This document shows, piece by piece, positions 1-64,000 of a stretch of DNA of 64,000 nt. A program made the translations under genes and the position numbers. The stretch covers positions 6,789-70,788 of the IMG/VR virus record IMGVR_UViG_3300030117_004164, one strand, 5' to 3'. The notes beneath the pieces were generated by a model. The model saw only the letters and a list, made by a program, of their open reading frames with translations. It made no database searches and had not been told where the DNA came from. Source of the DNA: a virus. Numbering within the stretch: position 1 is the first letter of the stretch; every line of letters begins with the position of its first letter.

Positions 1-7
1 AACTCAT
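1..7 (-). CDS. Start of a late gene, cut by the window edge
   Basis: Only the ATG and the next base pairs of a leftward gene are inside the window. A ribosome binding site (GGAGAAG) lies just upstream, inside the intergenic gap before the neighbouring leftward gene. The product cannot be named. By position it is downstream of the terminase-small-subunit-like gene, where a large terminase gene would be expected in a head-tailed virus. Confidence 0.5.
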
Positions 8-23
8 TGTAACTTCTCCTACA

Positions 24-260
24 TTAATTTTCTTTTGGGTTTTTAATTCTTACATTATGAACTAAACAATAATACTGTTGTCCGTCAGGACTCCACATTT
101 GGCAACCCATATCATCGTGAGGATGTTTAGTGTCCATAGGAATAACATTGTGTTTCATCCATAATTCATCTGCTGTTTCGTTTCCCGTAATATTATACGC
201 ATCGTTAATTGTCATTCCCAAATTTGGGTCATAATTTTTCAGTATATCTTTCCAACTCAT
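24..260 (-). CDS. Small late protein with N-terminal W-tag
   Basis: 78 residues, function not recognised. It opens with MSWKDILK, the tryptophan-centred motif shared by at least nine leftward late proteins in this window. The rest holds two cysteines and several histidines in the C-terminal half, but no clear zinc-finger spacing. It overlaps the upstream gene by ATGA, so it is translationally coupled. A late virion-associated role is inferred only from strand and company. Confidence 0.75.
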   Translation of the reverse strand: MSWKDILKNYDPNLGMTINDAYNITGNETADELWMKHNVIPMDTKHPHDDMGCQMWSPDGQQYYCLVHNVRIKNPKEN

Positions 261-919
261 TGTAACTTCCTCTCCATTTCTTTCTTAACATCTAACCAAA
301 CAGTCGGGTGTTGTTGAGCCAAAACTTCTTTAACAATTTGCATCTGTGCGATAACAATTGTATCTTGTCTTTTGTGAACAAGTTTTCCTTTGAACTCCAT
401 AAGATATTTTAAACTCTCACGCACTTCACGGGCTAACTTGGTTAAGGTTTCTAATTCTTTGAAATCTAAATTTTCCTTTTGAAATAACTCATCTAATTTC
501 ATATCTACCTTTTGAATATTTCTTGATAATAAATCAATCTCATCAATCTCTTTCTTAGCCAAAATTGCTGCTGCTGATTTTTGGACCAATGGTTGTAAAT
601 GAGATTGCATATGTAATCTAATCTGTTCTGTTGTAGTTCCTAATGCTACTGCTAAATCGCTGGCTTTTAATGTCCCTTCTGCTAAACCCTGTTCATACAT
701 TTCTCTACCAGAATCGGTACATAGTTTACATCTAGGATTAGATTTTTCTTCATACTCACTAACATGATTTCTCATATGTCTACTTGTTGTACCTGAAGGC
801 CATTCCATTTGTTCATCTAAATCATCAGGGGTAATTGATAAAGAATTGATTGCATCCTCATGTTCTTTTCTATTTTCACATTGACACATTCGACAATGTT
901 TACGGGTTTTCTTACTCAT
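257..919 (-). CDS. Terminase small-subunit-like protein with tandem Cys/His repeat
   Basis: 220 residues. The N-terminal half contains two similar units, each starting CxxC (CRMC near residue 9 and CKLC near residue 64) and ending in an HMxxH pair (HMRNH, HMQSH), like two small zinc-binding helix-turn-helix units. The C-terminal half is charged and helical, as in many phage TerS proteins. Role expected: recognising viral DNA for packaging. The assignment rests on architecture and on its place in the late operon, not on a signature motif. Another DNA-binding role is possible. Confidence 0.45.
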   Translation of the reverse strand: MSKKTRKHCRMCQCENRKEHEDAINSLSITPDDLDEQMEWPSGTTSRHMRNHVSEYEEKSNPRCKLCTDSGREMYEQGLAEGTLKASDLAVALGTTTEQIRLHMQSHLQPLVQKSAAAILAKKEIDEIDLLSRNIQKVDMKLDELFQKENLDFKELETLTKLAREVRESLKYLMEFKGKLVHKRQDTIVIAQMQIVKEVLAQQHPTVWLDVKKEMERKLQ

Positions 920-1314
920 TCTGCATCACCTAACGAATAAAGTCCACCTTCTTCAATTTGAACCCCATCTAACATTCTTAAAAAAGTAGTTAATTGTCGC
1001 TGAGTCGGAACGTTTTTTATTTTTAGTTTTAGTAGTGACAACACTTCTGCGACACTAAGCGGTCTATCACTCTCACTTAAAATATCTATAACATATTTAC
1101 CAAATCTTTTATTTTTTAGTTTAACTCTATGCCCTTGCCTTTTTCTAAAGAAATCTTGCTCCTTTGGAACAATAGGAAATTCATCAATATTTTCTTCTTC
1201 TTTTTCTTCTTCTGACTTTTTACGCTTTTTACCATAAGTAACATTAGTAATACCTGCTTTACCACTAGTAATGGTCCCGCCTTCTTTTAACATATTAAAC
1301 CAATTTTCTTCCAT
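916..1314 (-). CDS. W-tagged late protein with C-terminal winged helix
   Basis: 132 residues. It begins MEENWFNMLKEGG, the late tag motif, and is followed by a basic and glutamate-rich linker (residues 30-45). The last 65 residues (ILSESDRPLSVAEVLSLLK onward, ending in an EEGGLYSLG wing) read like a winged helix-turn-helix. It could be a DNA-binding protein carried in the particle. It overlaps both neighbours by a few bases. Function unproven. Confidence 0.65.
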   Translation of the reverse strand: MEENWFNMLKEGGTITSGKAGITNVTYGKKRKKSEEEKEEENIDEFPIVPKEQDFFRKRQGHRVKLKNKRFGKYVIDILSESDRPLSVAEVLSLLKLKIKNVPTQRQLTTFLRMLDGVQIEEGGLYSLGDAE

Positions 1315-3107
1315 TAGTTACCACCTCTCATAGTTCTTCTAGTTTCTTCATCAACTGTATCAGCAATAGTTCTTGTTTCTGGCTGTTGTGGAGTTTCTCC
1401 TACTTCTGCTGGACCAAAGACTTTTCTAAAGTAATCTTTTGCTTGAACATTATTTTCCCAATTAAGTTCTGGACTACCGTTTCCTAAATCCATAACTTCA
1501 AGTTTTGGGAAATCAGTAGCCTTACCCTTAATTCTTATAAAATTAATCTCTGGAATCTTTTTATTATACTTTATTAATACGTAACTTAATAATTTACCGG
1601 TCATAGTTTTAATAGGAACTACCTGCATTGGTGCAATAGATGGGCCTTTTGGCGCAAATGGGTTCTTTTCCTTAAGATTGCGTTGAAATCTACCATCTAT
1701 TCTAGCAATATAACTTCTTAAATACCAAGCGGCCAATAACATCTTGTCTTTATCAGTATTAATTCTAAACATTTCTGTTAAAGTATTATATTGCGCTCTA
1801 ACTCCTGACCTAGTTTCATATGTAGTATTATTTTGAACCCACTTAGGTAATAAATTTCTTTTTCTATCAGAAACATCAACAACGGTTGTTTGTACTCTAG
1901 GTTGCCTAACTTTTCTTTGATTTTTCAATACATCAGCCCAATCTGACTTCATCACAGAATATTCAATTTTTCCTCCAGACTCTTCATAGAAATATCTTCC
2001 CCACCTTTGAAACTTTTGACTAGTATCGGCAATCACTTTTTTAATGTTTTCTACCATACGTCTACCAAGAACATCCAATCTATCAAGATTCCATGAAATG
2101 TTTTTAGCGCGTCTTGCTCTACTTTCATCTCTACCAATTGACCCTCCTAACCCCGCAAATTCCTGCATAGCCTGAACATATTTTTTAAAAGTGTCTTGTA
2201 ATAAAAACATCACTATTCCGGCATATAAATCCCCAAGAGGTTGTTCTCTCGAAGAAGAGTCAGCCCCTAAACACATTGTTTTGTAAAATTTACCATTTCT
2301 AAACTCTTGCATACAAAAGTCACCAGGTGTTTGTGATAAATTCATCTGAAATTTAAAAGAATGTTCAATACCTTTTAATATCCCAACTTCTTCTATTTCC
2401 CAATTAGGAGTAAAAGTAAAAGTTAAACCTCTAGGACTTTTAGTTAATTTATATTTTCTAGTCCTGCTAGGAGCCAAATCATTAATAACTTCTATCAAAA
2501 AACTTTGTGCTCTTTGTCTAGGATTGGATTGATTTTTCACATACTCACTATTTAAATAATTTGATAATTTGTCTTCAATTTTTGTAATTAACTCTGAGAA
2601 TAAATAGTGTGCTTCCCGATACACTTTTTCTGCTTTTTCTTCAAACTCATCTTGAGTTATTTCTGGAGCATCCAATAATTCTTCAGGAAAAAGACGACCG
2701 GCTTTTGGAAATGCAGTAAACATTACTCTTGCTGCTTCTATTTCGTCTTTCTCATCAATTTTAGAAACAAAATCTTCCCAAGTAGGAGGTTGCATTTGTT
2801 GTCTATAATCATAAAACGCTTTCATATTATTAAGACCAATAATATCATCTACCTCTAATTGTTCTTTAGGAGCATTTTCAACGCCGAAGTATTCCTGCTC
2901 GGGCATAACTTTCCTAGTTTTTAATCTACCTTGAAGCCACCATTTCTCAATAGAATTCCTATGATTATTATCTAATAATTGTGTTAAATATGCTTCATAT
3001 GCCCCAAGCAAAGGTAATGGGTGTTGACCAACTAATTTACCATCTATTTTTTCAGCACCACGTTGAAATGGTTGCCTATAAGGAGATTTTAAAACATTAG
3101 TCCACAT
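1314..3107 (-). CDS. Large W-tagged late protein of unknown function
   Basis: 597 residues, the largest gene of the left late block. It starts MWTNVLKSPYRQPF, so the tryptophan tag is at residue 2. The body is charged, with no P-loop, no portal or terminase motif, and no membrane segments seen. An arginine-rich stretch lies mid-protein (RDESRARRAKN). The C-terminus is proline- and threonine-rich. It could be an internal virion, head or injected protein. I do not recognise the family. Confidence 0.7.
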   Translation of the reverse strand: MWTNVLKSPYRQPFQRGAEKIDGKLVGQHPLPLLGAYEAYLTQLLDNNHRNSIEKWWLQGRLKTRKVMPEQEYFGVENAPKEQLEVDDIIGLNNMKAFYDYRQQMQPPTWEDFVSKIDEKDEIEAARVMFTAFPKAGRLFPEELLDAPEITQDEFEEKAEKVYREAHYLFSELITKIEDKLSNYLNSEYVKNQSNPRQRAQSFLIEVINDLAPSRTRKYKLTKSPRGLTFTFTPNWEIEEVGILKGIEHSFKFQMNLSQTPGDFCMQEFRNGKFYKTMCLGADSSSREQPLGDLYAGIVMFLLQDTFKKYVQAMQEFAGLGGSIGRDESRARRAKNISWNLDRLDVLGRRMVENIKKVIADTSQKFQRWGRYFYEESGGKIEYSVMKSDWADVLKNQRKVRQPRVQTTVVDVSDRKRNLLPKWVQNNTTYETRSGVRAQYNTLTEMFRINTDKDKMLLAAWYLRSYIARIDGRFQRNLKEKNPFAPKGPSIAPMQVVPIKTMTGKLLSYVLIKYNKKIPEINFIRIKGKATDFPKLEVMDLGNGSPELNWENNVQAKDYFRKVFGPAEVGETPQQPETRTIADTVDEETRRTMRGGN

Positions 3108-3343
3108 TATCGTTCACCTCTAAATTCAGTAATTCTAGGAATTGGAATTTGTTTACCTTCTAAAACTACTTGTTTAATATACTCCACTAATTCTTGGTTA
3201 GCATCTCGCTCAATTATACTTTCATTAACACTAGGATTTTCTTCTTTCAAATGCTGAATAAATTGTTCTCTCATTTCTTTAATGTAATTATCAATATATT
3301 GTTTGGCTGATTGCGTTTTAAGCACCATTTTCCAATTCAACAT
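3107..3343 (-). CDS. Small W-tagged late protein
   Basis: 78 residues from the ATG at 3343. An upstream in-frame GTG would add two residues, but the ATG has better spacing from GGAAAG. It starts MLNWKMVLKTQ, then a charged helical body with no cysteines. No family recognised. It overlaps the upstream gene's stop codon region. Confidence 0.65.
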   Translation of the reverse strand: MLNWKMVLKTQSAKQYIDNYIKEMREQFIQHLKEENPSVNESIIERDANQELVEYIKQVVLEGKQIPIPRITEFRGER

Positions 3344-3345
3344 AA

Positions 3346-3606
3346 TCACTTTCCTATATAATAAGCATATTTTATTCTTTCATATGTTTTTCCAGGACTT
3401 TGAATACCAACTTCTTTTTTCTGAACACCAGGATAAATCTCACGTCTAATTAATATTTTTTTCATAGCCGCCTTCACCGTATTAAAATGTACACCCATGT
3501 AATTTGCTATTTCTCGTATTGTTTTAGGTTCAGAACTTAATGCATCATATACTTTCCTAATATCAGCCATTGTTAACCTTTCACCTTTAAGCACATTTTC
3601 CCACAT
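3346..3606 (-). CDS. W-tagged winged-helix protein
   Basis: 86 residues. A TTG 30 bases upstream is also open, but the ATG at 3606 has a GGAG ribosome binding site about ten bases away and puts the tag (MWENVLKGE) at the extreme N-terminus. Residues 14-60 look like a winged helix: a recognition helix in REIANYMGVHFNTVKAAMKK followed by a wing. Likely a small DNA-binding protein made late, perhaps packaged. Confidence 0.65.
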   Translation of the reverse strand: MWENVLKGERLTMADIRKVYDALSSEPKTIREIANYMGVHFNTVKAAMKKILIRREIYPGVQKKEVGIQSPGKTYERIKYAYYIGK

Positions 3607-3642
3607 GAAAAAAATCTCCGAAAATTTTTGGGGCAAATTTTT

Positions 3643-3825
3643 TTACAACAATTTTATCGTTTCTTGAAGTCTTTCTTTAATAAATTCAAGTTTTTCTTCA
3701 GTAGAATGGTCTTTACCAACAACACCCTCACCATTAATATATCTAAGTAATGCATATATCATTCTTTTAGGCACATCTTCTTTTGGCGTTGGCCTTCCTT
3801 TTTGAATTGAATCTTTCCAATTCAT
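3643..3825 (-). CDS. Small W-tagged late protein
   Basis: 60 residues starting MNWKDSIQKGRPTPKED. The tag has a slightly varied last part (SIQK instead of a hydrophobic-Leu-Lys). The C-terminal half is a charged amphipathic helix. No family recognised. It is flanked by runs of T/A-rich spacer on both sides. Confidence 0.6.
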   Translation of the reverse strand: MNWKDSIQKGRPTPKEDVPKRMIYALLRYINGEGVVGKDHSTEEKLEFIKERLQETIKLL

Positions 3826-3855
3826 AATATCACCAATTTTTTTGGGGGAAATTTT

Positions 3856-4035
3856 TTAAGCATTATCCGAAATGCTCTCAATAAATTCAATTTCAGGATT
3901 TTTTCTCATATATGCATAAATTTGAGCAGACTGATAAGGACCGTGACCTTCAATCCACGCTAATCCCTTTCTAGGAGAAAGCCAAACAATATGCATTTCT
4001 TTTTCTGCTTTGAGTAAATCTTTCCAATTAGTCAT
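3856..4035 (-). CDS. Short W-tagged late protein, first gene of the left late block
   Basis: 59 residues, ATG at 4033-4035, stop TAA at 3856-3858. It starts MTNWKDLLKAEKE, a good match to the late tag, and continues with a small mixed alpha/beta sequence. It is the first gene after the non-coding region, so its upstream DNA should hold the promoter for the block ending at position 1. Function unknown. Confidence 0.65.
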   Translation of the reverse strand: MTNWKDLLKAEKEMHIVWLSPRKGLAWIEGHGPYQSAQIYAYMRKNPEIEFIESISDNA

Positions 4036-4453
4036 TTTAAAACACCTTTTTCAAAATTTGGGCTGTAATTTGTGAGGCACTAGCAAAATTTTTTTTAATT
4101 AATTGATTCTATTTCCAGAATAAGAAAACATTGATTTGTTTATTTATATTTAAAAGCACGTTTCTATATAAAATGCATCTATTATAGAGTGTTAAATTAA
4201 TATATAGAATAACGTGTGTTAAACGCTCCCTTATTTGTATATGCTTCCATAAAGGCAAACTTAGATATAACAGTGTTTTAATTGGATTATTAATACAAAT
4301 CAGTTTAAGTTAGCCTAAAGTTCTTTCAACTGCCTTGATGCGTCATGTAGGCATACACATATTAAGTTCGCGGTTTGCCGTGTAAAAATTCTTTCGCTCA
4401 AACAGCAATTTAACCAAATAAGCCTATTAATTTTATTAAATTAAAAATTTGGT
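4036..4453. promoter_or_regulatory. Upstream region of the left late block, with inverted repeat
   Basis: No gene seen. On the minus strand an A/T box (TTTAAATATAAATA, about 4141-4155) lies about 105 bases before the first late gene and could be its TATA element. Beside it is an inverted repeat: 4157-4170 (CACGTTTCTATATA) and 4201-4216, whose arms match as reverse complements except for a two-base insertion. This looks like an operator or paired promoter. The rest, to 4453, shows no recognisable signal. Confidence 0.4.
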
Positions 4454-4804
4454 GCAAAGCATATGGTTGTGGTAATAATGAAATTATACCTTGACTGAAA
4501 GGAATCCCCAATTGAGGACATCGCGGTAAATGTCAGATTCTATTCGCATCTTCCTTTATTTACCGACTCTACCATATGATTGGAATTACGGTAGTGTTTA
4601 ATTAAAATATCTCAATTAATTTAAGTTAGGGGCGAAAACTAAAGAAAACCTAATGCTATTCGCATAATTGGCACTAGTGCCATTTCTTTAATTTTCTTCC
4701 AAACATATGGTTGCGTAGCAATATATGTGAATAACATATTGTCCTTATGGGGATTAATGGCGACTAAGAAGAACCTGCGAACAGAACCATCCTTAGTCAG
4801 CCAT
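4454..4804. other. Gene-less island with hairpins and CATATG sites
   Basis: No plausible gene. It has three CATATG(G/A)T copies (4460, 4573, 4704), a perfect palindrome TGGCACTAGTGCCA near 4667-4680, and a hairpin with loop TATTC or GAATA at 4653-4665. Two longer stems can be drawn: GGTAAAT with ATTTACC, and GACTAAG with CTTAGTC. On the minus strand CAAGGTATAA (4484-4494) repeats the sequence seen in front of two cassettes further right, so it may be a promoter. Probably a structured transcript or regulatory region. Confidence 0.45.
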
Positions 4805-5090
4805 ACTACCATATGGTAGTGAAGGCGTGAAATGATAGATTAAAGAAGGAGATTTATCTCCTCTTTATTCTACTTATTAACGTATTACGCGAATAGCGTA
4901 ATAAAGTGAATGAGAATAGCCTTAAACTACCCTTAATGGGAGTAGTTCACTCGTAAAGGTATCTATTCCCTGAAAGCGGATTAAAAGAAATTTCAACCAC
5001 CAACACTAATGCGGCGGCTGAAAACGCCAGACGCTTTTAATCCTATGAAACCATTAACGGCTCCTATCATATGGTAATATAACACTTTGG
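4805..5090 (-). ncRNA. Candidate structured RNA, copy 1
   Basis: About 285 bases, bounded by CCAAAGTG...ATACCATATG on one side and the 16-base perfect palindrome ACTACCATATGGTAGT (4805-4820) on the other. Helices: 4978-4987 with 5034-5043 (10 bp) enclosing GCCGCC (minus strand of 5013-5018) paired to GGTGGT (minus strand of 4996-5001); a hairpin at 4884-4902 with a five-base loop; a purine-rich hairpin at 4841-4868. A second copy at 7320-7637 keeps the same order of helices with different stem bases. The G-U pairs of the inner helix exist only in the minus-strand RNA. Confidence 0.6.
5068..5090. repeat. CATATGGT / ACTTTGG cassette-end element
   Basis: CATATGGT at 5068-5075 followed ten bases later by ACTTTGG. 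The same pair occurs at 7620-7637 and 8537-8562. Each copy lies downstream of a leftward gene cassette, and is the inverse of the element found upstream of these cassettes. Confidence 0.5.
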
Positions 5091-5115
5091 GATTATATTG
5101 CCCCGAAGGGCGTAA

Positions 5116-5232
5116 TTAAATGTTTTTTATGTGATAAGCAGGAATTTCTCCGTCTTTTACACATTTGAGACAATAATATGCTCTACCGCCCCACTTCATT
5201 TTTTCTCCACAACCAATTGTTTTACATTTCAT
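5116..5232 (-). CDS. 38-residue zinc-ribbon-like protein
   Basis: Starts MKCKTIGCGEKM and contains a second pair, CLKC, about 15 residues later; the cysteines would make a small zinc-binding knuckle. The ATG overlaps the stop of the upstream gene (ATGA), which supports translation. Last gene of a six-gene leftward cassette. Function unknown. Confidence 0.6.
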   Translation of the reverse strand: MKCKTIGCGEKMKWGGRAYYCLKCVKDGEIPAYHIKNI

Positions 5233-5387
5233 TTTTCTTCATCTCCTTTTATTACCCAATCTGCATAATGGTACATTTCATTTGTTATTTCTTCTTTTGC
5301 TTCTTTTCGTCGCATCCGTCTATCTTCGTTTTTAATTTCTGCTCTTCCGACAAATCGCCCTTTTCCTGTTTTCTTTGTTGAACCCAT
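5229..5387 (-). CDS. Small very basic protein
   Basis: 52 residues starting MGSTKKTGKGRFVG, rich in lysine, arginine and glutamate (EDRRMRRKEAKEE). Likely nucleic-acid binding from its charge, but no family is recognised. A GGAGGAAGAA ribosome binding site precedes it and it overlaps the next gene by ATGA. Confidence 0.55.
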   Translation of the reverse strand: MGSTKKTGKGRFVGRAEIKNEDRRMRRKEAKEEITNEMYHYADWVIKGDEEK

Positions 5388-5606
5388 TTATTCTTCCTCC
5401 ATTATACATCTTCCACATCTACAAATAGGCCAATCTTCTTGACCTCTTCCAGCCAGTAGAATAGAATCCCAATACCTATCAATATTTTCAAAATTCTCTT
5501 TAGCCCGAACCATTAAATGTGCAACTACTTGACGCATTGGTGATTCAGGGTCTTTAGCAATCCAAGGTTCTAGTTTAGCAAATCTTGTATTCCATTTTTC
5601 ATTCAT
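5388..5606 (-). CDS. Small protein with C-terminal CxCxxC
   Basis: 72 residues. Mostly helical, ending in WPICRCGRCIMEEE, a compact cysteine cluster that could bind metal. The terminal EEE is encoded by the purine-rich ribosome binding site of the next gene. No family recognised. Confidence 0.6.
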   Translation of the reverse strand: MNEKWNTRFAKLEPWIAKDPESPMRQVVAHLMVRAKENFENIDRYWDSILLAGRGQEDWPICRCGRCIMEEE

Positions 5607-5722
5607 TCCTCTTCCTCCAATTCTCCTGTTTCTGGATTTAGTTTCATTCCAGCAATAGCCATGAGAATAGCAAAAGCGTGTTCCTCATAAGTTAATCTAT
5701 CAGTTGATTCCGTTGACGTCAT
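5603..5722 (-). CDS. 39-residue hypothetical protein
   Basis: Starts MTSTESTDRLTYEEHAFA, with a short hydrophobic helix (FAILMAIAGM) and an acidic tail ending EEEE made by the downstream ribosome binding site. A GGAGG site sits upstream of the ATG. ATGA overlap with the next gene supports it. Confidence 0.5.
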   Translation of the reverse strand: MTSTESTDRLTYEEHAFAILMAIAGMKLNPETGELEEEE

Positions 5723-5861
5723 TAAAATTACCTCCTTTTTCAGAAAAAACTGCCCCACAATTAAAACAGCCAAAATGAACAGTGTATTTCATCCCCCAAC
5801 GTGGATGATAATTCCACTCTCTATCTATTTCAACAATAATCTTACCATTACAACAACTCAT
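5700..5861 (-). CDS. 53-residue zinc-ribbon-like protein
   Basis: Starts MSCCNGKIIVEIDREW and carries a second CxxC (GCFNCGAVF), the layout of a minimal zinc ribbon. It overlaps the following gene by 23 bases in another frame and the preceding gene by ATGA. Function unknown. Confidence 0.5.
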   Translation of the reverse strand: MSCCNGKIIVEIDREWNYHPRWGMKYTVHFGCFNCGAVFSEKGGNFNDVNGIN

Positions 5862-6067
5862 GCTTTCACTTCCATTTTTCCGATTTCAATTCTTAGTTTC
5901 ATTTCATCAAATTCCTCTAAAGCCTCTTGAGTCAATTCCATCAACTCTTCAATCGTATTAGACTTAATAGATAATTCCTTAACAATCAAAATACCATTTC
6001 TATCGTGACCGACTTTCAAGGAATATTTCTTCTCTTGTATTTCTTCTTTTTTCCAAAACATTTTCAT
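5858..6067 (-). CDS. 69-residue hypothetical protein
   Basis: First gene of the leftward cassette that ends at 5116. Starts at ATG 6067; an ATG at 6061 is also possible. The sequence alternates beta-like segments (KYSLKVGHDRNGILIVKEL) with a helix (IEELMELTQEALEEF) and another strand. No family recognised. Its promoter region is at 6106-6158. Confidence 0.6.
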   Translation of the reverse strand: MKMFWKKEEIQEKKYSLKVGHDRNGILIVKELSIKSNTIEELMELTQEALEEFDEMKLRIEIGKMEVKA

Positions 6068-6105
6068 CAAATCCTGTTATTGACAATTAACAACTCGACC
6101 CACGT

Positions 6106-6158
6106 TATACCTTGGGGCATACAAAGTACCACCATATGGTATGGTTTAAACTTTGGGG
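6106..6158 (-). promoter_or_regulatory. Cassette promoter with ACCATATGGT dyad
   Basis: Read leftward: ACCATATGGT, then GGTACTTTG, then eight bases later AAGGTATAA. The same string of three elements, with the same spacing, lies upstream of the gene at 7723-8283. AAGGTATAA is a plausible archaeal BRE/TATA box. A second ACTTTGGGG on the other side (6150-6158) makes this a compact two-sided copy that also closes the neighbouring cassette. Confidence 0.5.
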
Positions 6159-6173
6159 TAAACAAGGCCCCAA

Positions 6174-6584
6174 TCAAAATAATTGAGAGAAGCACTTTGC
6201 ACCGATAATTTGTCCTTTATCGTTTCTAACAGTTTGACCAACCATTAGAAAATCTGTGCGATTGGTGAATGTTTCGCAAACTGCGCGTGAGACAATATAC
6301 CACACATTATCACGAATAGGTGGCAATTCCATACCGTCATCAGGAATTTTCATTTGAACGGATTTAATTGGAATAACAAACTCATCATCAACTGCGGTGC
6401 AACTGCTAACGGGTTCATAATAAATATCAAAGTGAAATTCACCCAATGGTCCCCATTCTTCAGAAAGCCGAATAGTGTTACCTGATGGTTGAATGGATAG
6501 CAAAACTTCACCATTATCGTCTACCATGTTAATTTCGTGGGGTGTCATGTTTACAAATGTTTGATTGTCTTCATAGATTGTCAT
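6174..6584 (-). CDS. Phage-type 'LTPHEI' hypothetical protein
   Basis: 136 residues. Near the N-terminus it has FVNMTPHEINMVDDNGEVL and then IQPSGNTIRL, the layout of a widespread phage protein family with NLTPH, a GE-type turn and a PPSG motif, whose function is unknown. The C-terminal half has DNVWYIVSRAV, also usual in that family. It stands alone in its cassette, with CATATGGT elements on both sides. Confidence 0.65.
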   Translation of the reverse strand: MTIYEDNQTFVNMTPHEINMVDDNGEVLLSIQPSGNTIRLSEEWGPLGEFHFDIYYEPVSSCTAVDDEFVIPIKSVQMKIPDDGMELPPIRDNVWYIVSRAVCETFTNRTDFLMVGQTVRNDKGQIIGAKCFSQLF

Positions 6585-6675
6585 ATTATCATCTCCTGTA
6601 ATATAACAGGTTTTATTTTATTTTACTTATGAGATTGCAAAGCACATCATATGGTTGTAATGAAACTTTGTGAAA
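6585..6675 (-). promoter_or_regulatory. Upstream region of the LTPHEI gene
   Basis: Read leftward: CATATGATGTGCTTTGC (6638-6655), then an A/T box (AAAATAAAATAAAA) and an AGGAG ribosome binding site before the ATG. CAAAG (6639) and CTTTG (6671-6675) bracket the dyad, giving a compact element like that at 6122-6158. Confidence 0.45.
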
Positions 6676-7162
6676 TTCAACCACAAAAAAAAAGAAAAGG
6701 AAATCCGCAGGTTTGCCAATTAGTGCCTATTGCATGCTCCAATACTTCTAGTGATTATCGGCCGATTTCACTATTCTTTGTCTGATACAAGTTGCTATCA
6801 GTTTCTTGACCTAACTGCTTCATTCCCAAATGGAATAAGAGGTGTCGATGGGATTACGTCGGATAACGCCTTCGCCATAAGTTTTCATCGTATCTCCTAG
6901 AATTCTGTTTCTTGAATTATAGTCTTCGATTACTTCCAACCACCCCACTAGAGCGTTATTTTCTCTAATGTTCCACTGACCGCGCTACACGGTGATAACC
7001 GAAGTTATCTTGTTCTCAGCCATTTGGCCATCAAACGTTCCTGCTAAGGAATCTCGGAGGTGTGCATTATTCCTGATAAGGGAATTATTCTGCCACGACA
7101 ATGCTGAAGCCGCTAAGCCCCAGACAATAAAACAAAAATGACATTCTATTACTTTCGGGGTT
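6676..7162 (-). other. Gene-less island with UUCG hairpin
   Basis: No convincing gene in about 490 bases; the one reading frame present has atypical composition and no ribosome binding site. The minus strand holds GATAACTTCGGTTATC (7009-6994), a six-pair stem closed by a C(UUCG)G tetraloop, and a second small hairpin ATTCC-loop-GGAAT near 7067-7085. A stable UUCG hairpin suggests a structured leftward transcript. No match to the copies at 4805 and 7320 was seen. Confidence 0.4.
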
Positions 7163-7181
7163 GCAAAGCACACCATATGAT
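7163..7181. repeat. CAAAG / CATATGAT cassette-side element
   Basis: GCAAAGCACACCATATGAT. It is one of the elements that, read leftward, precede the cassettes at 6584 and 8283 and here borders the gene-less island at 6676-7162. Confidence 0.5.
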
Positions 7182-7319
7182 TGGAGAAAGGTTTTTAGGT
7201 CTGCGTATAGCAGAAATACCGTTAAGAAAACCCTACAATCTCAAAAATAGGGCCAAGGCCTAACCCTTAAATGCCTAGTGTTTTATGAAATAAACAAGTA
7301 ATTTCAAAAACACACCCAT
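7182..7319. other. Gene-less spacer beside structured RNA copy 2
   Basis: No gene. A short hairpin (TCTGC-loop-GCAGA, near 7190-7205) and a palindromic GGCCAAGGCC (7251-7260) are present. It may be part of the same transcript as the RNA at 7320-7637. Confidence 0.3.
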
Positions 7320-7637
7320 GACCATATGGTACGAGGAGTGCTTAAATAAATTTATGATAGTTTTAAGAGGAAGATGAAATCTTCCCTTAATACTGCCGCT
7401 AGGTTTGGTATTATGTGCGAATAGCATATAATAAAGAAAACCGGAATAAATTTATTTAATTTAAACGACGAGTTACCCGAAAAAAAATCCTTTAGGACTA
7501 TTGAAACTAAAGTATTCGCTAAAAGACGCGGAAAATAGAATTAATTACCACCTATTAATAATGCGGCGGCAATCAATTCCATATACATTTTCCGCTCGAA
7601 AACATTAATGTTCCCCTATCATATGGTAGCACTTTGG
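7320..7637 (-). ncRNA. Candidate structured RNA, copy 2
   Basis: About 318 bases. Read leftward it starts CCAAAGTGCTACCATATGATAGG and repeats the order of elements of copy 1 (4805-5090): outer stem 7528-7535 with 7588-7595 (8 bp, bases unlike copy 1), inner GCCGCC paired with GGTGGT (7565-7570 and 7547-7552), hairpin with GAATA/TATTC loop at 7411-7431, purine-rich hairpin at 7363-7390, the string CTATCAT, and a terminal ACCATATGGT (7321-7330). Stem bases change while pairing persists, which favours RNA over protein. Role unknown; promoter not identified. Confidence 0.6.
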
Positions 7638-7722
7638 GCTAAATAAAGAGTCCCCAAAATCAAATTTCTCAGAAAATTAATTCCAAGAAAAATGATTTTG
7701 AGGGTGAGGGCGACAAATAACC

Positions 7723-8283
7723 TCACTCTTCTTCTTCAACCTCCGTTGAAGTTTCTGCCACGGGCGCGTGAATTACAGGAATATGCCCGTTCATCTCTCC
7801 ATCCCAATAAATCGTATCATTAGATGATTTCTCACCAGATGCAATCTTTAGGGAATTGCGGTAATAGGTGGTCAAACGGGACTTCATGCTCTTCATCAAA
7901 GACTCCGCATATTCGTCAGAATCGGCGTAAGTGCCGCCACCTGATTTACCGTGCTTCCGAACGATTTCACCATAAAGAGGGTCCGTCGCAAAAAACGCAG
8001 AAGCCGCCTCTGCGTATTGAGCAGCAATCTGGGTTATTGTTTGACTTACTTCTTCCGGCAGGTCTGATTCCCGACCGCGTGAAATTGGGGAGTTCGGAAG
8101 CATCGAGAAAAGATTCGTAATATTATTCCAGAACTTTTTTCTGTTTGCTACATCTTCACGACCTTGGTCAAGGTTCCAGCGGATAACCGCTTCCATATCA
8201 CCAATGTCGTTGTTCTCCAAATAAAGAAGAACTCTGCTTTCATTCTTAGACCACTTTGGGTCATCCATACTATAATCAGCCAT
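7723..8283 (-). CDS. Conserved protein with SGGG motif, paralogue of the 9777 gene
   Basis: 186 residues from ATG 8283 (GGAAGTG ribosome binding site seven bases upstream). It shares a clear core with the rightward gene at 9777-10271: SP(I/V)xRG...LP...QI...KHxKSGGGxYA...EY..SL. The C-terminus is acidic (EVEEEE). Codon use is more GC-rich than in neighbours, which suggests separate acquisition or strong expression. No known fold recognised; not obviously enzymatic. Confidence 0.7.
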   Translation of the reverse strand: MADYSMDDPKWSKNESRVLLYLENNDIGDMEAVIRWNLDQGREDVANRKKFWNNITNLFSMLPNSPISRGRESDLPEEVSQTITQIAAQYAEAASAFFATDPLYGEIVRKHGKSGGGTYADSDEYAESLMKSMKSRLTTYYRNSLKIASGEKSSNDTIYWDGEMNGHIPVIHAPVAETSTEVEEEE

Positions 8284-8355
8284 TTTTTTCACTTCCTAAG
8301 TTTTTTTTCTCCTGTGAAGGTTCTTTGTCGCCCTCATAAAAACGATTTTTGTTTT

Positions 8356-8391
8356 TTTATACCTTGAGGTGACAAAGTACCACCATATGGT
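8356..8391 (-). promoter_or_regulatory. Cassette promoter, copy of the 6106-6158 element
   Basis: Read leftward: ACCATATGGTGGTACTTTG, seven bases, then CAAGGTATAAAA about 70 bases before the ATG of the 7723-8283 gene. The same arrangement at 6106-6140 makes a promoter with an upstream regulatory dyad the simplest reading. Confidence 0.55.
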
Positions 8392-8653
8392 TTTAATTAT
8401 TATGGCGGTGAAACGTAACAAAGGTGAAGCCTTTGTCGCCATTGTAAGAAAAACCTTAAGGACAATTTATCGAGTTCAATTCCCAATATGCTATTCGCAT
8501 ATCTTCATTTCCACCCGTAAATATTGCTTACGCAACCATATGGTAATATTATGAACTTTGGGGATAATAACCCCAAATGTCCCCAAGAGCGGCAACGAAT
8601 CGCCACTCAAGGGGAGGTTGGTAATCAATGGGGGTTTCAGGCTCATTTCTGGC
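8392..8653. other. Gene-less island with perfect GAATA/TATTC hairpin
   Basis: No gene. It contains a perfect hairpin at 8486-8502 (ATATGC-TATTC-GCATAT), the same loop as in both structured RNA candidates, and ends with CATATGGT (8537-8544) and ACTTTGGGG (8554-8562). It looks like a minimal form of the larger islands. Confidence 0.4.
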
Positions 8654-9055
8654 CTATTCGTGCTTTCCACGCTTGCGACGAATGATTTCATCAATCGTCT
8701 GCTTGGCGAAATCAGCCGCATCGACAAATGGTGCAAAAATGCCGTTCTTGCCCTTCTGGAACAAATGACGTTCATAATCAAGATAGAACGCCATCAGGTC
8801 GTTAGTCATACCTTCTTGGTCATCTGCCATATCTGCCAATACTGGGTCAATACCCTTCAATTCATCGTAGAGTGCCTCATGGCCACCCTTCTTCAAAATT
8901 TCACGAATTGCGCCCCAAACGAATTTCTCCATCATAGGGGTTACATCCATGTTGACCAATTCGGTCAATTCGGCTTTTTCACTGTCTGTCATATCGCAAT
9001 CATCACTTTCAAGAACTTCCTTCAAGCGATTAATGCGCTGTTGGTTTTTGCTCAT
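8654..9055 (-). CDS. Hypothetical helical protein
   Basis: 133 residues starting MSKNQQRINRLKEVLES. Predominantly charged helices, no cysteine motif beyond one Cys, no membrane segment. A TTGGAGGTAGC ribosome binding site precedes the ATG. Like its neighbour at 7723 it uses relatively GC-rich codons. It is the first leftward gene from the divergent region. Function not recognised. Confidence 0.65.
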   Translation of the reverse strand: MSKNQQRINRLKEVLESDDCDMTDSEKAELTELVNMDVTPMMEKFVWGAIREILKKGGHEALYDELKGIDPVLADMADDQEGMTNDLMAFYLDYERHLFQKGKNGIFAPFVDAADFAKQTIDEIIRRKRGKHE

Positions 9056-9260
9056 ACTTTGCTACCTCCAATATAACGAATTTAGGGGGTGTATAGTTGA
9101 TACTCCCCAAAGTTACAGTATCGTATATACACCCATATGGATGGAACATTCCCAATTGGGGGGTCTTTGCTCGCCATAGGCAGTTAATGCTTATTCAGCA
9201 TTTTCCCAATTGCCATAGCGAGTAAATCCCTATCTCCATATGGTTGTAATTAATTCATTT
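9056..9260. promoter_or_regulatory. Upstream region of the 8654 gene with two CATATGG sites
   Basis: Contains CCCCAAAGT (9105-9113), CATATGGA (9134) and CATATGGT (9237). Read leftward the order is CATATGG, then ACTTTGGGG, then a TATA-like AACTATACACC before the gene, a diverged form of the cassette promoter. Two CCCAATTG sites (about 9149 and 9205) flank a short spacer with no gene. Confidence 0.4.
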
Positions 9261-9776
9261 TAATTAATTGTATCTTTCGTGTGGAGGGTGGCTCTTTTGT
9301 GCGACTCGCAACTAACCCATATAAACGACGTACTGTAAGCCACCAAAGAATATTCATCTGAAGAAATGAGGTCGTTCTTTTAGGTATATTCCAATTGACA
9401 ATATACCATATACTATACCATATAGTATAGAGTATAAATATAGAATATGTAATATTCATATTAGATAAACGCCCACGCATACCATTCTTTAAAATGGATT
9501 TAGAAGTAATGTTTAGGGATTTATGATACCTAATTGGCTATGATGAGCAGGTCACGCATGACTTTGCTTAAAATGAAGGCGAACTAGGTTCCGGTTTATT
9601 GGTAACATATCCATGAAAATTGCCACAATGCAATATATATCATATGTATCACCGTGATACCTATTTCATAGGATTTATATGCTAAACACCTAATGTCAAG
9701 TCGCGCCGAGGCGTATGGGCAGTTTAGAATGATTATGGATGGATAAATTGCTTAAAATAAAACAAAGGTGAAAGAA
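9261..9776. other. Divergent non-coding region
   Basis: About 500 bases between leftward and rightward genes with no supportable gene. Features: an A/T-rich near-palindrome around 9405-9450 (CTATAC...GTATAG), an exact inverted repeat GTATCA-CCG-TGATAC (9646-9660), and TTGCTTAAAA at 9566 and 9748. The second of these sits about 20 bases before the start codon at 9777 and is probably its TATA box. The region could also take part in replication initiation. Confidence 0.4.
9746..9776 (+). promoter_or_regulatory. Promoter shared in sequence with the Ubl gene
   Basis: TTGCTTAAAATAAAACAAAGGTGAA precedes the gene at 9777. An almost identical string precedes the ubiquitin-like gene at 16120. The TTAAAA box plus AGGTGA ribosome binding site give a very short leader. 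Confidence 0.45.
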
Positions 9777-10271
9777 ATGGCTATGGAAGGATGGCAAGCA
9801 CGAACTGAAGAAGTAGCGGAATTTATCGCAGTAGATGGATTTGACGCACAATTAAGACAAGTTGTTCAGTTCCAAATTAATTTTGGAAATGAAAACACAG
9901 ACCAGCAAGAGCGAGTTTGGGACTCAATTAAGTCCATGATTCGTGGATTAGACGGTAGCCCCGTTCGACGTGGAAAGAAGAGTAATCTTCCTGCAAGCGT
10001 AAATGTTGCTATTGCACAGATTACCGGAGAAGTTGCTTCATTGGCGGCTGATTGGTATGATGGCAATTCGCTATTACAGGCTGTATTGCTGAAACACGCA
10101 AAGTCTGGTGGCGGTGCATATGCAAATGGTGAAGAGTATGGTGCTTCACTTTCAACAAAGGTTGGTTCACGACTAAAGAAGATGTATTCCGAGGGAACTT
10201 GGGATGGAACTACTGATGGTCTTTCAGCACCAGCACCAGTTGAAACCGCGTCTTATGACGAAGAAGAGTAA
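9777..10271 (+). CDS. Conserved protein with SGGG motif, first rightward gene
   Basis: 164 residues from ATG 9777; an in-frame GTG at 9768 overlaps the ribosome binding site. Core motifs match the leftward gene at 7723-8283: SPVRRGKKSNLP, KHAKSGGGAYANG, EEYGASL. The C-terminus is acidic. The gene stands alone between a TTAAAA promoter and a strong terminator, so it is probably highly expressed early. Function unknown; an abundant DNA- or RNA-associated protein is one possibility. Confidence 0.75.
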   Translation: MAMEGWQARTEEVAEFIAVDGFDAQLRQVVQFQINFGNENTDQQERVWDSIKSMIRGLDGSPVRRGKKSNLPASVNVAIAQITGEVASLAADWYDGNSLLQAVLLKHAKSGGGAYANGEEYGASLSTKVGSRLKKMYSEGTWDGTTDGLSAPAPVETASYDEEE

Positions 10272-10319
10272 TTAAATTAACTCTTTAAAAAAAATCAAGA
10301 TGACGTACATGGATGCAAT

Positions 10320-10370
10320 CGGGGAGATGGGGTTTTATGCCTTATCTCTCCGGTTGTGTCCTATTTTTTT
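10320..10370 (+). terminator. Terminator of the 9777 gene
   Basis: A nine-pair stem (CGGGGAGAT with ATCTCTCCG, one G-U pair) with a 15-base loop, followed within ten bases by a T run (10363-10370). A smaller hairpin just after the stop codon (AGAGT with ACTCT) lies upstream. Confidence 0.5.
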
Positions 10371-10817
10371 AATTTCAAATTCTTAAAATATCATAATTAA
10401 AATGATATATTATACATGATTAAAGTAACGTTCGAGTGAACCCACTTCCTAGTAAAGAAACCGACGATGCGTACTTATGCAACAAAACGCGCAGTTTATT
10501 TATCAGTATCACATTTATATCAGTATTGATACTATATTTTATGGCCGAACAGGGTACTAGAAGTGTATTATTTTATTATATATATCATTATATCATTTAT
10601 ATCATATATATCTCTCTATTTTTCTCTGCTTCTCCCTATCCCCTTACACACGCGGCCCCATGTGATACTGATACTTATGATACTTATGAGCATGATATAA
10701 ATGATACTTATGGCAAAGCGGGGTCTGGTTCGTGCATAAAATTCAACATATCATCACTGATACAAACGCTGATATTTTTCCCACTACTATTTTTTAACTA
10801 AAAGGAGATGATTGAAA
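10371..10817. repeat. AT-rich region with TGATAC repeats, origin candidate
   Basis: Non-coding despite an open frame. TGATAC or its complement occurs at 10506, 10527, 10663, 10669, 10678, 10702 and 10758, mostly inside TGATACTTATG units, beside a long A/T tract of TATATCAT words (10578-10615). Another inverted pair lies at 9646-9660. Clustered short repeats next to an A/T tract, ahead of the replication genes, are typical of an origin or a regulator-binding array. Confidence 0.4.
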
Positions 10818-11315
10818 ATGACAAGAAAACATTGGATAACAAAGAAAGAGATAAAGGAACTGTATGGTTTGAGCGATAATAAAATTGCTCTAATGAAGAA
10901 ATTGAATTTGGTTAGTACCAAACTAGGTGTTAATGAAGGTAAAGGGCGTAAGCCGCTATTGTATAAGAAATCAATGGTTAATCTTATAAAAGATATGACA
11001 CCAATCCAGTTAAATGAATTGGGTGATATTGTTGAAGATACAAAAGAGCAAGTTGAAGATTTTATCAAGAGTGATATTGAAGCAGTTGTTGAAGAAGATT
11101 GTAAACATAAATATTCATATGAACAATCAGTAAATCATCCATCACATTATAACAAGACTCAACTTGAAGTAATTGATGCGATTGACATTTGGGGTTTGGA
11201 CTTTAGTGAAGGTAATGTAATTAAATACCTTCTACGGGCCAAACACAAGAACAATGCTAGAGAGGATTTAGAAAAGGCTCTTTGGTATGTTCAAAGACTT
11301 CTAGATAATCTATGA
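10818..11315 (+). CDS. DUF3310-type protein with N-terminal DNA-binding-like domain
   Basis: 165 residues from ATG 10818 with GGAGATGA upstream. The C-terminal part matches the DUF3310 family common in phages: VNHPSHYN, then EVIDAI, NVIKYLLRAKHK and ALWYVQRLL. The first 60 residues (ITKKEIKELYGLSDNKIALMKK) look like a helix-turn-helix or small wing fold. DUF3310 proteins are sometimes called nucleotide-kinase-like, but no P-loop is visible here. Confidence 0.75.
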   Translation: MTRKHWITKKEIKELYGLSDNKIALMKKLNLVSTKLGVNEGKGRKPLLYKKSMVNLIKDMTPIQLNELGDIVEDTKEQVEDFIKSDIEAVVEEDCKHKYSYEQSVNHPSHYNKTQLEVIDAIDIWGLDFSEGNVIKYLLRAKHKNNAREDLEKALWYVQRLLDNL

Positions 11316-11505
11316 TTATCTTTAAAATGTTCCACGACAATTTATTGGCATAGGCGAATGCTTGAAGGTATGAATTCCTTGTGATAGTGTAAGTAGTCTT
11401 TAGTCAGTATAGGTTAAAAAGCAGTTGGAGGGCTGTATAATTATGGAAGCCGCCTCAATGGTAGAAATACCAGCACGGTGGAAATACGCGGAATGTTTTA
11501 TTCAT
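11316..11505. other. Non-coding spacer before tRNA-Lys
   Basis: No gene or recognisable RNA. A reading frame running through it continues into the tRNA and is not credible. Confidence 0.4.
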
Positions 11506-11687
11506 GGGTCATTGGCGCAGTTAGGTAGCGCAACGGGCTTTTATGAGGTTTGCCGAATAATAAGAAGAAAATCTCTTCACAATCGGAATAGTAGTTTTAT
11601 GGGTTATCTTCTATCCCTTTCATGTTTCTACGAACTTCTTTCCTCAAAGATACCCGTTGGTCAAGGGTTCGAATCCCTTATGACCCG
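11506..11687 (+). tRNA. tRNA-Lys(TTT) with a bulge-helix-bulge intron
   Basis: Exons 11506-11543 and 11652-11687, intron 11544-11651 (108 bases). The acceptor GGGTCAT pairs with ATGACCC; D-stem GCGC/GCGC; anticodon stem ACGGG/CCCGT; T-arm AAGGG-TTCGAAT-CCCTT; discriminator G, usual for archaeal tRNA-Lys. At the splice sites CTTT pairs with AAAG, flanked by 3-base bulges TAT and ATA and then GAGG/CCTC, the strict archaeal hBHBh form. Splicing between positions 37 and 38 gives the loop CTTTTAA. CCA is not encoded. A host splicing endonuclease is required. Confidence 0.93.
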
Positions 11688-12010
11688 CATATTCAAAAAT
11701 CAGCCATATTCCTGAGTAAGAATTAAAACTGCTCATTTCCCACTCATATACTATAATCATCGGTTGCAGATTGTGATACTGCATTAAATATCGTCAAGGG
11801 TTTCTCTCCTATGACCTAAAAGATAGCCGACTTATATTCCAAAAGCCAATTATAGACGCTAAACTATAATAGGTTGTCACCACGCCCAAAGACAGAATGT
11901 AAAGGGTATTCAATTGCCGGTCGTTTTAGATGCAGGACATATAAATAATAAAAGCCATCTTGAGAGTAATTATGATAGAATCATAAGATGATGTTAAAAA
12001 TTCTCACAAA
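11688..12010. other. Spacer between the two tRNAs
   Basis: About 320 bases without a gene. A hairpin TTATGAT-AGA-ATCATAA lies at about 11972-11988. TCAAGGGTTTCTCTCC near 11799 resembles the tRNA-Lys T-arm but cannot form one, so it may be a decayed copy or chance. Confidence 0.35.
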
Positions 12011-12097
12011 AGCGGGATATCCGAGTATGGCCAAAGGAGCAGGACTTAAGATTCTGTGCAAATTGCTTCGTGGGTTCAAATCCCACTCCCGCTACCA
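12011..12097 (+). tRNA. tRNA-Leu(TAA)
   Basis: Acceptor AGCGGGA pairs with TCCCGCT; D-arm TCC/GGA; anticodon stem CAGGA/TTCTG with loop CTTAAGA, anticodon TAA at 12047-12049; long variable arm with GCAA/TTGC, as in class II tRNAs; T-arm GTGGG-TTCAAAT-CCCAC; discriminator A and an encoded CCA. No intron. UUA is a frequent codon in this AT-rich virus, which may explain carrying it. Confidence 0.93.
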
Positions 12098-12120
12098 ATT
12101 CATTAAATGGAGGAAATAAG

Positions 12121-12279
12121 ATGTTAGAAGAACTAGAAAAAGTAGAAAATAAATGGATGACAATGAGAGAATATTTGCCACCAAGCCAACACAGACATTG
12201 GAAAGAAAGTTATCTTAACAAAACTGTGTTACAGGTGCGAATAGAAATAAAGAAACATTTGAGGAGGAATAAGAAATGA
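12121..12279 (+). CDS. 52-residue hypothetical protein
   Basis: Starts at ATG 12121 after GGAGGAAATAAG. Charged, helical (MLEELEKVENKWMTMREYL), ending in basic residues. Directly downstream of tRNA-Leu and overlapping the next gene by ATGA. No family recognised. Confidence 0.55.
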   Translation: MLEELEKVENKWMTMREYLPPSQHRHWKESYLNKTVLQVRIEIKKHLRRNKK

Positions 12280-12848
12280 ATATATTTATATTACATAAAG
12301 ATGCAACAGAAGCGGCTAATTATATGTTGGATAAACATATTGTAAAGATGCCAACAGAAACAATGCAAATGATGTGTACTAATCTTGACCATTTAGGTTA
12401 TCAAGGTTGGTTGCCAATGAAGCCTGTAATGCTTAATCACCCATCAACTATTTGGATGAGGCAAAGTTACGGTAATTGGTTATGGTGTATTGAACATTTA
12501 GAATCAATGCTTAACAATTACACTCACACATATGATAGAATTCATATGGTTGAAAAACATTGGGATAAAATGTCTGATGATGTTTATGCCTTCTTACTTG
12601 AAGAATACCATGCAGATGAAAATGAAGATTATGAACCAACACCATTTGCTATGGCTATGCCTGATAAGTACAAAAACGATGATGTAATCAAAGCATATCG
12701 TGATTATTATTTAGGCGATAAATGGGAATTTGCTACTTGGAAAGCAAGGAGAATTCCTGATTGGTGGCCGCATGACCACATTCAGAACAAGAAGCAAGAG
12801 ATGGTTGATAAGTTTAATAAACAGTTTGGTGCGAGTGTGAAACTATGA
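12276..12848 (+). CDS. Widespread phage protein with DKHIVKM motif
   Basis: 190 residues. It fits a family seen in many phages, with MNIF at the start, DKHIVKMPTETMQMM at residues 19-33, a central NHPSTIWMRQS, YTHTYDR, and C-terminal MAMPDKYK, YRDYY and FATWK. Conserved His, Lys, Glu and Arg residues suggest an enzyme. Some relatives are labelled pyrimidine-dimer glycosylase-like, but I cannot confirm that here. Confidence 0.75.
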   Translation: MNIFILHKDATEAANYMLDKHIVKMPTETMQMMCTNLDHLGYQGWLPMKPVMLNHPSTIWMRQSYGNWLWCIEHLESMLNNYTHTYDRIHMVEKHWDKMSDDVYAFLLEEYHADENEDYEPTPFAMAMPDKYKNDDVIKAYRDYYLGDKWEFATWKARRIPDWWPHDHIQNKKQEMVDKFNKQFGASVKL

Positions 12849-12952
12849 GTCGCGCTCAAAGAAAGTTTGATAGAGCATTGTGGCATTTGTGGAAAACAAA
12901 TCCATATGATTTTAGATTAGTATTAATAATTAATTGGGGGCTAGAGGAATGA
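12845..12952 (+). CDS. 35-residue hypothetical protein
   Basis: MSRAQRKFDRALWHLWKTN..., a short basic and aromatic peptide. ATGA overlaps at both ends support translation in the operon. Confidence 0.45.
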   Translation: MSRAQRKFDRALWHLWKTNPYDFRLVLIINWGLEE

Positions 12953-13098
12953 ATAAGAAAGATGAGATGATTGAAGAATTTAAAGACCTTTTATCTTGGT
13001 ACGGTGGAGTTCAAGATTTTGAGTTTAACATGGGAACATTTTGGTGGACAAACGAATATGGAAAAACATTTACTATGATTGTACAAGGTGTAGAATAA
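12949..13098 (+). CDS. 49-residue hypothetical protein
   Basis: Acidic helical start (MNKKDEMIEEFKDLLSWY) followed by an aromatic strand region (FEFNMGTFWWTNEYGKTF). GGGGGCTAGAGGA upstream. Overlaps both neighbours. No family recognised. Confidence 0.5.
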   Translation: MNKKDEMIEEFKDLLSWYGGVQDFEFNMGTFWWTNEYGKTFTMIVQGVE

Positions 13099-13340
13099 TG
13101 GGTGAATTAAGTGACCATCAAGATAGTGACCTGTTTACTTATGATAGGTCATGGGGTGAAATTGAGCAAATGCTAGATAAGGCTGAAAAGAAACTCAATT
13201 ATCACAAAACAGAATCTTATGCTTCTCTTAAACGTGAAGATAAGATATACCACATTAGAAATTATAAGGCACTACAAGGTGTCGTAAAAACTCTCCGTTG
13301 GGTTCTAGGAGATATAAAAATAAATAACCCACTAGAATAG
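13098..13340 (+). CDS. 80-residue hypothetical protein
   Basis: Starts MGELSDHQDSDLF at ATG 13098, overlapping the upstream stop by one base; the open frame extends further upstream but inside the previous gene. Mostly charged helix. No family recognised. Confidence 0.55.
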   Translation: MGELSDHQDSDLFTYDRSWGEIEQMLDKAEKKLNYHKTESYASLKREDKIYHIRNYKALQGVVKTLRWVLGDIKINNPLE

Positions 13341-13348
13341 GTGAAACT

Positions 13349-13519
13349 ATGAGTAGAAAAGATTATGAAAAAATTGCGTTCGTTTTGGGCGTAGAAAAGG
13401 CAAGCAAGAGAATGGTCAAGCATTTTTGTAAGATGCTTCAAGCAGATAATAATAACTTCAAAGAAGAAGTTTTCATTAAGGCTGTTAACAATCACCGAAA
13501 TGGGGTTGTTTATAGATGA
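13349..13519 (+). CDS. 56-residue basic protein
   Basis: MSRKDYEKIAFVLGVEKAS..., helical and lysine-rich. AGGTGAAACT upstream is the ribosome binding site and the stop overlaps the next ATG. Resembles small phage proteins of the 'YEKIA..L' type seen in many operons; function unknown. Confidence 0.55.
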   Translation: MSRKDYEKIAFVLGVEKASKRMVKHFCKMLQADNNNFKEEVFIKAVNNHRNGVVYR

Positions 13520-13857
13520 ATGTTAGACCACTAACTTTCAATTGTTATCGAGTATATGATATGAAGAGACATTTTGAAGGAGAAGATAAAACATATGTTG
13601 TAGGTCATCATCTACAAAAGAAAGGTGATACTCACACTCTTTGTGGATATAAAACTGACACATGGAAAAAGAACGGTCGTTGGGATTTTACCAGCGAAGA
13701 ATATTTTACTGATGACCCTGTGGAAAGAGATAGGCTATGTTTTAGATGCTTAAGAGTTTGGGCATTAAAGAATAACTTAGAATATCCTAGACAATGGGTT
13801 ATTGATAGAAGAAAGAAAGAAGAAAAGACAGTAGGAAGGAGAGAAGATTATGTTTGA
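13516..13857 (+). CDS. Hypothetical protein with possible zinc site
   Basis: 113 residues. HTLCGY near residue 41 and RLCFRCLRVW near residue 74 supply Cys and His that could bind zinc. The C-terminus is basic (DRRKKEEKTVGRR). Overlaps the next gene by eight bases. No family recognised. Confidence 0.6.
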   Translation: MNVRPLTFNCYRVYDMKRHFEGEDKTYVVGHHLQKKGDTHTLCGYKTDTWKKNGRWDFTSEEYFTDDPVERDRLCFRCLRVWALKNNLEYPRQWVIDRRKKEEKTVGRREDYV

Positions 13858-14119
13858 TGAAGCAAGACCAGTAGAATTTAGAATTATTAATGATGCAGAA
13901 ATGCCACCAATTGTTATGACAATGAATGAGAATGATGAAGTTAAAGTTGTTCTTAATCAGTATCACCAATTGTGGCTATCCTTGAATAGAAAGATTATTG
14001 CAGGGTGCGCTGAAGCATTATGGGAAAAGATGGATATGTTGTTGACAGGTTATTTAGAACAACAATATATGTATGAATTGCAAGATAGGACGGATTTTAA
14101 TGAAATGCAAGACCTGTGA
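13850..14119 (+). CDS. 89-residue hypothetical protein
   Basis: Begins MFDEARPVEFRIINDAEM. A beta-like N-terminal part (IVMTMNENDEVKVVLNQYH) precedes a long helix. GGAAGGAGAGAAG ribosome binding site. Overlaps the DnaJ-zinc-finger gene by 20 bases. No family recognised. Confidence 0.55.
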   Translation: MFDEARPVEFRIINDAEMPPIVMTMNENDEVKVVLNQYHQLWLSLNRKIIAGCAEALWEKMDMLLTGYLEQQYMYELQDRTDFNEMQDL

Positions 14120-14510
14120 AGGAACAGGAGTTATTGAAATAAATGAACAAGGACTACAATATTCTAATAGATGTTATCTATGTGATGGGGTTGGTGAAGT
14201 TGTTAAATGTCAACCTTGTAATGGTTTAGGTGAATATATTTCAAATGGCAGATTCACTCCATGCCTAAATTGCAGAGGAAATGGTTTTAACCCAAAGATT
14301 GTTCATTATTGTAAATTATGTGAACAACCTAACGGGAATGGTAACGGAATACTTTATACACTCACGCCGGATAACTACCGTGAGGATATATTGGTTTGCA
14401 GGGAACCGTGCGATTGTACGATAGAATCCCTAATGAAAGACAAAAATGGAAATAACACAGAATATTATAACGAAATACACAGTATAAGGAGGAAGTATAA
14501 TGGAGTTTGA
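14100..14510 (+). CDS. DnaJ-type cysteine-rich zinc-finger protein
   Basis: 136 residues from ATG 14100, giving MKCKTCEGTG at the N-terminus; the frame is open 27 bases further upstream. It has four CxxC(x)GxG-like units (CKTCEGTG, CYLCDGVG, CQPCNGLG, CLNCRGNG) in the first 60 residues, the pattern of the DnaJ zinc-binding domain, then another CxxC. There is no J domain. In the same virus as GroES/GroEL it may help folding, but free DnaJ-type fingers also occur in unrelated phage proteins. Confidence 0.75.
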   Translation: MKCKTCEGTGVIEINEQGLQYSNRCYLCDGVGEVVKCQPCNGLGEYISNGRFTPCLNCRGNGFNPKIVHYCKLCEQPNGNGNGILYTLTPDNYREDILVCREPCDCTIESLMKDKNGNNTEYYNEIHSIRRKYNGV

Positions 14511-15795
14511 AGAAGTAATGCCCCGACGTTCATTAGGAAGTGGACATTGGGATAAGAGATTAAAGAGAAGAATGGTTGAACTATCGGTAGCAGATAACTA
14601 TGATGATGCAAAACATGAATGGATTGTAACGGGCGAAACTTGGTATATCCCATTTGGTGAAGACGCAAATATTGTTTTACCTGATGTTCATTGTGAAGGT
14701 GATTTATTGAGAAATCATCCACATGAATGTTTGTGCGGTCATCCAATTGTTTGGCATTTTGAGATTGAGAATACTGAAACAGGACAAAAGAATATTGTTG
14801 GTTCAGAACATATTGAATCTTACATGGTTATTCGTCACTTGGTTGAAGATAAGGGATATGACCCTGAAACTATTACTGAAGAGATGATTGACAAATGGGT
14901 TGGTGAAAGAATTAAAGCACTCAAAGCAGATTGGTGGTGGAAGTTACACGGTGAACAATTTGAAGAATGGTTTGCCGCAATTGCTGATTTAGATTTGAGA
15001 GTAAATGTTCGTCGTAAAGGTAATCAATGGGATAATGAGACTAGAAGATATGAACCTCGGTATGTTATTCGTAAGAGAGCAGAAGGAACATTTGGAATGC
15101 CAGGATATAAAATGGCTTCTATTACTTGGCGTTGGAATAATCCAAATAATAGTCGAAGGCAAATTGATACTCGCGGTTATCCTAATGATAGATTGTGGAA
15201 TGACTTACAAATATTTTATATTACAATGGAAACTCATAAGCGAAGAGTTAATGCTGAAGATGCTAGAAGAACTAATAGATTAGAAGAATTAGAAGCAGAT
15301 AGGCGTCGTCAAGAAGTATTAGCAGAACAGCGTAGAATTGCTAGAGAACATGAAATGCTTCTTCGTAATCAACGTAGAGAAGAGAGTAATATTGCTGAAG
15401 CAGAAAGCGCAGGTGTTTCTGAACAAAAGCGATTAAATCAAGCAATTGCCGCTAGGATGGAAAATGATGAACAGAATGAAACATTCATTGAAGCGTGTGA
15501 GTATTATGATATTCCTCCATTCAAAGTTACTATGGCATCATCTACTTGGGAAAAAAGTTTCTTGACAGATATGAGAAGAATTATGGGTTCAGGTGTAGAT
15601 TTAACTCCTAGACAATTAGAGCGTTTGCGAAATATTGTTGTTGATGAACCTTTACCTGCAACTGATAAACAGATTTGGTATCTCAAAAAATTAGATGCAG
15701 GTATTACTATTCCTGATGATATGAATAGAGTTGAGGCAAGTAAATTAATTGAGTTACTAAAAGAAAGAAATGAAAAGAATGAAGGAGGTGAATAA
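14500..15795 (+). CDS. Coiled-coil protein with CxCGH zinc motif
   Basis: 431 residues. Residues 68-110 hold HECLCGHPIVWHFEIEN, TGQKNIVGSEHIE, a motif set (CxCGH ... NxxTGxxxxVGSxxI) found in many phage and virus proteins of unknown role. Residues 245-320 are a long arginine- and glutamate-rich coiled coil. The C-terminus ends with PATDKQIWYLKKLDAG and a short SAP-like helix pair. Probably nucleic-acid associated. No enzyme signature. Confidence 0.65.
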   Translation: MEFEEVMPRRSLGSGHWDKRLKRRMVELSVADNYDDAKHEWIVTGETWYIPFGEDANIVLPDVHCEGDLLRNHPHECLCGHPIVWHFEIENTETGQKNIVGSEHIESYMVIRHLVEDKGYDPETITEEMIDKWVGERIKALKADWWWKLHGEQFEEWFAAIADLDLRVNVRRKGNQWDNETRRYEPRYVIRKRAEGTFGMPGYKMASITWRWNNPNNSRRQIDTRGYPNDRLWNDLQIFYITMETHKRRVNAEDARRTNRLEELEADRRRQEVLAEQRRIAREHEMLLRNQRREESNIAEAESAGVSEQKRLNQAIAARMENDEQNETFIEACEYYDIPPFKVTMASSTWEKSFLTDMRRIMGSGVDLTPRQLERLRNIVVDEPLPATDKQIWYLKKLDAGITIPDDMNRVEASKLIELLKERNEKNEGGE

Positions 15796-15861
15796 ATGTT
15801 TGGAATATGGACTTTAATCAAAGCAATCTTGAGTGTTATGGATGATACAGTAGGTGAATAA
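15796..15861 (+). CDS. 21-residue leader-like peptide
   Basis: MFGIWTLIKAILSVMDDTVGE, amphipathic and hydrophobic. A perfect AAGGAGGTG site seven bases upstream makes translation likely. It may be a tiny membrane peptide. Confidence 0.35.
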   Translation: MFGIWTLIKAILSVMDDTVGE

Positions 15862-15862
15862 T

Positions 15863-16054
15863 TTGGTAACAAAACAAGAACTAGAACAACAGATTATTGA
15901 TAAAGATAATCTAATTCAAACTCAGCAAATGCAAATGCAGAGTTTATCACGACAGTTAGTTGAAGCGAATAATTTGATTATTCACTACGAAAAAACACTA
16001 GCAATCGTAATTGCTCGAAAGTTAGAGCAAGGGGAGGCTTTAAGTAGCAACTAA
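15863..16054 (+). CDS. Short coiled-coil protein, TTG start
   Basis: 63 residues from TTG 15863, which has TAGGTGA five bases upstream; an in-frame GTG lies nine bases earlier inside that site. Rich in glutamine and leucine in heptads (QQIIDKDNLIQTQQMQMQ), so likely a coiled coil. Function unknown. Confidence 0.5.
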   Translation: MVTKQELEQQIIDKDNLIQTQQMQMQSLSRQLVEANNLIIHYEKTLAIVIARKLEQGEALSSN

Positions 16055-16055
16055 G

Positions 16056-16119
16056 AGCAGAGTACCATGCGGCCCCGCGTTAAAGGTACTGCTTAAAACA
16101 AACAAAAAGGTGAATGAAA
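16056..16119 (+). promoter_or_regulatory. Hairpin and promoter of the Ubl gene
   Basis: GCAGAGTACC and GGTACTGC form a stem around a smaller GCGG/CGC hairpin (about 16057-16093), which could end the upstream transcript. Next comes TGCTTAAAACAAACAAAAAGGTGAA, nearly identical to the promoter of the 9777 gene, ending in the AGGTGA ribosome binding site. Confidence 0.45.
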
Positions 16120-16320
16120 ATGAAATTGAGAATTTTGAACGAAACAGGACATACTGAACTAGAAGTTAGCACAAGCGAGGTAATCGACCAAATCAACGAC
16201 CACCCTACACATTGGGTATTTGTTGACGGAGAGATGGTGAGCCGAGAACAGATTAATGCTGTAAATTGGGACACTGTTGAAACAGTCGATTTAACACCCG
16301 CTATTGTTGGTGGACAGTAA
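16120..16320 (+). CDS. Ubiquitin-like / ThiS-MoaD-like beta-grasp protein ending GGQ
   Basis: 66 residues from ATG 16120; an ATG two codons upstream overlaps the ribosome binding site. The order is strand-turn-strand (MKLRILNETGHTELEVS), helix (residues 18-30), strand WVFVDGEMVSREQ, which resembles the vNGExVpr segment of ThiS/MoaD/SAMP proteins, and a last strand VETVDLTPAIVGGQ. Gly64-Gly65 is followed by a single Gln66, so one residue would have to be removed to expose the diglycine. The E1-like gene at 22035 and JAMM protease gene at 23279 supply the expected activating and processing enzymes. The gene has its own promoter and terminator. Confidence 0.7.
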   Translation: MKLRILNETGHTELEVSTSEVIDQINDHPTHWVFVDGEMVSREQINAVNWDTVETVDLTPAIVGGQ

Positions 16321-16333
16321 ACAGAATAAAGAT

Positions 16334-16375
16334 GGGGGTTCCTCCTTTATTGGGGGAACCTCCTACTTTTTTTTT
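16334..16375 (+). terminator. Strong terminator after the Ubl gene
   Basis: Nine-pair stem GGGGGTTCC/GGAACCTCC (16334-16342 and 16355-16363, one G-U pair) followed by nine T residues (16367-16375). The ribosome binding site of the next gene begins at once after it. Confidence 0.7.
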
Positions 16376-16385
16376 GGAGGAAAAT

Positions 16386-16784
16386 ATGTCAGACAATTTT
16401 TTAAATAATAACGCATTAGGAATGATATTATCGTCATTGGGTTGGGAATACTCAGGTGACTTAATTGATTATGTTAAAGAAGTTGACACGTATAAAGGTG
16501 AAATACCAACAAGAGCGGATTTTTACCCTGAAGGTGTGAGGTTAGCATCATCAAAAAAAGCGATAATAATTTGTGATGGGAAAACTACTATTCAATATAA
16601 GGACACTATTTATTATACCCCTTGGATGATTTTTAAATGTCATGGTCAAGAGGCTTTAGATGATATTGATAATTGGGTCTTTAGAGAAGAAAAACAATGG
16701 TTAATAAAGAAGATAAACGGGGAATGGGTAAGACCATTCACTTTATTGACCGAATGCCCGTTTAGAACAACAGTGAGGTGTTAA
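16386..16784 (+). CDS. Hypothetical protein before nrdJ
   Basis: 132 residues from ATG 16386 (TTGGAGGAAAAT upstream); the longer open frame runs back through the terminator and is not used. Alternating strands (AIIICDGKTTIQYKDTIYYTPW) in the middle. One base separates its stop from the reductase start region, so they are probably co-expressed. Family not recognised. Confidence 0.6.
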   Translation: MSDNFLNNNALGMILSSLGWEYSGDLIDYVKEVDTYKGEIPTRADFYPEGVRLASSKKAIIICDGKTTIQYKDTIYYTPWMIFKCHGQEALDDIDNWVFREEKQWLIKKINGEWVRPFTLLTECPFRTTVRC

Positions 16785-16785
16785 T

Positions 16786-18978
16786 ATGAAACTACCACAT
16801 GAAAAAGAATGGATACAAAACTTATTGAAACAAAGATACTATGGAAAGGATGAAAACACATGGCCGCAAGTATGCCAAAGAGTTGCAGATTTAGGAGAGA
16901 CTCCTGAAGATAAAGCGGCTTTCTTTAATTACTTGTTGAATTGTGATTTCTTACCAAATAGTCCAACATTGTTTAATGCAGGAACAGGCAAAGGTAATCT
17001 TTCTGCTTGTTATGTATTGCCAATGAAAGATAGTCTAAACCAAATTTTTGATACTGCTAAGAATACGGCACTAATTCATAAATTTGGTGGAGGAACAGGA
17101 TTTGATTTTAGTAGACTACGGCCTGAAAATGCCGCAGTTGGTGGAACAAATCAAGTAGCATCAGGACCACTTTCATTTATGAGAGTTATTGATGCAAACA
17201 CACAAGAAATCAAACAGGGTGGAAAACGTCGTGGGGCTAATATGGCTGAACTGAGAATTGACCATCCTGATATTGTAAAGTTTATCAAGATGAAAACTGC
17301 TGATGATGGAACATTAACTAACTTTAACATTAGTGTTAGTGTAACAGATGGATTTATGGAAAGGCTTCAAAAATTCCCTGATGATATTTGTACATTTCAT
17401 TGGGGAGAATGGGATGATAACGGAATGTTAGTTCCATACGATTTCTTTATTAATAAAGAAACTGATGAGCCTTCTTGTGCAGAACTAGGATTAGGTGATT
17501 GGACTCTTGAAAATGAAGCATATTATTCTAATAAGGAAATTTGGGATTTGATTGCTCAATCAGCATGGGAATGTGCAGACCCTGGAATTATCTTTATTGA
17601 TAGAATTAATGAACAAATGCCAGCGAACTATTTAGCACATGAAGAATACCTGAAAGAAACAGGGGATGATTTGACTATACGCGCAACTAATCCCTGTGGT
17701 GAACAACCACTTCCTGATTATGGTTCATGTAATCTTGTTGCCCTAAATCTAGGTAACTTCGTATCTAAGGGTAAAATGGATTGGAATAGGCTTCAAGAAG
17801 CAGTTAAGTATGCTTATCGTTTAGGCGAAGCAGTAATTGATAAGAATGTTTATCCTATTCCTGAAATCGAAAAGCATAGTCGAGCATATAGAAACATCGG
17901 TATTGGTGTTATGGGATATGCAGATGCCTGTATTCTAATGGGTATGCGTTATGGTGAAGAAGATGCTTTAGCCTTTGGTGAAGAAGTAATGAAGTTTATT
18001 TACAAATGGACATTTGTTGAATCAGTAGAATATGCTGAAAAGAAAGGTGCATTCAAAGGTTGGGAATATGGTGACTATAAACCATTAATTGATGGTAGAC
18101 AATTACCACCTGAAACTCGCAAGAAGTATAAGGTAACAGGTCTTAGAAACATTTGTTTAACCACTATTGCCCCAACAGGTTCTATTGGGTATATTGCAGA
18201 TTGTTCCACAGGAATTGAGCCGTATTTTGCGGCGCGTGTGTTTAGAATAGACCAATCAAACCCTGAAGGCACTTGGATTACTACCCCATTGGCGGCACAA
18301 TATCCTGAAGTATTCGTATCAGCACCAGAATTGGCTATTGATGCCCATATTGGTGTTCAAGCGGCATTTCAAAAGTGGGTTGATTCAGGAATCAGTAAGA
18401 CAATTAACATGGATAATGATGTTACCGTTGAAGATGTTAAAAGAGCGTATATGCTTGCTTGGGAGAATAATTGTAAAGGTGTGACTATTTATCGTGATGG
18501 GTCAAAGTCAGTTCAAGTATTGAATACTAGCGAAAGTAAAACTAAACCTAAAGATTTAGATGATATTAGTGAAGCCGTTAGATTCCGATTACCGGCTGAA
18601 GGTCTTGAGGATGAATACATTTACATTACTGTATCACATTATGAGAATACACCTATTGAAATGTTCGTGAACTATCCGTATTTGAACCGACCTACGATTG
18701 AACACACTCAAAGGCGTGAACAGTTGGATAGTATTTCTCGACTTATTTCAGTGGGTCTAAGGTATCATATCCCACTTGATAAGTTGATTGAACAATTAGA
18801 GAAGTCAAAGGGTTCTATGCGTGGAACCGTTGCACAGATTTCAAACGTTCTAAAAGAATTTGCATCAAGAAGTGATGACCCCTATACTGAAACTTGTCAT
18901 ACTTGTGAAGATGGCAATATGGTATTTCAAGGTGGTTGTGCCACCTGCGATAAATGTGGACATTCTGAGTGTGGATAA
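16786..18978 (+). CDS. nrdJ: Class II (B12-dependent) ribonucleotide reductase
   Basis: 730 residues. Converts ribonucleotides to deoxyribonucleotides using adenosylcobalamin. Seen: LPNSPTLFNAGTGKGNLSACYV near residue 60, the FGGGTGFDFSRLRP loop, the active-site NPCGEQPLPDYGSCNL (Cys304), and the PTGSIGYIADCSTGIEP region. The C-terminus is a zinc ribbon (CHTCEDG ... CATCDKC) typical of class II enzymes and ends in a redox-type cysteine tail. No ATP-cone is visible at the N-terminus. No NrdB-like radical subunit gene is nearby, as expected for class II. It needs host B12. Confidence 0.95.
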   Translation: MKLPHEKEWIQNLLKQRYYGKDENTWPQVCQRVADLGETPEDKAAFFNYLLNCDFLPNSPTLFNAGTGKGNLSACYVLPMKDSLNQIFDTAKNTALIHKFGGGTGFDFSRLRPENAAVGGTNQVASGPLSFMRVIDANTQEIKQGGKRRGANMAELRIDHPDIVKFIKMKTADDGTLTNFNISVSVTDGFMERLQKFPDDICTFHWGEWDDNGMLVPYDFFINKETDEPSCAELGLGDWTLENEAYYSNKEIWDLIAQSAWECADPGIIFIDRINEQMPANYLAHEEYLKETGDDLTIRATNPCGEQPLPDYGSCNLVALNLGNFVSKGKMDWNRLQEAVKYAYRLGEAVIDKNVYPIPEIEKHSRAYRNIGIGVMGYADACILMGMRYGEEDALAFGEEVMKFIYKWTFVESVEYAEKKGAFKGWEYGDYKPLIDGRQLPPETRKKYKVTGLRNICLTTIAPTGSIGYIADCSTGIEPYFAARVFRIDQSNPEGTWITTPLAAQYPEVFVSAPELAIDAHIGVQAAFQKWVDSGISKTINMDNDVTVEDVKRAYMLAWENNCKGVTIYRDGSKSVQVLNTSESKTKPKDLDDISEAVRFRLPAEGLEDEYIYITVSHYENTPIEMFVNYPYLNRPTIEHTQRREQLDSISRLISVGLRYHIPLDKLIEQLEKSKGSMRGTVAQISNVLKEFASRSDDPYTETCHTCEDGNMVFQGGCATCDKCGHSECG

Positions 18979-18980
18979 TC

Positions 18981-19268
18981 ATGTGGTGGAAGAATAGATT
19001 CAAAGATTGGGATATGTTTGAGGCTATAATTTGGGATATGGTAAGCCAAGGAATGTTTACTGAAGGGGAGTTTGTATTAGAAGTTTTAGAAAACGCGACA
19101 AACTTTACCACCATTACTAGTGACCGTATAGATTTTACACTAACTAGAATACTTGATGGGTTTAAGTTCCCATCTAATAAATTTGCATATACCTATTTTT
19201 TGGCTATTGCGTCTAAAATAGAGGATAAGATAGATTACTACAACAAGAATCCGGAGGAAGAAGAATGA
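18981..19268 (+). CDS. Hypothetical protein after nrdJ
   Basis: 95 residues from ATG 18981; a GTG twelve bases earlier overlaps nrdJ. Begins MWWKNRFKDWDMFEAII, acidic helical, ends in PEEEE, encoded by the ribosome binding site of the next gene. No family recognised. Confidence 0.55.
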   Translation: MWWKNRFKDWDMFEAIIWDMVSQGMFTEGEFVLEVLENATNFTTITSDRIDFTLTRILDGFKFPSNKFAYTYFLAIASKIEDKIDYYNKNPEEEE

Positions 19269-19549
19269 TAACTGATGAGAGATATTTTAATTTAAATGAG
19301 ATGAAAAAGAGTGAACTAATTACAGCGTGGAAAGACTATGTTTTTCCAAATAGAAAGAGAGGTGGCATAATTAAAATGAATGGGTTTTCAAAAGAATCCA
19401 TTGGTAGCGATATGTCACAACACCGTCCCAAAATTGGGGATGATGAATATACTTGGGGAGAAATAGAATCATATCCTGAAGATATGGTTCGTATCCTTTT
19501 TTACCAACAATTGAGTGCGGTAAACGTAGTCAAGGGTGAAGAAGAATGA
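19265..19549 (+). CDS. Hypothetical protein
   Basis: 94 residues, ATGA overlaps at both ends. Contains WKDYVFPNRKRGG and EYTWGEIESYPEDM; no known motif. Ends GEEE through the downstream ribosome binding site. Confidence 0.55.
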   Translation: MITDERYFNLNEMKKSELITAWKDYVFPNRKRGGIIKMNGFSKESIGSDMSQHRPKIGDDEYTWGEIESYPEDMVRILFYQQLSAVNVVKGEEE

Positions 19550-19713
19550 GTAAAGACCCTGAATATGTTAAAAGCCCAAAATCATATATGAAAAGGGTAG
19601 CCACTAGATGTAGAATTTGTGGCAAACAATTACTCGACCCTGCCGAGTCTAAGCAGGAATATCACAATAAGTGTATAAAAAAATATAAAACAAAAACGAG
19701 AGGATTTAGATGA
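19546..19713 (+). CDS. 55-residue zinc-finger-like protein
   Basis: MSKDPEYVKSPKSYMKR... with RCRICGKQLLDP, and HNKC about 18 residues later, a plausible Cys3-His zinc site. Basic throughout. ATGA overlaps at both ends. Confidence 0.55.
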   Translation: MSKDPEYVKSPKSYMKRVATRCRICGKQLLDPAESKQEYHNKCIKKYKTKTRGFR

Positions 19714-20921
19714 ATGACAGAGAAATAATACACATATATTCACCTGACGATTCAGGTAAATATCATAATGTACAAATTAGCACACAAGGAGATAATATGA
19801 CATATACTAATTCTAGATACAGTTGGGTGAATTATACTAGAAGTAATGCTATTTATCCATCACGACATAGAAACGCTACTGAACCAACAATTGCTGCGAT
19901 TAAATCATGGTTGCAGGGTTATTTGGGTTGGGGTGCAAAGAATAGACCATACTTTGACGGTTGGTTTATTATTCATAAAGGAATGGAACAGGCTAAAATT
20001 TATTGTTCTAAGTTGAATACTACATATTCTGTTCAAGGTATGTCAACTAGTAAAGATACGGCATTAACCGCATTATCTAGAACACTATATCGTGCGTGTT
20101 TTACTGACGATACTGATGAATTAGTCAATTACTGCTTTAAGCATATTCTATTGCCAGAAAATGTTTCGTATGCTTTAGAAAATCGTGCGCCTTATCATTG
20201 GTATAAGAAGGGTGTAAAAGTTGATGTTAGGTTTAATGTAAAAATGATTGGACCCGATGAATGTGCTATGGAAATTTCAGATGGGGTTTGGGCAGCAATT
20301 TCAGCAAAGAGCCTTAATACTTACATGAATTATTATTGGAAGAATCAAAAGAGTTCTTCTTGGGCAAAATCTAGATTGACTCCTAAGAAATTATGGACTC
20401 GTCTACTTAAAACTGAACCAACGGAAGGCCAAGTAAAAATGATGATTGCTTTCTTGGAACAAAATAGAACAGATGATTTAGTTCAGAAAAGAGCATATCA
20501 ATTAGTTAAGGATATGGAGGCTCAATATGAGGGCCGTCTTAGAGTATTTTGGGATAATGATAAAGTTGCGGCTATGTTGGTTCGAGGTAAAATTGCAGAT
20601 TGGGTGATTACTGATAATCAATACAAAACTGATATTCAGGCAGTATCTACCTTTGTGTTTAAAAAGATTAACGGACCAGTTAACTTTTTTGACGGAGAAT
20701 TGGCAGGTCCAATTTGTATTGATAATATGACTAAGAACTCATCTGTTGGTGACCAATTTGCTGCGAGGGCATTTGCTTTACTTAATGATAACTTAACTGT
20801 AAATCTTGTCAGCACGATTAAACATTATTTGAATGATGAGCATTATGAAAATCAGATTGAGGCAAGAATCATGTTTGATGATGTAACACTAAAAGATTTA
20901 ACAGAGGTGCTAGGTAAATGA
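19710..20921 (+). CDS. Large hypothetical early protein
   Basis: 403 residues, rich in Trp, Tyr and Asn, no nucleotide-binding or metal motif that I recognise. The middle has a basic stretch (SSSWAKSRLTPKKLW), and the C-terminal third alternates strands and helices. It sits between nrdJ and tfb in a coupled operon. Function unknown. Confidence 0.65.
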   Translation: MNDREIIHIYSPDDSGKYHNVQISTQGDNMTYTNSRYSWVNYTRSNAIYPSRHRNATEPTIAAIKSWLQGYLGWGAKNRPYFDGWFIIHKGMEQAKIYCSKLNTTYSVQGMSTSKDTALTALSRTLYRACFTDDTDELVNYCFKHILLPENVSYALENRAPYHWYKKGVKVDVRFNVKMIGPDECAMEISDGVWAAISAKSLNTYMNYYWKNQKSSSWAKSRLTPKKLWTRLLKTEPTEGQVKMMIAFLEQNRTDDLVQKRAYQLVKDMEAQYEGRLRVFWDNDKVAAMLVRGKIADWVITDNQYKTDIQAVSTFVFKKINGPVNFFDGELAGPICIDNMTKNSSVGDQFAARAFALLNDNLTVNLVSTIKHYLNDEHYENQIEARIMFDDVTLKDLTEVLGK

Positions 20922-21094
20922 AATTACCAACAGGATTAGACCCTAACAAAGTTAGAAAGATAATCAAAGCCATAGTTATCTGTGAAGATGAAGAAACTTG
21001 GCTAGAGACAGAAAAAGATATTAGAGAACTATTATCTATGTTGTCTAATGTGAAAAGGCAAGCAACAATTATTGAAATGGAGGATGTAGAATGA
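20918..21094 (+). CDS. 58-residue hypothetical protein
   Basis: MKLPTGLDPNKVRKIIKAI..., a charged helix protein overlapping the previous stop and the tfb start by ATGA. No family recognised. Confidence 0.5.
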   Translation: MKLPTGLDPNKVRKIIKAIVICEDEETWLETEKDIRELLSMLSNVKRQATIIEMEDVE

Positions 21095-22059
21095 AAGAAG
21101 ATATAATTAAATGTTCTGAATGTAATTCGAGAGAATTAAGTGTAGATGCTAATTCAGGTGAAACTTATTGTGAAGAATGTGGATTAGTATTAGAAGAAAA
21201 TATATTTGAAGAAACAAGTGCGGGAAGAGAAAAAGATAGTGACCCTCAAAGTGATAGAACACATAATCCTAATAGAGTAGGATTTACTTTAGGAAGTATG
21301 GTTGGAACCACTAATGTAGATGGCAGTAAAGATAGGTCACAAACGGGTAGAACATTACGAAGATTGAATCAACGTGTGTCTATGAAAAGTCATGAAAAAA
21401 ATAGAAGCAAAGGGTTTGCATTAGTAACTATGTTAGTGAGTGAATTTGTTTCTTCTCCGGCATTTAGGGAACAAGCGGTATGGAATTACAAAAGAATACA
21501 TGATAATCAAGTGTTAAAGGGTATGTCTTTAGAGACTAGAGCCGCCGCAGTAGTCTATTATACTTTTAAGGAAAATGGTATCTCTAGGACTATTGAGGAA
21601 ATTTGTAGAAAAAATATGTCTCACCCTAGACAAGTAGCAAAATGTGCTAGAAGAATAGCAACTTTCTTTAGGAAACCTTGGATTCTTTCCCAAAAAAATA
21701 TTGACCAAGATGTTGAAAAGTATTGTTCACAGTTAGGGGTGAATAGGTTATTTACTACATCAGCAATTAAACTAACATCTTTAATGCACAATATTGCTGA
21801 ACAAAGATATATGAATGTAAACTCTGGTTTTACTGCTGCCTGTATTTATTTGACAGGAATTTTACTAACCCCAACTGTTGCCCCTAGAACTCAAATGGAA
21901 ATTTCTAACGCGTTAAATATTACTGAAGTTACGCTTAGAACAAATCTAAGAAAGGCACTAAAGATGGTTGATAGAAGAAAAGAAAATTTACCTAATATGA
22001 GTTATGATGAATTTATGGAAGGAGTGTATAGAATATGTCCAAAGGAAGAAGAAGAGTGA
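21091..22059 (+). CDS. tfb: Archaeal transcription factor B (TFIIB-like)
   Basis: 322 residues. The N-terminal zinc ribbon has Cys8, Cys11, Cys27 and Cys30 (CSEC...CEEC). A B-finger/linker region follows to about residue 100, then two cyclin-like repeats: GMSLETRAAAVVYYTFKENG in the first and SGFTAACIYLTGILL in the second, with a final recognition-helix-like NALNITEVTLRTNLRKALK. It bridges TBP-bound promoter DNA and archaeal RNA polymerase, so the virus can favour its own promoters. No viral TBP is seen in this window. Confidence 0.93.
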   Translation: MKEDIIKCSECNSRELSVDANSGETYCEECGLVLEENIFEETSAGREKDSDPQSDRTHNPNRVGFTLGSMVGTTNVDGSKDRSQTGRTLRRLNQRVSMKSHEKNRSKGFALVTMLVSEFVSSPAFREQAVWNYKRIHDNQVLKGMSLETRAAAVVYYTFKENGISRTIEEICRKNMSHPRQVAKCARRIATFFRKPWILSQKNIDQDVEKYCSQLGVNRLFTTSAIKLTSLMHNIAEQRYMNVNSGFTAACIYLTGILLTPTVAPRTQMEISNALNITEVTLRTNLRKALKMVDRRKENLPNMSYDEFMEGVYRICPKEEEE

Positions 22060-22604
22060 TGATAATTGGTGCAGGTGGAATTGGTAGTTATTTGATTCCG
22101 CTACTTGATAAAACGATGGTCTATGATATGACAGTTATGGACCCTGATAATGTTGAAAAGAAAAATTTGACTTATCAAAATTTCAAGGAAAAAGAGAACG
22201 GAATGAACAAAGCGTCAGTAATGAATTGGAACTATGATAGTGTCAAGCATTTTAGTCCCTATCCAGTTTTGACTGAAAAGCAAATCAAGAGTTTTGATTT
22301 AGTAATTTGTTGTGCAGATAATTTAGATGTGCGAAGATTGCTTTATCGTTCAAATATACCTTGGTTAGATTTGAGGGCGCAAGGTAGAAATTGTGCATAT
22401 ATTTCATATCGTGCTGATAAGAACAAACATGATACTTTATTGGCAGGGCCAGATGGTTCATTTAGTTGTCAAGGTAATTCATGGGATGGTTCAACAGAAG
22501 GACAACATTTTTCTCATATAATTGCCGCAGGTATGGGTGCTGAATGGATTCACCGATATTTTGCAAAAGATGATGTAGCAGATTTTAAGGTTGTGAATGT
22601 ATGA
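22035..22604 (+). CDS. E1-like adenylyltransferase (ThiF family)
   Basis: 189 residues. Rossmann ATP site VMIIGAGGIGSYLIPLL (residues 8-24), then MDPDNVEKKNLTYQ (the DxDxVxxxNLxRQ motif, with Tyr in place of the usual Arg), GMNKASV for the adenylating lysine, and CCADNLDVRRLL. Near the C-terminus FSCQGNS followed by a QHFSHIIAAGMGAEWIHRYF helix resembles the SC...Q...LWRLF end of plasmid and phage ThiF enzymes, where the Cys would carry the thioester. It should activate a C-terminal diglycine; the protein at 16120 is the obvious partner. It overlaps tfb by 25 bases. Confidence 0.8.
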   Translation: MSKGRRRVMIIGAGGIGSYLIPLLDKTMVYDMTVMDPDNVEKKNLTYQNFKEKENGMNKASVMNWNYDSVKHFSPYPVLTEKQIKSFDLVICCADNLDVRRLLYRSNIPWLDLRAQGRNCAYISYRADKNKHDTLLAGPDGSFSCQGNSWDGSTEGQHFSHIIAAGMGAEWIHRYFAKDDVADFKVVNV

Positions 22605-22738
22605 GTATGATGGATGAAACAAATGTTCTATTAGAGAAGTTAAATGTTTTGATAGAAAAAACAAATAGAATTATTATTACAGTCAATGTGGTAAACATTA
22701 TTACATTGTGTGTATTGTTAATGGTGGTATTGAGATGA
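22601..22738 (+). CDS. 45-residue single-pass membrane protein
   Basis: An N-terminal charged helix (MDETNVLLEKLNVLIEK) then a hydrophobic segment (IIITVNVVNIITLCVLLMVV) and a terminal Arg. ATGA overlaps at both ends. Resembles small phage membrane or tail-like peptides; function unknown. Confidence 0.5.
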   Translation: MSMMDETNVLLEKLNVLIEKTNRIIITVNVVNIITLCVLLMVVLR

Positions 22739-22857
22739 ACGAGTATCAAATAAACCCATGTTATGTGTGTGGTGAACATATGCTGTATTTATGGACAATG
22801 ATGCCCGTTTGTGTAAATAAGAAATGTGAAAAATATAAGATTGAGGTGAAAAGATGA
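22735..22857 (+). CDS. 40-residue zinc-ribbon protein
   Basis: CYVCGEH and CVNKKC give two cysteine pairs in a 40-residue protein, a minimal zinc ribbon. Coupled to both neighbours by ATGA overlaps. Lies between the E1-like and JAMM genes. Confidence 0.5.
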   Translation: MNEYQINPCYVCGEHMLYLWTMMPVCVNKKCEKYKIEVKR

Positions 22858-23081
22858 CACTTAAAGGATTAGGAAGAATAACTAAGTTAGTTAAATATGA
22901 ATGTGAAAAGTGTAATAAGATTTGGAGTTTGACTCCTGAATTTATTATAGTAGGAAATGGCCCAATATTTTGTGGCTTTGATAGTAGAGGTAGAAAACTA
23001 TGGAGACAAGAAGGACACTGTTCTTGTGGGGTTCCATTCAACTACCCAAAGAAAACAATTGATGAAGTACGAGGTGATTAA
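22854..23081 (+). CDS. 75-residue zinc-ribbon protein
   Basis: YECEKCNKIW near residue 16 and CSCG near residue 57, a four-cysteine zinc ribbon with a long inserted loop. N-terminus basic. Function unknown. Confidence 0.55.
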   Translation: MTLKGLGRITKLVKYECEKCNKIWSLTPEFIIVGNGPIFCGFDSRGRKLWRQEGHCSCGVPFNYPKKTIDEVRGD

Positions 23082-23282
23082 ATGAAAGAAGTTTTTATAG
23101 CAAAAAATGGTCGTCCTTATGTTAAGGATGAATCTGGAAAGGTGCGCTTTATTAGTAGCGCAGAATGGCAAGAATACCAAAACAACAAAGAGGCATCAAA
23201 CTATGGTAAGTATTTATTTTATACCATTATGGCTGTTTTGTTTACTGTATTGGTAACAAATAGGGTAGGTGAATATTTATGA
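23082..23282 (+). CDS. 66-residue tail-anchored membrane protein
   Basis: The N-terminal 40 residues are polar (FIAKNGRPYVKDESGKVRF), then one hydrophobic helix (YLFYTIMAVLFTVLVT) close to the C-terminus. No signal peptide. Its start abuts the preceding stop codon and its stop overlaps the JAMM gene. Confidence 0.55.
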   Translation: MKEVFIAKNGRPYVKDESGKVRFISSAEWQEYQNNKEASNYGKYLFYTIMAVLFTVLVTNRVGEYL

Positions 23283-23737
23283 TTTCAAGTGATAGTATTG
23301 TAGTAATGTTAGCAGATTGGGAAGAGCAGATTAAAAATGCTTGGGCTGATGGTAACTTTAATTATACAGATGAGAATTTCTTAGATGTTATTTGGGAAAT
23401 GAGTTTAACTGCATTTGATATGGGTAGAGAAGTCCAAGTAGTTATTGATGGAAAAATGAATATTTATATTTCTGCGGGAGACCCAGGATTTGTTTGGTTT
23501 AAGGAACCTCCTGTTGGAATGTCTTTACCTATTGAATGTTGGATTCATACTCATCCATTTGGTCAAGCGTATTTTTCAGGAACAGATTGGAACACAATTA
23601 ATACATGGGAACCTGTAATGAATCACGCTATCGTTCTTGGTGATAATGAATCAATGGAATGGATTAAAGGTTTAGAACATACTATGTTTTATAAGAAAGT
23701 AGATATTCCAAATTGGGTGCGAGGTGAAGAAGAATGA
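23279..23737 (+). CDS. JAMM/MPN+ metalloprotease
   Basis: 152 residues. His90-Thr-His92-Pro, seven residues, then Ser100-Gly-Thr-Asp103 matches the zinc-binding HxHx7SxxD motif of JAMM peptidases exactly. A Glu near residue 41 or 53 would complete the site. JAMM enzymes cut after the diglycine of ubiquitin-like proteins. The substrate here is probably the Ubl at 16120, which has one residue after GG. The operon also holds the E1-like gene, separated by four small genes. Confidence 0.82.
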   Translation: MISSDSIVVMLADWEEQIKNAWADGNFNYTDENFLDVIWEMSLTAFDMGREVQVVIDGKMNIYISAGDPGFVWFKEPPVGMSLPIECWIHTHPFGQAYFSGTDWNTINTWEPVMNHAIVLGDNESMEWIKGLEHTMFYKKVDIPNWVRGEEE

Positions 23738-23877
23738 GGTGTCCCATGTGTGGTGCAAATATGCGAGAAGAACATGATAGAAGTTATGACGGCAGACAAG
23801 TCCAATTTGTTTATTTTTGGAAATGTCGAAAATGTGGTTATTCCCACAATGAAAGTGGTGGTTGGAATGAATATTGA
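23734..23877 (+). CDS. 47-residue zinc-ribbon protein
   Basis: MRCPMCGANMREEHD and FWKCRKCGYSHNE form a textbook Cys4 zinc ribbon. Overlaps the JAMM gene stop by ATGA and the next gene by 11 bases. Confidence 0.6.
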   Translation: MRCPMCGANMREEHDRSYDGRQVQFVYFWKCRKCGYSHNESGGWNEY

Positions 23878-24040
23878 TTTAGTGAAAGAAGTAGCAAATA
23901 GAGTGAGTGATGAGGATTCTGTAATTCTCTGGGACATTCTAAAAAAGACACGTACTGAAGATTGGTGGAATTTACATGAAGATACACTTTATCAATTGTG
24001 TCTTAAAATGTTAGAAGATATGGAGCGTGAGCAAGAATGA
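23867..24040 (+). CDS. 57-residue hypothetical protein
   Basis: Starts MNIDLVKEVANRVSDED at ATG 23867; the frame is open further upstream but overlaps the zinc-ribbon gene entirely. Acidic, helical, with WWNLHEDTLYQLCL. Overlaps groS by ATGA. Confidence 0.5.
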   Translation: MNIDLVKEVANRVSDEDSVILWDILKKTRTEDWWNLHEDTLYQLCLKMLEDMEREQE

Positions 24041-24273
24041 GAGCGTATGGACATTGGGTAATCTTAAAACACTTTGAAGAAAAGACAGTATCAGGAATCA
24101 TTAGTAACGAAGGTGCGGCTATGGAAGTTGTATCAATTGGTGAACAATGTCCTGAAGAATTTAAAACTTTGATTGGTAAAAAAACTTACTACAAACCTAG
24201 TAGGTCGGCACTACCTATGAATGGATATATTTGTATTCATTGGCAAGATGTAACATATTCGGAGGAATTATGA
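24037..24273 (+). CDS. groS: GroES-like co-chaperonin
   Basis: 78 residues. MRAYGHWVILKHFEEK parallels the GroES start (IRPLHDRVIVK), then SGIIS for the mobile loop, AMEVVSIGEQ for the GEVxAVG strand, and a C-terminal strand pair GYICIHWQDV. Shorter than bacterial GroES (about 97). Direct overlap with the GroEL-like gene makes the pairing convincing. It would cap the viral chaperonin ring. Confidence 0.75.
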   Translation: MRAYGHWVILKHFEEKTVSGIISNEGAAMEVVSIGEQCPEEFKTLIGKKTYYKPSRSALPMNGYICIHWQDVTYSEEL

Positions 24274-25820
24274 TGGCAGAAATTTTATTTGATGAAGATG
24301 CAAGAAACAAACTTATGGAAGGAATTAATTTAGTGGCAAATACAATTAGATGTACTTTAGGTCCACAGGCAAGAACCGTAGTAATTAAGCAAAATGGTAA
24401 ACCTGTTGTAATTAACGATGGTGTAACAATTGCTAAGGCTATCAAATCTGATGATGAATTTGTACAAATGGGTGTAGAATTAATGCAAGCAGTTGCTTCA
24501 CAAGCCCAAGAAAATAGCGGTGATGGTACAACAACTGCTACAATTATGGCACAACAATTATGTTACTATGGTTTAAATGCTGTACAATCTGGAGAAAATC
24601 CTGTTACACTAAAGAAACAATTAGATGCTGATGTTAGAACGGTATTGACTAGGCTAGATAAAATGTCTACTCAAATTCAAGACCGCGAACAATTAGAAAG
24701 CGTTGCTACTATCGCCGCAAACAATGATTCTAAACTAGGAGAATTAATTGCTGATATTGTAGATAAGGTTGGACGAGATGGTATTATTTCAATTGAAGAT
24801 GGTCAAAGTTTAGATACTACTTTTGATATTATTGAGGGTATGGAATTAGACTCAGGGTATATGAGTCATCTTATGATTAATAATGAAGAAGGAACGCACT
24901 GTGAATTTGAAGATTGTTTGGTTCTTATGTCTAATGAGAAAATCAATAACTTTCAGGAATTACTTCCTGCTCTTGAAATCTCAATGGCAGAAAAGAAACC
25001 ACTATTGATTATGTGTAAAGAACTTGAAGGGACAGCATTCCCAAATTTATTGGCGAATGTGGCAAACAAGATTATCAATGCTTGTGCTATTAAGACTCCT
25101 GATTTTGGAGATGAGCAAATTGAAATTCTGAAGGATATTCAATCAATGATTGGAGGTACTGTATTCAATGCTGACCTTGGAGATAAGATTTCTGAGGTTA
25201 AGTTGGAAGATTTAGGAGTAGTTACCAAAATTAAAATTGGTCGAAGTAATAGCACATTGATTCACGATGCAACTATTGAACAAAGCGAAAAAATTACTGC
25301 TCGCGCTAAAGAATTATCTAACCAAATGGAAGCACAAACTAATGAGTGGTTTAAAGAAAAATTACATAAGCGAATAGGTAGACTTTTGGGTGGAGTAGCA
25401 TTAATTAAAGTTGGTGGTTCAACTGAGATTGAAATTCGTGAAACCACAGAAAGATTAGATGATGCCTTAAATGCAACAAGAGCGGCACTTCAAGAAGGAA
25501 TTGTTGTTGGTGGTGGATTGGCACTTTGGAATTGTGTTGATGGTGAAATGCTTAGTATGCTAAGGTCGGCTTTGAAATCACCACTTCAACAATTGGCTGA
25601 AAATTCTGGACACGATTTAAATTATGCGAGTTTGTCAATTCGTGATGGCTATGACGCCAAAGAAAATTGTTACACAGATATGTGGGAAGCAGGAATTTTA
25701 GACCCCGTTAAAATCACAAAAAGTGCATTGGTTACTGCGGCTTCAATTGCTGGATTAGTTTTGACAACTGAAGTTTTAGTTGGTTCTGATGATGAAGAAG
25801 AGGTGCAATTTTATGGCTGA
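24273..25820 (+). CDS. groL: Group I chaperonin (GroEL-like)
   Basis: 515 residues from ATG 24273 (GGAGG seven bases upstream). Group I features, not thermosome: DARNKLMEGINLVANTIRCTLGP, SGDGTTTATIMAQQL, IEGMELDSGYMSHLMIN, KPLLIMCKELEG, IKTPDFGDEQIE, GGVALIKVGGSTEIEI, DALNATRAALQEGIVVGGG, and ILDPVKITKSALVTAASIAGLVLTTE. The GGM-repeat tail is missing; it ends in an acidic DDEEE. Likely helps fold capsid or tail proteins. Archaea usually use group II thermosomes, so this is notable. Confidence 0.95.
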   Translation: MAEILFDEDARNKLMEGINLVANTIRCTLGPQARTVVIKQNGKPVVINDGVTIAKAIKSDDEFVQMGVELMQAVASQAQENSGDGTTTATIMAQQLCYYGLNAVQSGENPVTLKKQLDADVRTVLTRLDKMSTQIQDREQLESVATIAANNDSKLGELIADIVDKVGRDGIISIEDGQSLDTTFDIIEGMELDSGYMSHLMINNEEGTHCEFEDCLVLMSNEKINNFQELLPALEISMAEKKPLLIMCKELEGTAFPNLLANVANKIINACAIKTPDFGDEQIEILKDIQSMIGGTVFNADLGDKISEVKLEDLGVVTKIKIGRSNSTLIHDATIEQSEKITARAKELSNQMEAQTNEWFKEKLHKRIGRLLGGVALIKVGGSTEIEIRETTERLDDALNATRAALQEGIVVGGGLALWNCVDGEMLSMLRSALKSPLQQLAENSGHDLNYASLSIRDGYDAKENCYTDMWEAGILDPVKITKSALVTAASIAGLVLTTEVLVGSDDEEEVQFYG

Positions 25821-26055
25821 TGATTTTGATGTGAGAGGAAGAATTCCAAGAACAGCAACAGAAGAAATAAAAGTGAAAACAGGAAAGTATTGGAATATTC
25901 CTATTGTGGATATTCGTTGGCACAAAGATGACAAGCCAACAAGAAAAGGTATTAGAATTAACATGAATGAATTAAACCATTTGGTAAATATATTAGGGAG
26001 GATTAGAGATGGTGAGCGAACAAGAAATAGTGAGAACAATCAAGAAAACGAATAA
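25813..26055 (+). CDS. PC4/Sub1-like transcription cofactor
   Basis: 80 residues from ATG 25813. The core KYWNIPIVDIRWHKDDKPTR, KGIRINMNELNHL matches the PC4 pattern of strands VDIR, a (K)PTxKGI turn and a C-terminal helix. PC4 proteins bind single-stranded DNA and affect transcription and replication. Basic N-terminus, polar tail. It overlaps groL by eight bases. Confidence 0.6.
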   Translation: MADDFDVRGRIPRTATEEIKVKTGKYWNIPIVDIRWHKDDKPTRKGIRINMNELNHLVNILGRIRDGERTRNSENNQENE

Positions 26056-26254
26056 GACTGAACAGTGGACTTCTGAAGCCAAAAAAGTATTTAAAAATAA
26101 CATTGAATCGTTGATGGTATTTTTAGCAGAACGGTCCATTAATATCAAAGAAGATAGATGGGATAAAAGCCAAAAGCGAGTGATTAGTAATGACGTAAAT
26201 GCAGCATTTGGTCAAATTTGGCCGGAATTATTTACAGGTGATAATAATGAATGA
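26009..26254 (+). CDS. Possible histone-fold DNA-binding protein
   Basis: 81 residues. A short helix (SEAKKVFKNNIESLMVFLAERSI), charged loop, and KRVISNDVNAAFGQIW recall the long central helix, loop 2 (K/R-x-V-x-x-x-D) and last helix of histone-fold proteins. Overlaps the PC4-like gene by 47 bases in another frame. The fold call is by eye and needs structure prediction. Confidence 0.45.
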   Translation: MVSEQEIVRTIKKTNKTEQWTSEAKKVFKNNIESLMVFLAERSINIKEDRWDKSQKRVISNDVNAAFGQIWPELFTGDNNE

Positions 26255-26477
26255 GATTAATTTTCAAGAACTATTGCAGGGCATCCAAGATGCAGAAGTA
26301 CACATAACAGAACAAACAGGCCAAACTATGGAAGAATTGCTTATGACTCATTATGAATCATTACCATTCGCTTTAGGGCATATGTTGGGAATGCGAGATT
26401 GTTTAACTATTGTGCAAAATATGCTTCTTGGTATTCTAGACCCTGAAATCCAAAGAATGGCGGAGGAAGAAGAATGA
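26247..26477 (+). CDS. 76-residue hypothetical protein
   Basis: From ATG 26247; the frame upstream lies inside the previous gene. Acidic and helical (FQELLQGIQDAEVHITEQTG), ends AEEEE through the next ribosome binding site. Confidence 0.55.
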   Translation: MNEINFQELLQGIQDAEVHITEQTGQTMEELLMTHYESLPFALGHMLGMRDCLTIVQNMLLGILDPEIQRMAEEEE

Positions 26478-26593
26478 TGGGAAAATGTGAAAAATGTGGA
26501 GAATTAACAGAATGGTTTCGTGAATGTGGATGGGTTCATGTATATGATACAGAATGTCTTGAATTTAGACTGAACGAGAAGGTGGTAGAATGA
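26474..26593 (+). CDS. 39-residue zinc-finger-like protein
   Basis: MGKCEKCGELTEWFREC with further Cys and His; looks like a truncated zinc ribbon. ATGA overlaps at both ends. Confidence 0.5.
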   Translation: MMGKCEKCGELTEWFRECGWVHVYDTECLEFRLNEKVVE

Positions 26594-26883
26594 CACAATG
26601 GTTGAGAAAAAAAATCATTTCGATTATGGGAAATGTATATGTTTGGTTAGATAAAGGACTAGAACATGAAACAGAAGAAATTCTTGGAGTCCGTATTGAT
26701 ATGGACTTACAACAAAAATCAAGACGAGAATTGTGTCGCCATATTGAAAATAAATTTGGTTGGGATGAAGATTCTTTTTGGAATTTAGAGTCCACACAAA
26801 AAATTAGATTGTGTTGTCAAAAGGCTAGGCAAATGCAATATATTAATGAAAAGCCTAAGTTAAGTAAAAAGGTGTTAAAATGA
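26590..26883 (+). CDS. 97-residue hypothetical protein
   Basis: Starts MTQWLRKKIISIMGNVYVW; a basic helical protein with an ELCRHIENKFGWDEDSFWNL middle and three C-terminal-half cysteines. No family recognised. Overlaps both neighbours. Confidence 0.5.
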   Translation: MTQWLRKKIISIMGNVYVWLDKGLEHETEEILGVRIDMDLQQKSRRELCRHIENKFGWDEDSFWNLESTQKIRLCCQKARQMQYINEKPKLSKKVLK

Positions 26884-26963
26884 GTGATGCTTATTGGTGT
26901 ATAATGTTTGTTTGGATAATGTTTGCACTATTTATATTAAATGATTGGAGGAAGATGGAATGA
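26880..26963 (+). CDS. 27-residue membrane peptide
   Basis: MSDAYWCIMFVWIMFALFIL followed by a charged end; one membrane span. ATGA overlap with the ligase gene and with the upstream gene suggests translation. Confidence 0.4.
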   Translation: MSDAYWCIMFVWIMFALFILNDWRKME

Positions 26964-28483
26964 GTTGGTTGAATTTTTGTAGAATGAATGAAGCGATTGA
27001 ACACTTAACGCCTACGGCATCTATTGGTGTTATTCGTAGGTCTTGGGATGATTTACCAGAAAAAGATTTGGTAGCGTCACTATTGACGTTAGAATACCCT
27101 CAAAACAATTTGGGTAAGAAGAAAGCAATTAAGTGGATTACTAGTCACTATGATGCGTTTGATGATGAAATTGAACAGTACGCTGATATGTATGGTGATT
27201 TAGGAGAAGGTGTTTATTTCTTTGATGATGATGGCGAAGATAGTGATTTAACTATTTCTCAAGTGCATAATGTTCTTTTGTTAGATTGTAGCCGTATGGA
27301 TGGTAATGCTTTCCGTCTTTGGGATTATGCTTTCAATAGAATGAGTGCTTTGGAAAAGAAATGGTTTATTCGTTATTGGACAAGAACACTCCGTCACGGT
27401 TTCGGCAAAGGGAATTTCTCTAAACTTTTGGCTAAGATATATGACAAAAAAGATTCTGAAATCAAGAAGTATGCTTCTACTAATTCTTACACTGATATTG
27501 TTAAAGCATATGAAGCGGGTGAAGAACCTAGCAATAATTTATCTTATGCTACGTTTTTGAAACCTATGTTAGCAAAAGAAGTTGCTCGTAATAAATGGCC
27601 TACCGATAAACTTATGGATATTAAGTATGATGGTGCTAGATACCAAATTCATCGAAAGCAAGATGAAATTACTATTTTCAACCGTAGTGGTAAAATTGTG
27701 ACTCAACAGTTTCCTGATGTTGTTGAAATGTTCTTGGATGAATGTAACATAAAGGACTTTATCATTGATACTGAAATATATCCTGTTTTAACAAATGGGC
27801 GACCTGCTGAATTCAAGAAGATGAACACCCGATTTCACAGTAAGAATCATGCTGAAGCCGCTCTAAAATGCCCTGTAACGGTCGCCGTGTTTGACGCTTT
27901 GATGGTTGAGGGCGTGAGCCTCATTGATGAGTCTTTGCGCGTCAGAATGGCCTCCGTAGAGCGATTTCCATATCAGGCTTTAAGAGCAAAAGAAGGTAAA
28001 AACAGTATTGAATTTTACAATGAAGCAATTGCAGGAGGATTCGAGGGTATCATGGTAAAAGACCTAAATGGTAAATATGAGTCAGGAAAGCGCAAATGGT
28101 TCAAGTATAAGCCACCACAAATTAATCTTGATTTAGTGGTAACAGGTGCTAGATATGGAGATGGTAAACGAGCAAATGTATTTGCTTCGTTTGATATTGC
28201 AGTATCAAATGGTAATGAATTTATTAATGTAGGTGCGACGGGAACAGGATTTACTGATATGGATTTTATCAATATGACTCAACAACTAAAACCGTTAGTT
28301 ACTGATTATGAAAATGGAACGCATAGTGTATTACCAAGAATTGTATTGGAAATTAAAGCAGATATGATTACAACAAATGAACAAGGTGGTTACGGCCTAA
28401 GATTCCCACGATTGGTTAGAATTAGGGATGATAAACCTGTAAGTGATATTAATACGATTGATGATTTAAAGGAGATGATGTAG
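26960..28483 (+). CDS. lig: ATP-dependent DNA ligase
   Basis: 507 residues from ATG 26960 (GGAGGAAGATGGA upstream). An N-terminal helical DNA-binding domain is followed by motif I, Lys222-Tyr-Asp-Gly-Ala-Arg, the adenylated lysine; motif III-like FDALMVEGVSL; motif IV EGIMVKDL; motif V KRKWFKYKP; then an OB-fold domain to the C-terminus. Archaeal/eukaryotic LigI type. It seals Okazaki fragments and nicks for the virus. Confidence 0.93.
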   Translation: MSWLNFCRMNEAIEHLTPTASIGVIRRSWDDLPEKDLVASLLTLEYPQNNLGKKKAIKWITSHYDAFDDEIEQYADMYGDLGEGVYFFDDDGEDSDLTISQVHNVLLLDCSRMDGNAFRLWDYAFNRMSALEKKWFIRYWTRTLRHGFGKGNFSKLLAKIYDKKDSEIKKYASTNSYTDIVKAYEAGEEPSNNLSYATFLKPMLAKEVARNKWPTDKLMDIKYDGARYQIHRKQDEITIFNRSGKIVTQQFPDVVEMFLDECNIKDFIIDTEIYPVLTNGRPAEFKKMNTRFHSKNHAEAALKCPVTVAVFDALMVEGVSLIDESLRVRMASVERFPYQALRAKEGKNSIEFYNEAIAGGFEGIMVKDLNGKYESGKRKWFKYKPPQINLDLVVTGARYGDGKRANVFASFDIAVSNGNEFINVGATGTGFTDMDFINMTQQLKPLVTDYENGTHSVLPRIVLEIKADMITTNEQGGYGLRFPRLVRIRDDKPVSDINTIDDLKEMM

Positions 28484-28484
28484 A

Positions 28485-28982
28485 ATGAAAAGTCAAAAAG
28501 TTGGAGATATTGTACCAATTGGTGCAGATATTTATATGATTGAAAAGATTGATAATGGTTGGGTATATATGCGCCAACCAAATGCGCGTGGTAAATCTAA
28601 GAAAATGTATTGGCGAGAAGTGCCATATTTTGATGAAGGTAAATTAGTTGTACCAACAATGGAGAAGTTGCCAAAGTTTAATTCAAAGATACATTTGGGT
28701 TCATTTTTCAAAAAGAACTCAGGTGAAGAATTTCAAGTATCTAAGGAATTTATCGCATATGCTTATGAGATGATTGATGATTTATTGCATAGAGTATTAG
28801 ATGATTGTATTGCTAATGCTATTGATAATGGCGATAGAAGATTAATGCCAGCACATTTTAGGCCAATTTATTATAACCATAATTATAGGTATTATGAAGA
28901 GGACCAAAATGATTACGCTAGAAAGGAATCTATATGGCTACAACTTGATGAAGAAAGGAGAGCAAATGAAGATGCACTTTAA
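28485..28982 (+). CDS. Protein with SH3-like start and histone-like C-terminal half
   Basis: 165 residues. Residues 1-60 look like a small beta barrel (VGDIVPIGADIYMIEKI). Residues 83-128 (FQVSKEFIAYAYEMIDDLL, a long helix, then GDRRLMPAHF) follow the histone-fold order: helix 1 after V-S, long helix 2, loop R-x-x-P, last helix. The tail is charged. Could compact viral DNA or act with TFB. Fold assignment by eye. Confidence 0.5.
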   Translation: MKSQKVGDIVPIGADIYMIEKIDNGWVYMRQPNARGKSKKMYWREVPYFDEGKLVVPTMEKLPKFNSKIHLGSFFKKNSGEEFQVSKEFIAYAYEMIDDLLHRVLDDCIANAIDNGDRRLMPAHFRPIYYNHNYRYYEEDQNDYARKESIWLQLDEERRANEDAL

Positions 28983-29316
28983 TGATGACATTAGAGATTG
29001 GTTAGATAGATTTGGGTCAGTTACAACATACACATTTATGGTATATGGCTCGCTATCTATAAAAGATAATGCTATTATCAACAAAGGATTAACTCTAACC
29101 TTAGTAGACCAAGGGTGGGATGACATAAGATTTATGCAAAATGTGTTTGAAATTAATCAAGATGAAGCAGAAAGGTATGACTATAATCGTGGTTGGAATC
29201 TTCAATGGGTATTTCCTGGAAATTTTGAACATGAATTTATTCCTATGTTGATTAGTGATGGATTGGCTCATTTAAGATTAGAACATGAATATGTTGGTAT
29301 GTTTGGGAGTGTATAA
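28966..29316 (+). CDS. 116-residue hypothetical protein
   Basis: From ATG 28966 with AAAGGAGAGC upstream; overlaps the previous gene by 17 bases. Mixed alpha/beta (DRFGSVTTYTFMVYGSLSI, then a helix). No family recognised. Confidence 0.55.
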   Translation: MKMHFNDDIRDWLDRFGSVTTYTFMVYGSLSIKDNAIINKGLTLTLVDQGWDDIRFMQNVFEINQDEAERYDYNRGWNLQWVFPGNFEHEFIPMLISDGLAHLRLEHEYVGMFGSV

Positions 29317-29317
29317 T

Positions 29318-29716
29318 ATGATTAGTGATGGTATGTTAAAAGGTATATTGTTAAGTGCTGCTAGGCCAGAATTAACTATATATCGAAATGAAAAGAAAAA
29401 TCTAGGATATGAAGTTAGAACGCGAGTCTTTTTTAGAGCAGATAATGTAGACTTCTTAACTAACATTTGTGATAAGTTAAACGAGATTGGTATTAATTAT
29501 ACGTTTAGAGACTTTGAAAGTAAGGTTAGACCAAAGCCTGTATTGTGGGTGTCAGGAATAATTAATTTAATTGCTCTATCGGAACTTGTTCCTGATTTAC
29601 CTGATGCAAAAAATCTTTGGAAGTCCTTTAATGAAGCCCTTCATATTATTTATGAGGGCGAACATAATACCCAAGAGGGCTTAGATAAATTACTGAATAT
29701 TAAAGGGGCCATTTGA
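29318..29716 (+). CDS. Protein with possible LAGLIDADG-like fold
   Basis: 132 residues from ATG 29318. MISDGMLKGILLSAARPEL, an RTRVFFRADNVDFLTNICDK strand-helix, LNEIGINYTFR and a second VLWVSGIINLIALSELVPD recall the strand-helix order of LAGLIDADG domains, but the catalytic acidic motif is not convincing. If so, it is more likely a domesticated DNA-binding form than an active homing enzyme. Confidence 0.4.
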   Translation: MISDGMLKGILLSAARPELTIYRNEKKNLGYEVRTRVFFRADNVDFLTNICDKLNEIGINYTFRDFESKVRPKPVLWVSGIINLIALSELVPDLPDAKNLWKSFNEALHIIYEGEHNTQEGLDKLLNIKGAI

Positions 29717-30555
29717 TGTTAATGAACAGTGTAACAAAACAACCACAATTATTAATTGGTAAAAGTATGACAGGTAAAACTACTAGGGCAATTAATGAAT
29801 TAGGAGGCAATCCTATTATTCTGTACGCCAATGAAATACCAACAGATATTTATTCATTACCTAAAGAAAATGGTTTGTTGATTGAAGATGTTCACCATAA
29901 AGCAAATGTGAATGCTATATTAGAAATAATTAGAACCTATCAGGGTGATATTTTCATTACTTCTCTAAATCAAAAAGATGTGCCTAAGAAGATTAAAGAT
30001 AGGTGCAAAATGAGAAGACAAACAGGAAATATTGGAAGAGAAGAGATATTAAAAATTGCTCCTAATTCTGATAAACCTGATGATGTTCACAAAGATATGT
30101 ACACTATGATGCGAAATTTTGTGAATAATAAAGATAGAGACTATGTTGCCGAGATGTTTAAAATCAATAAGCCACCAATTACCCAACTAATGCATTGGTT
30201 AAATGTGAATATAAATGTTAACAAGTTAGCATTTATTGATGGTCATATTAAATGGAGATGGCCTTCACAATATTTGTATGAGTTGGTTGCTTATTGTGAT
30301 AAGGGTAAAGGTTATTCAGTTAACTCCCCGAAAAGAGGGAAGTACACAGATATGATTAAGATTTGTAGAAAATTAAAACTAAAAGATAAAGAATTGTATT
30401 TGCTAGAGGATTTATTAGAAGATGCTGAATTTAGAGAATTTGCTAAGAGTAAACTGAGTCACCAACATTGGAGAATGTTAGGGTATGGTGAAAAGAAAAT
30501 GAGAACAAATAAAACATATACAAATAATTATACAAAAACTTTGGAGGATTACTAA
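29713..30555 (+). CDS. P-loop ATPase next to the clamp loader, possible diverged RFC large subunit
   Basis: 280 residues. Walker A LIGKSMTGKTTRAI near residue 15 and Walker B-like LLIEDVHH near residue 56; FITSLNQKDVPKKIKDRCK resembles the sensor 1 and SRC-like end of clamp loader AAA+ modules. The rest is helical. Position just ahead of rfcS supports a role as its partner, since RFC needs a large subunit and none else is seen. Could instead be a helicase-loader type ATPase. Confidence 0.5.
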   Translation: MMLMNSVTKQPQLLIGKSMTGKTTRAINELGGNPIILYANEIPTDIYSLPKENGLLIEDVHHKANVNAILEIIRTYQGDIFITSLNQKDVPKKIKDRCKMRRQTGNIGREEILKIAPNSDKPDDVHKDMYTMMRNFVNNKDRDYVAEMFKINKPPITQLMHWLNVNINVNKLAFIDGHIKWRWPSQYLYELVAYCDKGKGYSVNSPKRGKYTDMIKICRKLKLKDKELYLLEDLLEDAEFREFAKSKLSHQHWRMLGYGEKKMRTNKTYTNNYTKTLEDY

Positions 30556-30839
30556 TGGTTAGTAGAAAAGGTAGAACAAATGGTTTACAAGATGGAATGA
30601 AATTACCTGATGGTATTACGTCTAGTAGGCCATCAACACTATGGAAAGTAATTAAAGTCATAAAAGATGACGGAGTAGGCACTAAAGCAGAAATTACAGA
30701 AAGAATGAGAGCGAAATGGAAAAATTTTCCTACACTAACTTCATTGGCTATGATGTTGCATCATAGACCTGATGTTTTTGTTAAAGTGGATAATGATAGA
30801 TGGGATTTAAAGGAGGAAATTAGAAATGCTATGGACTGA
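30555..30839 (+). CDS. Winged-helix protein
   Basis: 94 residues. LWKVIKVIKDDGVGTKAEI, then TSLAMMLHHRPDVFVKVDNDRW gives helix, recognition helix and wing of a winged-helix domain. Basic N-terminus. It overlaps the rfcS start by 14 bases. Confidence 0.55.
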   Translation: MVSRKGRTNGLQDGMKLPDGITSSRPSTLWKVIKVIKDDGVGTKAEITERMRAKWKNFPTLTSLAMMLHHRPDVFVKVDNDRWDLKEEIRNAMD

Positions 30840-31731
30840 AAAATATAGACCCGAAACTGTACAGCAAGTAATGGGAAATGAATCTTTTGTAGAAGATGCG
30901 AAAAGTTGGATTATCAATAATGATATTCCTAATTTGCTTCTTTATGGCCCCGCAGGTACAGGAAAAACAAGTGCCGGTATTGCCTTAGCAAAAGATATAC
31001 TTAAGGAAGATTTTAAAACAAATTTTCTAGAACTTAATGCTAGTGATGATAGAAAGTTAGAAGCGGTAAGAACCAAGATTAAAGAGTTTGCATCAACCGG
31101 AACAATGGGCAAAGTCCCGTTTAAGATTGTGCTATTAGATGAAATGGAAGGTATGATTCTTGATGCCCAAAATGCACTTAAACGAGTGATGGAAAGGTAT
31201 CATAGTAATGTAAGGTTTATTATTACTTGTAATGATAGAAACAAAATTATATACCCTCTTCAATCTAGATGTGCAAACTATTTCTTTAAGTTATTGCACC
31301 CATCTACCATTGAGTTTACATTAGAGCGAATATTAACTAACGAAGGAATTAGTATAGAAAATCCTAATGAACTTAGTAATTTTGCTATTAAACATAATGG
31401 GGATTTAAGGGCGGCTATTGGGCAACTTCAGGCAATTACGGCAGGAGGGAAGCCATTAAATAGTCTGCATGAGAAGAAGGAGGCTGGATATAGGAACCTA
31501 TTGGAAATGCTCATTTCCAGAGATTCCAAGGCTTTAGATAAAACACATGAATTATTATTTAGTGGTTTATCTGTTAAAGATATATGTCATGGTTTACATG
31601 ATGTATTGATTGACGGTAAGTATGAAAGTGAAGTAAAATATAAATTCTTACGAATTATAGGAGAAACAGAATATAGAAGTAATACTATGACGCCAAGAAT
31701 CGTAGCGTCATGGATGATTGCCCAAATTTGA
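30826..31731 (+). CDS. rfcS: Replication factor C small subunit
   Basis: 301 residues. LWTEKYRPETVQQVMGN at the start, Walker A GPAGTGKT (residues 41-48), Walker B LLDEMEG, sensor 1 IITCNDRNKII and the SRC arginine-finger motif (LQSRC) are all present, then the helical collar. Loads the sliding clamp (34081) at primer ends using ATP. Confidence 0.95.
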   Translation: MLWTEKYRPETVQQVMGNESFVEDAKSWIINNDIPNLLLYGPAGTGKTSAGIALAKDILKEDFKTNFLELNASDDRKLEAVRTKIKEFASTGTMGKVPFKIVLLDEMEGMILDAQNALKRVMERYHSNVRFIITCNDRNKIIYPLQSRCANYFFKLLHPSTIEFTLERILTNEGISIENPNELSNFAIKHNGDLRAAIGQLQAITAGGKPLNSLHEKKEAGYRNLLEMLISRDSKALDKTHELLFSGLSVKDICHGLHDVLIDGKYESEVKYKFLRIIGETEYRSNTMTPRIVASWMIAQI

Positions 31732-31742
31732 GGTGAAGAAAA

Positions 31743-32954
31743 ATGAATGATGAACAAGTGAAAAATGAACTGAACAAAGCAGCAGTTGGTCTAAATATGG
31801 ACTTATCTGCAATCGAACAAAAATTTAACGAAATTCGTGAACAACACAATTTTGGACCAGAACAAAATGTAATTGCGATGCAACTATTTAGACAGTGGCA
31901 TTCTCAAATGCGAAATAGTTCTGGAACAGAAAATGTTGAGCGAAAGTCGTCAGGCACAGATAATCACACAGTATTTGGTTATGTTGTAGCAGTAGACGAA
32001 TTGCGAGATTTTGAAGAGTATAATCGCAATCAACTTACGGCAGAAATTATTAGAGATTCTAATTCTGCCTTTAATGCTGGTAAGTTTGCGCGAGTACGCA
32101 AAACTGAAACAGGTTATGAAGTTAGTCAAGTTATGAATAATGAAGTTTTGACACGACCTCTTCAAAACACAGAATTGCCAGAATCAACAATGGAAGTAAA
32201 TGGTGAACTAATTGTTCCTATTGATGAGCGAAAGCAAACTCCTTGGGGTGAAAATAAACAATATGGTCATCCTAAGCCAAAGCATAATTTCCGACGAACC
32301 GCTCATTTTATTGGCGCATTAGAAGGAAAAGATGTAAAGTATTACCAAATTGGTTTGAAGGGAGAAGTTGCTCAAAATTGGAATGTTGATGTTTGCCGAG
32401 CAGTTTACATTGATGTGTATGCTACTGAATCCCATTTGGATTCAAATAATCTATACAACCCCGATTTGTCAACTATTACATATAACGATGAATTGGAAAA
32501 CCCAAAGAACGTAAGTGCAGATATTCAAACAATGATTGCTGAAAATATGCGAGGATTTGTTTGTCCACTAGTCAATTTGGAAAACTACCACATGAATACA
32601 AAGGGACGTTCTGCGAAAGAGCGAATTGTTGTTACTGATGGTCTAGTTACTAATATGTATATGAACCCTAATTCAAATGGAAATCGTACATTGTATATTT
32701 CTGATATGAATGCAGAGTATGATTATGATGACCCAATGGGTGCAACACCATGTTGGGTTCCTGAACACGTTGAATTAGATTTTGGTATTGGTAGTCAAAT
32801 TTTGGTTATTGGTCGAACAAATCAAAGTACCAATCAGGAAACAGGAGAATTGCGACCATGCAGTATTAATGTATTTGGCGTAATTGTATTGAATCGACAC
32901 GGTTCACCGAATACAACTCCTGATAGTGGGGAAACCTACACAGGTTGGTTCTGA
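31743..32954 (+). CDS. RPA-like single-stranded DNA-binding protein
   Basis: 403 residues. An N-terminal helical part (to about 60), then several beta-rich segments that read as OB folds, for example TVFGYVVAVDEL, then KYYQIGLKGEVAQ and last IGSQILVIGRTNQ ... SINVFGVIVL. No zinc finger. Placement between clamp loader and clamp genes fits an SSB/RPA role. Sequence motifs of OB folds are weak, so this needs structural confirmation. Confidence 0.55.
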   Translation: MNDEQVKNELNKAAVGLNMDLSAIEQKFNEIREQHNFGPEQNVIAMQLFRQWHSQMRNSSGTENVERKSSGTDNHTVFGYVVAVDELRDFEEYNRNQLTAEIIRDSNSAFNAGKFARVRKTETGYEVSQVMNNEVLTRPLQNTELPESTMEVNGELIVPIDERKQTPWGENKQYGHPKPKHNFRRTAHFIGALEGKDVKYYQIGLKGEVAQNWNVDVCRAVYIDVYATESHLDSNNLYNPDLSTITYNDELENPKNVSADIQTMIAENMRGFVCPLVNLENYHMNTKGRSAKERIVVTDGLVTNMYMNPNSNGNRTLYISDMNAEYDYDDPMGATPCWVPEHVELDFGIGSQILVIGRTNQSTNQETGELRPCSINVFGVIVLNRHGSPNTTPDSGETYTGWF

Positions 32955-33032
32955 AATTAATTCAGAATTGTTGTGTAAGCGTTGGCGCAAAAATGACGCT
33001 CAGTGGGGTGCAAAGCCCCATAGGTGATTTTA
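32955..33032 (+). promoter_or_regulatory. Two hairpins between operon parts
   Basis: GCGT...ACGC (about 32978-32998) and GGGGTGCAAAGCCCC (33005-33019) lie between the RPA-like gene and the next gene, without a T run. They could be RNA-processing or attenuation elements. Confidence 0.35.
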
Positions 33033-33242
33033 ATGGGATTTATTAAAGTGCATAGAGCAATTATAGAGGAATCTGAAATAGAAGCAGTAGAATGGAATTC
33101 GGTATCAAATGAACTTCCTGATGATTCAGGTAAAGAATTATACCAAATTCAATTCCACATGAAAAGTGGTAAGAAATTTACGCGGCGAGTTTATGAGTCG
33201 CAATTACAAGATATATTAGAACATTTGGAGATGAGAGAATGA
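33033..33242 (+). CDS. 69-residue hypothetical protein
   Basis: Starts MGFIKVHRAIIEESEIEAVE at ATG 33033 (TAGGTGA upstream). Beta-strand-rich with a C-terminal helix, a small PH- or WD-like barrel of the kind common in phages. Overlaps the RecA-like gene by ATGA. Confidence 0.55.
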   Translation: MGFIKVHRAIIEESEIEAVEWNSVSNELPDDSGKELYQIQFHMKSGKKFTRRVYESQLQDILEHLEMRE

Positions 33243-34081
33243 GTTGGGCAACAGCAACAACGACACAAGCGGTGTCAAAAGAAAATCTATTAGAAATAAT
33301 TAAAGCAGAAGTAAGCGAAGAACTAGAGGCTTTACTTCAAAGACAGAGAGCGCATCTTTGTACTTTAATTTATGGAGATGCTAAAACAGGTAAGTCTGGT
33401 TTGGCATTAGATTGTAGAACGGCAAAAGAATTAGATGAAGATGCTATCATTATGGTATTGGATTTCGATAATGGGTGTGAACCTACTTGGAGAACAAATT
33501 GGAATTCTGACCCTAATATCAAAATTCTAAATCCTATCGTTAGAGATGAAGAAGGATTTCCTGATTTGGATAGAACCGTTAGACGAGCAGAAGCATTTAT
33601 TGTTATTGCTAAAGATTACATGGAAGAAGGAAAAACTGTAAAGTTTGTATTTGATGGTTGCGACCGATGGTTGCGACTTTGTTGGTATGCTATGGGAATT
33701 GATAAGCGTTCAACAGAAGTTAAACAAATGCCAATGAAGTGGGGCAAGCGAAATACTGAATATGAAAACTTAATTGAAAAAATTACTGATGGATTAGAAT
33801 GTGATAGATTTTTCATTACACATATGAAAGATGAATATGCACACAATAATCCTAACCCAATTGGTAGAGTAGTAAATATTAAGGAATCTACTATGGATAA
33901 AATGAATCAAGTGATTGAAGTCAAGACTAATAAGTTAGGGACAAAACAAACATCTACTGCAACAGTTGTAGCAAGTAAAACTAATACTGAATTAGTTGGA
34001 AAGTCCTTTGACTTTTTAACTATTGATGATGGAGAAGTTACTTGGAATTCGATTGAACAGTTGCAGACAGGTGAACTATAA
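33239..34081 (+). CDS. RecA-fold recombination ATPase (Sak4-like)
   Basis: 280 residues. Walker A GDAKTGKS at residues 46-53, Walker B-like IIMVLDFDNG and VKFVFDGCDRW, and a FFITHMKDEY strand with a His that fits the RecA-core motif. It lacks the N-terminal and C-terminal domains of RadA, as Sak4-type phage single-strand annealing ATPases do. Lies beside clamp, clamp loader and RPA-like genes. Confidence 0.72.
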   Translation: MSWATATTTQAVSKENLLEIIKAEVSEELEALLQRQRAHLCTLIYGDAKTGKSGLALDCRTAKELDEDAIIMVLDFDNGCEPTWRTNWNSDPNIKILNPIVRDEEGFPDLDRTVRRAEAFIVIAKDYMEEGKTVKFVFDGCDRWLRLCWYAMGIDKRSTEVKQMPMKWGKRNTEYENLIEKITDGLECDRFFITHMKDEYAHNNPNPIGRVVNIKESTMDKMNQVIEVKTNKLGTKQTSTATVVASKTNTELVGKSFDFLTIDDGEVTWNSIEQLQTGEL

Positions 34082-34848
34082 TGGAAATGACTTTAGACAA
34101 AAGCGTATTTACTACGGCTCTCAATGCAGTAGAAATGAAAGGAAAATGGTTTTCTTCAACAGGGCTAACAAGTGATAAACTCAGTGAGTTTGTAAAAATT
34201 GTATGGAAAAGAGATGAACCTAAACGCGGTTATCATTTTATCAATGCTAACAATCAAACGTTTGTGGATTATTGGATTCCTGCTGATGTAACTATTGAAC
34301 ATTCAGCAGTATTGGAAATTAGCAAGGCTAGAAATTATTTGACAAATATGCCAAGTGGGGATATAACGCTTAGTGTTGGACAATGTGCATTATTTTCTTG
34401 TGATAATATTAACGCACAATTTCCTACACATTATAACCACCCAAACGATGCGGCTTGTGATAGTTTTTTTGTGGCATCGCAAAATGTTTCAGTTGGGGGA
34501 GAAGGTATAGAATGGGGAGAATATCCAATTACTTCAGGATTTTCTATCTTAGCAGAAGATTTCTCTAAAATTCTAAAGTCTTGTGAAAGTGTTGGGCATG
34601 GAATATACAAGTTAGAATTATGTAACGAGTCTGTTACTATTTCTTCTGTAAGTAGCCCTAGAGAATCTTATAGGGAAAATGTCGTTCCTCTACTTGCTTG
34701 GGGAGAAGATGCAACAGTTGAATATACTTCTCCTGTGCATAAGATTTTTCCAAATGGTTTTCTACAATGTCACTTTAATGACGATTCTTTGTTAGTTTTA
34801 CAGAATCAAAATTTGTTAGTGGCTCGCGCACCTTATGTGGTGGTATGA
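34081..34848 (+). CDS. pcn: PCNA-like sliding clamp
   Basis: 255 residues, the usual PCNA length. Two repeated beta-alpha-beta halves with poor sequence conservation; the C-terminal half ends SPVHKIFPNGFLQCHFNDDS, LLVLQNQNLLVARAPYVVV, which parallels the closing strands of PCNA (yl.d..k....v...f..d.Pl...... aP). It would tether split PolB, ligase and XPF-like nuclease. Named mainly on length, fold pattern and position between RFC, RecA and PolB genes. Confidence 0.65.
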   Translation: MEMTLDKSVFTTALNAVEMKGKWFSSTGLTSDKLSEFVKIVWKRDEPKRGYHFINANNQTFVDYWIPADVTIEHSAVLEISKARNYLTNMPSGDITLSVGQCALFSCDNINAQFPTHYNHPNDAACDSFFVASQNVSVGGEGIEWGEYPITSGFSILAEDFSKILKSCESVGHGIYKLELCNESVTISSVSSPRESYRENVVPLLAWGEDATVEYTSPVHKIFPNGFLQCHFNDDSLLVLQNQNLLVARAPYVVV

Positions 34849-34988
34849 TGGGAAAAGTAAAAGAAGTCTATATGATGTATTATCAAGGTAATATGTCAAT
34901 AGATAAAATAGCAAAAGTGTTAAATATCGAGAAACAATCGGTTGCTAACTTAGTACATAGTATTTATTTTGGAGATGAAGAAGAATGA
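34845..34988 (+). CDS. 47-residue helix-turn-helix protein
   Basis: MSIDKIAKVLNIEKQSVANLV is a clear helix-turn-helix; little else is present. Ends GDEEE, from the downstream ribosome binding site. May be a regulator. Confidence 0.55.
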   Translation: MMGKVKEVYMMYYQGNMSIDKIAKVLNIEKQSVANLVHSIYFGDEEE

Positions 34989-35149
34989 GATATGGTAGAA
35001 TTGTAACATTTAAAATTGAATCAAATAATCTGGGAGATTTAAAGGCTTTTATTTCAGGCCTAAAAGGATTTGCAGATGGTAATGCGATTGTAAGTAGAAC
35101 TAATATTGCATATGTAACTGAAGAACCTTGTGTTGAAAGGAGAGATTGA
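34985..35149 (+). CDS. 54-residue hypothetical protein
   Basis: MRYGRIVTFKIESNNLGDL..., strand-helix-strand order with a charged end that contains the polB ribosome binding site (GGAGA). No family recognised. Confidence 0.5.
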   Translation: MRYGRIVTFKIESNNLGDLKAFISGLKGFADGNAIVSRTNIAYVTEEPCVERRD

Positions 35150-35150
35150 A

Positions 35151-36818
35151 ATGATTATTAGTTATACGGATGATGGAAATATTCATGTTAGGTATAGAGA
35201 ATCGAATAACTTGAGAGTAGAAAGAGTGTATAATGATTTTAAACCTTATTTTTTCATTGATGAGAAGGCTAGGGAAATTGATTTCTATAAAATTAATATG
35301 AAAGTTAATGGTGAAAATGTATCACTAGAATTACCCTATGCTTATGAACATGGTGATTGGAAAAACCTTCTAGGAAAACCTTTGAAGAAAGTAATTGTTC
35401 AGAAACATTCTGATATTAGAACCGCCAAGAAATCATGGAATAGAACATATGAAGCAGATGTACCTTTTCATTATAGATATTGTGTTGACAAACTAGAAAA
35501 ATTACATGAATATGATTTACGTAAATGGTATTGGGATATGGAATGGCTTAATGGCGACCCTGATGAGGGAGATGCGATTACTGCTATTGTAGTATATGAT
35601 AACTATGATGATAAGTACACCGTTTATACTTGGAACCCTTATCTTAATGAAGATAAATTTCCTGAATATAATAACAATAGTGTAATTTTTACTTTTCATT
35701 CTGAATTTGAAATGCTTAGGGGATTTATGAGAAAGATTCAGGATTGTGACCCTGATATGCTCATATCATGGTTCGGTTCAAAATTCGATTTGCCTAAGTT
35801 AATTCATAGGCTTCATTATAGAGGCATTGACCCAAGAGGACTTTCACCATATAATGAAGTAAAGGGTGTATATGCTAACAAGATAACTGATGCAGTTGAT
35901 AATTATTCTCCGGTAGCACAACCTATACGGGGGCGTATTACCTTGAATTTAGACTTAGCATTTGAGCGTCAATGGAATGATTCTCAACGTGGGACTCTAC
36001 CTTCATTAGCACTTGATTATGCGGCAGAGGTAGTATTGGGTGCAAAGAAACTAGTATCAGAAAAATTTCCAGATAAGAATGAATTCTTTAGAAGGGGTTG
36101 GTTAGAAGATACTGAAAGGTATTTAGAATATGCTAGAGTAGACGTAGAATTACTTCATCGTATAGATGATGAGATGGGACTATCTGAAGGTATTTTATCA
36201 CTACAAAGGTTACTAGTTGCACCTTTTGATGCTTGTTTTTATGCCTCTAACATGGGGAGTATATACTTTATGCGTAATGCTTGGTGGAAGGCCCCAACAG
36301 GTGATAAATCAAAAGATAGAGAAGATTATGATGGTGCATTGATTTACGACCCATTGAGTGAAGAAACAAATGGATTACATATAGGGGTGGCCGCTTTTGA
36401 TTATGCCGGACTATACCCATCAATGATGTTAGCCCGTAACATTTCATGGGAAACATTGACCCATTCAAAGACAGAATTTGCTGTAAATTTGAAAACTCCG
36501 CGTGACTTTTCTCCTGTTGTAGATAAGGATATGGTGTATTTCAAAACAGATAAACTAGGACTATTACCACAATCCGTCTTAGAGTTGAAAACATTAAGAG
36601 ATGAATACAAACGCCGAAGAAATGAGGCAGAGGATAAAAGAGAATATACTAAGTGGGAAAATAGTCAAATGGCTGTAAAAAGATTAATGGCTTCATTTTA
36701 TGGAATTATTGCGTATCAAGGTTTTGGTTGGGCTAATGTAACTTTAGCGGCGGCTATTACTGCAAGCGCAAGAGAAGCGATTAGAGAAGCCGCATTTAAA
36801 GTGAGGGAGTTAGAATGA
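35151..36818 (+). CDS. polB: DNA polymerase B, N-terminal part (exonuclease and palm motif A/B)
   Basis: 555 residues from ATG 35151, one base after the preceding stop. Exonuclease motifs: ExoI Asp129-Met-Glu131 (WDMEW), ExoII FGSKFDLPKL, ExoIII YARVDVELL. Polymerase motif A DYAGLYPSMM (Asp417) and motif B KRLMASFYG (Gly in place of the usual N-S-x-Y-G start). It stops after the helix that follows motif B. The missing motif C and thumb are in the gene at 37326. So the enzyme is split between motif B and motif C, as reported for Methanothermobacter PolB. Confidence 0.93.
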   Translation: MIISYTDDGNIHVRYRESNNLRVERVYNDFKPYFFIDEKAREIDFYKINMKVNGENVSLELPYAYEHGDWKNLLGKPLKKVIVQKHSDIRTAKKSWNRTYEADVPFHYRYCVDKLEKLHEYDLRKWYWDMEWLNGDPDEGDAITAIVVYDNYDDKYTVYTWNPYLNEDKFPEYNNNSVIFTFHSEFEMLRGFMRKIQDCDPDMLISWFGSKFDLPKLIHRLHYRGIDPRGLSPYNEVKGVYANKITDAVDNYSPVAQPIRGRITLNLDLAFERQWNDSQRGTLPSLALDYAAEVVLGAKKLVSEKFPDKNEFFRRGWLEDTERYLEYARVDVELLHRIDDEMGLSEGILSLQRLLVAPFDACFYASNMGSIYFMRNAWWKAPTGDKSKDREDYDGALIYDPLSEETNGLHIGVAAFDYAGLYPSMMLARNISWETLTHSKTEFAVNLKTPRDFSPVVDKDMVYFKTDKLGLLPQSVLELKTLRDEYKRRRNEAEDKREYTKWENSQMAVKRLMASFYGIIAYQGFGWANVTLAAAITASAREAIREAAFKVRELE

Positions 36819-37081
36819 AAAGGAATTATTATTCAAGACACAAACTAGTAAAACAAAGGTTAGATAAAGAAGCCTTTGAGATGAAAGAGTTTTATGCTTC
36901 AGAAATGTTGGATAGATTAAACTCTTACAAAGATGGTAATGGTAGAAACAATACAACTAGGTTTGCTATTGGTCTAAGAAGGTTACTGAACTTCTTAAAA
37001 CAGAACCCGAGAATAGAATATATACCAAATAGTTCTAGTAAGAAAGCAGGTAGATGGAGATGGATTGGTGATAAAGAATGA
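36815..37081 (+). CDS. Small protein between the polB halves
   Basis: 88 residues, basic. FAIGLRRLLNFLKQNPRIEY, then GRWRWIGD looks like a small winged or helix-wing DNA-binding unit. ATGA overlap with polB-N. It is not a homing endonuclease or intein. Could link or regulate the two polymerase subunits. Confidence 0.55.
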   Translation: MKRNYYSRHKLVKQRLDKEAFEMKEFYASEMLDRLNSYKDGNGRNNTTRFAIGLRRLLNFLKQNPRIEYIPNSSSKKAGRWRWIGDKE

Positions 37082-37329
37082 GATTAGAAGGAAGAAAGTG
37101 TAGTTTTAAAACTTGTAAAACAAGAATACTATCTAACACAGTATTTTTAGGTAATGAGCCTAAATGGATGGTTAAAGGTACAATGAAAGGGTATTGTATG
37201 GAATGTTCTTTGAGAGAATATTCTAATCTTATTCCAGTAGTAAATGCTCATCCTGATGATAAGTTTGAATTTTGGGCTATGATAAATGGAGAACTTACCC
37301 CTTTAGTACCAAAGGAGGAAGAAGAATGA
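37078..37329 (+). CDS. Zinc-finger-like protein between the polB halves
   Basis: 83 residues. CSFKTCKTR near residue 8 and CMECSLREY near residue 39 make a Cys4 zinc site. Ends KEEEE, encoded by the ribosome binding site for polB-C. Function unknown. Confidence 0.55.
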   Translation: MRLEGRKCSFKTCKTRILSNTVFLGNEPKWMVKGTMKGYCMECSLREYSNLIPVVNAHPDDKFEFWAMINGELTPLVPKEEEE

Positions 37330-38117
37330 AAGTAGTTTATGCACATACAGATTCAATCTATGTTCCTATTGAGAACGTAGAAAAAGCAAAAGAAATTTGC
37401 ACAACGTTGAACAATCATATGCGAGAACATTTTCCTAATCTTTTGGGATTAGAAACTCATCCTGTAACTTTAGAGTTTGAAAAGTATTATGAAGGTTTAG
37501 GAGTTGGTGTGAAGAAGAATAGAAATGCTGGTTATATATCTTGGAAAGATGGTAAGTATTTAGATGAACACCAATTTGTTGTTACAGGTTTCTCTACTAA
37601 AAGAATTAGTGAGAATAAGATTGGAAAAGAATTTCAAAGTGATTTGCTTAAGATGTGGGCAGGTCAAAAAACTAAATACGATATTGTTGAGTTTTGTAAA
37701 CAAAGGTATAACGATGTTAAACACGGTAGAGTAACCTTAGAAGATATTGTTAAAAGAGGTAGAGTTAGAAGGGAACTTGAAGAATATAAATCTATTGCTG
37801 GTGGAATTGCTGGGGTTTGTTATTATAATGAACACATTAATCCTGATGACCCAATAGATGATTCATTTTTCTATATTGAATGTAATATTGTCAACGGACC
37901 AAGTAGAATGATTTTTCCTAATGGTGCAGAAAGACCTGTAAAATATGTATCAGTGAAAGAAATGAAAGAGTTTAATGAAGATTTTGAAATAGATTGGGGG
38001 GCATATGCTCAAAAATCTATTGTACAAAAAGCCAAACCCATTTTCCTAGCGATGGGTTGGGATATGAAAGAATTTATTGTTGACGAAAATCAACAAAGTT
38101 TAGGGAAGTGGTTATAA
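37326..38117 (+). CDS. polB: DNA polymerase B, C-terminal part (motif C and thumb)
   Basis: 263 residues from ATG 37326. It begins directly with motif C: MKVVYAHTDSIYV (Asp9 of the DTD signature), then VTLEFEKYYEGLGVGVKKNR as the conserved palm/thumb strand, and a helical thumb. Joined end to end with the product of 35151-36818, no residues of a normal PolB appear missing. Both halves are expected to form one active heterodimer. Confidence 0.92.
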   Translation: MKVVYAHTDSIYVPIENVEKAKEICTTLNNHMREHFPNLLGLETHPVTLEFEKYYEGLGVGVKKNRNAGYISWKDGKYLDEHQFVVTGFSTKRISENKIGKEFQSDLLKMWAGQKTKYDIVEFCKQRYNDVKHGRVTLEDIVKRGRVRRELEEYKSIAGGIAGVCYYNEHINPDDPIDDSFFYIECNIVNGPSRMIFPNGAERPVKYVSVKEMKEFNEDFEIDWGAYAQKSIVQKAKPIFLAMGWDMKEFIVDENQQSLGKWL

Positions 38118-39049
38118 TGAGTGATGGATATAAGAGAACATACGGACACGAAAATGAAAATGGGGAATGGGTTAGACCTGTTCCAAAACCTGATGATGAA
38201 TATACATACCAATGGAATCCTAAATGGATAGATGAACATGATAAACCTATTTTGAAGATTACGAAATCTTCACTTGGTTCATTTAAATGGTGCAATAAAC
38301 AATATGAGTTTTCTTATCTTGATAGGCGACCTCAAGACCAAAGCGAAGCCATGTTAAAAGGGACTATTGTGCATGATGCTTATGAAGATTTCTATAAGAG
38401 CGTAGATATTAAGAAAGTAGAAAACATGACATTTACTGAAATGAATGATTATTTTGTTGGTCATTTCCCAATTACGGATTATTCGGATATGACAGATTCT
38501 ATTGCCACCTTTGAAGCACAAAGATTCGTTGATGCTCGTAATGAAGATAAAATTGATGAATGGATGCCAACAGGAAATGAATTACAATTAGATGCCAAAA
38601 TAACTATTGGTGCTAATGATAACCCTAAGTACCCATTATCAAGAGATTATATTGTACATATTCAAGGTATCATTGATAGAATTTATACAGAGAATGGTAA
38701 GTCTATTCCTTTTGAACTTAAAACAGGAGTATGGAAAGATAGTAAAAAAACTACTATGCGAAGAGAAATGTCATTCTACAAAATGTTGATGGAAGCCTCT
38801 GATGATTGGGAAGGAGAAATTACGCATTGGGGATGGTATTATCCCGCTAGTAATTATGTATATGTTGAAGAAGTGAACAAGCGTTCTATCACTTCAATGA
38901 AAAAATCTCTTGCTGAACTTATTCATTCTTATGAACAGAACAATTTTAAGCCAAGTTACTTTCATAAGAAGTGTGTACATTGTTCTTTTGTTGGTATTTG
39001 TCCAGCGGCTCTTGATGCAGAATTAAACAGGGGGAGTAGTTGGGTATGA
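38117..39049 (+). CDS. Cas4/RecB-like PD-(D/E)XK nuclease with iron-sulfur cysteines
   Basis: 310 residues from ATG 38117 (ATGA-type overlap with polB-C). Cys59 in FKWCNKQY, GTIVHDAYE with the conserved His, GIIDRIY ... PFELKTG (the D...ExK nuclease site), and C-terminal CVHCSFVGICP giving three more cysteines. This is the Cas4/AddB layout with a 4Fe-4S cluster. There is no CRISPR array nearby, so a role in end resection or recombination with the RecA-like ATPase is more likely. Confidence 0.82.
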   Translation: MSDGYKRTYGHENENGEWVRPVPKPDDEYTYQWNPKWIDEHDKPILKITKSSLGSFKWCNKQYEFSYLDRRPQDQSEAMLKGTIVHDAYEDFYKSVDIKKVENMTFTEMNDYFVGHFPITDYSDMTDSIATFEAQRFVDARNEDKIDEWMPTGNELQLDAKITIGANDNPKYPLSRDYIVHIQGIIDRIYTENGKSIPFELKTGVWKDSKKTTMRREMSFYKMLMEASDDWEGEITHWGWYYPASNYVYVEEVNKRSITSMKKSLAELIHSYEQNNFKPSYFHKKCVHCSFVGICPAALDAELNRGSSWV

Positions 39050-39456
39050 ACATTGAAGAATATATTATGAACAGAGAATGGAAGTTTGCAGAACTATTAC
39101 AGTTAACTGAAACTTCTAGAAGGGTTGCTGAAGAATTGTATGAGGAAATGGAAGTTGTTGATGTGATTAATAATTTATGGGGTAGACAAATTGATGCTGA
39201 GGCAATACATGAAAGAGCCTCATTTGGCCAATTGTATAAACATATGGCTATGGAGTATTTAACCCAAGAAGTTATGGATGCTTTCAAAAAATACTTTGAA
39301 TCTGCGACTGTTAGTTTTGACCCTCCAACTTTATTACAGAACCAAACTGGAATTATGGAAGAACCGCCTTTACCACCAAAACCAAAAACAATTAACAAGA
39401 AACTATCTAAAAATACAGATGGAACAGATTTACCGCCAGGTGTTGAAAGAATATGA
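39046..39456 (+). CDS. Hypothetical protein with proline-rich tail
   Basis: 136 residues from ATG 39046. Helical body with MNIEEYIMNREWKFAELLQL; the last 35 residues are proline- and lysine-rich (EEPPLPPKPKTINKK), suggestive of a flexible binding tail. It lies between nuclease and primase genes. A primase accessory factor is possible but not shown. Confidence 0.55.
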   Translation: MNIEEYIMNREWKFAELLQLTETSRRVAEELYEEMEVVDVINNLWGRQIDAEAIHERASFGQLYKHMAMEYLTQEVMDAFKKYFESATVSFDPPTLLQNQTGIMEEPPLPPKPKTINKKLSKNTDGTDLPPGVERI

Positions 39457-40460
39457 AATTTCCAAGAGAAGTATGGGCAGGAAGTCATTTAACTAGAAAG
39501 CAACAGTTAAAAAGGCAGATTGTCCAAAATCGTGAAGAGTTTGCCACATTCTTACAACGATTCAATAATAAAATGAATTGTTATACAAGTGTGTATGATT
39601 ACAAAAGGTTTGGTGATACCCAAGCATTCACTTCTTCAGTAATTTTAGATAGATTGTTTCTTGATTTTGATTCTCATGGTAAACCTTTAGATTTATCTTT
39701 ACAAGATACTAAATTAATTGTTGACCATCTGTATGGAAAAGATTATGAATTTGAAATCTACTTTAGTGGAAACGGGTTTCATGTTTTTGTATTTGGCGAA
39801 GTTGCATCTTCAATTAGGGATATTCAACAATTTTTTAACAAACTTTATCCTATTGCTACAAATAAAACATTAGATAAATCAGGGGTCCAAACGCGAAGAT
39901 TGAGAAGAGTACCAAATACAGTAAATATGAACACTGAGGGCTTTTTGTATTGTATTCCTTTGACAAGAGAACAATTGACTAATATGGACGATATAATTGC
40001 TTTAGCAAAGAATCCCCCTTTCTCTTCGCCAAAACGCTATGGAAATCGTAAGGTCGCGTGGCCCAATGCCCCCCTATTTGCGTATGCACCCATTGAAATT
40101 GCTACGGTTGAGACTGTCGGAAAATTGCCATTGTTGCCTTGTTTAAATAATAGCATCATGGTGGAGAATCCAACACATGAAGCGAGAGTTTATCTTGTAT
40201 CTTGGTTTAGAACATTGTTGGCTAATAATCAGAAGTGTTATGATTATACTGAACAACAAAAAATTCTCAATACTATTATGGAAGAAATTAAGAATATTGC
40301 TTCTAAAGATGGAGTATGGTTAGATTGGGATGAAAGTGTAACTCGCCATCATGCAACATATACTGTATCAAATGATGGTGGTTATATGGCTCCCACTTGT
40401 GAAAAGTTAATTAGCGAAGGTTATTGTGTTGGAAAATGTTGGCGTTATCCGGAGGTATGA
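39453..40460 (+). CDS. priS: Fused archaeal primase (PriS catalytic domain plus PriL iron-sulfur domain)
   Basis: 335 residues. Catalytic part: LFLDFDS (Asp71, Asp73) and FSGNGFHVFV (the SGxGxH motif, residues 105-112). The C-terminal third follows the PriL-CTD pattern: LPLLPCLNNSI, then NPTHEARVYLVSWFRTLL, then MAPTCEKLISEGYCVGKC, with four cysteines placed for a 4Fe-4S cluster. A separate PriL gene was not found, so one chain probably supplies both functions. It makes primers for PolB. Confidence 0.87.
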   Translation: MKFPREVWAGSHLTRKQQLKRQIVQNREEFATFLQRFNNKMNCYTSVYDYKRFGDTQAFTSSVILDRLFLDFDSHGKPLDLSLQDTKLIVDHLYGKDYEFEIYFSGNGFHVFVFGEVASSIRDIQQFFNKLYPIATNKTLDKSGVQTRRLRRVPNTVNMNTEGFLYCIPLTREQLTNMDDIIALAKNPPFSSPKRYGNRKVAWPNAPLFAYAPIEIATVETVGKLPLLPCLNNSIMVENPTHEARVYLVSWFRTLLANNQKCYDYTEQQKILNTIMEEIKNIASKDGVWLDWDESVTRHHATYTVSNDGGYMAPTCEKLISEGYCVGKCWRYPEV

Positions 40461-40462
40461 AA

Positions 40463-41161
40463 ATGAAATTATTTATAGATAGCAGAGAAAATTCAAAATT
40501 AGGTGATATGGTTACTGTTCAAGCAAATAAAATGGGAATACTAAATGAAAAGAAATGGTTAGAAGTTGGAGATTATGTTATAGGTAATGTTTGTTTTGAA
40601 GCGAAATCAGCAGTTGATTTTTTACAGTCAGTGGTTAGTAAAAGAATTTGGACACAGATAGATAATATGGATAAATGGTATGATAGAAACTTTGTTGTAA
40701 TTTATGGGTCATTAGAAGATGCACTATCTAGTATGAAATACATTACAAATATGAATCAGAATATTAACCCTAAACAACTTAAAGTAACATATACAAATAG
40801 GTTTAAGGGTGCAATTGGTAGACTAAGATTAGATTATGATATTGGAGTAATATGGAGAGATACAATGAAAGATGTAGTAGATGAAATGATAACGATTTGT
40901 AAGATGGCCCCTATTGAAAGGAAAATGATTAATCCTTCTATTCCTACAAGAATCGCAACTGATGATGTTAGAGTAGATATGTTAACAACGATTAAAGGGG
41001 TAAGTGAGAAGAAAGCGAGAGATTTATTGAAGGAGCATGGATGTATTATGGAGATTGGAGATAGTAATTTGAAAGAGTTGATGATAGTTAAGGGAATTGG
41101 AAACACAGTAGCAGATAGAATTAATAATGTATTAAATTCACAAACGAAGGTGAAACAATGA
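40463..41161 (+). CDS. XPF/ERCC4-type endonuclease with helix-hairpin-helix
   Basis: 232 residues from ATG 40463 (GGAGGT seven bases upstream). MKLFIDSREN, VGDYVI (residues 35-40) and FEAKSAVDF (residues 45-53) correspond to the ERCC4 active site (D...GDYxx...ERKxxxD; the E-R-K is E-A-K here). C-terminal tandem HhH: TTIKGVSEKKARDLLKEHG and MIVKGIGNTVADRINNVL. Cuts branched DNA such as flaps and replication forks. Confidence 0.87.
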   Translation: MKLFIDSRENSKLGDMVTVQANKMGILNEKKWLEVGDYVIGNVCFEAKSAVDFLQSVVSKRIWTQIDNMDKWYDRNFVVIYGSLEDALSSMKYITNMNQNINPKQLKVTYTNRFKGAIGRLRLDYDIGVIWRDTMKDVVDEMITICKMAPIERKMINPSIPTRIATDDVRVDMLTTIKGVSEKKARDLLKEHGCIMEIGDSNLKELMIVKGIGNTVADRINNVLNSQTKVKQ

Positions 41162-42645
41162 ATGAAGAAAATTTACAAAAAGAATTAGCAAATTTTACAG
41201 TATCTTTGGAGAATATGTCGGAAGAAGAATCTCTTCCTGCATTTGTTAGAGAATGGACTGAAACATTTGGTCAAGTCTCAAGGCAGAATGAATACCCTGC
41301 TATTTTAGCGGCATTTACTTTATTAGGACAACTTATGAAAGATTTTGTTAGAATCCCTTATGGTCACACTATTGAAGATACAAGAGTTCATGTTTGTTGG
41401 ATTCAAAATGCAAGAAGCGGGAAATCAGTTCTTAATGACTTCTATTCTGAAATTTGTGATGAAGTTTGGAATAGGATTGATGAACAACATGAACAAGTAT
41501 TTACTACTTTTGATTGTTCAGATTTTACAGATTCAGCATTAGTAAGTAGTTATGTTGAAGTTAGAAATCCAAATAGAGGTGAAGAAGGAGAACCTGATAC
41601 CATTTGGAATGAGGTTAAAGGGCATATTGAAGGTAGCGGGCTTTTACTTTTCGATGAGTTTGAAAGTAGTGGTATCTTTAAGCAAATGTCTAACAAGGAT
41701 AGTATGGTAACATTCTTCCAAAAACTTATGAATACTTTAACAACTGATGGATATTTAATTAGAAGAGTATTGACAGGAAAACCTATTGCCACAACTGATT
41801 GTCAAAGGTCAGTTTGGGCGACAACATATGTTCCTGAACAAGTTCACAAAACTATTGCAGAAAAAGGTGTCTTACAAAGGATGTTTCTATTCGTTAGAAT
41901 TGTTCCTCAAGAGACATTAAATGAAATGCGTAGAGAATTGATTAGTTCAATCGGTACAATCAAAAGAAGAAAAACCCCAACTACTAAGTTTAGTAATGGT
42001 ATGACTACATTGTATAATCAGGCTAAAGAAAGGTTCAATGAACTTAGTATTGACTTTGATGAAAGAATGTCCAGACTTCCTGAAGAAGAAAGATTTAACT
42101 GTCCTCAAGAAGAAATGATGACATTTGGGCAAGACGTACAAACTTTAGTCCAAATGAATTATGATAGTATGATTGAATATTTGGGAGATATCCCCGCAAA
42201 CATACGAAATATTGTTGGTCTGTTTGAAACTAATTGTCTAATTTATATCACTAAACTAGCAGTATTGTGTGCTATTTTTGAAACGCCATCAAGACAGAAT
42301 GTAAATGAAAAATGGGTTGTAACTGAAAGAAATGTTGCTCAAGCAGGTTGGATTGTCCAACAGGGTTATAAGAGTCTAGTTGCTTGGCTACTTACGAGCC
42401 TTAAGGCTCAAAGGCAAAGTGTCGCTGAAGATACAAAAACGCAAGATTTCAGAAATGCTTACTTTAAACTGAAAGAGAATTCAGAAGATGGTTGGGTATT
42501 ACATTCCGAAATGAAAAAATTATTGGAAGAACAGTTTAATATGCCCCACGCAACTTTTAGTAGATGGGTAGGAAAACATAGAGATAGTTTCTTCTATACT
42601 CAAAAACAAGGAAGAACATTATATTATAAATTAAAGGAGGACTAA
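41158..42645 (+). CDS. P-loop ATPase, probable replicative helicase
   Basis: 495 residues. Walker A NARSGKS (residues 84-90), Walker B LLLFDEFES (162-170), a sensor-type TTYVPEQ and GVLQRMFLF, where an arginine finger would lie. The C-terminal 80 residues read as a winged helix (KLKENSEDGWVLHSEMKKL). The layout resembles DUF3987-type phage helicases and, more loosely, MCM. No MCM gene is otherwise seen, so this is the best candidate for DNA unwinding. Confidence 0.6.
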   Translation: MNEENLQKELANFTVSLENMSEEESLPAFVREWTETFGQVSRQNEYPAILAAFTLLGQLMKDFVRIPYGHTIEDTRVHVCWIQNARSGKSVLNDFYSEICDEVWNRIDEQHEQVFTTFDCSDFTDSALVSSYVEVRNPNRGEEGEPDTIWNEVKGHIEGSGLLLFDEFESSGIFKQMSNKDSMVTFFQKLMNTLTTDGYLIRRVLTGKPIATTDCQRSVWATTYVPEQVHKTIAEKGVLQRMFLFVRIVPQETLNEMRRELISSIGTIKRRKTPTTKFSNGMTTLYNQAKERFNELSIDFDERMSRLPEEERFNCPQEEMMTFGQDVQTLVQMNYDSMIEYLGDIPANIRNIVGLFETNCLIYITKLAVLCAIFETPSRQNVNEKWVVTERNVAQAGWIVQQGYKSLVAWLLTSLKAQRQSVAEDTKTQDFRNAYFKLKENSEDGWVLHSEMKKLLEEQFNMPHATFSRWVGKHRDSFFYTQKQGRTLYYKLKED

Positions 42646-42648
42646 GTA

Positions 42649-42870
42649 ATGAAAGTTAGTTATGAAAATGATATGGTAGTATTTGATATTTCAAAAGGCC
42701 CAGCGGCAATTATTGAAGTATTGAATGCTAAGGGTAAAGATGGTTGGGTAACAACTGCGACTGTAAATGTTGGTGGTGAAAAGATTGTATTCTTTTTGGC
42801 TAAACCTACATTTACTTTGCCAGATAGACAATCAGACAAGCAAAAGGAAATAGATAAACTGTGGGGTTGA
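42649..42870 (+). CDS. 73-residue hypothetical protein
   Basis: Beta-rich small protein: MVVFDISKGPAAIIEVLNAK, GWVTTATVNVGGEKIVFFLAK, then a charged end. A DUF-like single-domain protein of the kind seen beside replication genes; function unknown. Confidence 0.55.
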   Translation: MKVSYENDMVVFDISKGPAAIIEVLNAKGKDGWVTTATVNVGGEKIVFFLAKPTFTLPDRQSDKQKEIDKLWG

Positions 42871-42874
42871 AAAG

Positions 42875-43474
42875 GTGACTAATGTTGTTGCATTTGATAT
42901 TGAAACTAAAAACCTTTCTTCGGAAATTGGCGGGTGGGGAAATACACATATGTTCCTTGTCTCGACGGTGGCAACGTGGGATGGACAAATTGGAAAGGCG
43001 TATGTAGAAGAAGAGTTAATGGATAAAGTAATTGAAAAAACAGATATGCAAGTATTACCATTAAGGCAACTTAAATACGATTTAGACGATATGTTCAAAG
43101 CAGGAACTAAATTATTAGGACATAACATTGTAGCCTTCGATTTACCTGTATTGCGAGACTCATTAGATATTTATTGTGTTAGGAAATTCTTAAATGAAAA
43201 ACAATATATTGATACTAGTCAGGAAATTACAAAGCAATATGGTGAAAGAATTAGCCTACAAAATCTAGTAGATAATACATTAGGCGAAACTAAGTCATTA
43301 GAAAGTGTAATGGCCCCTGCATTATGGAAAGCAGGTGAATATCAAGAAGTAGTTGATTACTGTTTAAAGGATTGTAAATTAGTTTATGATTTATATAATC
43401 ATGGATTAGACAATGAACTTAAAGCATTCAGCATAGAAAAGGAAGAATTTATTAAAATGGAAATGGAGTGGTAA
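42875..43474 (+). CDS. DEDD-family 3'-5' exonuclease
   Basis: 199 residues, GTG start at 42875. Exo I VVAFDIETKN, Exo II LLGHNIVAFDLPVL, Exo III VVDYCLKDCKLVYDL (the YxxxD form), the RNase H-like DnaQ fold. It is separate from the exonuclease domain that PolB-N already contains, so it may serve repair, proofreading of another step, or RNA primer removal. Confidence 0.85.
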   Translation: MTNVVAFDIETKNLSSEIGGWGNTHMFLVSTVATWDGQIGKAYVEEELMDKVIEKTDMQVLPLRQLKYDLDDMFKAGTKLLGHNIVAFDLPVLRDSLDIYCVRKFLNEKQYIDTSQEITKQYGERISLQNLVDNTLGETKSLESVMAPALWKAGEYQEVVDYCLKDCKLVYDLYNHGLDNELKAFSIEKEEFIKMEMEW

Positions 43475-43476
43475 TT

Positions 43477-43629
43477 ATGGAGACAGGAGAAGTATTCGCA
43501 TGGCTTGTTTTCTTATGTATTATTTCAGTTTTGTTTTTCGCGGCGTTTGGTCAAACAAGCATCACAGAAGATACAATTGAAGAATACATGGAAAACATCA
43601 TGCAAAAAATTAAACGTGGTGAAAAGTAA
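43477..43629 (+). CDS. 50-residue membrane protein
   Basis: METGEVFAWLVFLCIISVLF: a membrane helix with its N-terminus outside or inside undetermined, then a charged tail. AATT spacing with TAATTATGG upstream. One-base overlap with the next gene. Confidence 0.5.
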   Translation: METGEVFAWLVFLCIISVLFFAAFGQTSITEDTIEEYMENIMQKIKRGEK

Positions 43630-43805
43630 TGGGCCTAAAACAAAACTGCCCTGTTTGTAATATGCAAACAATTCCTAGAAGAATTATTGGAGTATATGTT
43701 GGCTCTGCTGATTCTATTAAAGTTTGGGAATGTAGGGAATGTTTTGGATTGTGGACTAATAAAACAAAAATACAGGTCGGGGGAATTTCGGTTCCCTCGG
43801 CCTAA
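43629..43805 (+). CDS. 58-residue zinc-ribbon protein, last rightward gene
   Basis: CPVCNMQTIPRR and WECRECFGLW form a Cys4 zinc ribbon. Its C-terminal codons lie inside the terminator hairpin. Function unknown. Confidence 0.6.
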   Translation: MGLKQNCPVCNMQTIPRRIIGVYVGSADSIKVWECRECFGLWTNKTKIQVGGISVPSA

Positions 43806-43830
43806 AATTTTTTTATTTTTATTTTTAGGT
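43775..43830 (+). terminator. Terminator of the rightward operon
   Basis: An 11-pair stem (43775-43785 with 43792-43802, two G-U pairs) around TTTCGG, followed by a long T-rich run. It sits at the junction of convergent transcription. Confidence 0.72.
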
Positions 43831-44021
43831 GTTATTTTTTCGACCCAAAATATAACGCTATCAGTTTGGGCGAATCCTCAATTGGGATGCTCTGTAAGGG
43901 GTCTAGGATGCTCTGTAAGCGCATTCGATGGGTAGGGTAGGTGTGACCCCTACCGCCCACTTCGATGCTCTTAGAAGGGGCGATAGAGGCCATTGTTTCA
44001 AAACCATTTTAGATTAAACCA
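43831..44021. other. Convergent intergenic region
   Basis: No gene. A direct repeat GGATGCTCTGTAAG occurs twice (about 43887 and 43908), and GGGTAGGGTAGG can pair with CCTACCGCCC (43931-43966), a likely leftward terminator. CCTCAATTGGG near 43878 resembles the inverse of CCCAATTGAGG near 4507. Confidence 0.35.
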
Positions 44022-45359
44022 TCACAATACGGTTCCTTTAATTAAAACGTGCCAAGTTCCTGAACCGCCAACTATTTGTACAAATTCACCTTGATTTAAT
44101 CCTAAAGTAGTTGTTGTAGCACCACCAACAACAGTAATTGTATCTGAACCATTTCTAGTTAAAGTTGCTGCACCTCCACCATCATTCTTGATATGGTAAA
44201 TTCTATTTGTAGCACCTGAAACTGCTGGAAGATTAACAGTAATAGGGCTACCATTTTCAAAAACTACATAAGAATTTGCTAAATCTAAAGTCTTACTAGT
44301 TGAAGTATCTTTAACAAATGCTACACCTAAAGAACCACCAACATCTAAAGTAGATTCTGGACTTGCTTGATTAATTCCTACCCTAACATCTCCTGAAGAA
44401 GCACTACCAACTAAAGATAAGGTTTCAACTAAACTGCCATTTTGGTTAGCAATACTAAATCTCATATCTCCATATTCATTTCCAGCCGCAACATTTAATG
44501 CCTTTGAAACAATTTTACTAATTGCAGCCGCACTACCTCCATTATCAGCAACACCAAAATTAATCGTACCTGCAACGTCATTATTTGCACCATTACTTGC
44601 TCTTTCATTTTTTAATGAAAGGGATGGTCCTGTTGCTGCATCATTAATATTGTCAAGTAAAACTAAATCTGTTGTACCACCACCTTGATTATTTACAGTA
44701 ATATCTTGCATTGTAGCCCATGTAGTTGCAGAAGAACTTGAACTAATACTTCCTGCAAACCCAGCAACTCCAGAATTATCATAAAGTAATTGTAAAGTAT
44801 TTGCAGTTTTATCTGTGGTAAAATATTGAATTGGTCTATCTGTTGCAGTATCAGATGAACCGGCAACCATTTTAACTAATGCTATTGGAATATCTGTTGT
44901 TAACAACATTGGGACTTTATTGGTATCTGCATTTCTTCCTCGTATTTGGACGCTATTATCTGCGGCAACTACTATCATAATATATACATCTCCACCGGAA
45001 ACAGGGGTAACATCTTGATTTGCTGTAACACTCGTCCCATTAGTGGTAAATTTTGAAAGTGCATTATTTGTAGATAAATCTAAATTAGTTGGACTTCCAC
45101 CTCCACCACTTGTAATAGTTACTAATTGCCCATCTCTAAAAATTGAACCACCCTTTACTGCTAATCTTGTTACTGAACCAGTTGAAGATTGTGTAATATC
45201 AAAATCATCAGCATGACCTTTAATGGCAAAATTACCTCTCATCCCTTTATGTAACATATCAAATAAACCGCTATGCGGAAAATCAGTTCCGTCTTGGAGA
45301 TTTAAAGTTGGTGTGGCATCCATTTGGCTTAAAAAATGTGGATTAAGCGTACTAGTCAT
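44022..45359 (-). CDS. Tail fibre protein
   Basis: 445 residues, low in charge, rich in Gly, Ser, Thr and Asn. Beta-strand repeats, then VGINQASPESTLDVGGS (residue about 325), a phrase typical of phage tail fibres, followed by a C-terminal beta region. It would bind the host surface. Last gene of the tail block and overlaps the previous one by ATGA. Confidence 0.8.
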   Translation of the reverse strand: MTSTLNPHFLSQMDATPTLNLQDGTDFPHSGLFDMLHKGMRGNFAIKGHADDFDITQSSTGSVTRLAVKGGSIFRDGQLVTITSGGGGSPTNLDLSTNNALSKFTTNGTSVTANQDVTPVSGGDVYIMIVVAADNSVQIRGRNADTNKVPMLLTTDIPIALVKMVAGSSDTATDRPIQYFTTDKTANTLQLLYDNSGVAGFAGSISSSSSATTWATMQDITVNNQGGGTTDLVLLDNINDAATGPSLSLKNERASNGANNDVAGTINFGVADNGGSAAAISKIVSKALNVAAGNEYGDMRFSIANQNGSLVETLSLVGSASSGDVRVGINQASPESTLDVGGSLGVAFVKDTSTSKTLDLANSYVVFENGSPITVNLPAVSGATNRIYHIKNDGGGAATLTRNGSDTITVVGGATTTTLGLNQGEFVQIVGGSGTWHVLIKGTVL

Positions 45360-45757
45360 TATTCCACCTCTATTGTTAATGTGATTTCTAATTCATCTGA
45401 TGAAGCAAATGTCCCTAATTCATCAAAATTTACTCTAGCCAACATTGTTGTTTCAGCAGAATAAGATGTTGTGGTTCTTAATTCATCAAAATTTTCATCA
45501 TCAGGCGTTGTGGCACTAAAAATTCCAAACTCTCTTACAGTGTTTCCGTTTAATTCTGAGCCTGTAAATGTTGCAGTAAAATCTAAAACATTCGCTGATG
45601 ACTCTGAAACTGTAATAGATTTATTTGCACCAAGAATTGGAACATCTAGTGTGTTTGAATTTGGATTTGGGGCATTACCGCCAACTCCTACATTTGCAGT
45701 ATTATAGAACTCTTTCAAAAAAAGAGCAATTTTTCTTTTTGCTGTTTCTGTTATCAT
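45359..45757 (-). CDS. Small tail/fibre-associated protein
   Basis: 132 residues. N-terminal helix (KRKIALFLKEFYNTANVGVGG), then a beta-rich body (SITVSESSANVLDFTATFTG, and LEITLTIEVE at the end), a pattern found in phage tail-fibre-connector or tail-sheath-decoration proteins. ATGA overlaps on both sides. Confidence 0.55.
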   Translation of the reverse strand: MITETAKRKIALFLKEFYNTANVGVGGNAPNPNSNTLDVPILGANKSITVSESSANVLDFTATFTGSELNGNTVREFGIFSATTPDDENFDELRTTTSYSAETTMLARVNFDELGTFASSDELEITLTIEVE

Positions 45758-48700
45758 AAGTCTTTCTCCAATAAAGTTACTGTTGTAGACGCTGAACCCG
45801 TAAAGCCCATAGTAGCCGTACCGATATTAATGGGAGTTGTGAATCCTATAAATGTTCCCGTTGCCGTGGTAGTTGTTTTCTTAATTAGTAGTTTAAGTGG
45901 TTTAATTTTAATAGTGTCTAATAACTCGTTAGTTATTGTATTGCCCTTAAACTTGTCATTTCTTAAGAAGGCGGTAGTCAATTTATTTTGGGCTAATAAG
46001 TCTGCAATTCTATGTTCCATACCTTTAGAATACGAGCCTAAGTTCATTCTTATCTTTCCTAAAGATGAATGATAAATTTCTAATACCTTAAATGGTTGTC
46101 TAGGAATACCTTCATTAACTAATTCAACTGTTACAATATCTCCTGCTTTAACATACTCTAATCCTGTAATTCCTGTTTCAACTTGAATAGTTTTTTCAGC
46201 GGAAGAATGTATTTGTAATAATTCTTTGGCTTTTTCATTTACATCTGATAATGTAGTCAAAGCGTTATCAAATTCTTCTAAAGATTTTTTACCTATTTTT
46301 TTGATGCTTTTAGGGTCTCTAGCAGTAGATTTAATTCCTCTACCATAAACAGTAACGTGGTTGTAAAATTCAAAAGCGGAGTCAGTTTTTTTAACAGAAA
46401 TTAAATTTATATCTGTTGAAGTATCGGATATAACAACAGGTGTAAATCTAATATTTACATCTTCTTTCTTTTCCAAAACAACTGTATCTAAGTCTACAAA
46501 TAATCTTTTTTGTTTTAATTTTGCTAAATAATCTGCGGCACTAAATACATCTACTCCTTGGAAATTTGGAGCAAAGTATTTGGGGTATTCTAATGTGTCT
46601 CTAGTGTAAGTAAACTTATTAGTCTCCAAAACGTCGTTAAGTATATCTTCTGTTTCAGAACATATTGTTAATGTTGAACCTATTTTTGCAGTTTGAACAT
46701 CTTGCAGATTTGATGCTTTTGATGTTACTATTGTAAAGGGTGTACCCATAGAAACTGCTCCTACCATTTTTGGTAAATCTTTGTTAAATGTTACTGTAAA
46801 GTCTTTAAATCCTGAACTTCTTGGGCTAGAAAACGTTAATGTTCTAGTAATAGTTTCATTACCATCAGTAAGGACAAACTCATAATCTCCATCTTTTAGT
46901 GGCTGAGAATCTGTTCCGAATAATTTTGTTGGGTCTCTTGGAATTAAATAGTTTGAATCAGACCTGTTATCAGGGTCAATTATAACATACATTGATAAAA
47001 CACCTTCGTTAAAATCATATTTACCATAATTACTAGAACCCTCACCTAATCTTGAAACTGTTAAAGGTTCTGAAATTTTTGCACCTGCACCCCCACCTGA
47101 TGCTGATAATTCTGCTCTTTGTATAACAGCATAATTTGGAATATTACTATACATTTTTGCTTGGAAAGGCATTTTAGTAGTCTTAGAACTTAAATTATAT
47201 AATTTGAATTTTTTAGGCGTAGTAGGATATGTACAAACTTCTGCTGGTCGCATAACTCTAAATGATGTACTATCTAAATCAAAAGAAGATATTCCTGGTG
47301 GTGCGTCAATTAATATATGATGGGTAATACCTGATGAATTTAAAGTATCTTTCTTTTTAGTGTGAGAAATAATATAACAAATATCTTCAGGACAAACCTC
47401 TGCTGAACTAAATGGACCACTACTTACCCCCACTCTTACATTTGAATCTGCTAAAGACGTTGCAGTAGTAATTTCATCTGTTATAACTCCTCTTGAAGAT
47501 ACTAAATAATAACCTGTTAAATTAGGAACAAAATCTAACCAATGATTTACTTCCCAAGAATTACTACTACTTTGAACTTCAGCAGGATGAGCATTGTTTA
47601 TTGATATTAATAAAGTATTTCTTTTTGTGCCACCAATTATTAATGTGTCATCAGGAAATATACCTGATAATCCAGTACAACCAGTAAATGTCGTACTAGT
47701 TTTTCCTGTGTAAGTAAAAGTTCTTCCTCCTACTTCAGCATCACCAGAGGAAGCGAAATCTGCTGTACTATCAACATGAATTGTTCCACCAAAAGAAGAA
47801 GTATTTGTTGTACCATTAGTTTTAGTGCTTACAATATCTTGATTAAAATGTTCATCCATTATTCTTCCGCAATTACTTCCTGTTTGAGCAATAGATGAAC
47901 CGGAACCTAAATGTAGAATTGGTTTAAAGACAAAGTATGCTCCGCTTCCTTTGTATTTGTTTGTAGAAAATGCTGCATCTGCTTCCAAATCAAAATGTGC
48001 GAAGCCGTATTCAGATTCTAAATATAAACAGTTGTGTTCAGAATTATCACCAAATGAAGAGGTTTTTTTACCATCATTTTTATTTCTAATTTTTTTATCA
48101 ACAGATATATTCATTCCTGGCGCAACGTCTATTTTTTCTGGTTCAGGTGTTGTTTTATATCCTGATAAAATTACTACTCTATTATAGTACCAAGGATTTA
48201 CTTCATTATTAGTAAATGTGTGACTAGATAATTGACCCTCAGACATTTTTCTTAACATAAATGATGGGTGGTATTTGCCAATTGTAGAACTAAACATTGA
48301 GTCATATTTTCTAAGAGTTTCCCCATTAGTGGCAGAAGTGTCAAACTCTAGTAAAGAAAGTTTATCATTTTCTACATCATCAACTCGACCTAAGAAATCA
48401 TCATCAGAAAATACACCATCACCAATTCTAAAAATATCTTTAAGATTTACTGAACCTGCTCTAGTAACATGAGAACTTGTGCTAGAAGCAATAGTTTCTC
48501 CAGAATTAGTGTTATGTATAGTTAAAGTTTTCCAAGGCAATTCAATATCTTCTCCTGCTAAAATTTGAGATTTTTGGAAATTGCCTAGTTGCCTTACTGC
48601 TCCATTTCTACCAAAAACTTTGCCTTGTGTTAAATTGAGTAATCTATTTGTATCTGACCCTGCACCTTGTTTTCCAGCGTTACCCATAGTTGTGAAACTT

Positions 48701-51700
48701 TGGAAATTTTTACTACCACCACCACCAATACCCATTTCTACTTTGTATATTGGACCTAAATATCTTTCCCCATCTCTATTATATTCTCCATCAGCATTCA
48801 AAGTAATTTTTCCAGAAGAGGGTGTATTTAATCCTGCTGAAGTATGAATTCTCCCAATTAATGTTCCATTGTATGCGTAAATATAGTCACCATTTGCTAA
48901 ATTGTTAAAATCGCCTGTAACAGATAATACTGTTGCACTATCCCAAGCAGTAATATAGGGGTCTGTTGAAGAACCCGTAACTTTCTCAATTACGCTATAA
49001 GTAGTATATTTGAAACTTCCACTTCCAGAATCCTCTGCTGGTGGAATCTCAGGGTCTAATAAATTAAAATGGGAGTCATAAGTAACTTCAATTAATCTCA
49101 TCATATTATATCTACGAAGTTCACTTAAAGTTTTATTTGATGATTCAATAGTTTGAGTTTCGTAATTATCATCTTTTAAAACTTCTCTAAATGCACTACC
49201 TTTATATTTATCAGGAACTTCTGAACTTATTTCTTGTGTACCTTTAGATTTCAATAGCAAGTTATAATCAGTAATAGTTCTAGTCCCATATAATAAATTG
49301 TTTTTTCTATTCGCACAGTCTGGATATAAATCAGATTGCCCAAATAAATAATACTTTACAGTCTTAGGGTCTAAAATTTCCCAATGGTCTTTTGCTCTCT
49401 TAATAGCATTTGTTTTCCAACCTATATGTTGACCAACTGTTCCTGAATGGTCACCTCCTGATTCACTAAATGCCCAATCTCCTTGTATTCCGTTACTATG
49501 TGCGCTACCACCTGATAGACTAAATTTAGGATAAACTTCTATTAATGCCTGATTATTTACTCCCCATTGACCTTCCATTAATGTTTCCCCATCTGCTACT
49601 GCCGCTCTAATTGTATCGTATAAAACAATACTAGTAGAACTGACTGTTTTAATCATTCCTAATAATTCGCCATTAGCATTATATACAAAATCACCAACAC
49701 TGAATTTACTTGTAGCATCTGCGTCGGTTGTAATTGTAGCATTAGCGTGTTTAGCCAATGCCCCATCAACTGTAATACCTGAACTGTTTGCAAAAATATA
49801 TTTATCATAATCTTCAAAATTACTACCTCTCAATGGCAAGGCTTCTCTCATTTCAGGAGGAATTTGTTTTATTTTTTCATTGACTTCATCATTATCTTTT
49901 AATGTGTCTATTGTCATATCTGTTCCTGTAATTAGTATGGGTTTAGTTTTATACGCTCTACCAAAGCCTAATAAGTTACCTGTATCTTCTGCATAGGTAT
50001 CTACCGATTCTGTTCTGTTACTAATATCATCCATTGAATGTCTTTTTGCTTTGTATAAACTTCCTGCTGGATTTTTATGTATATCGTAAACTCTAAATTG
50101 ATACCCACCAAATCTATTTAAAAATGTAGTATTACCATAATCATTTGTGCTAGTATTATCATCCTTAATATAGTGATTAAACATTATACTATTTCCAGCA
50201 GGAGATATTACTTGGCTCATTAGTTGTAATACGGCACCATTATCAATCCCATGAGTATTTAAGAAACTTATGTTATGGTTTTTTCTATTAGCAATTGTAT
50301 AAATTTTATCTCCAGCATTAATTGTAGAAATGCCTTCCTCATTAGGATTTCTGTCTAACACTATAAATTGATTACCACTACTATGTTTAAATTTATTTAT
50401 AACTTTACCGTATGTTACCCCATCTGCATTGTATATAAATTCATTTTCTGGAATATTAGCAAAAGTACCTAAAACTTGTTGGGCATCATAAGATAATATA
50501 GAAGTGTCATCAGCAGCAAAAGTTATTCCAGAATCTGTTAAACTTTCAGGTTTAGTGTATCTACCATCCATATCTGCTCTTGCTAAAACTATTGGAGAAA
50601 TAGGTGCAAGAGTTATAAGACCTTTACCATCATCACTAGATACAGAAGTAACAGCAAAATTTGGAACTGAAGAAGGAGTATCAAATGTTGCTCTATATGT
50701 TGTACCACCAATACTACCTTCTAATGCACCCATAAATGCAGAATCTCCTTCTTTTCTTGCTAAAATATTAGTAGAAATTGCTCTAGGATTTTTAATAGGA
50801 TACCCTACTGCATCCCTATGAATCTCATTATCTGAAGAATCTCTATAAATACTTGTAGTTAAAAGGCTTGAACTCTCCACCCCATCCACAATTTTATTAC
50901 CAGCAGTAAAAAATAACCCTTTTCCTGCTGTACTATCTAAAGAAGTTGGTGTTAATGGTGAGTATTTTGATGAACTCATAGCCTTTGAAAATGAATATAT
51001 TTTACCATTAGTTGTAGGTTTTGAAACTCTAATGGTTGTAGAAGAAGTTGAAGTTAACATTCCATCTAATAATTTTACACCTTGGGGGTGGCTAGTATCA
51101 TCAACACTTAAAACTTCTCCAATTAAATCTCCATCAGTTGTCCATAAATAATCTCCGGCTTCTAAAATTGTACCACTAACGGTTTCTAATGAATAATTAA
51201 ACGCTTCATCAGAGGTAGCAGAAACAATAACAGTAGTACCATCATAACTAGGCAAATATGGGCCAACAGTAGAATAAATAATATCTTCAGAATGTTTATA
51301 GTTTTTATTTACTATTGGGCCAAGTAATTTACCTATTTCATTTCTACCCTTTATTCTGTATTTGTATTGACCATCTTCAATGTAATCTTCTATGAATTCT
51401 GCATAGCCGGAAAACACTTTCTTTTCTAGAACATATTCTCCAATATAGTAAGCCAAATAGTTTTCTGTTGTAGAACTCTCATCTAAGTATAATTGTGTGC
51501 GAGGGGATTGTAGTTTAACAAATGAATTTTTTTGGTCACCATAAGATACTGCAAACCTTTTTCCGTTATATGGGCCACCTAGTAAACAAATTTGAGTTTT
51601 GTATAATTTACTAGAAGAAGGAGATATTGAAGCGTTGCCTACTTTTAAAGTAACTAATGAATCGTTAACAGCAGTAATACTAGTACCAGAATAATCAGCA

Positions 51701-53595
51701 ATAGTATCAATATTAAATTCCACCATTAATGTTTTAGTTAATGGCGACCATGCTCTTCTAAACGCATTAGCATCTGTAAGAGTTTCTGCCGCACCGCTAA
51801 TTCCTGTTGTAAATGAACCAGCAGAAGTTAATTTATAGGCATCAATTGTAATTGTTTGTGTTCCAGCAGAAGTGCTTGGCGCACCTACCGCAGTTATTCT
51901 ATATACATATCTTCCTATTCTAATTGTCTCAAAACTGCTACTACTTTGTAATAATAATCTTAAATCTTGACCATCTTCTAATCCTGAAAATGTTAAAGTG
52001 GTAGAAGAAGTTGTTCCGGTGACAGTACCATAAATTAAAGCGTCATAGTTATTAGATATATTACCATTACTTAACATTTTATAAGACTCTATTCTGTCAT
52101 TAGATTTTATCTTTTTACCATAAATTCTTTTAGGGTCAATAATATCTAAATTCATAAATGTCCCTGTTTTAGTTACTGATTCAAACACTTCTAAATTAAT
52201 TACATGGGGAATAGCATTTACCTTTTGAGGCGAATCAGTATAATGTAAATATCTAATTGGGCCATTAAATTCATCATTAGTACCCATAGTGCTATGCTTC
52301 AAATCATTTTCATTTCTTCGTATATTTCTAAAACAATCATCCCAATCCGAAACATCCATAGTGTAATTACTATTGCCACTATATTGCTCTTGGGAAACCG
52401 CTGAACTATTTGGTTTATCAGCAGTTCTTAAATTATCTACCAAAGAAACATAAGTTTCATACTTACTATAATCCACTATTCGTTTACCATAATCTTGTTC
52501 AGTAACAAAACATCTTTGATAATGTTTTTCTGTTGTACCGTCACTTCTTGAAGAATGTAAAGTGTATTTTTTATTATGGTCCAATTGATTTGGTTTATCT
52601 AATCTATCATTGTAGAAAAAGAATAGTGGGCGAGCAATATAAGTAAAGGCATTATGCCTACCATATCTAGCATATCCAGCACCATCTGTATTATCTGTAT
52701 CTGCTGAATAAGCATAACCATTTCCTTCTAATCCATAAGCAACAGCAACTACACTTGTTTCAGATACAAGTGGTCCCTTATAAATAGCATATTTTGTTCC
52801 TTTAGGAATTTGCCCACTATATGCTGGAGAAAACTCAAAAGAGTCTCCCGTAGCATCTGAACTTGTAATTTCTGTAATTTTAGCAAAATGATGTTTTAAG
52901 TGGTCATCTGCAAAAATCATAACGAAATAATCCACTGTGTCAATTAGACTTCCCGATAAAAGTAATTGACTTCCATCTGCATCTACGTCCATTTCAATTC
53001 TATACCCTTCAGTTAATTCCCTATTTTCACCAAAACCGGAAGAAATCTGAGCGGCGGAACCTAATGAAGAACTAGGGAAATATCTATTTAAATGTGTAAA
53101 TTGGTTGGATTGAGAAACTCCGTACTCAGGGCCACCGTTTAATCCGGTTGAACCCCCATCATCTGCCGCGTTAGTCGGGGCAAATGGGTCATTTTCTGTA
53201 ATTTCATAGCATACAATTCTGTTTGCATTGGTGCTATTCCAAAAAGACTGTAATTGTAAATTATTTGTTGCAGTAGCAACACTAACAGATTCTAAGTAAA
53301 ATCTGTTATTAACTGTATCGAAATAATCAAACGTGCCTATGAATGTTCCACCAATATAAATTGCATCACCTTTAATGTATTTATTTGTTGGCGCACCAGC
53401 AGAACCATCATCAACAGTAATAAATGCTGAACCACTAGCAGCAGTACCATTAACAAAAATACCTGTATTTTCTAAATCATCACAAATAATCAGTGGATTA
53501 GTTGGGCAATCATAATATACATTTTCATTTGATGTTGAAGGGGTATCTCCAGGTTTTGACCCTTTACTCATAATAAATAAATCTGTATTTGGCAT
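45754..53595 (-). CDS. Giant tail/baseplate protein
   Basis: 2613 residues, 12 percent of the window. Beta-rich with a repeated module of the form GDxIYxxxGxxIGxV...IxL at about residues 75, 810, 1050, 1300, 1570 and 1730. A hub-like region near residue 745 (SGYAEFIEDYIEDGQYKYRI) and a second C-terminal one (YVKAGDIVTVELVNEGIPRQ) resemble gpD/gp27-type hub domains. Probably forms the tail tip or baseplate with receptor contacts. Named on length, position downstream of tape measure and repeat structure. Confidence 0.7.
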   Translation of the reverse strand: MPNTDLFIMSKGSKPGDTPSTSNENVYYDCPTNPLIICDDLENTGIFVNGTAASGSAFITVDDGSAGAPTNKYIKGDAIYIGGTFIGTFDYFDTVNNRFYLESVSVATATNNLQLQSFWNSTNANRIVCYEITENDPFAPTNAADDGGSTGLNGGPEYGVSQSNQFTHLNRYFPSSSLGSAAQISSGFGENRELTEGYRIEMDVDADGSQLLLSGSLIDTVDYFVMIFADDHLKHHFAKITEITSSDATGDSFEFSPAYSGQIPKGTKYAIYKGPLVSETSVVAVAYGLEGNGYAYSADTDNTDGAGYARYGRHNAFTYIARPLFFFYNDRLDKPNQLDHNKKYTLHSSRSDGTTEKHYQRCFVTEQDYGKRIVDYSKYETYVSLVDNLRTADKPNSSAVSQEQYSGNSNYTMDVSDWDDCFRNIRRNENDLKHSTMGTNDEFNGPIRYLHYTDSPQKVNAIPHVINLEVFESVTKTGTFMNLDIIDPKRIYGKKIKSNDRIESYKMLSNGNISNNYDALIYGTVTGTTSSTTLTFSGLEDGQDLRLLLQSSSSFETIRIGRYVYRITAVGAPSTSAGTQTITIDAYKLTSAGSFTTGISGAAETLTDANAFRRAWSPLTKTLMVEFNIDTIADYSGTSITAVNDSLVTLKVGNASISPSSSKLYKTQICLLGGPYNGKRFAVSYGDQKNSFVKLQSPRTQLYLDESSTTENYLAYYIGEYVLEKKVFSGYAEFIEDYIEDGQYKYRIKGRNEIGKLLGPIVNKNYKHSEDIIYSTVGPYLPSYDGTTVIVSATSDEAFNYSLETVSGTILEAGDYLWTTDGDLIGEVLSVDDTSHPQGVKLLDGMLTSTSSTTIRVSKPTTNGKIYSFSKAMSSSKYSPLTPTSLDSTAGKGLFFTAGNKIVDGVESSSLLTTSIYRDSSDNEIHRDAVGYPIKNPRAISTNILARKEGDSAFMGALEGSIGGTTYRATFDTPSSVPNFAVTSVSSDDGKGLITLAPISPIVLARADMDGRYTKPESLTDSGITFAADDTSILSYDAQQVLGTFANIPENEFIYNADGVTYGKVINKFKHSSGNQFIVLDRNPNEEGISTINAGDKIYTIANRKNHNISFLNTHGIDNGAVLQLMSQVISPAGNSIMFNHYIKDDNTSTNDYGNTTFLNRFGGYQFRVYDIHKNPAGSLYKAKRHSMDDISNRTESVDTYAEDTGNLLGFGRAYKTKPILITGTDMTIDTLKDNDEVNEKIKQIPPEMREALPLRGSNFEDYDKYIFANSSGITVDGALAKHANATITTDADATSKFSVGDFVYNANGELLGMIKTVSSTSIVLYDTIRAAVADGETLMEGQWGVNNQALIEVYPKFSLSGGSAHSNGIQGDWAFSESGGDHSGTVGQHIGWKTNAIKRAKDHWEILDPKTVKYYLFGQSDLYPDCANRKNNLLYGTRTITDYNLLLKSKGTQEISSEVPDKYKGSAFREVLKDDNYETQTIESSNKTLSELRRYNMMRLIEVTYDSHFNLLDPEIPPAEDSGSGSFKYTTYSVIEKVTGSSTDPYITAWDSATVLSVTGDFNNLANGDYIYAYNGTLIGRIHTSAGLNTPSSGKITLNADGEYNRDGERYLGPIYKVEMGIGGGGSKNFQSFTTMGNAGKQGAGSDTNRLLNLTQGKVFGRNGAVRQLGNFQKSQILAGEDIELPWKTLTIHNTNSGETIASSTSSHVTRAGSVNLKDIFRIGDGVFSDDDFLGRVDDVENDKLSLLEFDTSATNGETLRKYDSMFSSTIGKYHPSFMLRKMSEGQLSSHTFTNNEVNPWYYNRVVILSGYKTTPEPEKIDVAPGMNISVDKKIRNKNDGKKTSSFGDNSEHNCLYLESEYGFAHFDLEADAAFSTNKYKGSGAYFVFKPILHLGSGSSIAQTGSNCGRIMDEHFNQDIVSTKTNGTTNTSSFGGTIHVDSTADFASSGDAEVGGRTFTYTGKTSTTFTGCTGLSGIFPDDTLIIGGTKRNTLLISINNAHPAEVQSSSNSWEVNHWLDFVPNLTGYYLVSSRGVITDEITTATSLADSNVRVGVSSGPFSSAEVCPEDICYIISHTKKKDTLNSSGITHHILIDAPPGISSFDLDSTSFRVMRPAEVCTYPTTPKKFKLYNLSSKTTKMPFQAKMYSNIPNYAVIQRAELSASGGGAGAKISEPLTVSRLGEGSSNYGKYDFNEGVLSMYVIIDPDNRSDSNYLIPRDPTKLFGTDSQPLKDGDYEFVLTDGNETITRTLTFSSPRSSGFKDFTVTFNKDLPKMVGAVSMGTPFTIVTSKASNLQDVQTAKIGSTLTICSETEDILNDVLETNKFTYTRDTLEYPKYFAPNFQGVDVFSAADYLAKLKQKRLFVDLDTVVLEKKEDVNIRFTPVVISDTSTDINLISVKKTDSAFEFYNHVTVYGRGIKSTARDPKSIKKIGKKSLEEFDNALTTLSDVNEKAKELLQIHSSAEKTIQVETGITGLEYVKAGDIVTVELVNEGIPRQPFKVLEIYHSSLGKIRMNLGSYSKGMEHRIADLLAQNKLTTAFLRNDKFKGNTITNELLDTIKIKPLKLLIKKTTTTATGTFIGFTTPINIGTATMGFTGSASTTVTLLEKDL

Positions 53596-54374
53596 TATTC
53601 ATCAACCTCTTCAAATCTTAAGTATAATAAAGTATTTCTAAAATTAGGTAATAGTGTGTGCATAAAAGGAAAATCGCTTTGAGAATTTAATGATATTGCA
53701 AATTCGTGCATTTCCCCCATAAATTGTTTTCTAGTAATAGGATTCTTATTTTCGGCAGATTGCCCTACTCCTAAATAACAATCAGATTTTTCCATAGAAA
53801 ATGGCAAACTCGCTGTACTACTTTTACCACTATGAACAGTCGTAGCAATTAAAGAATTATTTAAGTATATAGACATAATACCATCTGATACACTTAAGGT
53901 TGCAGCAATATGATAAGGAGTCAATAAGTATAATGCTTCAGGATTAGTACTGTAAGCAGTTTCACCTTTAATTACTACCGCCGAAGTTAAAGTTTCCGTA
54001 GTGCCGTTTGCAGTAATAATTAATTTTATTTTGTATTCTGCTGGTTTATTTGCTGCATTAGCAGCATCATTTACTAAATATAGTTGTACATTAGTGCTAT
54101 AAAATATACACATCTCATGGTCTAATCTTGCTGTATGAGTCATGTAACTATAACTTTGATTATTAGAACTAGTAGAATACGGCATTGTTTTAGTAGAAGT
54201 TTTTATAGTCCCAGAAGAATTACCATTTACATCATATGGAGTAACAATTGCCTCAATAGTAAATGAACTTTTTAAATCCCATAAACCATATGTATTATCA
54301 TTTAATGTGCCTCCATCATCTGCAACATCAGGGATATTTTTATCATAATCTACCAAAACATATCCATTACACAT
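53595..54374 (-). CDS. Tail protein with LamG/concanavalin-like domain
   Basis: 259 residues from ATG 54374. The body matches a LamG-type sandwich: SSFTIEAIVTPYD, then GIMSIYLNNSLIATTVHSG, CYLGVGQSA and FMGEMHEFAISL. The ATG has no ribosome binding site. The frame stays open upstream to the previous gene's stop, where GAGGTGG precedes tandem ATT codons (54425-54420), so a start at ATT may add 16-17 residues (YQTYIGERNSLVFPV before the Met). Likely binds sugars or packs against the fibre. Confidence 0.7.
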   Translation of the reverse strand: MCNGYVLVDYDKNIPDVADDGGTLNDNTYGLWDLKSSFTIEAIVTPYDVNGNSSGTIKTSTKTMPYSTSSNNQSYSYMTHTARLDHEMCIFYSTNVQLYLVNDAANAANKPAEYKIKLIITANGTTETLTSAVVIKGETAYSTNPEALYLLTPYHIAATLSVSDGIMSIYLNNSLIATTVHSGKSSTASLPFSMEKSDCYLGVGQSAENKNPITRKQFMGEMHEFAISLNSQSDFPFMHTLLPNFRNTLLYLRFEEVDE

Positions 54375-54431
54375 GACAGGAAAAACTAAAGAGTTTCTTT
54401 CACCAATATATGTTTGATAAATAATACCACC

Positions 54432-55127
54432 TCAGAATGATACGTCTGCAATTTGGAAATCTAAAGAAAATTCCATATATGGTTGCCCTGCTTGCATTGT
54501 AGTAGAAAAGTTTCTTACAAAGCCTTTTAATGCAGTAGTTACTGTATCAGTTGCCGATGTAATTTTTTCAGGAAAAGTTCCAGGTTTATTTGCAAATAAG
54601 AATTGTTTATTATCCTTTGACCTTGCTTTGTATGTAAATGGAATTAGTGGGCAACTATCAACTAAAGTTGTTTCAGTGACTCCCGCATGATAATCCCAAT
54701 CCTCACCAACTCTTGACGGTATAAGAATCAATAAACGGTTTGGGTTTTGATTTGACTGAGCGAAAGAGGAATCAACATAAGAATGAATTAATTGTGACAC
54801 TTCATGTGCAGTTAAATATTTACTAACATCATTAGTGGTTTCGCTATCTTCAAAGTTCTTCACAATTGTTTGTTCAGTAATGATACCATTAATACTTAAT
54901 GTTTTATCTGTCATTCCTAAATCTAAAGCAGCAGTTCTAGATTCTCCATAAATAACACCTGAACCCGGAATAGCGTGAGAAACTACTTGTTTAGATGTGT
55001 TGATAGTAATTGTTTCACATTTTAACGCTATTCTATTAGAGGCCCAATTACCTCCTGTGGCACTTTTGTTATTTTTAGTTTGTAGTTCTAACCAAACGTA
55101 TTGATTATCTAATTCTGAAAAAGTCAT
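54432..55127 (-). CDS. Tail protein, distal-tail-like
   Basis: 231 residues. Between tape measure and baseplate genes, the usual place of the distal tail protein. MTFSELDNQYVWLELQTKNN and a C-terminal PYMEFSLDFQIADVSF suggest a beta barrel. Overlaps tape measure by ATGA. No direct sequence motif, so named by position. Confidence 0.55.
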   Translation of the reverse strand: MTFSELDNQYVWLELQTKNNKSATGGNWASNRIALKCETITINTSKQVVSHAIPGSGVIYGESRTAALDLGMTDKTLSINGIITEQTIVKNFEDSETTNDVSKYLTAHEVSQLIHSYVDSSFAQSNQNPNRLLILIPSRVGEDWDYHAGVTETTLVDSCPLIPFTYKARSKDNKQFLFANKPGTFPEKITSATDTVTTALKGFVRNFSTTMQAGQPYMEFSLDFQIADVSF

Positions 55128-57214
55128 TACATTCCCCTCGTTGATGATGCTGTTGTTCTATTTATTTCTTGGCTCACTAATCTTCCTACCTTTCTAGCAA
55201 TATCTCTAATTTCTTGGTCACTAGCACCTAAGCGACCATTTACATGAACATTGATTGTATTTCCTCCTTTAGAAGACATAATACTTTTGCTTTCAGTATT
55301 AGAATAAACTCTAGAACCTCCCGGCAAATTTACTAATTCTGGTCCTTTTTCACCAACTACGGCAAGACCTTGTTGTGGCATTGTACCACCTTCGGAAAAG
55401 AAAGGAATATAATTTCCTTCTTTACCTCTAAAGGCCCCAACTATTCTATCTCCTAATTTACCCATCGCTCCTCCTAACCAACTAGTTGCTTTATCCCAAT
55501 AAGCGATAACTAAGAATGTTATTCCTGCTACTAATAATGCAATACCAATTGGTATAGCACCTAATAGACCTGCAACATAAGATAATGTAGCAACAACAGA
55601 CCATCTAATTAAAGCGTAAGTCCACCACGCAGTTAGTACTTGTAATAGTAATATTCCTAATTTTGCAAAACCTTCTTGTTTAATATAAACAATTAGAGAA
55701 CTCATTAATCCTGTTATAAGAGCCACACCTATTGCTATACTTGCTAATGCTATTTGTAATAATACATGAGCAGATTCTACAAGGAATCCAGATAATCCTT
55801 CAATTATTCCTGTCATATCTCCAGTAAAAGCAGAATATATAACCTTCCATAATTGACCAGCCCAAGCAAGTAACGCTGCAAACAATTTACTCATTCTAAC
55901 TCCAATTCTTAACCCTTCTGCACCAATTGTTTTTAAGGCTTCATCGTAACCATCAAAATAGGTTATCATTGTCTTAACAAATGCTACGACAACAAATATT
56001 CCAAGTAAAGCCATAATGAAATAAGTCATCGCTAATTTAAGTTTTGTAAATACAAATAACATATTAGGAAGTATTTTTCTAAAACCTTCTCCTACCTTAT
56101 CCCATATTTTACCAGCATTTTTAAAGAATGAAAACGTGGGACCAATTGGTGTAAACATTGATAACCCTTTCCAAAACTTACCACTTTTTAAGAACCCAAA
56201 AGTATCTTTAAAGGAATTCATTACCCCTTCGTTATTTTTAGTAAATTCTGAAATCATTTCTGCTGATGTACCCATTCCTGCGTAACCTGCAACAAACTCT
56301 TGCCTTCCTGATAATTGCCCTTTAACCTCTTGCTTTTTTAAGTCACCAACTGCTTTAGTTCCATCTTTAACCTCTTGGTCATCTGCCGTAAAATACTCAG
56401 CAGGTTTGGCTATTATTTCTCTTTTTCCGAAAATTTTATTTCTAAGTTTATCTAAATTATTTAAACCCATCAATTCTATTTTAGCAATTTGTCTTTGTAG
56501 CATTTGTCTAATTCTTCCACCCTTAATTAGTTTTTCTTGTCTCTCTAACAATTCATCAGTAGCATTTATTTCTCTTTTTAATAAACCAAGAGCCACTTCT
56601 TCCTCAATATTTTTATCTAACATAAGTCGAAATGATGCGCTTTCGGCCTTTAATTTATCGTAGTTTCCTGCTTCTGCTTCTCTTAATGCTGGTGCTAATT
56701 TAGTAATTTCTTCTCTATACCTACTTTCAACTTCAGCATAGTTCTCCATAGCCTTTGTTGCTTTTTGGCTAATCTCAATTTTCTTTTCTTGACCGGTTTG
56801 ATAAATAGCAAATACGTCAATAACACCACGAACTGCATTTTGAATAGACCATAAACCTGTTCCAGACAATAATCTTGATGCTGCTGTCCAAACTTTACTT
56901 CCACTTGCTGCTTGAAAAAAAGTTTTATTCATGCCTTTTGTAACATGAGTAACTTCCATAATTTCTCTTCTAACATCCATTAAAGTATCAGAGAATCTTA
57001 AATTTTCTGCAACTATATCTTTTTGAAGTTCTAATGCTTCTGCATTGGCTTGATTTGCACTTTCTTGTACTCTTCTTGTTTTTTCAGCCTCTCTTCTTAT
57101 TTTTGCTTGTTCACCGGCAAGGTTGTTGATGGCATCTGTTACATCTGTTATTAATCTTTTTTGAACAGCAAGCGCGTCAATATATTTTTCAAAAGCCCTC
57201 AGTGTATCAGTCAA
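55127..57214 (-). CDS. Tape measure protein
   Basis: 695 residues. N-terminal long coiled coils (QAKIRREAEKTRRVQESANQ), a middle with several membrane-like hydrophobic helices (MTYFIMALLGIFVVVAF; IALASIAIGVALITGLM; IGIALLVAGITFLVIAYW), and the typical C-terminal GLAVVGEKGPELVNLPGG motif. Sets tail length and helps DNA enter the cell. At 695 residues a short siphovirus tail would be expected. Confidence 0.9.
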   Translation of the reverse strand: MTDTLRAFEKYIDALAVQKRLITDVTDAINNLAGEQAKIRREAEKTRRVQESANQANAEALELQKDIVAENLRFSDTLMDVRREIMEVTHVTKGMNKTFFQAASGSKVWTAASRLLSGTGLWSIQNAVRGVIDVFAIYQTGQEKKIEISQKATKAMENYAEVESRYREEITKLAPALREAEAGNYDKLKAESASFRLMLDKNIEEEVALGLLKREINATDELLERQEKLIKGGRIRQMLQRQIAKIELMGLNNLDKLRNKIFGKREIIAKPAEYFTADDQEVKDGTKAVGDLKKQEVKGQLSGRQEFVAGYAGMGTSAEMISEFTKNNEGVMNSFKDTFGFLKSGKFWKGLSMFTPIGPTFSFFKNAGKIWDKVGEGFRKILPNMLFVFTKLKLAMTYFIMALLGIFVVVAFVKTMITYFDGYDEALKTIGAEGLRIGVRMSKLFAALLAWAGQLWKVIYSAFTGDMTGIIEGLSGFLVESAHVLLQIALASIAIGVALITGLMSSLIVYIKQEGFAKLGILLLQVLTAWWTYALIRWSVVATLSYVAGLLGAIPIGIALLVAGITFLVIAYWDKATSWLGGAMGKLGDRIVGAFRGKEGNYIPFFSEGGTMPQQGLAVVGEKGPELVNLPGGSRVYSNTESKSIMSSKGGNTINVHVNGRLGASDQEIRDIARKVGRLVSQEINRTTASSTRGM

Positions 57215-57219
57215 TTAAA

Positions 57220-57438
57220 TCACCACTTTTTCTTTTGAGCATCTTTCATAGATTTATCCATTTCTTCGGCTTTTAATTGTTCAACTACACCATGAACTGT
57301 TAGTAAATCATTAACTAATTTTGCTGGCATTTTATATATTTCTAATGGGCTAATTGCTAAGGCTTTCGCTAGGCTATAAACCGCAACTAAGGAGGCATCC
57401 TGTGGGGTAAGTTTCCCACTTTTCATCGCCTTCCTCAA
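57220..57438 (-). CDS. Tail assembly chaperone, frameshift extension (gpT-like)
   Basis: 72 residues if read alone from the TTG at 57438; helical, ending DAQKKKW. It sits between the gpG-like gene and tape measure. In most siphoviruses such a gene is made as a fusion with the preceding gene by a -1 frameshift. A slippery site at 57444-57450 in the right frame supports that. Confidence 0.7.
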   Translation of the reverse strand: MRKAMKSGKLTPQDASLVAVYSLAKALAISPLEIYKMPAKLVNDLLTVHGVVEQLKAEEMDKSMKDAQKKKW

Positions 57439-57806
57439 TCTACGTTTTTTGCTTCATCCCCCTGTAATTCCGTAAACGGATTTGGGAGAATTTCTTTTAG
57501 TTGATTGCCCACAAAGGGCGTGAGTCGTAATAAATCGACAGCACTAAGCGAAGGCTCAGTTTTGTCGATAAAGTTGTCAACCATAAATTTGTACATAGCG
57601 TTCAAATCTAAATCCATTTCTTGCGTTTTGGCATTTAGTTTTAACACGCTAGTTGTGGCTTGTTCTACTTGTAGCCACGTTGGTTGTTTAATCCAAACTT
57701 TCAAATATTCTTCTGAGTCAGGCGATACTTTAACATAATGTAGTTCGCTCTCACTCCCAATAAATAAGGCATTTTTATCATTCACTATTTGCTTTTCTTC
57801 AAACAT
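57435..57806 (-). CDS. Tail assembly chaperone (gpG-like)
   Basis: 123 residues from ATG 57806 (GGTGGAAGTG upstream); an earlier in-frame codon is open but less likely. Acidic, with VKVWIKQPTWLQVEQAT and a C-terminal TPFVGNQLKEILPNPF. Overlaps the next gene by TTGA. Helps assemble the tail tube around the tape measure. Confidence 0.75.
   Translation of the reverse strand: MFEEKQIVNDKNALFIGSESELHYVKVSPDSEEYLKVWIKQPTWLQVEQATTSVLKLNAKTQEMDLDLNAMYKFMVDNFIDKTEPSLSAVDLLRLTPFVGNQLKEILPNPFTELQGDEAKNVD
57444..57450 (-). promoter_or_regulatory. Slippery heptamer A AAA AAC for -1 frameshift
   Basis: Read leftward: GCA AAA AAC GTA GAT TGA. A slip of -1 on A-AAA-AAC puts ribosomes into the frame CGT AGA TTG AGG, which is exactly the frame of the gpT-like gene. 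Such sites control the G to GT ratio in siphovirus tails. Confidence 0.75.
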
Positions 57807-57862
57807 TTCATCACTTCCACCTACCACTTTACATACACACATACTGTGGTGGAATTTTATGT

Positions 57863-57982
57863 TTATTCTACGGGTTCATCTTTTTTCTCCGTTTTCTTAT
57901 TAATTGGCTTGGGCTTTTTGGCTTTTTTAGCCTCGTCTAACCTATCTTGCATAACTTTTCTTTTATCAAATTTATCAGCCAT
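57863..57982 (-). CDS. Small basic protein before the tail tube chaperone
   Basis: 39 residues, MADKFDKRKVMQDRLDEAKK with a run of lysines and prolines. Located between tail tube and tail chaperone genes. Function unknown. GGGGTG ribosome binding site nearby. Confidence 0.5.
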   Translation of the reverse strand: MADKFDKRKVMQDRLDEAKKAKKPKPINKKTEKKDEPVE

Positions 57983-57988
57983 TTAAAA

Positions 57989-59650
57989 TCACCCCTGTAA
58001 TACCCAATGGGTAGTTACTTCGCATAAATGTAAATCTCTTGGCATAACAGTTGCTTCAACTGTAATTGGGCCTCTATCTTCAGGAATAGTAACATTTGAA
58101 TTGTTAATATGGTAGTTCTTAAATTGTAGTTTAATTTTTTCAGTATTACTCTTAGTAAATTCTAATTGAATTAACCCATTAGTACTACCATCAGTTACTA
58201 CACTTGTTGAAGTAGATTCAGTTTCATTAAACAACTCTTCAAATAACTTGTTATCAGTAATTAAAGCAGTAAATGATAGTTCGTAATTTCTTTGTGCAGG
58301 AATACCATATTTTAAATCTTTGGTTGAAATTCCAACAAATCGCTTATCTTGAATGTTGTTATTAATAGTTAAAGATAAACTTGTAATCTTTAAAAATTCT
58401 TGACCAAAGATACTAAATGAACCATCTGAGAAAAAGAAAGGTTCTAAAAATTCTGCTTCATCTGCGGCTTGTTCATAATTAAATAATTGTGAATTTTCCT
58501 GAATACCAGCACGAGCCTCATAACTTTCATTTGTTGCTAATTTGTGAACACCTGCGGTATTTAAATCCATAGTCATTTTCATTTCTTCATTTTCATTAGC
58601 AGTTATGGTCATTGTGTTTACGCGATTACCTCTAGCAATTCTTGTAAATGCGTGAGATTCAGTCCCAATACTAGTATCACCTGTTTTAAGTGAATTACTT
58701 GCTTCTAACTTACTAATACTTTGTTCTAAAGCAAAAGAAGGTAATAGACCTGTATTTCCTTCTGTAAATGTATATTTAATTGCATTTGTTAGGGCAGTAG
58801 CCGTAGTAGTGGTTCTATCTAGTAATTCTAATTGACTCACATCATTCAAAGGTTTTAGAATTGGAGGGGTAAATTCTGTACCACCTCTTCGTGTTTTGTA
58901 GAAAATTGGACCAGTTCCGATAAATTCAGCATCAGTAATATCAGCAGTTTCAGCACCACCAGCAGTAGTATCAAGATAGACTCTTCTGCTATCATCACCT
59001 GATGGGCTTGCTTCAGCATTAAATTCATCTGATACTGTTACCGCCTCAAAAGTAGCATTAATATTAGAACAATGCCCTAAAGCATAATAAAGGAAAGCAC
59101 CATGATGAGTGGCTAAATTAATATTTGCGCCTGATGCAGTTTTAATACCTTTGTATTGATGAGTAAAATTGCGTGTTCCGCCAAGATTAAGATTTAATTG
59201 TTTCATCTCAACATCAACGTTTGGAAAAGTAGCACTTTCGACTAGACCAAGCCAATTATCAGCATTTAACCTTTTAACTGTACCATCTTTAGTTCCAACA
59301 CAAGGTGCAGCATATCCTCTAATTACAGCAAAATCGCCATTTGCTAGAGTAACTTCATGACGAGGGGTAATTGTAAATTCATCAGAATCATTTGCAGTAA
59401 TAGTATGACTTGAAACTGGGGTTGTTGAACTAGCACCATCATATAAATCTAAAACACATCCGACATATAAATTATCTACTAATAAATATTCAGCAGCAAA
59501 ATCAGTATGAACTTTTAATTTAGTTCTAACATCACCACTATCATAACCTGCACCTGTTTGAGAATGCAAAATTTCAACGTATAAGTCTACTTCTGGTACT
59601 AACGTTAATGTTGCACCACTACCCAGAAAAATTTCTTCGTTTATTGCCAT
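57989..59650 (-). CDS. Major tail protein (tail tube)
   Basis: 553 residues. Beta-rich throughout, with tail-tube-like segments such as NRVNTMTITANENEEMKMTM and KYGIPAQRNYELSFTALITD; located directly upstream of the tail chaperones. Longer than most tubes (200-300), suggesting an added surface domain. Assigned by position and composition. Confidence 0.65.
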   Translation of the reverse strand: MAINEEIFLGSGATLTLVPEVDLYVEILHSQTGAGYDSGDVRTKLKVHTDFAAEYLLVDNLYVGCVLDLYDGASSTTPVSSHTITANDSDEFTITPRHEVTLANGDFAVIRGYAAPCVGTKDGTVKRLNADNWLGLVESATFPNVDVEMKQLNLNLGGTRNFTHQYKGIKTASGANINLATHHGAFLYYALGHCSNINATFEAVTVSDEFNAEASPSGDDSRRVYLDTTAGGAETADITDAEFIGTGPIFYKTRRGGTEFTPPILKPLNDVSQLELLDRTTTTATALTNAIKYTFTEGNTGLLPSFALEQSISKLEASNSLKTGDTSIGTESHAFTRIARGNRVNTMTITANENEEMKMTMDLNTAGVHKLATNESYEARAGIQENSQLFNYEQAADEAEFLEPFFFSDGSFSIFGQEFLKITSLSLTINNNIQDKRFVGISTKDLKYGIPAQRNYELSFTALITDNKLFEELFNETESTSTSVVTDGSTNGLIQLEFTKSNTEKIKLQFKNYHINNSNVTIPEDRGPITVEATVMPRDLHLCEVTTHWVLQG

Positions 59651-59678
59651 TTAAAATCACCTTTATTTTACGTACATA

Positions 59679-60260
59679 CTAAGGTATGGAAACCGCATAC
59701 TTTTTCATATCTGCGGTCAATTTGTACCCGAATAATCTTTTGTTTCTATTATTTGATTCTGTTCTATTTCCTACAAATAATTGATTCATCTTTAAAGATT
59801 TACCATCGGATAATGTAATTGTCGCCCCCTTACGGTTCTGTTCTAACCTATGTCGTATTACTTTATAGAGGTTTGCCAACCGACTACGGGCAAAGTTTGG
59901 GTCGGATGCGCCTCTTTCATCTTGAAGGGTTCTAACATCTATTGTCATGTTATAATTCTCATTACGAACATCCCAAGATATTGTTGGGTATTCAATAGTT
60001 TGACCACTTTCATAAATAATAATTAAATCACCTGAAGATAAATCATATCTCATGGCAGTATTTTTATTCATATTTCTAATATCTACAACTGTTGGTGTTC
60101 CAACTAATGTTGCCCAAGAACCGCCTAAAACAGTTTCTGCCGATTTAGCCCAACTATTTGTTGAAGAAAATGATGCGCCATTTATTTGACTCACTGTTAC
60201 AGAATTATCTGAATAACCAGAAGGGTCTAATAATGCAACTAAATATGTAGTTTCATCCAT
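59679..60260 (-). CDS. Tail completion / terminator-like protein
   Basis: 193 residues. N-terminal beta region (VVDIRNMNKNTAMRYDLSSG, then LIIIYESG), then DVRTLQDERGASDPNFARSR, a long helix, and a C-terminal strand pair. The position between neck proteins and tail tube suits a tail terminator. No specific motif. Confidence 0.5.
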   Translation of the reverse strand: MDETTYLVALLDPSGYSDNSVTVSQINGASFSSTNSWAKSAETVLGGSWATLVGTPTVVDIRNMNKNTAMRYDLSSGDLIIIYESGQTIEYPTISWDVRNENYNMTIDVRTLQDERGASDPNFARSRLANLYKVIRHRLEQNRKGATITLSDGKSLKMNQLFVGNRTESNNRNKRLFGYKLTADMKKYAVSIP

Positions 60261-60264
60261 AGTA

Positions 60265-60495
60265 TCATCTCAATGCTGTGCGTAAATCTTCATCATATGC
60301 GTTAAGAATTTGTTCTTCCAAATCATACATGAATTTATTGTAAACTCTTTCTGATATTAATTCTTTATCTATATTAGAAAATGATGGAAAATAAGAAGCA
60401 ATTACTTTTTCTCTTTCTATTTCGATTTCTACTAATTGTTCTATTAAACTTTTAGCGTTACTTAATTTATTAATTGCCTCTTCTAATTTACCCAT
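60265..60495 (-). CDS. 76-residue helical protein
   Basis: MGKLEEAINKLSNAKSLIEQ and a second charged helix; no family recognised. In the neck region of the late block. Confidence 0.55.
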   Translation of the reverse strand: MGKLEEAINKLSNAKSLIEQLVEIEIEREKVIASYFPSFSNIDKELISERVYNKFMYDLEEQILNAYDEDLRTALR

Positions 60496-60497
60496 TA

Positions 60498-60773
60498 TTA
60501 CAACTTCCTATAAACTGTATGTTTCATGTTATTAATATATTTTATATTACCTTCATACCCTCTATTTTTAAGCATATTACCTAATATTGATTTTAAATTT
60601 ATAGCGCGGTTAGTAGGATTATAACGTAAGTAAGTTGATACTATCATTTTATTAAAATCCTCAATAGTAAATTCTTCTTCCATGTTTGGTAAAACGTGGT
60701 CTACAATTTTTCTCAAATGGTCCATATTAACCTTTTTTCTTTTTCTTGTTTTAAGAACTTTTTCCCATGACAT
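60498..60773 (-). CDS. W-tagged winged-helix-like protein in the neck region
   Basis: 91 residues from ATG 60773; a GTG three codons upstream is also in frame. Begins MSWEKVLKTRKRKK, the late tag, then a basic patch and a helical domain ending in a KYINNMKHTVYRKL wing-like strand. The tag ties it to the left late block, 56 kb away in this window. Probably DNA-binding. Confidence 0.6.
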   Translation of the reverse strand: MSWEKVLKTRKRKKVNMDHLRKIVDHVLPNMEEEFTIEDFNKMIVSTYLRYNPTNRAINLKSILGNMLKNRGYEGNIKYINNMKHTVYRKL

Positions 60774-60778
60774 ATTAA

Positions 60779-61867
60779 TCACTCAATCAAAAAGATAGTT
60801 TCCTTAGTTAAATTAAGAGCCTCTTCTGCATCCTTCTTTAGTAAATCATATTTAGTTTTTAAGTCTATTTGATTTCCAGACTCTGCAATCAAAACTGTTT
60901 GGTCATCGTGTCTTAGAATTTCACAAGCGGCTAATTTAGTTGCAGCATCAGAAATAATTCCTGGAACTCTAGGATTACCTGAAATATATGTTACTCGTAT
61001 AGAATTTTTTTCTAAATATGGAAAATTAGTTCTAAAGAAAATTCTACCTTCATCATCAAGTGTCCAAAAAGTACCAATTCTTCTCATTTCTTCATTGTCT
61101 GTAAAATCTGTTTTAGAAAGTCCTGAACCTGTTACTGCAATAGTACAATTAGAACCATCATCATTAGGCAATAAAGATGAAATATTAACTTTAGTTTGGT
61201 CCTCGGAATCTACTTCAGCAAAGAAATAATCTGATGAATTTCTACCATTACTTCCAACTAAAGATTTAGGGGCTGTTGCGCCGGTAAATCTAGCAGTTTG
61301 AGCAGGGTAAGTTTCATTAATTAAATGTACAATTTCTTCTGCTATGGTTTTAGCACCAAAAGCGTTATTGTATTGACTATCTGTGGTTCCTTTATTTAGA
61401 ACAAATGTTGTGCTATCTGGTAAAGTTAAAGTAATACTTCCACTAGAACCTCTTTGGTCATGAGTTACAGTAATACTAGCAGTTGCCGAAGCAAGTTCTA
61501 CATACCTATTACCTTGCCAAACTTGTAAACTAATAATTTTGCGAATATGTCTGTGGTTGAGTTGCACAAAACCGATGTAATCCGACCACCAAGTAGGGGT
61601 TCGGCGCAGATTGCCGGTCGGACTTCTGAAGTTGTGCATCTCATGTTTATACACAATGGGTCTATATGTCATTCCAGTGCGTTCATCTATGTAATCCTCT
61701 ATATTTTTGATTATGGAACCCACTTGGTCGTATGATGGGTTCGTCGTCGCACTGAAGGATGGTATTTGTAGCAAATCTGCCACTAAGTTCTCATTTGTGT
61801 AATGACCTTGCCCAATTGCATAATTAGGGTTTACAGCAGTATAGTCTGATGGTGATGATAGTTTCAT
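60779..61867 (-). CDS. Head-tail connector-like protein
   Basis: 362 residues. Contains GSIIKNIEDYIDERTGMTYR and IGFVQLNHRHIRKIISLQVW, typical of head-tail adaptor folds: an N-terminal helical part with a long beta-rich insertion (residues 130-290), then helical C-terminus (LAACEILRHDDQT). Position before neck and tail genes fits a connector. Confidence 0.55.
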   Translation of the reverse strand: MKLSSPSDYTAVNPNYAIGQGHYTNENLVADLLQIPSFSATTNPSYDQVGSIIKNIEDYIDERTGMTYRPIVYKHEMHNFRSPTGNLRRTPTWWSDYIGFVQLNHRHIRKIISLQVWQGNRYVELASATASITVTHDQRGSSGSITLTLPDSTTFVLNKGTTDSQYNNAFGAKTIAEEIVHLINETYPAQTARFTGATAPKSLVGSNGRNSSDYFFAEVDSEDQTKVNISSLLPNDDGSNCTIAVTGSGLSKTDFTDNEEMRRIGTFWTLDDEGRIFFRTNFPYLEKNSIRVTYISGNPRVPGIISDAATKLAACEILRHDDQTVLIAESGNQIDLKTKYDLLKKDAEEALNLTKETIFLIE

Positions 61868-61869
61868 TT

Positions 61870-63300
61870 TTAATCACTTCCTTGTATTCTAGATATTGCA
61901 GAATTTAATTGTTTTAACCTATTAGATACATGAGTCGCTAAATAGTTTCTATAAGAATTATAACCTCTTCCTTTAATTTTATCCCCTCTTGCTGAAACCA
62001 TTCTAGTAGTTTCTCCAGTAAAACCTTCTCCCATATTATATCTTTGAACACTAGATTCTCCTGCAACCGTTGTTAAAAGTTCTTTGACTAGTTCTCTTTT
62101 TTGATTGTAAACCCAACTTACTTCGCTAGTAATATTTCCTGTTTCATCTTCTCTAATTTTAAATAATAATTCATAGTTACCAACTGATGTTACAGATAGA
62201 GGTAATGTCCCTTTTAAGAAATCCCAAAGATTATTGTTTTTAGAATTCCATAACTTAAGAAACCATTTTTTAATGTCTTCTTTGGTTGGGTCATCTATAA
62301 TATCTTCTATCCTTTCGTTAAAAATATGACGTTTATTCCACTCCCTAATCATTTCTTGTGCGCCTTCGGATTCAGCATATTCTTTTTCTCTTTCTTTAAA
62401 TTCATCAGTTTTTGGTAAATTTTTTGGTTTAGTTTTAATTCCTAATCTTGATACTTCTGATTCTTTTATTCGACCCTCTGTACCTTCAACCGCAGGGTCA
62501 TCTTCAATAACTTCTAAATCTCCACTTGGTACAGAAGTTTCTATTTCAAATTTAGGTTTTTTAGAAGATTTTTCTGTTTCGCGAGCATCAACATATTGAA
62601 CCTTTTGACCCTTAAATATATCTTCAACTCTTTTCTTGTGAATAGAAGAATTAGTATCAAAACCAAAAGATATTGTAAAATCTAAAGACGTTTGCTTTGC
62701 GCGCTCTTCTAAAATACTTTTTGATTTAGTAATTCTAACTTCTAAATTTTTCACTACACTTTCTAAATCTTTCTTTTCTAAAGGTATTAAACCTTTTACT
62801 AATTTTTGCTGTTTTGCAGTTAAATCTTCTTTACCATATCTAAATAAAGATTGGTCAAATTCTGAAATGTCGGATGCAATTTCTCCAACTTTCCAAGACC
62901 TATCATCATCATCTAAATATAGCAAATCTAAAAACAAAGGTTTACCGCTTATTGGCAACTTATGATTACCAATATACAATTTAACTGCATCCTTTACAGT
63001 CATATTTAAAATTGAATCTAATGCAGTTTGAATATCTTTACTAAATTTTTGTGCTTTTTCATCATTCCATTTAGTTTCATCAGGAATAGAAACAGGATAA
63101 GCAGAAATGGTTCTTTCTTCAATATTTCTAATCTGATTGGGAACAACGTCCCATTCATCAGAATTAGGAAAATCTAAAAGATACCCACCTAAAGACTTTG
63201 CTAAAATGTTAGGGTTAGTAATCATTCGTCTACGTTCATCTAATAGATTAGTTGGCTTTTTACCCTCTAATATATTAAACCATTGTACACGATTTGGCAT
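61870..63300 (-). CDS. W-tagged late protein in the head-neck region
   Basis: 476 residues. Starts MPNRVQWFNILEGKKPTN, close to the MEENWFNMLKEGG of the 916 gene. Highly charged, with long helices (residues 170-260) and a C-terminal KGRGYNSYRNYLATHVSNR segment. No capsid, protease or portal motif recognised. Likely a virion or assembly protein. Confidence 0.65.
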   Translation of the reverse strand: MPNRVQWFNILEGKKPTNLLDERRRMITNPNILAKSLGGYLLDFPNSDEWDVVPNQIRNIEERTISAYPVSIPDETKWNDEKAQKFSKDIQTALDSILNMTVKDAVKLYIGNHKLPISGKPLFLDLLYLDDDDRSWKVGEIASDISEFDQSLFRYGKEDLTAKQQKLVKGLIPLEKKDLESVVKNLEVRITKSKSILEERAKQTSLDFTISFGFDTNSSIHKKRVEDIFKGQKVQYVDARETEKSSKKPKFEIETSVPSGDLEVIEDDPAVEGTEGRIKESEVSRLGIKTKPKNLPKTDEFKEREKEYAESEGAQEMIREWNKRHIFNERIEDIIDDPTKEDIKKWFLKLWNSKNNNLWDFLKGTLPLSVTSVGNYELLFKIREDETGNITSEVSWVYNQKRELVKELLTTVAGESSVQRYNMGEGFTGETTRMVSARGDKIKGRGYNSYRNYLATHVSNRLKQLNSAISRIQGSD

Positions 63301-63313
63301 TCATTTTGCCCCC

Positions 63314-63973
63314 TCACACTAGCCACTTTGCCCATGCTGCTGCTTTAGCCATTTTTTGACCTAAACCAATTCCACCACTAGGCGGTGTATATGACATTTG
63401 GCCTGTATTTGGGTCAATCCAATAAGGATTATTCATTTGGTCGTAACCATTAGGTGGAATTGGATAACCACTTTGCATTCCTTGATTTATACCCATTACA
63501 CCTCCGGCCATTCCACCGGATGCTGCTCCCATTCCAACACCTTGAGCAACTGTATAGTTTTGTGCTTGTCCTGTTGTTTGTGGGCTAAATCCTTGACTTT
63601 CAAGATATTGTTGTTTAGCCATCTTACGCTGATGAATAACTTCACTATTTACTGCACTAGCAAGAATTTGTTGAATATCTAATTGGATATTTTCCTCTGT
63701 AATCTTTTGATAATCAGATAGACATTTTTCTTGTAAAGTAATATGATTTGTTGTTGGATTTAAAACAAACTCTAAACTACCTAACATATCTGCTACTACT
63801 CTTTGAACAACATCTTCCATAAGTTTTTCTAAAGCGGCCATAAATTCAGGACCGTGATATTGAAAGAATTCTTCTACATGGTTCTCTTGCAAAGTTAAGA
63901 GATTATTCATACTCTTGAAACTCTGATTCTGAGAATCCGACAGTGCTGCGTTTAATGTACTACTTCTCACCAT
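63314..63973 (-). CDS. Virion protein candidate with Gly/Pro-rich C-terminus
   Basis: 219 residues from ATG 63973 (GAGGTTGAAG upstream); an in-frame TTG lies 15 bases earlier. N-terminal helical region (QENHVEEFFQYHGPEFMAAL, then KLMEDVVQRVVADMLG), then a Gly-Met-Pro-rich stretch ending in IGLGQKMAKAAAWAKWLV. It resembles internal or head-joining proteins of phages in composition. Family not recognised. Confidence 0.55.
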   Translation of the reverse strand: MVRSSTLNAALSDSQNQSFKSMNNLLTLQENHVEEFFQYHGPEFMAALEKLMEDVVQRVVADMLGSLEFVLNPTTNHITLQEKCLSDYQKITEENIQLDIQQILASAVNSEVIHQRKMAKQQYLESQGFSPQTTGQAQNYTVAQGVGMGAASGGMAGGVMGINQGMQSGYPIPPNGYDQMNNPYWIDPNTGQMSYTPPSGGIGLGQKMAKAAAWAKWLV

Positions 63974-64000
63974 TTTCTTCAACCTCAATTAAAGGAATAA
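63960..64000 (-). CDS. 3' end of an upstream late gene, cut by the window edge
   Basis: Frame ends IPLIEVEENGEK-stop (TAG at 63960-63962) and overlaps the ATG at 63973. The rest lies beyond position 64000. By position it could be portal, protease or capsid, but nothing here shows it. Confidence 0.5.
   Translation of the reverse strand, partial: IPLIEVEENGEK

Follow-up and report, generated by a model that had tools for sequence, protein, structure and literature searches.

Bacterial cassettes that encode a ubiquitin-like protein (Ubl) together with E1, E2 and JAB proteins have been described by Iyer et al. (PMC1779556), as has the TAPI/TAPK pair of phage lambda; in Borg elements, predicted deSAMPylases occur along with a SAMP (PMC12660748). 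For predicted archaeal viruses, the sections of Coutinho 2021 (PMC8276007) on which we draw place a MoeB/ThiF gene among the most prevalent auxiliary genes and mention ubiquitination; that gene is probably the same E1 gene as the one studied here. The usual viral strategy is to exploit or to block the ubiquitin system of the host. Here, we describe a lineage that has a predicted modifier, activating enzyme and protease of its own as core genes. A first-pass annotation of the DNA had proposed, from the sequence of a single virus, that these three parts let the virus make its own protein modifier. The comparison with relatives makes this earlier observation much stronger, and among the candidate readings a modifier made by the virus and presumably conjugated to proteins is the best supported. 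We put at about 0.7 the probability that the early/replication gene block of magrovirus-like viruses contains the genes of a dedicated and reversible system for ubiquitin-like modification.

The window, i.e., the whole stretch of 64,000 nucleotides that was analysed, is part of a virus contig of 71,215 bp, which is the full record. A transcription factor B (TFB) and an ATP-dependent DNA ligase exceed their Pfam cutoffs in the window, and RFC, PCNA, a split family-B polymerase, GroES/GroEL and ribonucleotide reductase were read from the open reading frames (ORFs) of the plus strand. The structural genes, including that of the tail tube, are on the minus strand, far from the four-gene set described below. 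Such a layout has been given for the Aoguangviridae and other magroviruses, which are viruses of Poseidoniales archaea (PMC10768690). The gene content and the two opposed modules of the window match this description, with the genes other than those for TFB and the ligase being read from ORFs only. By gene content and layout, the window is provisionally assigned to a marine, magrovirus-like archaeal tailed virus, the order named being Magrovirales; the virus group carrying the set is widespread in the ocean, with archaea as probable hosts. The positions of the relevant features are collected in Table 1. The TFB gene sits between the candidate E2 gene and the E1 gene in most loci of the first pass; it is a context neighbour, for which we make no claim as a part of the system. 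Two ORFs located between the E1 and JAMM genes (22854-23282), one zinc-ribbon-like (75 aa) and one encoding a one-helix membrane protein (66 aa), are restricted to close relatives (15 and 10 loci, respectively). The GroES and GroEL genes come after the set (24037-25820) and, unlike the four core genes, were detected in only 27 and 45 of the first 81 loci. Many proteins of the window end in EEE, such as the products of the ORFs ending at 19268, 22059 and 23737, probably because the following gene has a GGAGG-type ribosome-binding site that shares nucleotides with the stop codon.

Table 1. Features of the modifier locus, in positions of the window.
Feature	Position	Strand	Basis or detail
Ubl, predicted ubiquitin-like beta-grasp protein, 66 aa, ends AIVGGQ	16120..16320	+	ORF, AlphaFold2, Foldseek, relatives
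Terminator-like hairpin GGTTCC...GGAACC with nine T, right after the Ubl gene	16333..16375	+	Sequence
Fourth core protein, candidate E2-like, 403 aa	19710..20921	+	Cys336 in GPICIDN, codon 20715-20717
Viral TFB (TFIIB-like)	21091..22059	+	PF08271 and PF00382 over cutoff
ThiF/E1-like adenylating enzyme, 189 aa, Cys145 in SFSCQ	22035..22604	+	PF00899, family profile
JAMM/MPN+ metalloprotease, 152 aa, Glu51, His90-x-His92, Ser100, Asp103	23279..23737	+	Motif, relatives

The small Ubl ending in VGGQ that the first-pass annotation had reported was confirmed as an ORF; an alternative in-frame ATG at 16114 would yield a protein of 68 residues, and the alignment of the relatives begins at 16120. The AlphaFold2 model, built with 53 sequences (pLDDT 84), has the order strand-strand-helix-strand-strand-helix-strand. 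The 50 PDB matches listed by Foldseek are nearly all ubiquitin, NEDD8, SUMO and other Ubls, the top ones being mostly ubiquitin and NEDD8 (probability up to 1.00, best E-value 4e-3, TM-score about 0.4-0.54). Model and matches thus predict a beta-grasp fold, in a check of the product that had been set beforehand. The di-glycine motif is present in all of the 105 distinct relatives. A residue after the GG, as noted earlier for the window, is usual, tails of 1-2 residues being found in 89 of the 105, but it is not universal, since 15 Ubls stop at the bare GG; the trailing residues have no fixed identity. A single Ubl (L204) has a long tail, with seven residues past the GG (GGSCISDDD). The Ubls are acidic (median net charge of -9) and nearly devoid of lysine (0-2 Lys). 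Their mean pairwise identity, 64%, is the highest among the four families (57, 43 and 34% for the other three) and their dN/dS is 0.15, a strong conservation that is expected of a modifier. The Ubl gene had also been credited with its own promoter and terminator, a proposal that held in part. A TATA-like box is located at -60 to -20 in 20 of 61 relatives (shuffles, 2.1; other genes, 0-4), but for the gene in the window itself the sole candidate is weaker, a TTTAAGTA some 74 nt upstream. Likewise, the hairpin with its T-run is present in the window, but T-runs follow the Ubl gene in only 4 of 62 loci, and the terminator-like hairpin is therefore not a conserved feature.

The two enzymes of the initial proposal were also borne out. 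The E1-like protein has the motifs GAGGIGS, DPDNVEKKNL and FSCQ, scores 56.8 bits against the ThiF family PF00899 (cutoff 28.1), and its family profile retrieved MccB, UBA5, Uba4, MoeB and Cap2 from the PDB with E-values of about 1e-9 to 1e-8. Ten residues are invariant (Gly12, Gly14, Gly15, Gly17, Asp36, Asp38, Asn44, Lys59, Asp95 and Cys145), with Lys59 and Asp95 as the catalytic lysine and aspartate of the superfamily; judging from its position in the sequence, Cys145, kept in 142/142 relatives, is the single conserved candidate catalytic cysteine. In MoeB and ThiF, the ATP-contacting arginines are furnished by the arginine of the NLxRQ motif and by the N-terminal helix. The viral enzyme lacks the NLxRQ arginine, having a tyrosine at this position in 137 of 141 sequences, and begins at the first strand, i.e., without the N-terminal arginine helix, so that adenylation is not certain. 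In the JAMM protein, the HTHx7SGTD spacing is exact, as had been claimed, and the catalytic Glu51 is found within REVQV; these E, H, H, S and D residues are intact in 151/151 relatives. The window's JAMM scores 18.3 bits against Pfam Prok-JAB, below the cutoff of 25, and 43 of 45 relatives match this family. The JAMM profile matched AMSH and an archaeal Rpn11 homologue in the PDB; its armadillo-repeat match was dismissed as the sum of many sub-significant repeats. The Ubls ending at the bare GG (14 distinct sequences, 24 loci) are accompanied by an intact JAMM. Trimming therefore cannot be the only job of this protease, which fits deconjugation.

The first-pass annotation had recognised no E2-like gene, which was probably wrong: we lean towards the fourth core protein being an E2 and treat it as a candidate. 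When its AlphaFold2 model (pLDDT 90) was compared with the PDB by Foldseek, E2s (Rad6, UbcH5, Ubc13 and others) made up about half of the best 50 rows, and the rows with a probability of at least 0.2 were E2s, with probabilities up to 0.57 and E-values of 0.07-0.5; none of these best 50 rows had an E-value below 0.05. Two giant-virus E2s were found far down the viral Foldseek list. Cys336 is the sole invariant cysteine (136/136), is preceded by a strand and followed by a helix, and lies in a motif resembling the GxICLD signature of E2s (GxICxD). The topology of the model and the position of Cys336 fit the UBC fold, with the catalytic cysteine between strand 4 and helix 2, the E2 fold matches themselves being weak. 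Using hhalign with four yeast E2s, Cys336 aligned in the register of the catalytic cysteine, weakly above 100 of 100 column shuffles. Bacterial E2s also aligned in the cysteine register, although not above chance, and the margin over the shuffles was gone once they were added to the yeast E2s. Searches of Pfam, PADLOC and NCBIfam with the 403-aa protein gave nothing beyond chance, a PDB profile search with the family or with its C-terminal part found no E2, the UQ_con profile matched none of 30 records at E≤10, and the alignment of the family contains no HPN motif.

Seed searches with the Ubl, the E1, the JAMM and their alignments gathered 228 loci, and linkage was counted on the IMG/VR contigs with enough flank to hold the region. 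On these contigs, all 110 E1 loci and all 134 JAMM loci have the Ubl, and all 158 Ubl loci have both E1 and JAMM. Hence, wherever the contig of a related virus was long enough to include the region, E1 or JAMM was accompanied by a GG-ending Ubl, the co-occurrence that had been put forward as a check. The 163 loci holding all four genes share the same order and strand, with the 403-aa gene between those of the Ubl and the E1; they correspond to about 80 E1 clusters at ~90% identity, as some loci share a contig and relatives are not independent. When contigs were sampled via the DNA polymerase gene, E1, JAMM and the 403-aa gene were found in 16 of 17, the exception stopping before the region, and the Ubl in 14 of 17, the three others ending at the region or no more than a few kb from it. 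Conservation of the GG (105/105), of the JAMM residues (151/151) and of the E1 Cys145 (142/142) rules out chance. Taken together, these data demonstrate that the Ubl, E1, JAMM and fourth genes are fixed core genes of these viruses. Among INPHARED phages, there was no Ubl relative, and for the E1 only distant crAss-type ThiF matches were found; crAss-like phages carry ThiF/E1-like genes labelled 'thiamine biosynthesis protein' or 'E1 enzyme family protein'. The genome scan for cellular relatives returned only two viral contigs (L083 and L084) binned in the GTDB MAG Altibacter sp. EAC109, which is likely a case of mis-binning.

The present analysis establishes the genes, their predicted folds, their intact active-site residues, their linkage and their conservation. 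From these we infer the chemistry of the viral Ubl system (adenylation, thioester steps and conjugation), its targets and its purpose. JAMM would trim the few residues past the GG where these are present; the ThiF-like E1 would adenylate the exposed GG and capture the Ubl on Cys145; the 403-aa protein would receive it as a thioester on Cys336, in an E2-like step; the Ubl would then be joined to lysines or other groups on target proteins, from which JAMM would take it off again. Likely targets would be viral replication proteins or host proteins, the latter perhaps destined for the archaeal proteasome. We give roughly even odds to the broader statement that all magrovirus-like viruses of marine archaea possess a complete and self-contained viral Ubl cascade (Ubl, E1, JAMM deconjugase and a new family of E2s), with which they retag host or viral proteins in lytic infection. 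A lineage with such core genes would clearly exemplify a virus that operates a modifier of its own; it would add an ocean archaeal virus group to the map of ubiquitin evolution, provide a candidate new E2 family and supply small proteins suited to work in vitro.

By sequence, the Ubl is nearest to ThiS, the leading Pfam family by member count (10 of 53 members, best E-value 8e-4), where it ties with another family that is a probable chance match; the Ubl does not reach the Pfam cutoff of ThiS (PF02597), and a ThiS search of whole records gave no match at E≤10. We regard PinA and the other weak Pfam matches of the Ubl as fortuitous. The E1 is nearest to ThiF/MoeB by NCBIfam. Both affinities would suit a sulfur carrier, in which the E1 adenylates a ThiS-like protein, a host sulfur source converts its C-terminus to a thiocarboxylate and JAMM trims the precursor (siderophore-type or CysO-type), the sulfur serving tRNA thiolation or another thio-compound. 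A JAMM, a ThiS-like protein and an E1 are indeed known from predicted sulfur-assimilation operons (PMC1779556), and the host could provide sulfur donors and acceptors. However, rhodanese, ATP_bind_3 (tRNA-thiolation type), PAPS reductase and PALP (cysteine synthase type) were all absent from 30-31 related virus records, in searches that were positive in 13-14 of 14 control genomes. Furthermore, JAMM is retained where the Ubl already stops at the bare GG, and a sulfur carrier leaves the equally fixed 403-aa protein with its E2-like cysteine unexplained; we consider this role unlikely.

The many predicted JAMM deSAMPylases of Borg elements (PMC12660748), and the use of Ubl conjugation by bacteria against phages, would be in line with counter-defence, the viral set intercepting a host modifier pathway with JAMM as a deSAMPylase and the Ubl and E1 as decoys, no conjugates being formed by the virus itself. 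A decoy, however, has no need of an invariant E1 cysteine, of an invariant di-glycine with a variable tail or of strict linkage between the parts, which makes this function quite improbable. A part in virion assembly akin to the lambda TAPI/TAPK pair, for which Ubls with JAB proteins in phage tail clusters provide a precedent (PMC1779556), is highly improbable and was rejected because of gene position, the four genes being on the plus strand with those for ribonucleotide reductase, TFB, GroES/EL, ligase, clamp loader and polymerase, far off from the minus-strand tail tube and other structural genes; furthermore, the description of the lambda pair includes no E1.

The reversible viral modifier system that we favour can thus be set beside the known ones. 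The E1 gene alone has already been reported; the Ubl, the JAMM, the fourth gene, their strict linkage and an analysis of active sites were not found in the sections of Coutinho 2021 (PMC8276007) used here. Of the four-gene set we found no report: in the literature examined, there was no account of the complete set for magroviruses, and priority is not certain. The sulfur carriers ThiS/ThiF and MoaD/MoeB share the fold and the E1 superfamily with the viral set, which differs by its JAMM and in that no sulfur-transfer partner was detected among the viral genes. Proteins I and K of lambda-type tail assembly are likewise a phage-encoded Ubl and JAB protease, but they are products of tail genes, whereas the set described here is in the replication block, with an E1. 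In the bacterial cassettes (the Iyer 2006 neighbourhoods, PRTRC, Bil/Bub and CBASS Cap2-Cap3), E1, JAB and E2-type proteins are co-encoded, mostly with a Ubl; the virus has a similar combination, with a candidate in place of the E2. The cassettes belong to cells or plasmids, and several serve in defence, whereas the viral set is part of a virus core genome and its E2 candidate is recognised by no E2 profile. The archaeal SAMP/UbaA/JAMM system of Haloferax shares with the viral set a beta-grasp GG modifier, a ThiF-type E1, a JAMM deconjugase and an archaeal setting. In contrast to this system, the viral E1 is a shortened form that lacks the NLxRQ arginine, and the viral set is virus-encoded, with the three genes in one fixed block together with a candidate E2.
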